In this document: positions 1 to 23,554 of the stretch, piece after piece
Layout: each line of letters begins with the position of its first letter
Position numbering within the stretch: the first letter of the stretch is position 1
DNA from: a virus
Length of the DNA: 23,554 bases
IMG/VR virus record: IMGVR_UViG_3300045141_000291
Span: 1-23,554 of that record
Reading direction: 5' to 3' (one strand)
Translations under genes and position numbers: made by a program
Notes under the pieces: model-generated
What the model was told of the DNA's origin: nothing
The model's database searches: none
Seen by the model: the letters and a program-made list of their open reading frames with translations, nothing else

Positions 1-3
1 AGG

Positions 4-507
4 GTGATCCGGCGGCTCCGCGACCTCCACGACGTGGAGACCACGATCGATCCGGGGCTCGGGGCGAGCCCCGTCGACGACGGCTCAGGGGTCTACCCGC
101 TCACCCTAGTCACCACCCAGACCGACCTCGACGCGATCCTCGCGTCGGTCGCCGCGGTCAACTGGCGGCCGCTCACGCTCGAGCCCGGGTTCGATGTGTT
201 CCCAGACCCGCAGTTCGCGACCCCGAAGTACCGGCTCACGCTCAACAACGTCGTGCACGTCGAGGGGATGGTCGGCTGCTCGCCGCCGCTGTCGGACGAC
301 GACGTCGGCAAGCTACTCACCACGCTCCCCGCGGACTCCCGCCCCGACGGGACGCTGCTGTTCGGCTGCCCCGCCTACGGCAACAACGCCCGTTTCGACG
401 TCACCCCGGACGGTGAGATCAGGTTCCAGGGGATGCTGATCGGCGGCGGGCAGATCGACTGGTTCTCGCTGAGCGTGGTCACCTACTCGGTCGGGGCCGC
501 TCAGTGA
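4..507 (+). CDS. Probable head fibre / capsid decoration protein (5' end lies across the window junction)
   Basis: The frame is open from base 1, so GTG at 4 is probably not the true start; if the window is circular, translation would begin at GTG 23537 and run in frame into this ORF. The C-terminal ~90 residues alternate hydrophobic and polar residues around short G/P turns (LPADSRPDGTLLFGCPAYGN, FDVTPDGEIRF, then a WFSLSVVTYS end). That pattern is typical of the beta-sandwich tips of actinophage fibre proteins. Its place between the capsid block and the head-tail connector suggests attachment to the head rather than the tail. The next gene overlaps by GTGA at 504-507. Function is inferred from pattern and position only; a neck protein is the main alternative. 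Confidence 0.5.
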   Translation: MIRRLRDLHDVETTIDPGLGASPVDDGSGVYPLTLVTTQTDLDAILASVAAVNWRPLTLEPGFDVFPDPQFATPKYRLTLNNVVHVEGMVGCSPPLSDDDVGKLLTTLPADSRPDGTLLFGCPAYGNNARFDVTPDGEIRFQGMLIGGGQIDWFSLSVVTYSVGAAQ

Positions 508-1118
508 ACGTCCAGCCCGGCGCCACGTTCGAGGCTGTCATCGACACCGGCGAAACAGGGTTGGCCGGGACGGTCACCGTCGAAGCCGGCGACAACACCG
601 GCGGCACCGCGATCCTCCCAACGAGCCTGGGGATCACGGAGATCGCCGAGGGCGTGTACGCCGCGACTGGATTGGTGGCGCCCGACACGGCAGGGCAGTA
701 CACGCTGATCTGGAAGAACGCCGGCGCCGTACTCGGGATCGAGGGCCTCGTCGTCACCGGGTCCGCCCCGGGCGGGCCGGTACCGCCGTCCGACACGTAC
801 GCGACAACGGATGAGCTGTTCCGGATCCTGAAGATCCGCACTCCCACCAGCGCTCAGACCACCGCGGCCCAGAGGGTGCTCGAGGCCGCCGCCGGCGAGA
901 TCAACTCCAAGATGGGTCGCGTCGACGGGCTCGCACCATGGCAGCTCCAGCTCTGCACCGAGGTCAACCTCGAACGCGCCGTCGAGCACTGGTCGCAGCA
1001 GGAAGTCCCGTTCGGCGTGATCGGCCTCGACAGCCCCAGCGGCCCCACCTACCTCCCGCGCAAAAGTCGAGCGTTGGCGAAGCTGCTGCCGCTCGAACAG
1101 TCGTGGGGTGTCGGGTGA
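504..1118 (+). CDS. Head-tail connector protein with N-terminal Ig-like domain
   Basis: 204 residues, GTG start overlapping the previous stop (GTGA). The first ~95 residues form a beta-rich domain resembling an Ig-like/YD fold (VTVEAGDNTGG, ...EGVYAATGLVAPDTAGQYTLIW). A G/P-rich linker (SAPGGPVPPSD) follows. Residues ~98-200 are helical, starting TYATTDELFRIL and continuing with AQRVLEAAAGEINSKMGR, which is the look of gp6-type head-tail connectors (adaptor ring docking on the portal). Connectors of this class are usually ~100-120 residues, so the extra N-terminal domain is an addition, perhaps displayed at the neck. Position directly after the head genes and before the tail terminator agrees. 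Confidence 0.6.
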   Translation: MNVQPGATFEAVIDTGETGLAGTVTVEAGDNTGGTAILPTSLGITEIAEGVYAATGLVAPDTAGQYTLIWKNAGAVLGIEGLVVTGSAPGGPVPPSDTYATTDELFRILKIRTPTSAQTTAAQRVLEAAAGEINSKMGRVDGLAPWQLQLCTEVNLERAVEHWSQQEVPFGVIGLDSPSGPTYLPRKSRALAKLLPLEQSWGVG

Positions 1119-1552
1119 GCTCGTTGCCGGAGATCATCGAAGCGTTGGCGGGCGCGTTGGAGCCGCTGCGCACAGACATCCCCGACCTCCAGATCTTCCC
1201 GTACTGGCTCGCGTCCGCGACGCCACCGACGATCGACGTGTACCCCGGCGACCCGTTCCAGGACGGGCTCGGGTTCGGGAACGGCGGCGCCGAGCTGTTC
1301 TTCACCGTCCGGGCCCGCGTCACGACCGCCGACAGCGTCGCCGGGCAGCAGCTCCTCTACCAGATGCTCGAGCCCGACGCCGGCGTCGGGGCCGCTTTGA
1401 CCGCCGACCAGACGTTGGGCGGCGTCGTCGACTCACTGGCGATCGGCGACGAAGGAGCCCCGGGCGTGTCCGGGTTGAGGGAGTACGTCGAGGACGTCGC
1501 CGTGAACGGACGCCTCCTCGGCTGCGAATGGAGAGTGAGGGTGCTCGCATGA
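1115..1552 (+). CDS. Probable tail terminator / tail completion protein
   Basis: 145 residues from GTG 1115, overlapping the connector stop (GTGA); a longer reading of the frame exists, but the overlap and loss of protein-like composition upstream favour this start. It opens with SSLPEIIEALAGALEPLR and continues with IDVYPGDP, then alternating strands (ELFFTVRARVTTADSVAGQQ) and ends with REYVEDVAVNGRLLGCEWRV. This helix-then-sheet order and length match the minor tail/terminator proteins that cap the tail tube. Order connector, terminator, major tail protein is the usual one. Stops in an ATGA overlap with the next gene. Assigned by pattern and synteny. Confidence 0.55.
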   Translation: MSSLPEIIEALAGALEPLRTDIPDLQIFPYWLASATPPTIDVYPGDPFQDGLGFGNGGAELFFTVRARVTTADSVAGQQLLYQMLEPDAGVGAALTADQTLGGVVDSLAIGDEGAPGVSGLREYVEDVAVNGRLLGCEWRVRVLA

Positions 1553-1749
1553 AAACCACCTACAAGGTCACTGGGCTGACACCGTTCGCCGGCCACGAGC
1601 CGGGGGAGGAGTTCGAGGCCGAGCTCGACCCGGAGCTCGAGCGCCGCGCGAAGGCGCGCGGCTCGATCCGCGTCCTGAAACGCGGAAACAAAAACGACGA
1701 ACACGAGGAGGAGGAGACCGCAGATGCCGAAGCGGATAGCACTCAATGA
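1549..1749 (+). CDS. Small charged hypothetical protein in neck/tail module
   Basis: 66 residues, ATG at 1549 overlapping the preceding stop (ATGA). The N-terminal half has a short strand-rich piece (TTYKVTGLTPFAGHEPGEEF), the middle is basic (ERRAKARGSIRVLKRGNK), and the C-terminal third is very acidic (EHEEEETADAEA). Its last 26 bases overlap the major tail protein gene, and the acidic stretch is written by the GAGGAGGAGGAG run that also serves as the next gene's ribosome binding site, so part of the acidic tail may be dictated by that signal. No family recognised; small proteins at this locus are common in siphovirus neck modules. Confidence 0.6.
   Translation: MKTTYKVTGLTPFAGHEPGEEFEAELDPELERRAKARGSIRVLKRGNKNDEHEEEETADAEADSTQ
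1705..1717 (+). promoter_or_regulatory. Strong Shine-Dalgarno for the major tail protein
   Basis: GAGGAGGAGGAGA lies 6 bases upstream of ATG 1724, inside the coding sequence of the preceding gene. It is the longest purine ribosome-binding sequence seen in the structural block and fits the high expression a tail-tube subunit needs. Confidence 0.7.
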
Positions 1750-2155
1750 CTCTGTGGAGGTCGACTCGGTCGACCTCTCGAACTTCTGCCGCCAGGTCAC
1801 ATTGGCGTCCGAGCACGCCCGCGTCGACGTGTCCGGGTTCTCCGTCAGCGGCGCGAACGAGTACCTGCCCGGCCCGACCGACCAGTCCGTCACCTGCGAG
1901 TTCTTCGGGTCGTACGGCACGGGTGAGGTGCACGCGACGCTGTACCCGATCCACCAGTCCCGCTCCGTCGTCGAGTTCAAGTGGCGCCCCGACCAGAACA
2001 CGGCGGTCTCGGTGTCGAACCCTGAGCTCCGCGGGAACGTGCAGATCTACACGTACGGGCCCGGCGGCACGAGAGGGGACGTCGACACGTTCCAGGTGAC
2101 GATGAACGCCGCCGACGAGGACGGGTTGCAGTTCTTCACCGCCGCCGAGGCCTAG
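1724..2155 (+). CDS. Major tail protein (tail tube subunit)
   Basis: 143 residues, ATG chosen because of the strong upstream ribosome binding site. It begins PKRIALNDSVEVDSVDLSNF and contains STASE-like strand patterns (RVDVSGFSVSGANEYLPG, TGEVHATLYPIH, SVVEFKWRP, GNVQIYTYGPGG, VDTFQVTMNAADEDG). This strand-rich order, with a final domain closing in an acidic turn, is typical of small siphovirus tail-tube proteins of Gram-positive hosts. It would polymerise around the tape measure protein to form the tail tube. Place just before the tail assembly chaperones supports this. It is short for the family (often 180-300 residues), so any decoration domain is absent. Confidence 0.7.
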   Translation: MPKRIALNDSVEVDSVDLSNFCRQVTLASEHARVDVSGFSVSGANEYLPGPTDQSVTCEFFGSYGTGEVHATLYPIHQSRSVVEFKWRPDQNTAVSVSNPELRGNVQIYTYGPGGTRGDVDTFQVTMNAADEDGLQFFTAAEA

Positions 2156-2159
2156 ACCG

Positions 2160-2531
2160 GTGGCGGAGGACGCCAAGGTTGTTGTTCGCGGTTACAAGGA
2201 GCTGATCCAGGCCTCCAGGCTCGCGGACAAAGCGACGCGGAAAGAGATGCGCGCCACGTTCAGGAAGGTCGGCGACCCGGTCAGGCAGGAGGCCGCTGCC
2301 TTGTTCGCCAGGTATGACGCGAGGTCGGCGGCCGGGTACCGCACCTACGTACGTCAACGCGGGATCAGCGTCGAACAGTCCATTCGCCGCACAACCGGGC
2401 TCCACCCCGAGTTCGGGGCGTTACAGATGACGAGGGCGCTGCTGCCGTCACTCGAGGACAACCGTGACAAGACCGAGCAGGCGTTCGAGGACGCCGTCGA
2501 CCGCGTCTGCGACCTGTGGGAGCGCGTCTAG
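2160..2531 (+). CDS. HK97 gp10-like / minor tail-neck protein
   Basis: 123 residues, GTG start five bases after the major tail protein stop. Basic and helical: KVVVRGYKELIQASRLADKA, then ATFRKVGDPVRQEAAALFA, a basic RTYVRQRG segment, and a final helix (EQAFEDAVDRVCDLWERV). The opening (a strand, then a long basic helix with a conserved GDPVR-type turn) resembles HK97 gp10 family tail-completion proteins. Those usually precede the major tail protein; here it follows, so the identification is tentative. It ends directly before the chaperone ATG with no gap. Confidence 0.45.
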   Translation: MAEDAKVVVRGYKELIQASRLADKATRKEMRATFRKVGDPVRQEAAALFARYDARSAAGYRTYVRQRGISVEQSIRRTTGLHPEFGALQMTRALLPSLEDNRDKTEQAFEDAVDRVCDLWERV

Positions 2532-2999
2532 ATGGACTGGGTCGTGATCGAAGGCGTGAAGCCGTACGACGGCCGCTACGAGTTCGACCTCGCCGCGAGC
2601 GAGCCCACGACGAGGGAGTGGGGATGGATCAAACGGTTGTCCGGGTACATGCCCGCCACGGTCACCGACGGGTTCGAAGGCGCCGACCCCGAGCTCTTCA
2701 GCGTGTTCGCGGTGATCGCATTGCGCCGGGCCGGGAAGATCGAGGCGCGGGAGGTGAACCAGGTGTTCGACCGTTTCGCGGACGCGCCGTTCGCCACGTC
2801 GATCCGGTTGGAGACCGACCAGCCCGACGCGCGTGAGGGTGATGCTGGCCCCCCGGTAGGAAGCTCGAGTTCGAGCGGGACCTTTTCTGGTCCCGCTGGG
2901 AGGACGAGTTCGGACCCCTCGGAGACGTCGAGCCCGAACGGCTCTGGGACGCCAGACTCGGATACTTCGGAGTTAGCCCCGACGCCGTGGGCGACATGA
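2532..2999 (+). CDS. Tail assembly chaperone, short form (gpG-like)
   Basis: 155 residues if read without frameshifting. The first ~100 residues form a plausible helical domain (EPTTREWGWIKRL, ELFSVFAVIALRRAGKIEAREVNQVFDRF). After residue 108 this frame turns into Ser/Gly/Pro/Thr low complexity (VGSSSSSGTFSGPAGRTSSD...), which looks like an off-frame reading. The -1 frame over the same bases encodes a well-formed protein segment. This is the classic G/G-T arrangement just upstream of the tape measure gene. Chaperones of this type bind the tape measure and tail-tube subunits during assembly. Confidence 0.75.
   Translation: MDWVVIEGVKPYDGRYEFDLAASEPTTREWGWIKRLSGYMPATVTDGFEGADPELFSVFAVIALRRAGKIEAREVNQVFDRFADAPFATSIRLETDQPDAREGDAGPPVGSSSSSGTFSGPAGRTSSDPSETSSPNGSGTPDSDTSELAPTPWAT
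2849..2855 (+). other. Programmed -1 ribosomal frameshift site (C CCC CCG)
   Basis: The heptamer fits X XXY YYZ in the zero frame of the chaperone gene: CCC in the P site and CCG in the A site can both re-pair after slipping back one base. In the -1 frame stops occur at 2834 and 2840, and the frame is then open to TAG 3056-3058, so the slip site lies just inside the start of the open stretch. Confidence 0.8.
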
Positions 3000-3058
3000 C
3001 ACCCGCTCAGCTCCTCGGCTGCGCCGAGCTGTTCGCGTCTCTGCACCACGGCGGCTAG
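2855..3058 (+). CDS. Tail assembly chaperone extension (gpT-like, made by -1 frameshift from 2532)
   Basis: Read from 2855 after slippage, this adds 67 residues to the 108 of the zero frame, giving a ~175-residue fusion. The segment starts GRKLEFERDLFWSRW and continues with GDVEPERLWDARLGYFGVSP and TPAQLLGCAELFASLHHGG: rich in Trp, Phe and Leu helices, unlike the low-complexity zero frame. It has no start codon of its own after the last upstream stop, which argues for expression by frameshift. T-type extensions recruit the tape measure protein, whose gene begins two bases after this stop. Confidence 0.75.
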   Translation, partial: GRKLEFERDLFWSRWEDEFGPLGDVEPERLWDARLGYFGVSPDAVGDMTPAQLLGCAELFASLHHGG

Positions 3059-3060
3059 CC

Positions 3061-5229
3061 GTGGCGGCCCGGACGATCAGCGTCGAGATCGTCGGCGACG
3101 CGACCAGCCTGCAACGCGCGTTCGGCCGCGCGGCGTCCTCGGCGAACAGGTTCAACAGCGACATCAACCGCACATTCAGGGGTGTCCTCGCAGGCTCGGG
3201 CGCGTTCCGGTCGCTGGGCCGGTCGGTCGCGTTCGCTTCGGCGTCGTTCCTCGGCGGCGTCGGGTTCGTCCAGGTCGTCAAAAGCAGTGTCGAGGCCGCG
3301 TCGAACCTCGAGGAGCAACTATCGAAATCGAACGTGGTGTTCGGCGCCTCCGCGAACGCCGTCGAAGCGTGGGCGAAAACCACCGTCAACTCGATGGGGC
3401 TCGCCGAAGACCAGGCGCTCCAGACCGCGAGCTCGTTCGGCGCGCTACTGCGGCCGCTGGGGATCACAGGGCAGGAGGCCGCGAAACAGTCCGAACAGCT
3501 CACCCAACTCGGCGCCGACCTCGCGTCGTTCTACAACACCGACGTCAAGTCCGCCCTCGACGCGCTCCAGTCCGGCCTGACAGGGCAGGTGAGACCGTTG
3601 CGCGCCTACGGCGTGCTCCTCTCCGCCACCCGCGTCAACCAGGAAGCGCTCACGGAGACCGGGAAGAAACACGCCTCCCAGCTCACCGACCAGGAGAAAG
3701 TGATCGCTCGGTTGGCGATCATCTACAAGGACACCGCGCAGGCGCAGGGCGACTTCGCCCGCACCTCCGGAGGGTTGGCGAACCAGGAACGGATCTTGCA
3801 GGCGAACGTCCGGCAGCTCCAGATCGCATTGGGTGTCGCGCTGGTGCCGGCGATCACGAACGTCGTCAAGAAGATCAACGACTGGCTCGGGAAGTCCGGC
3901 AACCAGAAACGCGTGCAGGACGACCTGAGAGAAGCGGTCGACAAGACCATCGGCGCGATCCGGACGATCAGCGGCGTGATCCAGGACGTCGTCGGGAAGC
4001 TCGGCGGCTGGCACCAAGCCCTGATCATTCTGGTCGGCGCGTTCGCCGGGTTCAAGCTCGCCGGGATCGGCTCCGCTATCGCGGTCTCGACCGCGAACGT
4101 GATCGCCGCCGGGATCACGGAGAAGGCGTGGCAGGCCGCGCTGATCTCGACCGGCTGGGGGATCTTCGCCGTCGCCGCAGGCGTCGCCGCGACCGAGGTG
4201 ATCGCGCACTGGGAGACCGTCAAATCCTGGTTCGCGGAGTTCTGGCTCTGGCTCGAAACAACCGCCGACCAGACAGTGAAGGCGATCGTCGAGCCGTTCT
4301 CGCATCTCCCGTCCAGACTCGGGCAGTGGGCGCGTGACCTAAAAGACCAACTCAACCTCGACATCGGCTACCTCGCGAAACAGGCCGCGGACGTCGCGAA
4401 CGAAGCGCAGAGAGCCCAGGACGCGGTCGGCAAGGCGAAGACGGGCGCGGCCGCCGTGATACCCGGCGGGCCGACCGTGCCGACAGCGCCGGCCGTGACC
4501 CCAGGGACGGCCGGCGGTGGTCCTCGTGGTGTCACCGCGTCGCAGCGGAACCAGTGGTTCGACGCGATGATCAACCGGCAGCTCGGCCGGGTGCAGGACA
4601 TCACGTCATTGAGAGGGCAGATCGCCCGGCTCGGCCAGATCGCCGGGTTGATCCGCGCGCGGCTTGCCGTCACCAGGGACATCACCCGCCAACTGACGCT
4701 CGAGGACAAACTCGCGGACGTTCTTCGTCAGCAGCGCGGGACACGGGCGGACCTCACCGACCAGATCAAGCAGAAAGCGCAGGAGGCCAGTGACGCGCAA
4801 CGCGCCTGGCTCGACTTCGCCGTCGAACGCGCCCAGGCCACCAAAACCATCACGGACGATCGCAAGGCGTACGAGGCGATCGAGAAGTGGCTGAAGGACA
4901 AGATCCGGCGGGAAGGCCGCACCCTCGACCTCGTCCGCGACCTGTGGGAGACCCGCCAGAAGATCCGCGACCTGAACAAACAGAACATCGACCCGCTCGC
5001 CGGGCTGGCGCAGGTGTCGTCGAGGCAGCTCGCGAACATCCTCGCCGCCGGCACCGGCCTCGACGTCGCGGGCCGCCGCAGGCTGGTCGCGAACATCGGC
5101 GGCGCCGACATCCAGCCCGTCCACGTCCACGTCAACATCGACGGGCGCGAAGTCGCCCAGGTTGTCACGAAACACCAGGCCCGCGCAACCCGGAGAACAG
5201 CGAAACAAACGTCCGGGTTCCATGGCTGA
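3061..5229 (+). CDS. Tape measure protein
   Basis: 722 residues, GTG start two bases after the frameshift product's stop. It is the longest gene in the window and follows the chaperones, as tape measures do. Opening ARTISVEIVGDATSLQRAFG is a typical start for actinophage tape measures. Residues ~20-250 and ~500-640 are long helical stretches rich in Ala, Gln, Arg and Lys. Residues ~315-390 contain hydrophobic segments (ALIILVGAFAGFKLAG; ALISTGWGIFAVAAGVAATE) that could insert into the host membrane during DNA entry. At about 0.15 nm per residue the tail would be roughly 105-110 nm. The stop overlaps the next gene by 8 bases. Confidence 0.9.
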   Translation: MAARTISVEIVGDATSLQRAFGRAASSANRFNSDINRTFRGVLAGSGAFRSLGRSVAFASASFLGGVGFVQVVKSSVEAASNLEEQLSKSNVVFGASANAVEAWAKTTVNSMGLAEDQALQTASSFGALLRPLGITGQEAAKQSEQLTQLGADLASFYNTDVKSALDALQSGLTGQVRPLRAYGVLLSATRVNQEALTETGKKHASQLTDQEKVIARLAIIYKDTAQAQGDFARTSGGLANQERILQANVRQLQIALGVALVPAITNVVKKINDWLGKSGNQKRVQDDLREAVDKTIGAIRTISGVIQDVVGKLGGWHQALIILVGAFAGFKLAGIGSAIAVSTANVIAAGITEKAWQAALISTGWGIFAVAAGVAATEVIAHWETVKSWFAEFWLWLETTADQTVKAIVEPFSHLPSRLGQWARDLKDQLNLDIGYLAKQAADVANEAQRAQDAVGKAKTGAAAVIPGGPTVPTAPAVTPGTAGGGPRGVTASQRNQWFDAMINRQLGRVQDITSLRGQIARLGQIAGLIRARLAVTRDITRQLTLEDKLADVLRQQRGTRADLTDQIKQKAQEASDAQRAWLDFAVERAQATKTITDDRKAYEAIEKWLKDKIRREGRTLDLVRDLWETRQKIRDLNKQNIDPLAGLAQVSSRQLANILAAGTGLDVAGRRRLVANIGGADIQPVHVHVNIDGREVAQVVTKHQARATRRTAKQTSGFHG

Positions 5230-6628
5230 CCCGCTCGGCGTGTCGATCGCGTTCGACGCGACGCCCCTGGAACCTGACCCGACCTGGACACGGATCGACA
5301 CCCTCGACGGGTGCCGCGTGAGGGACTGGCAGATCGACCGGGGCCGCCCCGACGAGTTCTCGAAAACAGGGACCGGGACAGCCACCGTGCATATCGTCGA
5401 CCGGGCCGGTCTGTTCGACCCGACCGGGTCGGGCACCTACACAGGGAACGTCAAACCCGGGAAACAGGCCGCGATCAGTCTCTACAACCCCGCCTCGGAC
5501 ACCTGGCACACCCTGTTCCGCGGGTTCGTCGAGGCGTGGGCCTACCAGCTCGACCAGACCCGCCAGTATCTCGAGCTCGAGCTCCAGCTCGTCGACGGGT
5601 TCGCTGTCCTCGAACAGGCCGTGCTCCAGGTCGGCGTCGACGGGATCCTCCCGCTGCCGGCGGAGATCGCGAAAGGGAACATCGGTTACGGCCTCACCGA
5701 AGGCACGATGAGCGACCGGATCTACGCGATCCTCGGAACCGCAGGTCTGGGGAACCTGAAATGGCCCGAAGAGCTCGCGGTCCCCGGCGTCGACGTGTTC
5801 TCCGGGAACGTACGGCTCGGCCCGAAAGCGTACGGGCCAGGCACCAGCGCCCTCGACGCCCTCTGGGACGCCGCCGACGGCGAGTTCCCCGGTGTCGCGA
5901 ACATGTGGATCGGCGGCCCTTCCGCGCCCGGGCACCTGATCTTCCACGGCCGCCAGGCCCGGTTCCGTCCCGACGTCGCCGAGTACAACATCAGCCGTTG
6001 GACGGTCGCGGACCCGTCCGCGTGGGGCGAACCCATGGCCGTCCCGATCGCCGAGCTCGAATGGTCACTCGGGAACGACAACCTCTACAACGCCGCGTCC
6101 GCGACCCCGCAGGGGATCCTGAGCGGCCCTAGCGGCGATCCCGGGTCGACGTGGCGGATGCTCGACCCCGACAAAGACGACGTCGCCGGCCAGTACGTCA
6201 AAGACGACGCGTCAATCGGCCTGTACGGGCTCCGCTCGATCACGTTCGACCAGCTCCAAACCGTCGAAGGGATCGCGACCGGCAACAACGCGCTCGTCGA
6301 GACGAAGCTGTTCGCGACCTACTACTTCAGCAACTACAACGATCCCCAACCGCGGATCTCGAAGCTGACTTTCAAGTCGCGCCGCGCCGGTGACGTTCTT
6401 GGCTCCCACCTGTGGCAGTTCATGTGCAACGTCGACATCTCAGACCTCCTCACCGTGAAGACGCAGCATCCCGGTGGGGGCGGGTTCGACGCCGAGTTCT
6501 ACGTCGAGGGGATCCACTACACCGGGCAGCCAGGTGACCCCGACATCCCGATCATCGCCGAGCTCTCGCTCGACGTGTCACCGCGTGCGAACTACACCTC
6601 GAACCCGTTCCCGGAGGACGACACCTGA
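5222..6628 (+). CDS. Minor tail protein, distal tail/baseplate hub type
   Basis: 468 residues from ATG 5222; a longer ORF begins at 5162 but that part overlaps the tape measure in another frame and is basic, off-frame-like sequence. It starts ADPLGVSIAFDATPLEPDPT and has DWQIDRGRPDEFSKTGTGTA, the 'RGR.-.E......G' pattern found near the start of minor tail proteins that follow tape measures in actinophages. The rest is strand-rich with Trp and Tyr (FRGFVEAWAYQLDQTRQYLE). Probably forms part of the tail tip that connects the tube to the fibres. The stop shares one base with the next ATG. Confidence 0.65.
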   Translation: MADPLGVSIAFDATPLEPDPTWTRIDTLDGCRVRDWQIDRGRPDEFSKTGTGTATVHIVDRAGLFDPTGSGTYTGNVKPGKQAAISLYNPASDTWHTLFRGFVEAWAYQLDQTRQYLELELQLVDGFAVLEQAVLQVGVDGILPLPAEIAKGNIGYGLTEGTMSDRIYAILGTAGLGNLKWPEELAVPGVDVFSGNVRLGPKAYGPGTSALDALWDAADGEFPGVANMWIGGPSAPGHLIFHGRQARFRPDVAEYNISRWTVADPSAWGEPMAVPIAELEWSLGNDNLYNAASATPQGILSGPSGDPGSTWRMLDPDKDDVAGQYVKDDASIGLYGLRSITFDQLQTVEGIATGNNALVETKLFATYYFSNYNDPQPRISKLTFKSRRAGDVLGSHLWQFMCNVDISDLLTVKTQHPGGGGFDAEFYVEGIHYTGQPGDPDIPIIAELSLDVSPRANYTSNPFPEDDT

Positions 6629-8304
6629 TGCCGGCGCCGCACCCGAGGATGCACGGCATCACCCACGTCGCCGGCGGGCCCGACCCCGTCCCCGGCTTGT
6701 TGCCGCCGATCGCGGGCACCTACCAGCAGCACGTCCTCGCGGAACCGTCCCTGATCGGGTACTGGCCGCTCGACGACACCGGCCCGCCGGCCGTCGACCA
6801 CTCCGCCTCGCACCACGACCTAACCGAGTCGGCGATCCCACCGACGTACGGTGAGCCGGGGCCGTTCTCGGGCGACGCGTCCGCGACCAGCGTCCTGTTC
6901 GCCGCCTCCGCGGGGTTCACCGCACCCGTCGACGCGCTGATCGACCTGAACTCGCCGTCGTCGTTGTACTGGTTCAACACGTCGTTGCCGTTCACGTTCG
7001 AGATCCTCGCGAACCCGGCCGCGTACCCGGCCAGTCACGCGGCCGGCCTGATGGGCAGCTACGAAAGCCCGGGCGGATCCACCGGCGGCCTCTACCTCAC
7101 CCTGCTCCCCACCGGGGCTGTCCGGATGCAACGCGCCAACGAAACGTACGACAGCCTGGCCGCGCTCAACCTCGACGCGTGGACACACCTGGCGATGAGC
7201 TATGACGGCGCCACGCTGCGCTTGTACTTCGACGGGGAGGAGCAGCTCGCGGCCCCGACCACAGCCGCCCATTCCGGTAGCGGCGTGTTCCGGGTCGGCG
7301 TCTACGGCGAAGACTCGACCTACATGGACACGTTCCACGGCCGCCTCGCGCAGGCCGCGATCTACAACACCGCCCTCTCGGGCACGGTGATCGCGACGCA
7401 CTCGAGCACCGCGATCACCACGGGCGGCCTCGGCGACGGCGCCCCCGGGAAAGTCGTCGGGATCGACGACAACGGCCAGATCGGGTGGGTCGACCCGAAA
7501 GTCGAGGTGAAAGTAAACGGCAGCCCGCCGAAAGCGGCCGCGACCCCGAAGCCGCCGCCGGTGCCGCCCGTCCCGGACCCGCTCCTCGACTGGATCCAGG
7601 ATCAGCCTTTCTGTTACGACGGCCCCACCTTCACCGTCCAGCCGAACACGTGGACGACGATCCCGTTCGCGACCCCGTGCATGGAACGCGAGAACCCGTC
7701 CGGGTGGGTCGAGATCGACCTCACCGATCCGGACGCGGCCGGCTGGATGAACGTGTCGACGCCGCACGCGATCACGGTCCCGCACGACATGCCGTTCAAC
7801 CTCGGCGCCGGCATCGGGTCCGGCGACTGGATGCAGGTGTGCCTGAGGATCGACAACCCGATCGTTCATGGCACCACATCGAACCGCGCGCTCAGGATCT
7901 TCGAGACAACCCACCAGAAAACCGTGGTGTGGGCGGTGTCCGAGATGGCCGACGGCGCCTGCGCGGAGGGCGGCGCCACCGACGTGTTCCGCGGCCCCAC
8001 AGGTGCCGTGTTCGCGTCTGGTGACACCGGCGGCCTCGACACCGGCGGCCACCCCGACATCTTCTTCATCCCCAACGCAGGATTGGCGTACTACCTCAAC
8101 GGTGAGGACTGGCTCCCGGGTCACGCCGGCGGGAACCCTACGTTGACGCGGGGGATGCGGCTGGTCGCGCAGGCCTGGCACGACGCCACCGTCCCGTTGG
8201 ACTTCTCCTGCGCGAACACCGGCGGCAGCTACAAACCCCACTTCGTCGTCTCGTTGGGCTGCGACCGGGCGTGGGGCGCCCCGTGGAGCACCTGGCCGAC
8301 CTGA
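6628..8304 (+). CDS. Minor tail protein with LamG/concanavalin-like domain
   Basis: 558 residues, ATG overlapping the previous stop by one base. Residues ~45-255 match the LamG-like jelly-roll plan: an opening SLIGYWPLDD, then WTHLAMSYDGATLRLYFDGE and a closing GRLAQAAIYNTALS. These domains bind sugars, so the protein is probably involved in recognising cell-surface glycans. A Lys/Pro-rich hinge (SPPKAAATPKPPPVPPVPDP, ~residues 300-320) separates it from a C-terminal ~240-residue strand-rich domain with several Cys and Trp residues (PFCYDGP, WMQVCLRID, DFSCANTGG), which is not recognised. Likely a tail-tip or receptor-binding component. Confidence 0.65.
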   Translation: MPAPHPRMHGITHVAGGPDPVPGLLPPIAGTYQQHVLAEPSLIGYWPLDDTGPPAVDHSASHHDLTESAIPPTYGEPGPFSGDASATSVLFAASAGFTAPVDALIDLNSPSSLYWFNTSLPFTFEILANPAAYPASHAAGLMGSYESPGGSTGGLYLTLLPTGAVRMQRANETYDSLAALNLDAWTHLAMSYDGATLRLYFDGEEQLAAPTTAAHSGSGVFRVGVYGEDSTYMDTFHGRLAQAAIYNTALSGTVIATHSSTAITTGGLGDGAPGKVVGIDDNGQIGWVDPKVEVKVNGSPPKAAATPKPPPVPPVPDPLLDWIQDQPFCYDGPTFTVQPNTWTTIPFATPCMERENPSGWVEIDLTDPDAAGWMNVSTPHAITVPHDMPFNLGAGIGSGDWMQVCLRIDNPIVHGTTSNRALRIFETTHQKTVVWAVSEMADGACAEGGATDVFRGPTGAVFASGDTGGLDTGGHPDIFFIPNAGLAYYLNGEDWLPGHAGGNPTLTRGMRLVAQAWHDATVPLDFSCANTGGSYKPHFVVSLGCDRAWGAPWSTWPT

Positions 8305-8789
8305 TGGACGAGCACACCCTCAACTTCGTCGAAGGCGACGGGATCTCGGTGCAGGCCGGCCCGAACCCGTCCGACCCCGACGTCATCGACGTCGAGATCA
8401 GCGCGCTCCCCGACGAAGACCCCCCCGCGGCCGTCCCGAGGCTGCTCGCAAGGCTGTACGGGCCGGTCCCCGGCTCCCCCGGCCCGTCGGGGATGTACCG
8501 GGTCCCGTACATCGACGGTGCCGCGGTCACGTTCACGCTGTCCCGCGCAGCCCTGCACCTCGAGACCGCCGGGTCGACAACAACGACGGTGCTCGTCGAG
8601 AAATCATCGGGGTCCGGCTCGTTCCTTGCTGTCCTCGTCGCGACGTTGACGCTCGCCGCGTCAGCGACCGAGGTCGACGTCACCACCAGCCTCGGCACCC
8701 TCACCAGCGGCGACCTGCTCCGCTGGCGGTGGGCCGCGCTCGGGACAGGCGCGCAGTCGTTCCACGCCCAGCTCGAAGGCAGCGCCTGA
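8304..8789 (+). CDS. Minor tail protein / tail fibre component, unrecognised
   Basis: 161 residues from ATG 8304, which shares a base with the upstream stop; a GTG at 8271 in the same frame would add 11 residues but gives a larger overlap. The first ~30 residues (LNFVEGDGISVQAGPNPSDP) look like the linker start of fibre proteins. A Pro/Gly-rich stretch (YGPVPGSPGPSGMYRVP) is followed by a beta-rich half (AAVTFTLSRAALHLETAGST, VLVEKSSGSGSF, LRWRWAALGTGAQSFHAQLE). This resembles small fibre accessory proteins carried behind minor tail genes. Function is inferred from position. Confidence 0.5.
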   Translation: MDEHTLNFVEGDGISVQAGPNPSDPDVIDVEISALPDEDPPAAVPRLLARLYGPVPGSPGPSGMYRVPYIDGAAVTFTLSRAALHLETAGSTTTTVLVEKSSGSGSFLAVLVATLTLAASATEVDVTTSLGTLTSGDLLRWRWAALGTGAQSFHAQLEGSA

Positions 8790-8790
8790 G

Positions 8791-9966
8791 ATGGCTGTCG
8801 CGTTCCGCGCCGCCGGCGCTTTCGCCTCGAACTCGTCCGGCAACCCGGTCATCAGCTACCCGGCCGGTGTCGCCGCCGGCGACCTCCTGATCATCCAGTA
8901 CATGGTCGGCAACTCCAGCACCGTCGCCACGACTCCGTCCGGGTGGACGCTCCTGCTCGGCCCCACCGCGACGTCCGATGGCTCCCAGCCCGCGAGGGCA
9001 TACGCGTACTACAGGGTCGCCGGTGGCAGCGAACCCTCGTCGGTCACGTTCGCGCACACCGGCTCGAGCGGTCAAGCGGGCGGGATCATGAGCGCCTACA
9101 CAGGCGCCGACCCGGCAACCCCGATCAACGTGTCCACGACGGCGGGGACGGAGACGAGTGGCACGACCCAGACGGCCCCGTCGGTCACGACGACGGTCGC
9201 GAACACGCGGCTGCTCCACATGTACTGGATCACCGGCAATACCACGGTGACCCAGAATGCGGCCGACACCGAACGGTACGACACAACTTGGGCGGCCGTG
9301 TTCGAGACGTTGGAGGTTGCCGACAAGGCGCAAGCCGCGACCGGCGCCACGGGAACGTCAGGGGCGACCTACGCCACATCCGTCACTGGCGGGCTGGCCG
9401 CGACGATCGCGGTCGCGCCGATCAGCGCCGTCGCCCCGACAGCCGACTTCAGCGGCACACCAACATCAGGGACAGCCCCGCTCAGCGTCGCGTTCACGGA
9501 CGCGTCCACCGGCACCCCGACGAGCTGGGCGTGGACGTTCGGCGACGGCGGAACCTCGTCGTCGCAGAACCCAACGCACAGCTACACCACCCCCGGGACG
9601 TACACCGTGGCGCTCGTCGCGACGAACGCCACAGGGTCGAACACCAAGACCCGGACCGGGTACGTCACCGTTGGCGGCGCCCCGACAGCCGACTTCAGCG
9701 GCACACCCACGTCGGGTGTGGCGCCGCTCAGCGTGACGTTCACCGACACGAGCACGGGCACCCCGACGTCGTGGGCGTGGACGTTCGGGGACGGCGGCAC
9801 CAGCTCGAGCCAGAACCCAACGCACAGCTACACCAGCTCGGGTGTCTACACCGTCACCCTCGTCGCGACGAACACGGCCGGTTCGAACACCAAGACCCGC
9901 ACCGGGTACGTCACCGTCACGGAAACCATCTCGTACGCGTCCGGGGGAGGGATCGAGATCTGGTGA
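8791..9966 (+). CDS. Tail protein with two PKD repeats
   Basis: 391 residues. Residues 1-~215 are a strand-rich, Ser/Thr/Ala-rich domain with an internal TPSGWTLLLGPT motif common in phage and surface adhesins. Residues ~216-295 and ~298-378 are two PKD domains, each with the hallmark pattern (SWAWTFGDGGTSSSQNPTHS, YT, G.YTV.LVATN..GSNTK). PKD domains act as surface spacers or bind carbohydrate or protein. The two copies are nearly identical in DNA, so they are a recent duplication. Placed between the tail fibre genes and the endolysin, it is probably a tail fibre or host-adhesion protein. Stop overlaps the next GTG (GTGA). Confidence 0.75.
   Translation: MAVAFRAAGAFASNSSGNPVISYPAGVAAGDLLIIQYMVGNSSTVATTPSGWTLLLGPTATSDGSQPARAYAYYRVAGGSEPSSVTFAHTGSSGQAGGIMSAYTGADPATPINVSTTAGTETSGTTQTAPSVTTTVANTRLLHMYWITGNTTVTQNAADTERYDTTWAAVFETLEVADKAQAATGATGTSGATYATSVTGGLAATIAVAPISAVAPTADFSGTPTSGTAPLSVAFTDASTGTPTSWAWTFGDGGTSSSQNPTHSYTTPGTYTVALVATNATGSNTKTRTGYVTVGGAPTADFSGTPTSGVAPLSVTFTDTSTGTPTSWAWTFGDGGTSSSQNPTHSYTSSGVYTVTLVATNTAGSNTKTRTGYVTVTETISYASGGGIEIW
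9435..9917 (+). repeat. Tandem duplication of the PKD-coding segment (2 x ~237 bp, period 246)
   Basis: The segments 9435-9671 and 9681-9917 align without gaps at an offset of 246 bases (82 codons). Most differences are single bases, many in third positions. Such a repeat can expand or contract by recombination and so alter fibre length. Confidence 0.8.
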
Positions 9967-10850
9967 CCGACTGGTGGCAAACCGCGTATAAGGGCGGCCC
10001 GATGGTCCCCGTCCCCGGGTTCCCGCGGGAGCTCCACGTCGGCGACCCCGACGGCCCCGACACCGTCGCGTACAAACGCACCGTCTGGCGTGCCGGACGG
10101 TGGCAGGGTCCCGCCAGCCGGTTCGACGACAGCTACAGCGACGGCTTCGCGAACGGCGCCGGCCCCAACGTGGTCGACACAGGTGTCGCCGGGGTGCAAC
10201 GGCAGCAGAACATGCCCGACACCGGTGTGATCGACCAGGCGACGTTCAACACGCTCCGCTCGATCCGCGTCCCCGAAGGGAAACCCCACGCCGGTGAGCT
10301 GGCGATGGACGCGAACGCCCAGAACCTGATCGCGCTCGCCTACCAGCAGTTCCACGCCCCGCCGCCGCCGAAGCAGACGACCCGGGAGCGGGCCCTCGAC
10401 GGCGCGACCGGGTGGCTGGGGTACACCGAGAGCCCCGCCGGGTCGAACCACACCACCTTCGGCGAGTACTACGGGATGGATTTGCAGCCGTGGTGCGCCA
10501 TGTTCGTCACGTACTGCTACGAGGTCGAGGCTGGCGGCTCACCGAGCTTCGCTCGCGGCTCCCGGTACGCGTACGTCCCGTACATCGTCTCCGACGCTGC
10601 GAAGGCCACCAACGGCCTCACGATCACGCAGGCGCCCATCCCCGGCGACCTCGTCTGCTACGACTGGGAACAGGACGGCACGTTCGACCACGTCGAGCTG
10701 TTCGAGTCAGGGTCGCCGGGCTCGTTCAGCGCGGTCGGCGGCAACACCAGTTCTGACAACAATGGGAGCCAGAGCAACGGTGGCGGCGTCTACCGGCGGC
10801 AACGGTCGAACTCGCAGGCGTCGGTGCTGTTCGTCCGGGTCGCCGAGTGA
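9963..10850 (+). CDS. Endolysin: peptidoglycan-binding domain plus CHAP domain
   Basis: 295 residues from GTG 9963, overlapping the PKD gene stop. Residues ~25-115 contain a PG_binding_1-like domain (GVAGVQRQQNMPDTGVIDQA, TFNTLRS). A Pro-rich linker (HAPPPPKQ) leads into a CHAP domain (~residues 140-290). The catalytic Cys is Cys178 in PWCAMFVTYCYE, and the His is His243 in TFDHVELF. CHAP enzymes cleave peptidoglycan amide bonds. There is no signal peptide, so release needs a holin; three small membrane proteins follow directly. The lysin lies right behind the tail genes, as in many actinophages. Confidence 0.85.
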   Translation: MTDWWQTAYKGGPMVPVPGFPRELHVGDPDGPDTVAYKRTVWRAGRWQGPASRFDDSYSDGFANGAGPNVVDTGVAGVQRQQNMPDTGVIDQATFNTLRSIRVPEGKPHAGELAMDANAQNLIALAYQQFHAPPPPKQTTRERALDGATGWLGYTESPAGSNHTTFGEYYGMDLQPWCAMFVTYCYEVEAGGSPSFARGSRYAYVPYIVSDAAKATNGLTITQAPIPGDLVCYDWEQDGTFDHVELFESGSPGSFSAVGGNTSSDNNGSQSNGGGVYRRQRSNSQASVLFVRVAE

Positions 10851-11026
10851 TCGTCGCCCGCATCAGCGACGAGGCGCTGATCACCGTCAACAGCCTCGAG
10901 CTGATCGGGATCATCTACCTCGCGGTCGCGGTCAGTTTCCTCCGCGAGAAGATCGCGCGGATGGAAGGGAAGCTCGAGGGCAAGCGGGAGGAGGAGCAGC
11001 AGGAACGTGATCGCCGCCACGGTTGA
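10847..11026 (+). CDS. Small membrane protein, candidate holin 1
   Basis: 59 residues, GTG at 10847 overlapping the endolysin stop (GTGA). One hydrophobic segment, about residues 16-32 (SLELIGIIYLAVAVSF), is followed by a highly charged tail (KLEGKREEEQQERDRRHG) that would stay in the cytoplasm. One membrane segment with a charged C-terminus right after the endolysin fits a type III-like holin or a holin partner. Its last 20 bases overlap the next gene. Holin role is inferred from position and topology. Confidence 0.65.
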   Translation: MIVARISDEALITVNSLELIGIIYLAVAVSFLREKIARMEGKLEGKREEEQQERDRRHG

Positions 11027-11279
11027 CTGGAAAGTGCTCAGCATCGCCGCGGTGCTCCTATTGGTCGCGATGGTGCTGCTGTACCGGATGATGAGCCGCG
11101 ACCCCGACGTCCGTCGTACCCGGTACGGGTTCTTCGTCGAACGCGACCGCTACGACCAGGAGCCGGGCTGGCCCGAGCTGCACCCGCCCGTGGAGCGGAC
11201 GTTGCCGCGGTGGCCCGACACGACCGCCGAGCTCGAGCCGCAGCCCGAGCCCGGCGACCCGCCCAAGACACCCGATTGA
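11007..11279 (+). CDS. Small membrane protein, candidate holin 2
   Basis: 90 residues, GTG at 11007 preceded by a GGGAGGAGGAGCAGCAGG purine tract. An N-terminal membrane segment (~residues 8-26, WKVLSIAAVLLLVAMVLLY) is followed by a basic patch (RMMSRDPDVRRTR) and a Pro/Glu-rich cytoplasmic tail (ELEPQPEPGDPPKTP). It sits in the lysis cassette between two other membrane ORFs, so it is probably part of the holin system (holin, antiholin or pinholin partner). Which of the three makes the lethal hole cannot be told from sequence. Stop overlaps a TTG start (TTGA). Confidence 0.65.
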   Translation: MIAATVDWKVLSIAAVLLLVAMVLLYRMMSRDPDVRRTRYGFFVERDRYDQEPGWPELHPPVERTLPRWPDTTAELEPQPEPGDPPKTPD

Positions 11280-11347
11280 TCGAGACGGTCCTGTGGGTGC
11301 TCGTCGTGCTGCTCGCCCTCGCGGTGCTCGCGTCGCTGCGGCGCTAG
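11276..11347 (+). CDS. 23-residue single-span membrane micro-protein in lysis cassette
   Basis: TTG at 11276 overlaps the previous stop (TTGA) and the frame runs to TAG 11345. The product is almost all one transmembrane helix (ETVLWVLVVLLALAVLASL) ending in two arginines, so it would orient with its C-terminus inside. Overlap with the upstream stop, hydrophobicity and place in the lysis block support a real gene, though an ORF this short could arise by chance in GC-rich DNA. A pinholin-like or holin-regulatory role is a guess. It ends three bases before the convergent leftward gene. Confidence 0.5.
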   Translation: MIETVLWVLVVLLALAVLASLRR

Positions 11348-11350
11348 CCC

Positions 11351-11704
11351 CTAGTAGCAGTTGGCGTTACGGACTTTCAGCAGTCTGAAGTAGCCCCGCG
11401 GCGATGCCTTCACCGCCCGATAGCGGCCGTCCGAGCAGTACGCGCCGTTGTAGCTCCACGAGCAGTCGAACGTGGTGAACACCTCGTACGGGACCTCACC
11501 GCTATGACCGAACCGCGGGATCCCCTCACAGTAGGCATGGTCGACGCCCCTCTCGAGCGAACTGTTGGCGTCGGTCTCCTCGATCATGTAGGACGTCCCC
11601 GGAATCCACGAACCGTTGCCCGAGCTCGGGCGGGCACCAGCGCTCGACGCGAACACACACACCGCCAGAGCGACCATCAGGGTCGCGAGAACAGCAGCCT
11701 TCAT
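11351..11704 (-). CDS. Secreted cysteine-containing protein (candidate lysogenic-conversion gene)
   Basis: 117 residues on the reverse strand. ATG 11704 is preceded by AAAGGAGA at good spacing; a longer in-frame start (11782) would put the signal peptide inside, so it is rejected. Residues 1-~23 (MKAAVLATLMVALAVCVFAS) form a signal peptide ending in SAGA-R. The mature part has four cysteines (YCEGIPRF, TFDCSWSY, AYCSDGRY, NANCY), enough for two disulfides, and no catalytic motif that I recognise. The gene is convergent with the lysis block, so it is not in the late operon. It is a candidate for expression from the prophage and export to the cell surface. Confidence 0.7.
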   Translation of the reverse strand: MKAAVLATLMVALAVCVFASSAGARPSSGNGSWIPGTSYMIEETDANSSLERGVDHAYCEGIPRFGHSGEVPYEVFTTFDCSWSYNGAYCSDGRYRAVKASPRGYFRLLKVRNANCY

Positions 11705-11876
11705 CGAAGTCTCCTTTGTTGTCCAGTTCCCCCGCCGGCTGACCCGCCGGGGTTCACACGTGAAGGTAGCGGGAACGCTCAACGGCAGGTATCCCCCATC
11801 TGGGGTGTCCGGGGTGGGCTACCGTCAGGGGTCGGCCGGCCGCCGAGCTCTGTCCAGTGCTTGGCGCCCGGCCGGC
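11705..11876. promoter_or_regulatory. Gap between leftward HTH gene and leftward secreted-protein gene
   Basis: 172 bases without a convincing ORF. It should carry the promoter of the secreted protein. Visible features are short GC inverted repeats (CCCC ATCT GGGG near 11796; CCGGC/GCCGG near 11735) that may end transcription of the HTH gene or shape the leader. No clear -35/-10 pair was found. Confidence 0.3.
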
Positions 11877-12101
11877 TTATCCCTCGGCGAGCTGCTCGCC
11901 TTTTTCGCGCCACCCTTGCACGGTCGGGTGCGGCACCCCGATCGCTTTGCCGAGCGCGCGGTCGCTCCACCCGTCCTGGCTCGCCCGGAACGTCGCCAGG
12001 TACAGCGCCTCCTCGGCCTCGAGCGCGGCTTGGCGGGCGTCCGTCACCGCGTCGTACAGCTCGCGGACACGGTCGGCGCTCTCCTGGGGCGGGTCGGCCA
12101 A
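11877..12101 (-). CDS. Small helix-turn-helix protein, candidate repressor or Cro-like regulator
   Basis: 74 residues on the reverse strand from TTG 12101; in-frame TGA at 12131-12129 lies just upstream and no ATG or GTG occurs between, so TTG is the only usual start. Residues ~3-45 are a helix rich in Ala and Glu (VRELYDAVTDARQAALEAEE). Residues ~45-70 form a helix-turn-helix (WSDRALGKAIGVPHPTVQGW, REKGE). It is divergent from the excisionase/integrase genes across a control region with a perfect palindrome 38-55 bases before its start. That place is where phage switch regulators sit. No other repressor was found in the window. Confidence 0.6.
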   Translation of the reverse strand: MADPPQESADRVRELYDAVTDARQAALEAEEALYLATFRASQDGWSDRALGKAIGVPHPTVQGWREKGEQLAEG

Positions 12102-12138
12102 TGTCCGTGCAGGTTGGCCGAAAGTACGTCATATTCGT

Positions 12139-12156
12139 TGCATGGCCTCTCATGCA
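12139..12156. promoter_or_regulatory. Perfect 6-6-6 palindrome, candidate operator
   Basis: TGCATG, six bases, CATGCA. It lies 38-55 bases upstream of the leftward HTH start, over the position expected for its -35. It could be an autoregulatory operator. Binding is not shown. Confidence 0.4.
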
Positions 12157-12326
12157 GTGGTAGCCTCCGCGCGTCCCGAGACGCCGGCAAGCTGTTGGTT
12201 GGCTTGGTGCTGTGGCTGACGCCGTCGGGTGTGACCGGAGCGGAAGGGCGGCGCATGGCGGCGGCGGCAGGGACGGCAGGCTCTCATCGATCTTTCATAG
12301 TTGCCGCAAAATGCGGGCAGTTCCGC

Positions 12327-12406
12327 TGTCCCCGTCTGTCCCCGTCTGTCCCCCGCACGCACCTGCTGTCCCCGTTTGTCCCCGTCTGTCCCCGTTTGTC
12401 CTGTCG
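12327..12406 (+). repeat. Eight 10-bp units in exact register, consensus TGTCCCCGTY
   Basis: Units begin at 12327, 12337, 12347, 12357, 12367, 12377, 12387 and 12397. Five are TGTCCCCGTC or TGTCCCCGTT. The third (TGTCCCCCGC) and eighth (TGTCCTGTCG) are diverged, and the fourth is lost in sequence but keeps the 10-base spacing. One unit per helical turn would place bound proteins on one face of DNA. It ends 22 bases before the excisionase-like start. Operator, excisionase/integrase arm or iteron are all possible. Confidence 0.75.
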
Positions 12407-12428
12407 AGGGAACCGGTAAACCGGGGCG

Positions 12429-12635
12429 ATGACCGCGAACGGGAACGGGAACGGGAGGCTGCTCACCGTCACCGAGGTCGCGGACTGGCTCGGCGTCAGC
12501 ACAAAAACGGTTGTCCGCTGGACACGTAACGGGAAGCTCCCGTTCGTCAAGCTTCCCGGCGGCCGGCTCCGCTACGACCCCGCCGAAATCCAGATGTGGA
12601 TCGAGGCGCACCACGGCAGCGAGCAGAACGCATGA
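12429..12635 (+). CDS. Excisionase-like MerR-type HTH protein
   Basis: 68 residues, ATG. Residues ~11-60 match the helix-turn-helix 17 / excisionase family: LLTVTEVADWLGVSTKTVVR, W, then NGKLPFVKLPGGRLRYDP and a closing EIQMWIEAHH. Such proteins are recombination directionality factors or small DNA-binding regulators. The gene overlaps the integrase by ATGA and immediately follows the 10-bp repeat array, so it may bind there. Small basic proteins of this type beside an integrase usually favour excision; a purely regulatory role is the alternative. Confidence 0.75.
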   Translation: MTANGNGNGRLLTVTEVADWLGVSTKTVVRWTRNGKLPFVKLPGGRLRYDPAEIQMWIEAHHGSEQNA

Positions 12636-13771
12636 GTACCATCCTGGCCGACAACAAGAAGCCCGGCGCCGCCGAAACGGCCCGGGCACGGCACAGGAGG
12701 TCTCAGCTCCCATGCTCGACCGATCCTACGGCAGCACCGCTCGAGGTGGCGCTGCTCACACTCGCCCAGGCCCGGGCGATCCTGGCGGACCCGATGCGTG
12801 ACCTGGCGTACCTCGACACGCGACTCGGGCCGACGGTGGCCGCGTACATCGCGTGGAAGAAACTCGGCCGGCCCGCCAAGACCACGATCGACACCTACGA
12901 GCGTCGGCTCGCTCGGCTCGCGGTCGGGCTCCCCCCCGGTGTCGGGATCGCCGAGCTCGACGTCGCCGACCTCAGCCTGTACCTGAACACGGTGCCGCCG
13001 GACAGCTGGCAGCACGACCGGACGATCATCAACGGGTTCATCAAGTGGGCGATCATGTACGACCACCGCCCCGCGAAGAACCCGATCGAGTTCCTGCCGA
13101 AGATGCTGCCGGCGCCGCAACGCACGATCAAGGTGTTCGCCGAGCACGAGATCGACTCGATCATCAACGCCGCCCGCTTCATGGACGATCCTGTCCGTGA
13201 CGTCGCCCGCGCGCAGCTGATGATCGATTCGGGCTGCCGCAAGGCCGAGCTCCGGATGCTCCAGCACCAGCACATCAAGCCGGGGAAGAGGCTGATCGAA
13301 GTGATCGGGAAGGGCGACAAGGAACGCGAGATCCCGATCCACGGCGATTTCTGGCTCGCGTACGAGCACAGCCTGCTCGAGCCGATCCCGAAGCTTGACC
13401 GGCTCCCCGAGCCCGACGACTTCTTCTGGTTCCCGATGCGGATCGCGGGTGAGTACAAGGGCCGCGATCGGCAGGTGACCCGGGCCTACCCCGAGAAGCC
13501 GATGGGTCAGCGCAGCTTCCACGAGTGGTGGGTGCGGCTGATCGATCACGCCGGCGTCACCTACAGGAAGCCGCACACCACGAGGCACACCTACGCGACC
13601 GCCGCGCTCGAAGCCAGCGACGGGGACATCTACGGCGTCAAGGAGCTTCTCGGCCACGCCTCGGTCTCGACGACCGAGCTGTACCTGCACGCGGGGAAGA
13701 AGGCGAAGGAATCGGTCGCGCGGAAGCTCGCCGCGGCGCGTCGCCTGACCCGCGAGGATCGCCCGTCGTGA
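12632..13771 (+). CDS. int: Tyrosine integrase
   Basis: 379 residues from ATG 12632 (ATGA overlap). Residues ~70-165 are the SAM-like core-binding domain (GPTVAAYIAWKKLGRPAKTT...YERRLARL). The catalytic domain shows the full set: Arg203 (DSGCRKAELR), Lys227 (VIGKGDKEREIPI), His315 and Arg318 (PHTTRHTYAT), His342 (LLGHASVSTTE) and Tyr351 (TTELYLHAG). It would recombine attP with a host attB. The N-terminal ~65 residues have no evident AP2-like arm-binding motif but are basic. A tRNA-like site follows 77 bases after the stop, and the repeat-separated gene array begins there. Confidence 0.93.
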   Translation: MSTILADNKKPGAAETARARHRRSQLPCSTDPTAAPLEVALLTLAQARAILADPMRDLAYLDTRLGPTVAAYIAWKKLGRPAKTTIDTYERRLARLAVGLPPGVGIAELDVADLSLYLNTVPPDSWQHDRTIINGFIKWAIMYDHRPAKNPIEFLPKMLPAPQRTIKVFAEHEIDSIINAARFMDDPVRDVARAQLMIDSGCRKAELRMLQHQHIKPGKRLIEVIGKGDKEREIPIHGDFWLAYEHSLLEPIPKLDRLPEPDDFFWFPMRIAGEYKGRDRQVTRAYPEKPMGQRSFHEWWVRLIDHAGVTYRKPHTTRHTYATAALEASDGDIYGVKELLGHASVSTTELYLHAGKKAKESVARKLAAARRLTREDRPS

Positions 13772-13777
13772 CAACAG

Positions 13778-13786
13778 TTATCCACA
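13778..13786 (+). promoter_or_regulatory. Perfect DnaA-box sequence
   Basis: TTATCCACA matches the DnaA-box consensus exactly, seven bases after the integrase stop. A lone box may be fortuitous or could assist host-driven replication; no cluster of boxes or AT-rich unwinding region was seen beside it. Confidence 0.4.
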
Positions 13787-13848
13787 GCCGGAGATTTTGT
13801 TGCGATAGGGCGTCTCGCAAACCCGCATGGTTGCGTTATTTAAGGCGC

Positions 13849-13875
13849 CTAGCGGATTCGAACCGCTGTTACAGG
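13849..13875 (+). repeat. T-arm-like repeat R1 (att core copy)
   Basis: CTAGCGGATTCGAACC followed by GCTGTTACAGG. First of eight like-oriented copies and the only one whose T-stem pairs fully (AGCGG/CCGCT). It is not near any start codon. Confidence 0.75.
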
Positions 13876-13893
13876 CATAAGGCCCGAAAGTCA

Positions 13894-13920
13894 CAAAACC
13901 CTGCAAAACACGGGGTTTTG
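13894..13920 (+). terminator. Hairpin CAAAACCC / GGGTTTTG, likely bidirectional terminator
   Basis: An 8-bp perfect stem (13894-13901 with 13913-13920) has a GC core and an A4/T4 outer part, so each strand ends in GGGTTTT. It lies 120 bases behind the integrase, after the att core, and could end integrase transcription and that of anything arriving leftward. Confidence 0.55.
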
Positions 13921-13939
13921 GGGTGAACCAGCGTTCAAG

Positions 13940-14021
13940 CTTGGCGAGGGGTGAAGCACACCCCGCTACTCAGGCGGGCGGGATGAGGGCGCTGAAGCAC
14001 CCTCCCCGGCCCCTCGCCGAG
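13940..14021. ncRNA. Highly structured non-coding element between R1 and R2
   Basis: A 12-bp outer stem (13940-13951 pairs with 14010-14021, one G-U) encloses further hairpins: GGGGTG/CACCCC at 13948-13964 (an alternative to the outer stem) and GAGGG/CCCTC at 13985-14004, extended by GGG/CCC beyond a 2-base bulge. GCTGAAGCAC-type words occur twice. No convincing protein is encoded. It could be a small RNA or a folded recombination site; transcription is not shown. Confidence 0.4.
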
Positions 14022-14030
14022 ATCGCCTTC

Positions 14031-14057
14031 TTAGCGGATTCGAACCAGCGTTACCGG
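14031..14057 (+). repeat. T-arm-like repeat R2
   Basis: TTAGCGGATTCGAACC then AGCGTTACCGG. It supplies the stop codon (TAA on the reverse strand, 14053-14051) of the leftward gene that follows it. 182 bases from R1. Confidence 0.75.
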
Positions 14058-14206
14058 CCGACCGGCGTTAGCTCCGCCAGCGCCTCTTCGATCAGCTTCC
14101 GCGCTTCCTCGATCTTCGGGAGCGGCGAGTCATCGATCCAGTGCGCCGACTCCGCGTCGGACAGAAGGTCGTCTAGCCGTTCCAGCAGTTCGCGGATCTC
14201 AGGCAT
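14051..14206 (-). CDS. 51-residue helical hypothetical protein, cassette between R2 and R3
   Basis: Reverse strand, ATG 14206, TAA within repeat R2. The product opens MPEIRELLERLDDLLSDAES and continues with PKIEEARKLIEEALAELTP: two amphipathic helices separated by HWIDDSPL. Composition is clearly protein-like, whereas the opposite strand gives Ser/Arg-rich sequence. Its start lies 10 bases from R3. No family recognised. Similar small two-helix proteins occur in phage accessory regions. Confidence 0.6.
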   Translation of the reverse strand: MPEIRELLERLDDLLSDAESAHWIDDSPLPKIEEARKLIEEALAELTPVGR

Positions 14207-14215
14207 GCCATGACG

Positions 14216-14242
14216 CTAGCGGATTCGAATCCCAGAAAACGG
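14216..14242 (+). repeat. T-arm-like repeat R3
   Basis: CTAGCGGATTCGAATCCC then AGAAAACGG. Preceded by ATGACG, so a rightward reading would start ATG-ACG-CTA, but the genes on both sides run leftward. 185 bases from R2. Confidence 0.75.
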
Positions 14243-14261
14243 CCGGAGGCCGACGATGTGA

Positions 14262-14426
14262 TCAGTCCTGTCCGGCAAGCAGACGACGTGCGACCTCCGG
14301 ATAGCTATTCGCCATCAGGTTCGCGTGGATCTCGGGACCAGCCGGGAGCGGTTCTTTGGCGTGAACTCGCTGGAAGTGCGAGAGCAGCTTCGCGTATTCG
14401 GCTGGCGTCAGAGGCTGCCAGGTCAC
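14262..14426 (-). CDS. 54-residue hypothetical protein, cassette between R3 and R4
   Basis: Reverse strand, GTG 14426 to TGA 14262. Sequence WQPLTPAEYAKLLSHFQRVH then LPAGPEIHANLMANSYPEVA and RRLLAGQD has the balanced composition of a small folded protein. The frame stays open to 14537 through repeat R4, so the start is uncertain; upstream residues are repeat-derived (LLGFESG) and unlikely to be part of it. No ribosome binding site stands out. Function unknown. Confidence 0.5.
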   Translation of the reverse strand: MTWQPLTPAEYAKLLSHFQRVHAKEPLPAGPEIHANLMANSYPEVARRLLAGQD

Positions 14427-14445
14427 AGGGATTGGATTGTAGTCG

Positions 14446-15177
14446 ATGAGCCTTCCGGATTCGAACCCCAGTAAGCGGCAGCCGGGTGCCGCACACGAAG
14501 ACGTGAGGTGGCCTGCACCGGAGACGAGGCTCGACATCGGGCTACGGAAGTTGCGCGACTACGGCGGCGGCGCGGTGCTTTCTGACGCTGAGGCGGACGC
14601 AATCCTGGCTGATCGTGCCGCGCTTGTGGCTGCGCGAGACACCGCCGAGCGGGAACGGGACGAACTAAGGGAGGCTCTCCAAGATGAGTTGGACAATTGG
14701 AACCCGGAGGCACGGCCGACGATCAGCGCGGAACTTCGTGCGGCCGAGGCCAGCCGGGACGTAGCAGCAGCCGCGTTCCGCGATCTGCTGGCCATCGCAG
14801 AGGAAGAAGTCGGGCCGAAGGACTCTGCGCCGGAGAAGGATGCCGCGTATTGGGCCGCGATCGACCTGGACAAGGGCTACCAGGTTCCGGGCGTGCAACG
14901 GCGCATCCGGCTCGCAAGGGCCGTGCTCGCCGCTCGTGAGGCTCTGCGCGTCACCGGCCAACCGCTGAGCGAGCCTGGAGGGGTGCCCGCTGGAGACCGG
15001 GACGCCGAGATGAGCCAGTCTGCTCCCTCCGGCTCGCTGAGCGAGCACGAGGCATGGTGCGCGATGTACACCGGAACGGGCGCCATCTGTAACTGCGCGC
15101 CACGTGCGGTCACCGACCAGGGGCAGGCAACGGAAACGAGCGAGACGGTTGTGATCGATGACGGGTTCGGGATATGA
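14446..15177 (+). CDS. 243-residue coiled-coil hypothetical protein with repeat-encoded N-terminus
   Basis: ATG 14446; N-terminus MSLPDSNPSKRQ comes from repeat R4. Residues ~45-75 and ~85-115 are long charged helices (AALVAARDTAERERDELREA; ISAELRAAEASRDVAAAAFR) likely to form coiled coils. The C-terminal part has SEHEAWCAMYTGTGAICNCA with three Cys, resembling the end of small phage proteins that may bind metal. It is by far the longest gene of the array (731 bases between repeats, against 134-236 elsewhere) and may be two cassettes fused after loss of an intervening repeat. No family recognised. Stop overlaps the next ATG (ATGA). Confidence 0.65.
   Translation: MSLPDSNPSKRQPGAAHEDVRWPAPETRLDIGLRKLRDYGGGAVLSDAEADAILADRAALVAARDTAERERDELREALQDELDNWNPEARPTISAELRAAEASRDVAAAAFRDLLAIAEEEVGPKDSAPEKDAAYWAAIDLDKGYQVPGVQRRIRLARAVLAAREALRVTGQPLSEPGGVPAGDRDAEMSQSAPSGSLSEHEAWCAMYTGTGAICNCAPRAVTDQGQATETSETVVIDDGFGI
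14452..14478 (+). repeat. T-arm-like repeat R4
   Basis: CTTCCGGATTCGAACCCC then AGTAAGCGG. Codons 3-11 of the rightward gene at 14446, encoding LPDSNPSKR. 236 bases from R3. Confidence 0.75.
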
Positions 15178-15344
15178 CCGGCCTAGCGGACTCGAACCCC
15201 AGAAAACGGCTGGAAGCACTCCTCGAAGTGGCCGAAGCAGCTAAGGCGTTCGTATCCACGACGAGCTACTTTCGCCAGCCGCGTTCATCGCGGGCTGAGT
15301 TTGAGGCGCTCGCTATCGCGCTGATCAAAGCGGAGTCGGCGTGA
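15174..15344 (+). CDS. 56-residue hypothetical protein with repeat-encoded N-terminus
   Basis: ATG 15174 overlaps the previous stop (ATGA). It begins MTGLADSNPRKRLEALLEVA, the first 12 residues coming from repeat R5, and continues as helices (EAAKAFVSTTSYF; SSRAEFEALAIALIKAES). Two helices joined by a short loop, of the size of the leftward cassette protein at 14051. Stop overlaps the next GTG (GTGA). No family recognised. Confidence 0.65.
   Translation: MTGLADSNPRKRLEALLEVAEAAKAFVSTTSYFRQPRSSRAEFEALAIALIKAESA
15183..15209 (+). repeat. T-arm-like repeat R5
   Basis: CTAGCGGACTCGAACCCC then AGAAAACGG, starting 9 bases after ATG 15174; encodes LADSNPRKR. Shares the preceding TGACCGGC with R6. 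Confidence 0.8.
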
Positions 15345-15556
15345 CCGGCCTAGCGGACTCGAATCCCAGTAACGATCCGCCTGTCCGGTCTTGTTGCGGG
15401 CAGCGCCACTACGGAGTCCAGTGTCCAGACGGCAAGGTGATGTGCTGCCTCTGCTTCGAGAGGTTCGCCATCTCCGAGTTGAACGAAACGGCGGACGGCG
15501 ACAAGGAAGACGTGTGCCTGGAGTGCGGCGAGATGGAGGCGCGAGCGTGGCCCTAG
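15341..15556 (+). CDS. Zinc-ribbon-like 71-residue protein with repeat-encoded N-terminus
   Basis: GTG 15341 (GTGA overlap). N-terminus TGLADSNPS comes from repeat R6. Two CxxC pairs, Cys35/Cys38 (VMCCLCFERF) and Cys59/Cys62 (DVCLECGEME), are 20 residues apart, the layout of a zinc ribbon; further Cys18, Cys19 and Cys28 may form a second site. It may bind nucleic acid or protein. Its TAG stop is the TAG of repeat R7, so the repeat provides both this gene's stop and the next gene's N-terminus. Confidence 0.7.
   Translation: MTGLADSNPSNDPPVRSCCGQRHYGVQCPDGKVMCCLCFERFAISELNETADGDKEDVCLECGEMEARAWP
15350..15376 (+). repeat. T-arm-like repeat R6
   Basis: CTAGCGGACTCGAATCCC then AGTAACGAT, 9 bases after GTG 15341; encodes LADSNPSND. 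The right end is the most diverged of R3-R7. 167 bases from R5. Confidence 0.75.
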
Positions 15557-15690
15557 CGGACTCGAACCCCAGCAAACGGCGGAACGCGCGAGCGTGGCAA
15601 CGCGCCTATGTCCTCTGGCTGCTCGACCGTGATCCCGAGTACGCGGCGAAGCTCATCAAGCGGTTCCGATGGAAGAAGCCGAAGCCTTGA
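15547..15690 (+). CDS. 47-residue basic hypothetical protein with repeat-encoded N-terminus
   Basis: GTG 15547; begins MALADSNPSKRRNARAWQRA, residues 3-11 coming from repeat R7. Then a helix (YVLWLLDRDPEYAAKLIKRF) and a Lys-rich end (RWKKPKP). Strongly basic, so nucleic-acid or membrane association is possible. Overlaps the upstream gene by 10 bases and the next by TTGA. No family recognised. Confidence 0.6.
   Translation: MALADSNPSKRRNARAWQRAYVLWLLDRDPEYAAKLIKRFRWKKPKP
15553..15579 (+). repeat. T-arm-like repeat R7
   Basis: CTAGCGGACTCGAACCCC then AGCAAACGG, 6 bases after GTG 15547; encodes LADSNPSKR. 203 bases from R6. Confidence 0.8.
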
Positions 15691-15713
15691 CGGATCAGAA
15701 CCCCAGTTACCGG
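15687..15713 (+). repeat. T-arm-like repeat R8 (most diverged)
   Basis: TTGACGGATCAGAACCCC then AGTTACCGG. The T-loop core TTCGA is lost on the reverse strand (TTCTGA), but the flanks CGGA, GAACCCCAG and CGG remain. Here the start codon itself lies inside the repeat. 134 bases from R7; last copy. Confidence 0.65.
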
Positions 15714-15788
15714 AGGCTGGGCGAGCCGCCCGTAGGGCAGGGGTGCCGTGTGGCGGGCGGCTCGCCGAGCCTCGAGGAGCCGATGTGA
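15687..15788 (+). CDS. 33-residue hypothetical protein with diverged repeat N-terminus
   Basis: TTG 15687 overlaps the previous stop (TTGA). It begins MTDQNPSYRRLGEPP, the diverged form of the LADSNPSKR start encoded by R8, and ends SPSLEEPM with GTGA overlap to the next gene. Short and without clear secondary structure. It is kept because of the overlaps and the shared N-terminal pattern; it may be a decayed cassette. Confidence 0.4.
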   Translation: MTDQNPSYRRLGEPPVGQGCRVAGGSPSLEEPM

Positions 15789-15922
15789 TTGTCGCGGCCG
15801 CGCTGATGTTCTTCGTCGGGCTCGGCGTCGGCATCGTCGCTACCTGCGTTTTCTACGACTCGGTCGTCGGGGGTCTCGGCGGGCTCCGCGAGTTCGGCGA
15901 TCTCTATCGGGACGACCGATGA
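15785..15922 (+). CDS. 45-residue membrane protein
   Basis: GTG 15785 overlaps the previous stop (GTGA). Nearly half is one hydrophobic segment, IVAAALMFFVGLGVGIVATC, followed by VFYDSVVGGLGGL and an acidic/basic end (REFGDLYRDDR). A single-span inner-membrane protein, unrecognised. The last gene right after the repeat array; it has no repeat of its own. Overlaps the next ATG (ATGA). Confidence 0.6.
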   Translation: MIVAAALMFFVGLGVGIVATCVFYDSVVGGLGGLREFGDLYRDDR

Positions 15923-15981
15923 AAGCCGCCGGCGACGACCGGCGAGGCCACCCAATTCTCACGAAGGGATCGGTGATCTGA
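15919..15981 (+). CDS. 20-residue micro-ORF
   Basis: ATG 15919 overlaps the previous stop (ATGA); product MKAAGDDRRGHPILTKGSVI. Chance ORFs of this size are common, but its start and stop both fall in overlaps with neighbours. It may act only to couple translation into the next gene, whose CTG start lies on its stop codon. Confidence 0.3.
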   Translation: MKAAGDDRRGHPILTKGSVI

Positions 15982-16319
15982 ACCGTGCAGCCCATCTCAT
16001 CCTCGCCCTGTACCTGCTCGCGCTCGCCCTGGCCGTCACGGCGAAAACGACCCGGTCGACACCTGATGCGCTTATGCGCGGGTTCATGTGTATCCACCGG
16101 TTTGAGGGCTCGTGGACGGATCCGGGCGCCCCGTATTACGGCGGCCTGCAGATGGACTGGACGTTCATGAGCACCTACGGCCCGGACTATTTGCGGGCGT
16201 GGGGGACGGCGGATCATTGGCCGCCGGCGGTTCAGATCGCGGTCGCGATGCGCGCCTACCTGTCGGGGCGCGGGTTTTATCCGTGGCCGAACAGCGCGAG
16301 ATTGTGCGGGCTGATCTGA
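15978..16319 (+). CDS. Secreted transglycosylase-like protein, apparent CTG start
   Basis: 113 residues if started at CTG 15978, which overlaps the upstream TGA (CTGA) and follows GAAGGGAT at suitable distance. No ATG, GTG or TTG exists in frame before ATG 16074. Residues 2-~24 (NRAAHLILALYLLALALAVT) make a clear signal peptide or anchor, which would be lost from 16074. The mature domain carries CIHRFEGSW with Glu43 in the catalytic position, then APYYGGLQMDW and a closing GRGFYPWPNSARLCGLI. This matches the compact lysozyme/Rpf-like transglycosylase domains common in Actinobacteria. Cys38 and the C-terminal Cys may bridge. It sits in the early operon rather than the lysis block. Confidence 0.65.
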   Translation: MNRAAHLILALYLLALALAVTAKTTRSTPDALMRGFMCIHRFEGSWTDPGAPYYGGLQMDWTFMSTYGPDYLRAWGTADHWPPAVQIAVAMRAYLSGRGFYPWPNSARLCGLI

Positions 16320-16957
16320 TGCCCGCGAGGGATCCGGCGCCTGCACCGTCACCCCCGCCTAGCCCGACAGGCGGTCAGGCGCCGGACACAGAGTGGGCGA
16401 GGAAGCTCCGTGAGTCGTTCCCGGCGTCGCAGATCGGGAAGCTACCAAAGGGCGGGGTGATGCTCGACTACGTCGGTCACGCCGCCGTCACCAGCAGGCT
16501 CCTCGAGGTCGATCCCGGCTGGGCGTGGGAACCGATGGCGCTGACCCCAGAGGGGTTGCCGGCGCTCGATCGTGCGGGGAACCTGTGGATCCGGTTGACG
16601 GTGTGCGGTGTCACCCGCCCAGGTGTCGGCGACGGCAGGAACGCGAAGGAGTGCATCAGTGACGCGATCCGTAACGCGGCGATGCGGTTCGGGGTCGCAC
16701 TGGACTTGTGGGCGAAAGAAGACCTGCGCGGCGACGCCGCCGACGAGTCACAGGAGCAGCCGCGGGCGGCTGCTCCTGTGATCACGAACCCGCAGCGGAA
16801 ACGGCTGTGGGCGGTCGCGAAGGAGAACACCGTCAGCGAGGAGCTGCTCCGCAAGATCGTGTTCGACGTCGCCGGCGTCGACTCGACATTGGACATTCCG
16901 CGTGACCGGTACGACCTGATCATCGAGGCGATCCAGGCGCAGGCCGTCCCGTTCTGA
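16319..16957 (+). CDS. Rad52/Sak-like single-strand annealing protein
   Basis: 212 residues from ATG 16319 (overlap with the previous TGA); GTG 16304 is an alternative. A Pro/Ala-rich N-terminus precedes the domain at residues ~38-145: MLDYVGHAAVTSRLLEVDPG, WAWEPMALTPEGLP, then WIRLTVCGVTRPGVGDG and KECISDAIRNAAMRFGVALD. The order G-V-G-x-G, K-E-x-x-x-D-A-x-R-x-A-x-R-x-F-G is that of Rad52-like phage recombinases. The C-terminal ~60 residues (TNPQRKRLWAVAKENTVSEE) are a separate small helical domain. It would anneal single strands during recombination-dependent replication. No partner exonuclease was recognised. Confidence 0.65.
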   Translation: MPARDPAPAPSPPPSPTGGQAPDTEWARKLRESFPASQIGKLPKGGVMLDYVGHAAVTSRLLEVDPGWAWEPMALTPEGLPALDRAGNLWIRLTVCGVTRPGVGDGRNAKECISDAIRNAAMRFGVALDLWAKEDLRGDAADESQEQPRAAAPVITNPQRKRLWAVAKENTVSEELLRKIVFDVAGVDSTLDIPRDRYDLIIEAIQAQAVPF

Positions 16958-17109
16958 TGGACGCCCCGCGAGAGACGGTGCCGCCGGCTTGGGTGTATGA
17001 CGAGCCCGAACGCGAATGGGCCGGGTCGGAGCTCCTGCCCGATCCGCGTGAGGAACGCCTCGAGGAGTTGTACGCGGCGTCGAGGCAGAAGCGTGAGGAC
17101 GCGGAGTAA
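16957..17109 (+). CDS. 50-residue acidic hypothetical protein
   Basis: ATG 16957 shares a base with the upstream stop. Sequence PPAWVYDEPEREWAGSELLP then a charged helix (REERLEELYAASRQKREDAE). No family recognised. Its place between the annealing protein and the replication protein, with no gap on either side, suggests a replication accessory role. Confidence 0.55.
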   Translation: MDAPRETVPPAWVYDEPEREWAGSELLPDPREERLEELYAASRQKREDAE

Positions 17110-17664
17110 GTGGACGGCTGGATCGTCGTCCGGAACTGGGACCGGTTCCAGCACTACACCGATCGGCGGCCGGTGTGGATCAAGCTTTACACCGACATCA
17201 ACAGCAACGACGAATGGCTCGGGTTGAGCAGCGCAGCTCGCGGGATGTTGACGACGATCTGGGTCGAATTCGCGCGAAGTGGAGGCCACTTAAGGGTGCA
17301 AAAGTGTATGGAACTGTGCGGGAAGTCCGCGCGAAGCTCGCACCTCGACTCGTTGATTCATGCGGGTTTCATCCAGGTTGTTGCTAGCAAGCCGCTAGCC
17401 CAGAGAAGAGAAGAAGAAGAGAAGAAAGAACTTAAAGCTCCGACTCTCAGACTCGAACCACCAAAACCAGCACCGACCGCGTCTCACCGCACGAACGTCG
17501 TCGCCGCTGACGGGTTCGCGGCGATCGAACGGATGATCCGTAACGGCGTCATCCACGACGACCTCGACCTCGACGCAGAGCTCCGCGGCTACCGCATCGA
17601 CGGGCACCTCGCCGAAAGCCTCCACGAACAACTCGAACGCAGACTCAGCGGGCAGCAGTCGTGA
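17110..17664 (+). CDS. Replication-initiator-like protein
   Basis: 184 residues, GTG directly after the previous TAA. Residues 1-~95 (WIVVRNWDRFQHYTDRRPVW, IKLYTD, then LSSAARGMLTTIWVEFARSG) resemble the N-terminal winged helix of phage replisome-organiser/initiator proteins, which typically begin with a 'W..V.NW..FQHY' strand. A very purine-rich linker (17401-17436, QRREEEEKKELK) separates it from a helical C-terminal domain (GFAAIERMIRNGVIHDDLDL). It would bind the origin and recruit the host helicase. The origin may lie in or near this gene. Confidence 0.6.
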   Translation: MDGWIVVRNWDRFQHYTDRRPVWIKLYTDINSNDEWLGLSSAARGMLTTIWVEFARSGGHLRVQKCMELCGKSARSSHLDSLIHAGFIQVVASKPLAQRREEEEKKELKAPTLRLEPPKPAPTASHRTNVVAADGFAAIERMIRNGVIHDDLDLDAELRGYRIDGHLAESLHEQLERRLSGQQS

Positions 17665-17804
17665 CACCGCTCGAACGGGAACAAGCCAAAGAGATCACCA
17701 AACTCCGCCACCTACTCCAACGCGCCAACACCCGCGTCTCGAAACAACGCCGCCGCGCGGAACTATGGCGGCTCCGCTGGCGCCGAGACCGCCAACACCA
17801 ATGA
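17661..17804 (+). CDS. 47-residue strongly basic protein
   Basis: GTG 17661 (GTGA overlap). A single helix: EREQAKEITKLRHLLQRANT, then VSKQRRRAELWRLRWRRDRQ. The charge and heptad-like Leu spacing suggest a small DNA- or RNA-binding coiled coil. No family recognised. Overlaps the next ATG by ATGA. Confidence 0.6.
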   Translation: MTPLEREQAKEITKLRHLLQRANTRVSKQRRRAELWRLRWRRDRQHQ

Positions 17805-18076
17805 CACGCCGCACCAGCAAGCACGGCACCACCTACACCCAAGGCTCCTCGAGCACACCACCAGCCGGGATGCCCCACACCTGCGGGATCTGCGGACAAC
17901 GGATCTACACCAGCCGCGAATCGTTTCAACACCACATCGACGACATCGCGCATACTCAGCACGCCTGGCATATCGCCTGCAAACAAGGAGGAACCATGAA
18001 CGAAACAACCGAACCCACCACACCCGAACCCACCGAGCCAGAGCCCGACAGCGGCGACGAGGGCGACGAGGAGTGA
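17801..18076 (+). CDS. Zinc-finger-like 91-residue protein
   Basis: ATG 17801 (ATGA overlap; a longer in-frame GTG/ATG at 17765 would overlap the upstream gene in a Pro-rich shadow). Residues 28-60 hold CGICGQ (Cys28, Cys31), His44/His45, His51, His54, His57 and Cys60, enough for a zinc-binding unit. The C-terminal 26 residues are Glu/Thr/Pro-rich and acidic. An internal in-frame ATG at codon 66 has a strong ribosome binding site, so a separate 26-residue acidic product may also be made. Likely a small nucleic-acid- or protein-binding regulator. Confidence 0.55.
   Translation: MTRRTSKHGTTYTQGSSSTPPAGMPHTCGICGQRIYTSRESFQHHIDDIAHTQHAWHIACKQGGTMNETTEPTTPEPTEPEPDSGDEGDEE
17986..17991 (+). promoter_or_regulatory. 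Strong internal Shine-Dalgarno (AGGAGG) before in-frame ATG 17996
   Basis: AGGAGG sits 4 bases before ATG 17996, inside the zinc-finger-like gene and in its frame. It would start an acidic 26-residue peptide (MNETTEPTTPEPTEPEPD...). It is among the clearest ribosome binding sites in the window. Confidence 0.5.
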
Positions 18077-18162
18077 ACTACCGAACCATCACCATCGGCG
18101 AGATCGCATGGGTCGTCATCGCGGTGTTCGTCGTCCTCGGCTACTTCAACGGCTGGGGCTAA
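18073..18162 (+). CDS. 29-residue membrane micro-protein
   Basis: GTG 18073 (GTGA overlap). Product NYRTITIGEIAWVVIAVFVV then LGYFNGWG, one transmembrane segment with a short hydrophilic N-terminus. TAA shares a base with the next ATG. No family recognised; small membrane proteins in early phage operons may modify the host envelope or exclude other phages, but this is not shown here. Confidence 0.55.
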   Translation: MNYRTITIGEIAWVVIAVFVVLGYFNGWG

Positions 18163-18383
18163 TGAACACCACCAACCCCCGCGCCTGGATCGACGCGAAC
18201 CACGTACCCATGATCCGACACGACGTCCCGCTCGACGAGGCGAAAGAGCTCACCGCGATCATGCACCAAGCGTTCAACGCCGGCGTCCTCAAAGGCATCG
18301 CCCAAGCCGATTTTTTGAGACCACCCGGCCGCAAGACTCCGAACCCGTTCGCGTATTTCCCCCCCGGGGCTGATGTCGCCTAG
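18162..18383 (+). CDS. 73-residue hypothetical protein before terminase
   Basis: ATG 18162 overlaps the previous stop. It contains WIDANHVPMIRHDVPLDEA, KELTAIMHQAFNAGVLKGIA and a Pro-rich end (FLRPPGRKTPNPFAYFPP). It overlaps the terminase gene by 11 bases. Position alone would allow a small terminase subunit, but it is short and has no HTH, so it is left unassigned. Confidence 0.6.
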   Translation: MNTTNPRAWIDANHVPMIRHDVPLDEAKELTAIMHQAFNAGVLKGIAQADFLRPPGRKTPNPFAYFPPGADVA

Positions 18384-20133
18384 CTCGCCTGCGTATGGGG
18401 CGCGGTACGCGCGGATCCGGCGGATGCAGCTCGGCCAGGGTGTTGTGTGCGCTCACTGCAAGCGGCGACCGGCGACGACGTTGGATCACCATCCGCCGTT
18501 GGCGATGCACATCCATGTCGAGGGGTCGAGGTGCTGTCACCTGATCCCGTCGTGCGCGGAGTGCAACCGCGAGGGCGGCCATCTGGTGCAGCAGGGCCGG
18601 TGGCGCCCCGACGCGTTGGTCGCGCCGGCGGAGCTGGAGCCGGAGCCGGAACGCGTCGGGGTCGGGCCCGACGACAAGCGGTGGCGGGTGCCGTGGCTGA
18701 GGGGGCTGCGCCAGCCGCCCGCCGACGCTGCGTGGCCGAGGTTGATGTCGGTGCCGCACCGCCGCGCCGTCGGGTCGCTCGGGCCGGAGTTCGTCCGTTC
18801 GGCTGAGGAACGGTCTGGTCGGTCGCTCAGGTGGTGGCAGCGGCTCGCGGCGACCCGGATGCTCGAGATCGACGACCAGGACAGGTTGGTGTGGGAAACG
18901 GTGCTGCTGTCGATGCCCCGCCAGCTCGGGAAGTCGTGGCTCCTCCGTGAGCTGTGTTTGTGGCGGATCCATCAGGGTGGCCGGTTCGGGGAGCCGCAGG
19001 ACGTTTTGCACACCGGGAAGGACCTCGCGGTGTGCAAGGAGGTGCAACGGCCGGCGCGGGTGTGGGCGAAAGCCCGGCCGGAGTTCAAGGTGCGGGAGGT
19101 GAACGGGCAGGAGGAGATCGAGCTCCTCGAGGACGGATCACGGTGGATGCTCCGCGCGAAGGAGGCCGTCTACGGGTACTCCGTCAGCTTGGCGGCCGCG
19201 GACGAGGCGTGGAAGGTGCGGGCATCGTCGATCGAGGAGGGGCTCGAGCCGACGATGGTCGAGCGGGAACAGCCGCAACTTTTGCTCGTGTCGACGGCGC
19301 ACAGGCTCTCGACGACGCTGATGCTCGGCCGGCGGAAGCTCGCGTTGGAGGGCCTCGAGCTCGGCGAGGGGGAGCTCCTGATCGAGTGGAGCGCACCGCT
19401 CGAGGCAGACCTCGACGACGTGTCGGTGTGGCGGCACGCGTCCGCGCACTGGTCGGGCCGGCGGGAGCACACGATCCGGAAGCAGCTCGAGGCCGCGAGG
19501 TCGGGGACGTTGGAGGACCCCGAGGAGCCGGACCCGGTCGCGTCGTTCCGGGCGCAGTGGCTGAACCAGTGGCCCCGCCGCGTCACCGAGCCGTCGGGCG
19601 GCACCGAGGCTCTGCTCCCGGCGGGGTTGTGGGCCGACCGTGCCGAGGCCGGCGTCGCCTCGACGGGGCCGATCTGGGTCGCATTGGAGGACGACTACGG
19701 GCTGGGCGCGGCCGTCGCGGCGGTCGGGAAGCTCCCCGACGGCAGGTTGGAGGTCGACGCGTGGGCGTGCCCCGACTGGGACACGGCCGTCGTCGAGCTC
19801 CAACGCCTCGCCGGGCACCGCCCGGTCAAGCAGCTCCTCGTCGGCGCGTCGCTGATCGACCGGGTCCCTGCCGGCACCGCCCCGGTCCCGTCCGCCGCCG
19901 GCGGCACCCAAACCCGGACCGGGCTCGCGCTGCTCCGCGACCTCGCAGTCGGAGGGCAACTCGTCCACGACGTCACCACGTTCGAGCTCGACGAGGCACT
20001 CACGGTCGCGCAGGTGCGGGAGGCACCGACCGGGCTGTTCCTGATCGCGCGCGGGCCGACCCACCTGATCCGCGCGCTGGTGTGGGCCGTCGGTGCCGCT
20101 CACCGCCCCGCTCCCGTCCCGTCGATCCATTAG
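18373..20133 (+). CDS. Terminase large subunit with fused N-terminal HNH domain
   Basis: 586 residues, one uninterrupted ORF. Residues 26-69 form an HNH-like zinc-stabilised motif: Cys26/Cys29, Asp38-His39-His40, His56, Cys61/Cys64-Asn65 (HLIPSCAECNREGG). The terminase begins near residue 95: Walker A SMPRQLGKSW (Lys187), Walker B SLAAADEAW (Asp277-Glu278), and a C-terminal nuclease part with VALEDDYG as a probable first acidic metal ligand. It would drive DNA into the prohead and cut it. HNH proteins are usually separate genes beside terminases; fusion is notable. No small subunit was identified. Confidence 0.85.
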   Translation: MSPSSPAYGARYARIRRMQLGQGVVCAHCKRRPATTLDHHPPLAMHIHVEGSRCCHLIPSCAECNREGGHLVQQGRWRPDALVAPAELEPEPERVGVGPDDKRWRVPWLRGLRQPPADAAWPRLMSVPHRRAVGSLGPEFVRSAEERSGRSLRWWQRLAATRMLEIDDQDRLVWETVLLSMPRQLGKSWLLRELCLWRIHQGGRFGEPQDVLHTGKDLAVCKEVQRPARVWAKARPEFKVREVNGQEEIELLEDGSRWMLRAKEAVYGYSVSLAAADEAWKVRASSIEEGLEPTMVEREQPQLLLVSTAHRLSTTLMLGRRKLALEGLELGEGELLIEWSAPLEADLDDVSVWRHASAHWSGRREHTIRKQLEAARSGTLEDPEEPDPVASFRAQWLNQWPRRVTEPSGGTEALLPAGLWADRAEAGVASTGPIWVALEDDYGLGAAVAAVGKLPDGRLEVDAWACPDWDTAVVELQRLAGHRPVKQLLVGASLIDRVPAGTAPVPSAAGGTQTRTGLALLRDLAVGGQLVHDVTTFELDEALTVAQVREAPTGLFLIARGPTHLIRALVWAVGAAHRPAPVPSIH

Positions 20134-20145
20134 AGTGCCTGCACG

Positions 20146-21393
20146 GTGGGTCTTTTCACCCGCTCGATCCGGCCTCCTGAGATCCCGAACGGGAACGACC
20201 CGGTGACCGCCACCCCGGGGACCGTCGGCCCGCCGAGCATCAATCCGGGTGACCCGCACGGCGTCACGCTCGAGGACGCCACACCTCCCGTGGCGCCGTC
20301 CGGGCCGACCCGGATCGTTCCGTCGGCATGGTCAGGCTGGCCGGCGGACTGGAACGCGAGCTGGTACACGGGCAGCGGGCCGGTCGAGGAGACCGCGTGG
20401 ACGTGCATCGACCTCAACGCGTCGCTGCTGTCGACGATGCCGCCCTACCTTGTGAACGCCGCCCCGACGCTGAACGCGGACTGGCTGATCAACCCGAACC
20501 CGGACCTGTACACCGGCTGGGACGAGTTCGCGAAACAGGTTTGGTGGGACTACCAGGCCGCCGGCGAGGTGTTCATCATCGCCGACTCGTTCTACGCGAC
20601 GGGGTGGCCCGCCCGGTTCCACGTTGTGCCGCCGTGGTACGTCCAGATCACGTTGGTCGACGGGCTCCGCCGGTTCACGATGGGCGACGCCGACGTCACC
20701 GGCCGGATGCTCCACATCCGCTACACGTCCCGGGTCGGCCCTGACGTGCACGGGCACGGGCCGTTGGAGGTCGGCTCCGGCCGGCTGGTCGCGGCGCAGG
20801 TCCTGGCGGAGTACGCCACGAGGATGGTCACGATGGGCGGGATCCCCTCCAGCGTCCTGGAGCACCCGGAGGAGCTCACCGCGGACCAGGCAGCCGAACT
20901 GCAAACGCAATGGGTGCAAGCCCGGATCTCGTCCCTCGGCGAACCGGCAGTCCTGTCCGGCGGCGTCACGTGGAAACCGACGCAGATGAACCCGAAAGAC
21001 ATGGGTTTGTTGGAGCTGTCGCAGTACGTCCAGTCACGGATCGCGATCCTCCTCGGCGTCCCGCCGTACATGGTCGGGCTCCCGTCCGGCGGGGATCCGC
21101 TCACCTACAAGAACGTCGTCAACCTGTTCGATCACCACTGGCGTGCCGGGCTCCGCCCGAAAGCCGCCGCCGTGATGAGTGCGCTGTCCGGGTGGGCGTT
21201 GCCGAGGGGCACGACCGTCGAGGTCGACCGTGACGCGTACGTCGAGCCGCCACCTTTGGAGCGGGCGCAGACCGCGCAGATCCTCAACAGCATCGTCGAC
21301 AAGCTCGGGAACCCCGCCCTGACCGTCGACGAGATCCGCGACGCGGAACGCCTGGACGACCTCAACCCCGAACAAGCCGAGGTGCCGCAATGA
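20146..21393 (+). CDS. Portal protein (HK97 type)
   Basis: 415 residues, GTG 13 bases after the terminase stop. Pattern of the HK97-type portal family: NASWYTGSGPVEETAWTCID near residue 70, a strand-rich core with LHIRYTSRVGPDVHGHGPLE, then the stem helix region (ELSQYVQSRIAILLGVPPYM, VGLPSGGDPLTYKNV). The last is the characteristic 'IA..LGVPP.M.G..S...TY.N' motif. It forms the dodecameric ring for DNA packaging. Ends with ATGA overlap to the protease. Confidence 0.88.
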   Translation: MGLFTRSIRPPEIPNGNDPVTATPGTVGPPSINPGDPHGVTLEDATPPVAPSGPTRIVPSAWSGWPADWNASWYTGSGPVEETAWTCIDLNASLLSTMPPYLVNAAPTLNADWLINPNPDLYTGWDEFAKQVWWDYQAAGEVFIIADSFYATGWPARFHVVPPWYVQITLVDGLRRFTMGDADVTGRMLHIRYTSRVGPDVHGHGPLEVGSGRLVAAQVLAEYATRMVTMGGIPSSVLEHPEELTADQAAELQTQWVQARISSLGEPAVLSGGVTWKPTQMNPKDMGLLELSQYVQSRIAILLGVPPYMVGLPSGGDPLTYKNVVNLFDHHWRAGLRPKAAAVMSALSGWALPRGTTVEVDRDAYVEPPPLERAQTAQILNSIVDKLGNPALTVDEIRDAERLDDLNPEQAEVPQ

Positions 21394-21974
21394 ACCAGCC
21401 GACCGGTGAGCTCGAGTACCGCACCGCCACCCAGACAAGCGTCAACTATGCGAAACGACTGGTCGAGCTGGTCGTGCTGCCGTACGAGACCGAGACCGTC
21501 GTCGAGCACCGCGGACGGATGGTCCGCGAGGTCATCAGTAGAGGCGCGTTCGACGGGATCGAACGTCGCGCCAACAGGGTCCGCGTCAACCGTGATCACG
21601 ACGTCACGCGGACAGTCGGGCGTGCCCTGTCGTTCTACCCGTCGCGCGACGAAGGCCTCGTCGCGGAGCTCCGGATCGCGCAGACCGAGCTCGGCGACGA
21701 GACCCTCGCCCTCGCGGACGAAGGGATCCTCGACGCCTCGGCGGGGTTCATGCCGATGCCCGACGGCGAGACGTGGCCGGACCGGAACCTCCGCCGCGTC
21801 GAGAAGGCCTGGCTCGCGCATATCGCGATGACCCCCGACCCCGCCTACGAGACCGCCCGGGTGCTGTCCGTCCGCTCACAGGCGCCCACAGGGGCCGTCG
21901 TGGTGGCGACGCCGAACCTCGACCGGATCCGTGCGTCTGTCCTCGAGGACATGTATTCTCGGCTGAGCCGCTGA
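21390..21974 (+). CDS. Prohead protease (HK97 family, U35)
   Basis: 194 residues, ATG overlapping the portal stop. Matches the U35 plan: AKRLVELVVLPYETETVVEH, REVISRGAFDG, then catalytic His70 in VNRDHDV, and Ser117 in LDASAGF, followed by RRVEKAWLAHIAMTPDPAYE ('L.H.A....PAY..A.V'). It would cleave the capsid's N-terminal delta domain and other scaffold proteins during head maturation. It sits between portal and capsid as in HK97. A 103-base gap follows before the capsid ATG. Confidence 0.85.
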   Translation: MNQPTGELEYRTATQTSVNYAKRLVELVVLPYETETVVEHRGRMVREVISRGAFDGIERRANRVRVNRDHDVTRTVGRALSFYPSRDEGLVAELRIAQTELGDETLALADEGILDASAGFMPMPDGETWPDRNLRRVEKAWLAHIAMTPDPAYETARVLSVRSQAPTGAVVVATPNLDRIRASVLEDMYSRLSR

Positions 21975-22033
21975 ACTACCAGCCGTTGTAGACCACTGGG
22001 TGGGCCGGCTGTTGCGGGGGACGTGGCGCCCGG

Positions 22034-22055
22034 GCGAAACCGTCAATCGTTTCGC
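22034..22055 (+). promoter_or_regulatory. Perfect 7-bp inverted repeat in the capsid leader
   Basis: GCGAAAC, eight bases, GTTTCGC, 22 bases before capsid ATG 22078, in one of the few gaps in the rightward operon (21975-22077). The stem could protect or separate a capsid mRNA, or be a protein-binding site. No U-run follows, so it is not a typical terminator. Confidence 0.5.
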
Positions 22056-22077
22056 AACCAGAAAGGCGCACCCCGCT

Positions 22078-23289
22078 ATGCGTGCATCAGACCAGATGCT
22101 TGCCCGTCTCGGAGCCGAGATCGAGCAGCAACAAACGTTCCAGGACAAGCTGATCGAGGACGCCGAGAAGGACGGGCGCGACCTCACAGACAACGAGATG
22201 GAGCTCTTCACCCGCTCCCGCACCCGGCTGCAGGAACTGAACAAGCAGATCGAGCCCGTACGCGAGTCGCGTGAGATCTCGATCCAGTCCAGGTCGATGA
22301 TCGCGGACCTCGCGAAGTTCACCCAGGACGAATCGAACCAGCCGCCCGCCCAGGTCGAGTACCGCTCCGCCGGCGCGTACGTCCTCGACTACTGGAAAGG
22401 CTCGCTCGGCGCGTCGGACGCGATGAAACGGATGGACCTGTACAACCGCGCCGCGTCGCACCAGACGACCGCGGACAACCCCGGCCTCTTGCCGACGCCG
22501 ATCGTGCAGCCCGTCGTCAACTTCATCGACGAGTCCCGGCCGATCACGACGTGGCTCGGCCCCAGGCAGATCCCGTCGAACAGCTGGACCCGCCCCAAAG
22601 TGACGCAACACACCAGCGTGGCGGCGCAGCCGACCGGTGAGAAGAACGAGCTCGTCAGCCAGAAGATGACGATCACGAAGACCGCTGTCACCGCCAACAC
22701 CTACGGCGGTTATGTCAACGTCAGCCGGCAGGACATCGACTGGTCGACCCCGTCGATCATGGACCTCGTCATCTCCGACCTCGCGGCGCAGTACGGCATC
22801 GTCACCGAGGCCGCGCTCGGGGCCGCGCTGCTCGCAGGCGCGACCGCGGGGACGACGATCCCGACCGGCGCTCCCACCGCGGCCGCTTTGAGCGGCGCGT
22901 TGTGGTCGGCCGCCGCGACCGCGTACACCGCCGTGAAAGGCCAGGGGCGGCTCGCGTTCTTCGTCGCACCGGACCAGCTCGGCCTGTGGGGCCCGCTGTT
23001 CGCCCCCGTCAACCCCGTCACGGCGCAGTCGGCGGGGTTCGAGGCCGCCAACTTCGGCTCCGGGCTGATGGGCGCCATCAGCGGGATCCCGACGTACATG
23101 GACGCGGGCCTCGCGGCCGGCACGAACCTCGTGATCAGCTCAGCCGCGGTCGAGGTGTACGAAGACCGGATCGGCAGCCTCCAGGTCGTCGAGCCGTCCG
23201 TGCTCGGGGTCCAGGTCGCGTACGCGGGCTACTACACGTGGTGGATCGCCGCCGGCGGCGGGATCGTGTCGATCGTGAAGACGCCATGA
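22078..23289 (+). CDS. Major capsid protein (HK97 fold)
   Basis: 403 residues from ATG 22078, preceded by AGAAAGG at 22060-22066; the frame extends upstream to 22000 but that part crosses the leader hairpin and is not protein-like. Residues ~1-95 are a charged coiled coil (ASDQMLARLGAEIEQQQTFQ, ...TRLQELNKQIEPVRESREIS), the delta/scaffold domain that the protease removes. Residues ~105-403 carry the HK97-fold capsid with PTPIVQPVVNFIDESRPITT, VTQHTSVAAQPTGEKNELVS and NTYGGYVNVSRQDIDWSTPS, typical of the E-loop and spine strands in actinophage capsids. ATGA overlap with the next gene. Confidence 0.9.
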   Translation: MRASDQMLARLGAEIEQQQTFQDKLIEDAEKDGRDLTDNEMELFTRSRTRLQELNKQIEPVRESREISIQSRSMIADLAKFTQDESNQPPAQVEYRSAGAYVLDYWKGSLGASDAMKRMDLYNRAASHQTTADNPGLLPTPIVQPVVNFIDESRPITTWLGPRQIPSNSWTRPKVTQHTSVAAQPTGEKNELVSQKMTITKTAVTANTYGGYVNVSRQDIDWSTPSIMDLVISDLAAQYGIVTEAALGAALLAGATAGTTIPTGAPTAAALSGALWSAAATAYTAVKGQGRLAFFVAPDQLGLWGPLFAPVNPVTAQSAGFEAANFGSGLMGAISGIPTYMDAGLAAGTNLVISSAAVEVYEDRIGSLQVVEPSVLGVQVAYAGYYTWWIAAGGGIVSIVKTP

Positions 23290-23531
23290 CCGAGACGCTC
23301 TGGGACGCACCGAACCAGCAGGTCGTCCGTCCCGACCAGTCCGCACCGTGGGACGAAGGCACGGGTGGCAGCGAGAACGCCAGCCCGAAGGCCGTCGACG
23401 AGAGCAACGAGCCGACGCTCGACGAGATGACGAAGAACCAGCTGCTCGCGTACGCCGACGACCACGGCATCGACGTCGACCAGTCGTCGTCGAAGGCCGA
23501 CATCCGCACGGCGATCGACGAGGCCGGCTGA
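23286..23531 (+). CDS. Small acidic protein with Rho-N/LEM-like C-terminus
   Basis: 81 residues, ATG overlapping the capsid stop. The first 50 residues are acidic and disordered-looking (WDAPNQQVVRPDQSAPWDEG). The last 33 (LDEMTKNQLLAYADDHGIDV, DQSSSKADIRTAIDEAG) follow the helix-extended-loop-helix pattern of Rho N-terminal/HeH domains often seen in small proteins next to phage capsids. It may bind DNA or act in head assembly or decoration. Confidence 0.7.
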   Translation: MTETLWDAPNQQVVRPDQSAPWDEGTGGSENASPKAVDESNEPTLDEMTKNQLLAYADDHGIDVDQSSSKADIRTAIDEAG

Positions 23532-23536
23532 CAGCT

Positions 23537-23554
23537 GTGGTGGCGACGAGGGTG
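23537..23554 (+). CDS. Probable 5' end of the head-fibre gene (continues at base 1)
   Basis: GTG 23537, five bases after the preceding stop, opens VVATRV and runs off the right end. The last six bases (AGGGTG) equal bases 1-6, and with or without that overlap the frame joins the ORF at base 4. See the circularity finding. Confidence 0.5.

Follow-up and report, generated by a model that had tools for sequence, protein, structure and literature searches.

Putative tRNA-derived stop-start junctions in an exchangeable small-gene locus of temperate phages

The region downstream of the integrase gene in the temperate-phage contig analysed here contains eight short repeats (R1-R8, at about 13843-15713), five of which (R4-R8) begin five proteins. 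We favour, with modest confidence, an interpretation in which these repeats are stop-start junctions of tRNA and attachment-site (att) origin that serve an exchangeable locus of small genes, and that are probably recombined by annealing. Under this scenario, the repeats would be copies of an att-related fragment of a host tRNA-Cys gene, on the antisense strand and comprising the acceptor-strand end, the T-arm, the variable loop and part of the anticodon stem, placed beside the integrase and kept as junctions for exchangeable small accessory genes. Each junction would end the upstream ORF (via RTGA, TTGA or an internal TAG), would give the downstream ORF its start codon and about nine codons, and would provide 27-45 nt of homology, such that recombination between two junctions, within a genome or between phages, would swap or delete a gene body while keeping the reading frame. 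Such swapping of gene bodies would explain why unrelated proteins share an N-terminus, and the leader peptide itself would be translated, weakly constrained, and mainly a consequence of the junction.

The phage and its repeat array

The window (the whole stretch of DNA that was analysed) is an IMG/VR virus record of 23,554 bases. Its putative terminase, portal, protease and capsid genes were named from sequence and synteny together with the 80 terminase relatives that we recovered. The tRNA match described below and GC content are the two indications that suggest a host among the Actinomycetota (Thermoleophilia); the tRNA match alone does not fix the host, since one of the three metagenome-assembled genomes (MAGs) in question is labelled Flavobacteriaceae, and the leader pattern occurs in 0 of 399 Thermoleophilia genomes, which hence provide neither an integrated copy nor proof of the host. 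Among the isolated phages of INPHARED no relative of the repeat was found, and integrase relatives among isolated phages have less than 30% identity. An Rfam search of positions 12001-18500 gave weak matches only, all below gathering scores, and none of the five leader proteins matched a Pfam or PHROGs family above cut-off. Two further repeated sequences lie outside the array: a 243-nt direct duplication in a tail-region gene (9429-9671 and 9675-9917, 82% identical, by eye a PKD-like repeat), and decamer repeats of the CTGTCCCCGT type at 12325-12403, between repressor-like and excisionase-like ORFs.

The 16-nt core of the repeat has 10 matches at no more than 3 mismatches, compared to 0.78 expected and a largest count of 4 among 100 shuffles. 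A preliminary description of this DNA had reported that proteins starting at 14446, 15174, 15341, 15547 and 15687 share an N-terminus, with start codons 0-9 bases before the repeat; all five are present, at offsets of 6, 9, 9, 6 and 0 nt (Table 1). Its statement that no supported gene begins at R1-R3 stands (R1 is a likely attP core and R2 starts no gene), with the caveat that R3 does have an in-frame ATG, opening a 79-aa plus-strand ORF that is not gene-like (GC3 0.47, versus 0.73-0.92 in core genes). A leader of the same CAGCG type as R2 also comes first in two related contigs (L007 and L128). In the R2-R3 and R3-R4 intervals, minus-strand ORFs look, on sequence grounds, like real genes of these intervals, and consequently not every junction starts a gene. 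After the array, a small membrane-type protein (15785-15922) with counterparts in contigs G004, G008 and G011 marks the far border.

Table 1 Features of the integrase-proximal region, in window coordinates
Feature	Coordinates	Strand	Remarks
Tyrosine integrase	12596..13771	+	Pfam PF00589, E 1.6e-20; phrog_1 integrase, E 1.4e-38
R1, likely attP core	13843..13869	-	Reverse complement matches tRNA-Cys(GCA) gene 3' end (T-arm and acceptor strand)
AAAACCC...GGGGTTTT hairpin	13895..13919		After R1; terminator-like
R2, CAGCG-type leader	14031..14057	+	First after R1; starts no gene
Small gene between R2 and R3, 51 aa	14051..14206	-	GC3 0.81; no family match
R3 leader	14216..14242	+	In-frame ATG at 14210, 6 nt upstream
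Probable gene between R3 and R4	about 14262..14423	-	GC3 0.69; exact start uncertain
R4 leader, LPDSNPSKR	14452..14478	+	ATG at 14446
Cassette gene 1, 243 aa	14446..15177	+	MS-LPDSNPSKR; no known family
R5 leader, LADSNPRKR	15183..15209	+	ATGA stop-start overlap at 15174-15177
Cassette gene 2, 56 aa	15174..15344	+	ATG; MTG-LADSNPRKR
R6 leader, LADSNPSND	15350..15376	+	GTGA overlap at 15341-15344
Cassette gene 3, 71 aa, Cys-rich	15341..15556	+	GTG; VTG-LADSNPSND; homologues with and without leader
R7 leader, LADSNPSKR	15553..15579	+	Cassette gene 3 stops at the TAG in CTAGCGG (15554-15556)
Cassette gene 4, 47 aa	15547..15690	+	GTG; VA-LADSNPSKR
R8 leader, LTDQNPSYR	15687..15713	+	TTGA overlap, in which TTG itself serves as the start codon
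Cassette gene 5, 33 aa	15687..15788	+	LTDQNPSYR
Single-strand annealing protein (SSAP) gene	16112..16957	+	phrog_3290, E 1.3e-51, residues 90-243; downstream of array; true start probably inside this ORF

Origin of the repeat in a tRNA-Cys gene

A 25-nt pattern taken from R1 (reverse complement) was found in three bacterial MAG contigs, two of them from Actinomycetota and one from another MAG, always where a tRNA-Cys(GCA) gene has its 3' end, and the full stretch of identity is 27 nt long. R1 is likely to be the attP core, judging from its sequence and setting: as at T-loop attachment sites in tRNA genes, the identity runs from the T-stem to the acceptor, and the integrase gene ends 73 nt upstream. 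ARAGORN found no tRNA in the window, from which it follows that R1 is a fragment.

Of the 29 positions of the leader consensus (CCTAGCGGATTCGAACCCCAGTAAACGGC), 27 agree with the antisense strand of the tRNA-Cys from the two Actinomycetota MAGs, and this agreement takes in the GTAAACGGC part, absent from R1. The next-best tRNA among 35 reaches 20/29, and the best of 200 shuffled consensuses likewise reaches 20. These comparisons point firmly to the leader repeats being derived from tRNA-Cys, an origin that the preliminary description had missed, together with the fact that the repeat also supplies the stop of the preceding gene.

The T-stem is intact in R1, and at R1-type sites in relatives the stem AGCGGA...TCCGCT is kept even where the loop has changed, whereas none of 63 leaders (R2-R8 and those of relatives) contains the T-stem dyad. 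This difference suggests either that the leaders no longer act as integrase cores, or that a hairpin beside a start codon is selected against. An R1-type block also follows the integrase in relatives, where the hairpin downstream of R1 is likewise kept despite altered loops; its presumed function is that of a terminator. R1, the following GTTACAGGCATAAGGCC stretch and the hairpin (13843-13919 in the window) are conserved in several phages, two of which have diverged integrases, and this conservation suggests a role beyond attB matching. In contigs G004 and L127, another tRNA-antisense stretch (GGCGGCGGGAATCGAACCCGC) is found just before an R1 relic whose T-loop is altered, as though the integrase had switched to a different target.

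Anatomy of the junctions

Across the window and related phages, 44 of the 63 leaders have an in-frame ATG or GTG exactly 6 or 9 nt upstream, against a background of about 2.5% per position (binomial P about 4e-43, a nominal value given that related leaders are not fully independent), and we presume that translation starts at these and the other codons listed. An RTGA stop-start overlap with the previous gene is found at 41/63 leaders, and in the window the stop of the previous ORF lies in or against the junction at each of R5-R8 (Table 1). Some leaders are located inside long ORFs, in frame and without a start of their own. Right arms of leaders are either tRNA-like (GTAAACGG) or attP-like (GTTACAGG).

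A near-fixed position relative to the start codon, together with frequent stop-start overlaps, would also be expected of a start-associated regulatory element, in which the repeat would aid the initiation or coupling of translation, or would be bound by a regulator, at early genes, with shuffling incidental. We consider this rather unlikely. It gains from a cousin phage (G006) that has at the same locus a different repeat, CTCCTGATAGGAGCGAA, just upstream of starts, and from the loss of the tRNA hairpin in every leader, as expected near a start codon. However, the repeat lies downstream of the start and has no Shine-Dalgarno sequence, while Shine-Dalgarno-like motifs precede 19/44 leader starts (versus a 15% background), and so many of the genes may have ordinary initiation sites. 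Moreover, a 13-bp motif known from starts in cluster K mycobacteriophages (GGGATAGGAGCCC) has no match in the window at up to 2 mismatches, and R2 and R3 carry the repeat in places where no supported plus-strand gene begins. Nor is there a common RNA structure across the leaders, which have little local structure; a function through RNA structure was accordingly rejected. A repressor operator was also rejected, as the palindrome GGATTCGAATCC is lost in the GGT and CAG variants and none was found outside the array. Cousin phage G006 (contig L142) has three copies of GCCGAGTCTCCTGATAGGAGCGAACAGTGAGCG at 3559-3591, 3834-3866 and 4448-4480, just upstream of starts at the same locus, and this repeat has GATAGGAGC in common with the cluster K motif.

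Constraint on the DNA and on the peptide

Codon usage within the leaders shows a mixed pattern. Where codon 2 (GCG/CCG) encodes Ala or Pro it always ends in G, Pro-6 is CCC in 55/57 leaders, and codon 10 retains C-N-G, its middle base being free; these invariant third bases and the C-N-G pattern would fit either DNA-level constraint or recent copying. By comparison, Leu-1 uses all six Leu codons, at codon 3 GAY predominates and at codon 5 AAY, codon 4 is free to vary (S, G, Q, A, R, D, P), and codons 6-7 change in whole phage groups (NPS, NQR, NWC, NER). Between contigs, pN/pS is 0.56 in the coding frame (bootstrap 0.52-0.61, a width that is only a guide, as contigs were resampled but copies of one contig can be compared) versus 1.06 and 1.77 in the other frames, and thus the peptide is not free to drift.

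A potential explanation for this pattern is that the LADSNPSKR-type N-terminus is a peptide tag that functions in the protein, for example in sorting, stability or processing, and the in-frame pN/pS, the use of every Leu codon at position 1 with GAY and AAY at positions 3 and 5, and the frame-keeping of leaders within long ORFs are all in its favour. Yet a tag would account neither for the freedom of codon 4 and the group-wise switching of codons 6-7, nor for the invariant third bases of codons 2 and 6 and the C-N-G at codon 10; furthermore, homologues of the R6 protein and of an MT-A70 methyltransferase work without the leader, and we regard the tag as distinctly unlikely. Both levels appear to matter, with the constraint on the peptide being weak. 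Consequently, the initial proposal of a DNA-level function with the peptide as a by-product agrees with the codon patterns but goes too far in treating the peptide as wholly a by-product, and the converse proposal, that synonymous differences reflect selection on the peptide, holds only in the sense of a weak constraint.

Related arrays and probable cassette exchange

Pattern scans, together with integrase and terminase searches, recovered leader arrays in about 20 viral contigs, which represent a group of bacterial viruses from soil, mostly between the integrase and an SSAP gene. A position-weight scan found 75 repeats above threshold (about 70 leaders and five R1-type); across 636 kb of sequence from relatives that lack arrays, it gave one leader-like match scoring above 12 bits. 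Beyond the phage group, initial matches to the 16-nt pattern were for the most part isolated chance occurrences (e.g. L093, L095, L101, L103, L111), and these were set aside. We rejected an artefact of tandem repeats or of assembly, the repeat being present in independent contigs from many samples. Leader variants include LADSNP, LADGNP (CTAGCGGACGGTAATCCCAG), LADQNP, LPDSNP, and CAGCG- and TGGTG-types; 23/63 leaders are identical at no fewer than 27 of 30 positions to one in another contig, and 11/63 to one in the same contig.

Plus-strand blastn was used to compare array regions, all-against-all tblastx being too noisy. DNA matches between phages inside the arrays are mostly leader-sized, ending within about -34 to +39 of the leader, while longer ones fall in the integrase, in R1 and in the early genes downstream. 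G003 and L115 become similar exactly at the leader end (82% over 375 nt), and a methyltransferase segment common to G003 and G008 stops 12 nt before the next leader. The window has only one cassette family in common with another array.

Two protein families occur both with and without the leader. Relatives of the R6 protein (cassette gene 3) were found in seven other viral contigs, two at 80% with a leader variant (L190, L191) and five at 59-76% without one (L192-L196), and all converge just before PVRLCC; for the body of the R4 protein (cassette gene 1), the viral contigs held no relative. The MT-A70 methyltransferase has the leader in G003 (VTLPESNPS-YRTIVADPPW) and lacks it in G008 (VKYRTIVADPPW) and G013 (VRYRTIVADPPW). 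The occurrence of both proteins elsewhere in leaderless form indicates that the leader has either been joined to a native N-terminus or taken its place, and is in line with the early suggestion that an incoming cassette would acquire a ready start codon and leader at such a site, a suggestion further strengthened by the restriction of in-array similarity mostly to the repeat, and by one cassette-free junction. In neither of the two families tested did homologues naturally carry the same N-terminus without the repeat.

This junction comes from IMGVR_UViG_3300024232_000019 (G010), a contig whose ends overlap. One end carries two leaders 110 bp apart, equivalent to a 110-bp cassette, whereas the other carries a single hybrid leader that joins the upstream flank of the first to the downstream flank of the second, with the change inside CGGATTCGAATCCCAG, the 16-bp repeat core. 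A pure assembler error is less likely here because the core is shorter than usual assembly k-mers, although a PCR or library chimera at the core may be the source of this single metagenomic junction. Gene exchange at the repeats is nevertheless supported by the comparative data and this junction, and we infer that recombination at the repeat is frequent.

Which enzyme would recombine the junctions?

The phage SSAP encoded just downstream of the array is the best candidate for the enzyme, considering its adjacency and the short pairing segments that would be needed: Redbeta needs exact pairing over only 23-27 bp, and RecA over 31-34 (PMC3945230). Adjacency is weak evidence, given that SSAP genes are common in the early regions of temperate phages. 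Downstream SSAPs belong to three unrelated PHROG groups, namely phrog_3290 (the window, L127, G014), Erf-like (L115, L129) and RecT-like (G003, G004, G005, G007, G008, L104, L128, G011); G006 has a sub-threshold RecT match, and none of the tested SSAP families was found in G009 or G010.

Alternatively, the tyrosine integrase might recombine att-like leaders, as integron integrases do with attC. The succession of integrase, attP, and repeats with ORFs resembles an integron, the tRNA-like and attP-like right arms are such as recombination products would have, and there is a precedent in the PAISt element of Streptomyces, which excises in modules via internal att-like palindromes (PMC4057263). 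Nonetheless, all leaders lack the dyad that R1-type sites keep, and the integrase of mycobacteriophage Ms6, which has a T-loop attachment site in tRNA-Ala, needs a perfect 26-nt core (PMC1762012). Integrase profiles match 14 of the 20 records searched, and the arrays of G005 and G010 have leaders but no integrase match, even though G010 is the contig with the cassette-free junction; in all, the profiles for tyrosine integrase, resolvase, RecT, Erf, phrog_561 and phrog_3290 each failed to match G010. An integrase-driven array therefore seems to us very improbable. A broader version, a phage counterpart of the integron whose att-derived translated junctions allow single small genes to be captured or lost by a dedicated recombination activity (integrase or partner) and not by ordinary annealing, strikes us as distinctly unlikely. 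The regulatory, peptide-tag and integrase-driven alternatives are not mutually exclusive.

Significance and comparison with known systems

Attachment sites in tRNA genes, start-associated repeats and hypervariable early-gene regions are usually kept apart, and are linked here. If true, annealing between tRNA-derived junctions would let phages trade small accessory genes with no loss of frame, stop or start, and would help to explain both the faster turnover of such loci relative to the rest of the genome and the common N-terminus of unrelated small proteins. For annotators, the warning is that a shared N-terminus is not evidence of homology. The literature searched describes no such system, and this absence is not proof of novelty.

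Lambdoid phages have short conserved boundary or linker sequences at module junctions, which are thought to guide module exchange. These linkers vary from border to border, whereas here one repeat family occurs at most borders of a single locus and brings with it a stop and a start.

In cluster K mycobacteriophages, start-associated sequences (SAS/ESAS; the SAS is 13 bp long, precedes the start and contains AGGAG) have a proposed but unproven role in initiation (PMC3203893). Like SAS, the leader repeats are short, direct and in a single orientation, and they mark where numerous non-structural phage genes, unrelated to one another, begin. However, SAS lie 3-7 bp upstream of the start, whereas our repeat, of 27-45 bp, begins 0-9 nt after the first base of the start codon, and is translated and tRNA-derived.

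R1 resembles T-loop sites such as that of Ms6 in matching a tRNA 3' end from T-stem to acceptor beside a tyrosine integrase, while the leaders differ from such sites in being multiple, in lacking the T-stem dyad and in lying at gene starts. PAISt is similar in that a portion of the element can excise through att-like core copies within it; it is, however, large and conjugative and has three sites, whereas in the phage arrays many repeats separate individual small genes and use of the integrase is putative. Finally, as in integrons, there is an integrase gene, an attachment site, and an array of small variable ORFs separated by repeats; in contrast to integrons, the leaders do not form attC-like hairpin-folding sites, arrays also exist without an integrase gene, and the start codon is provided within the repeat.
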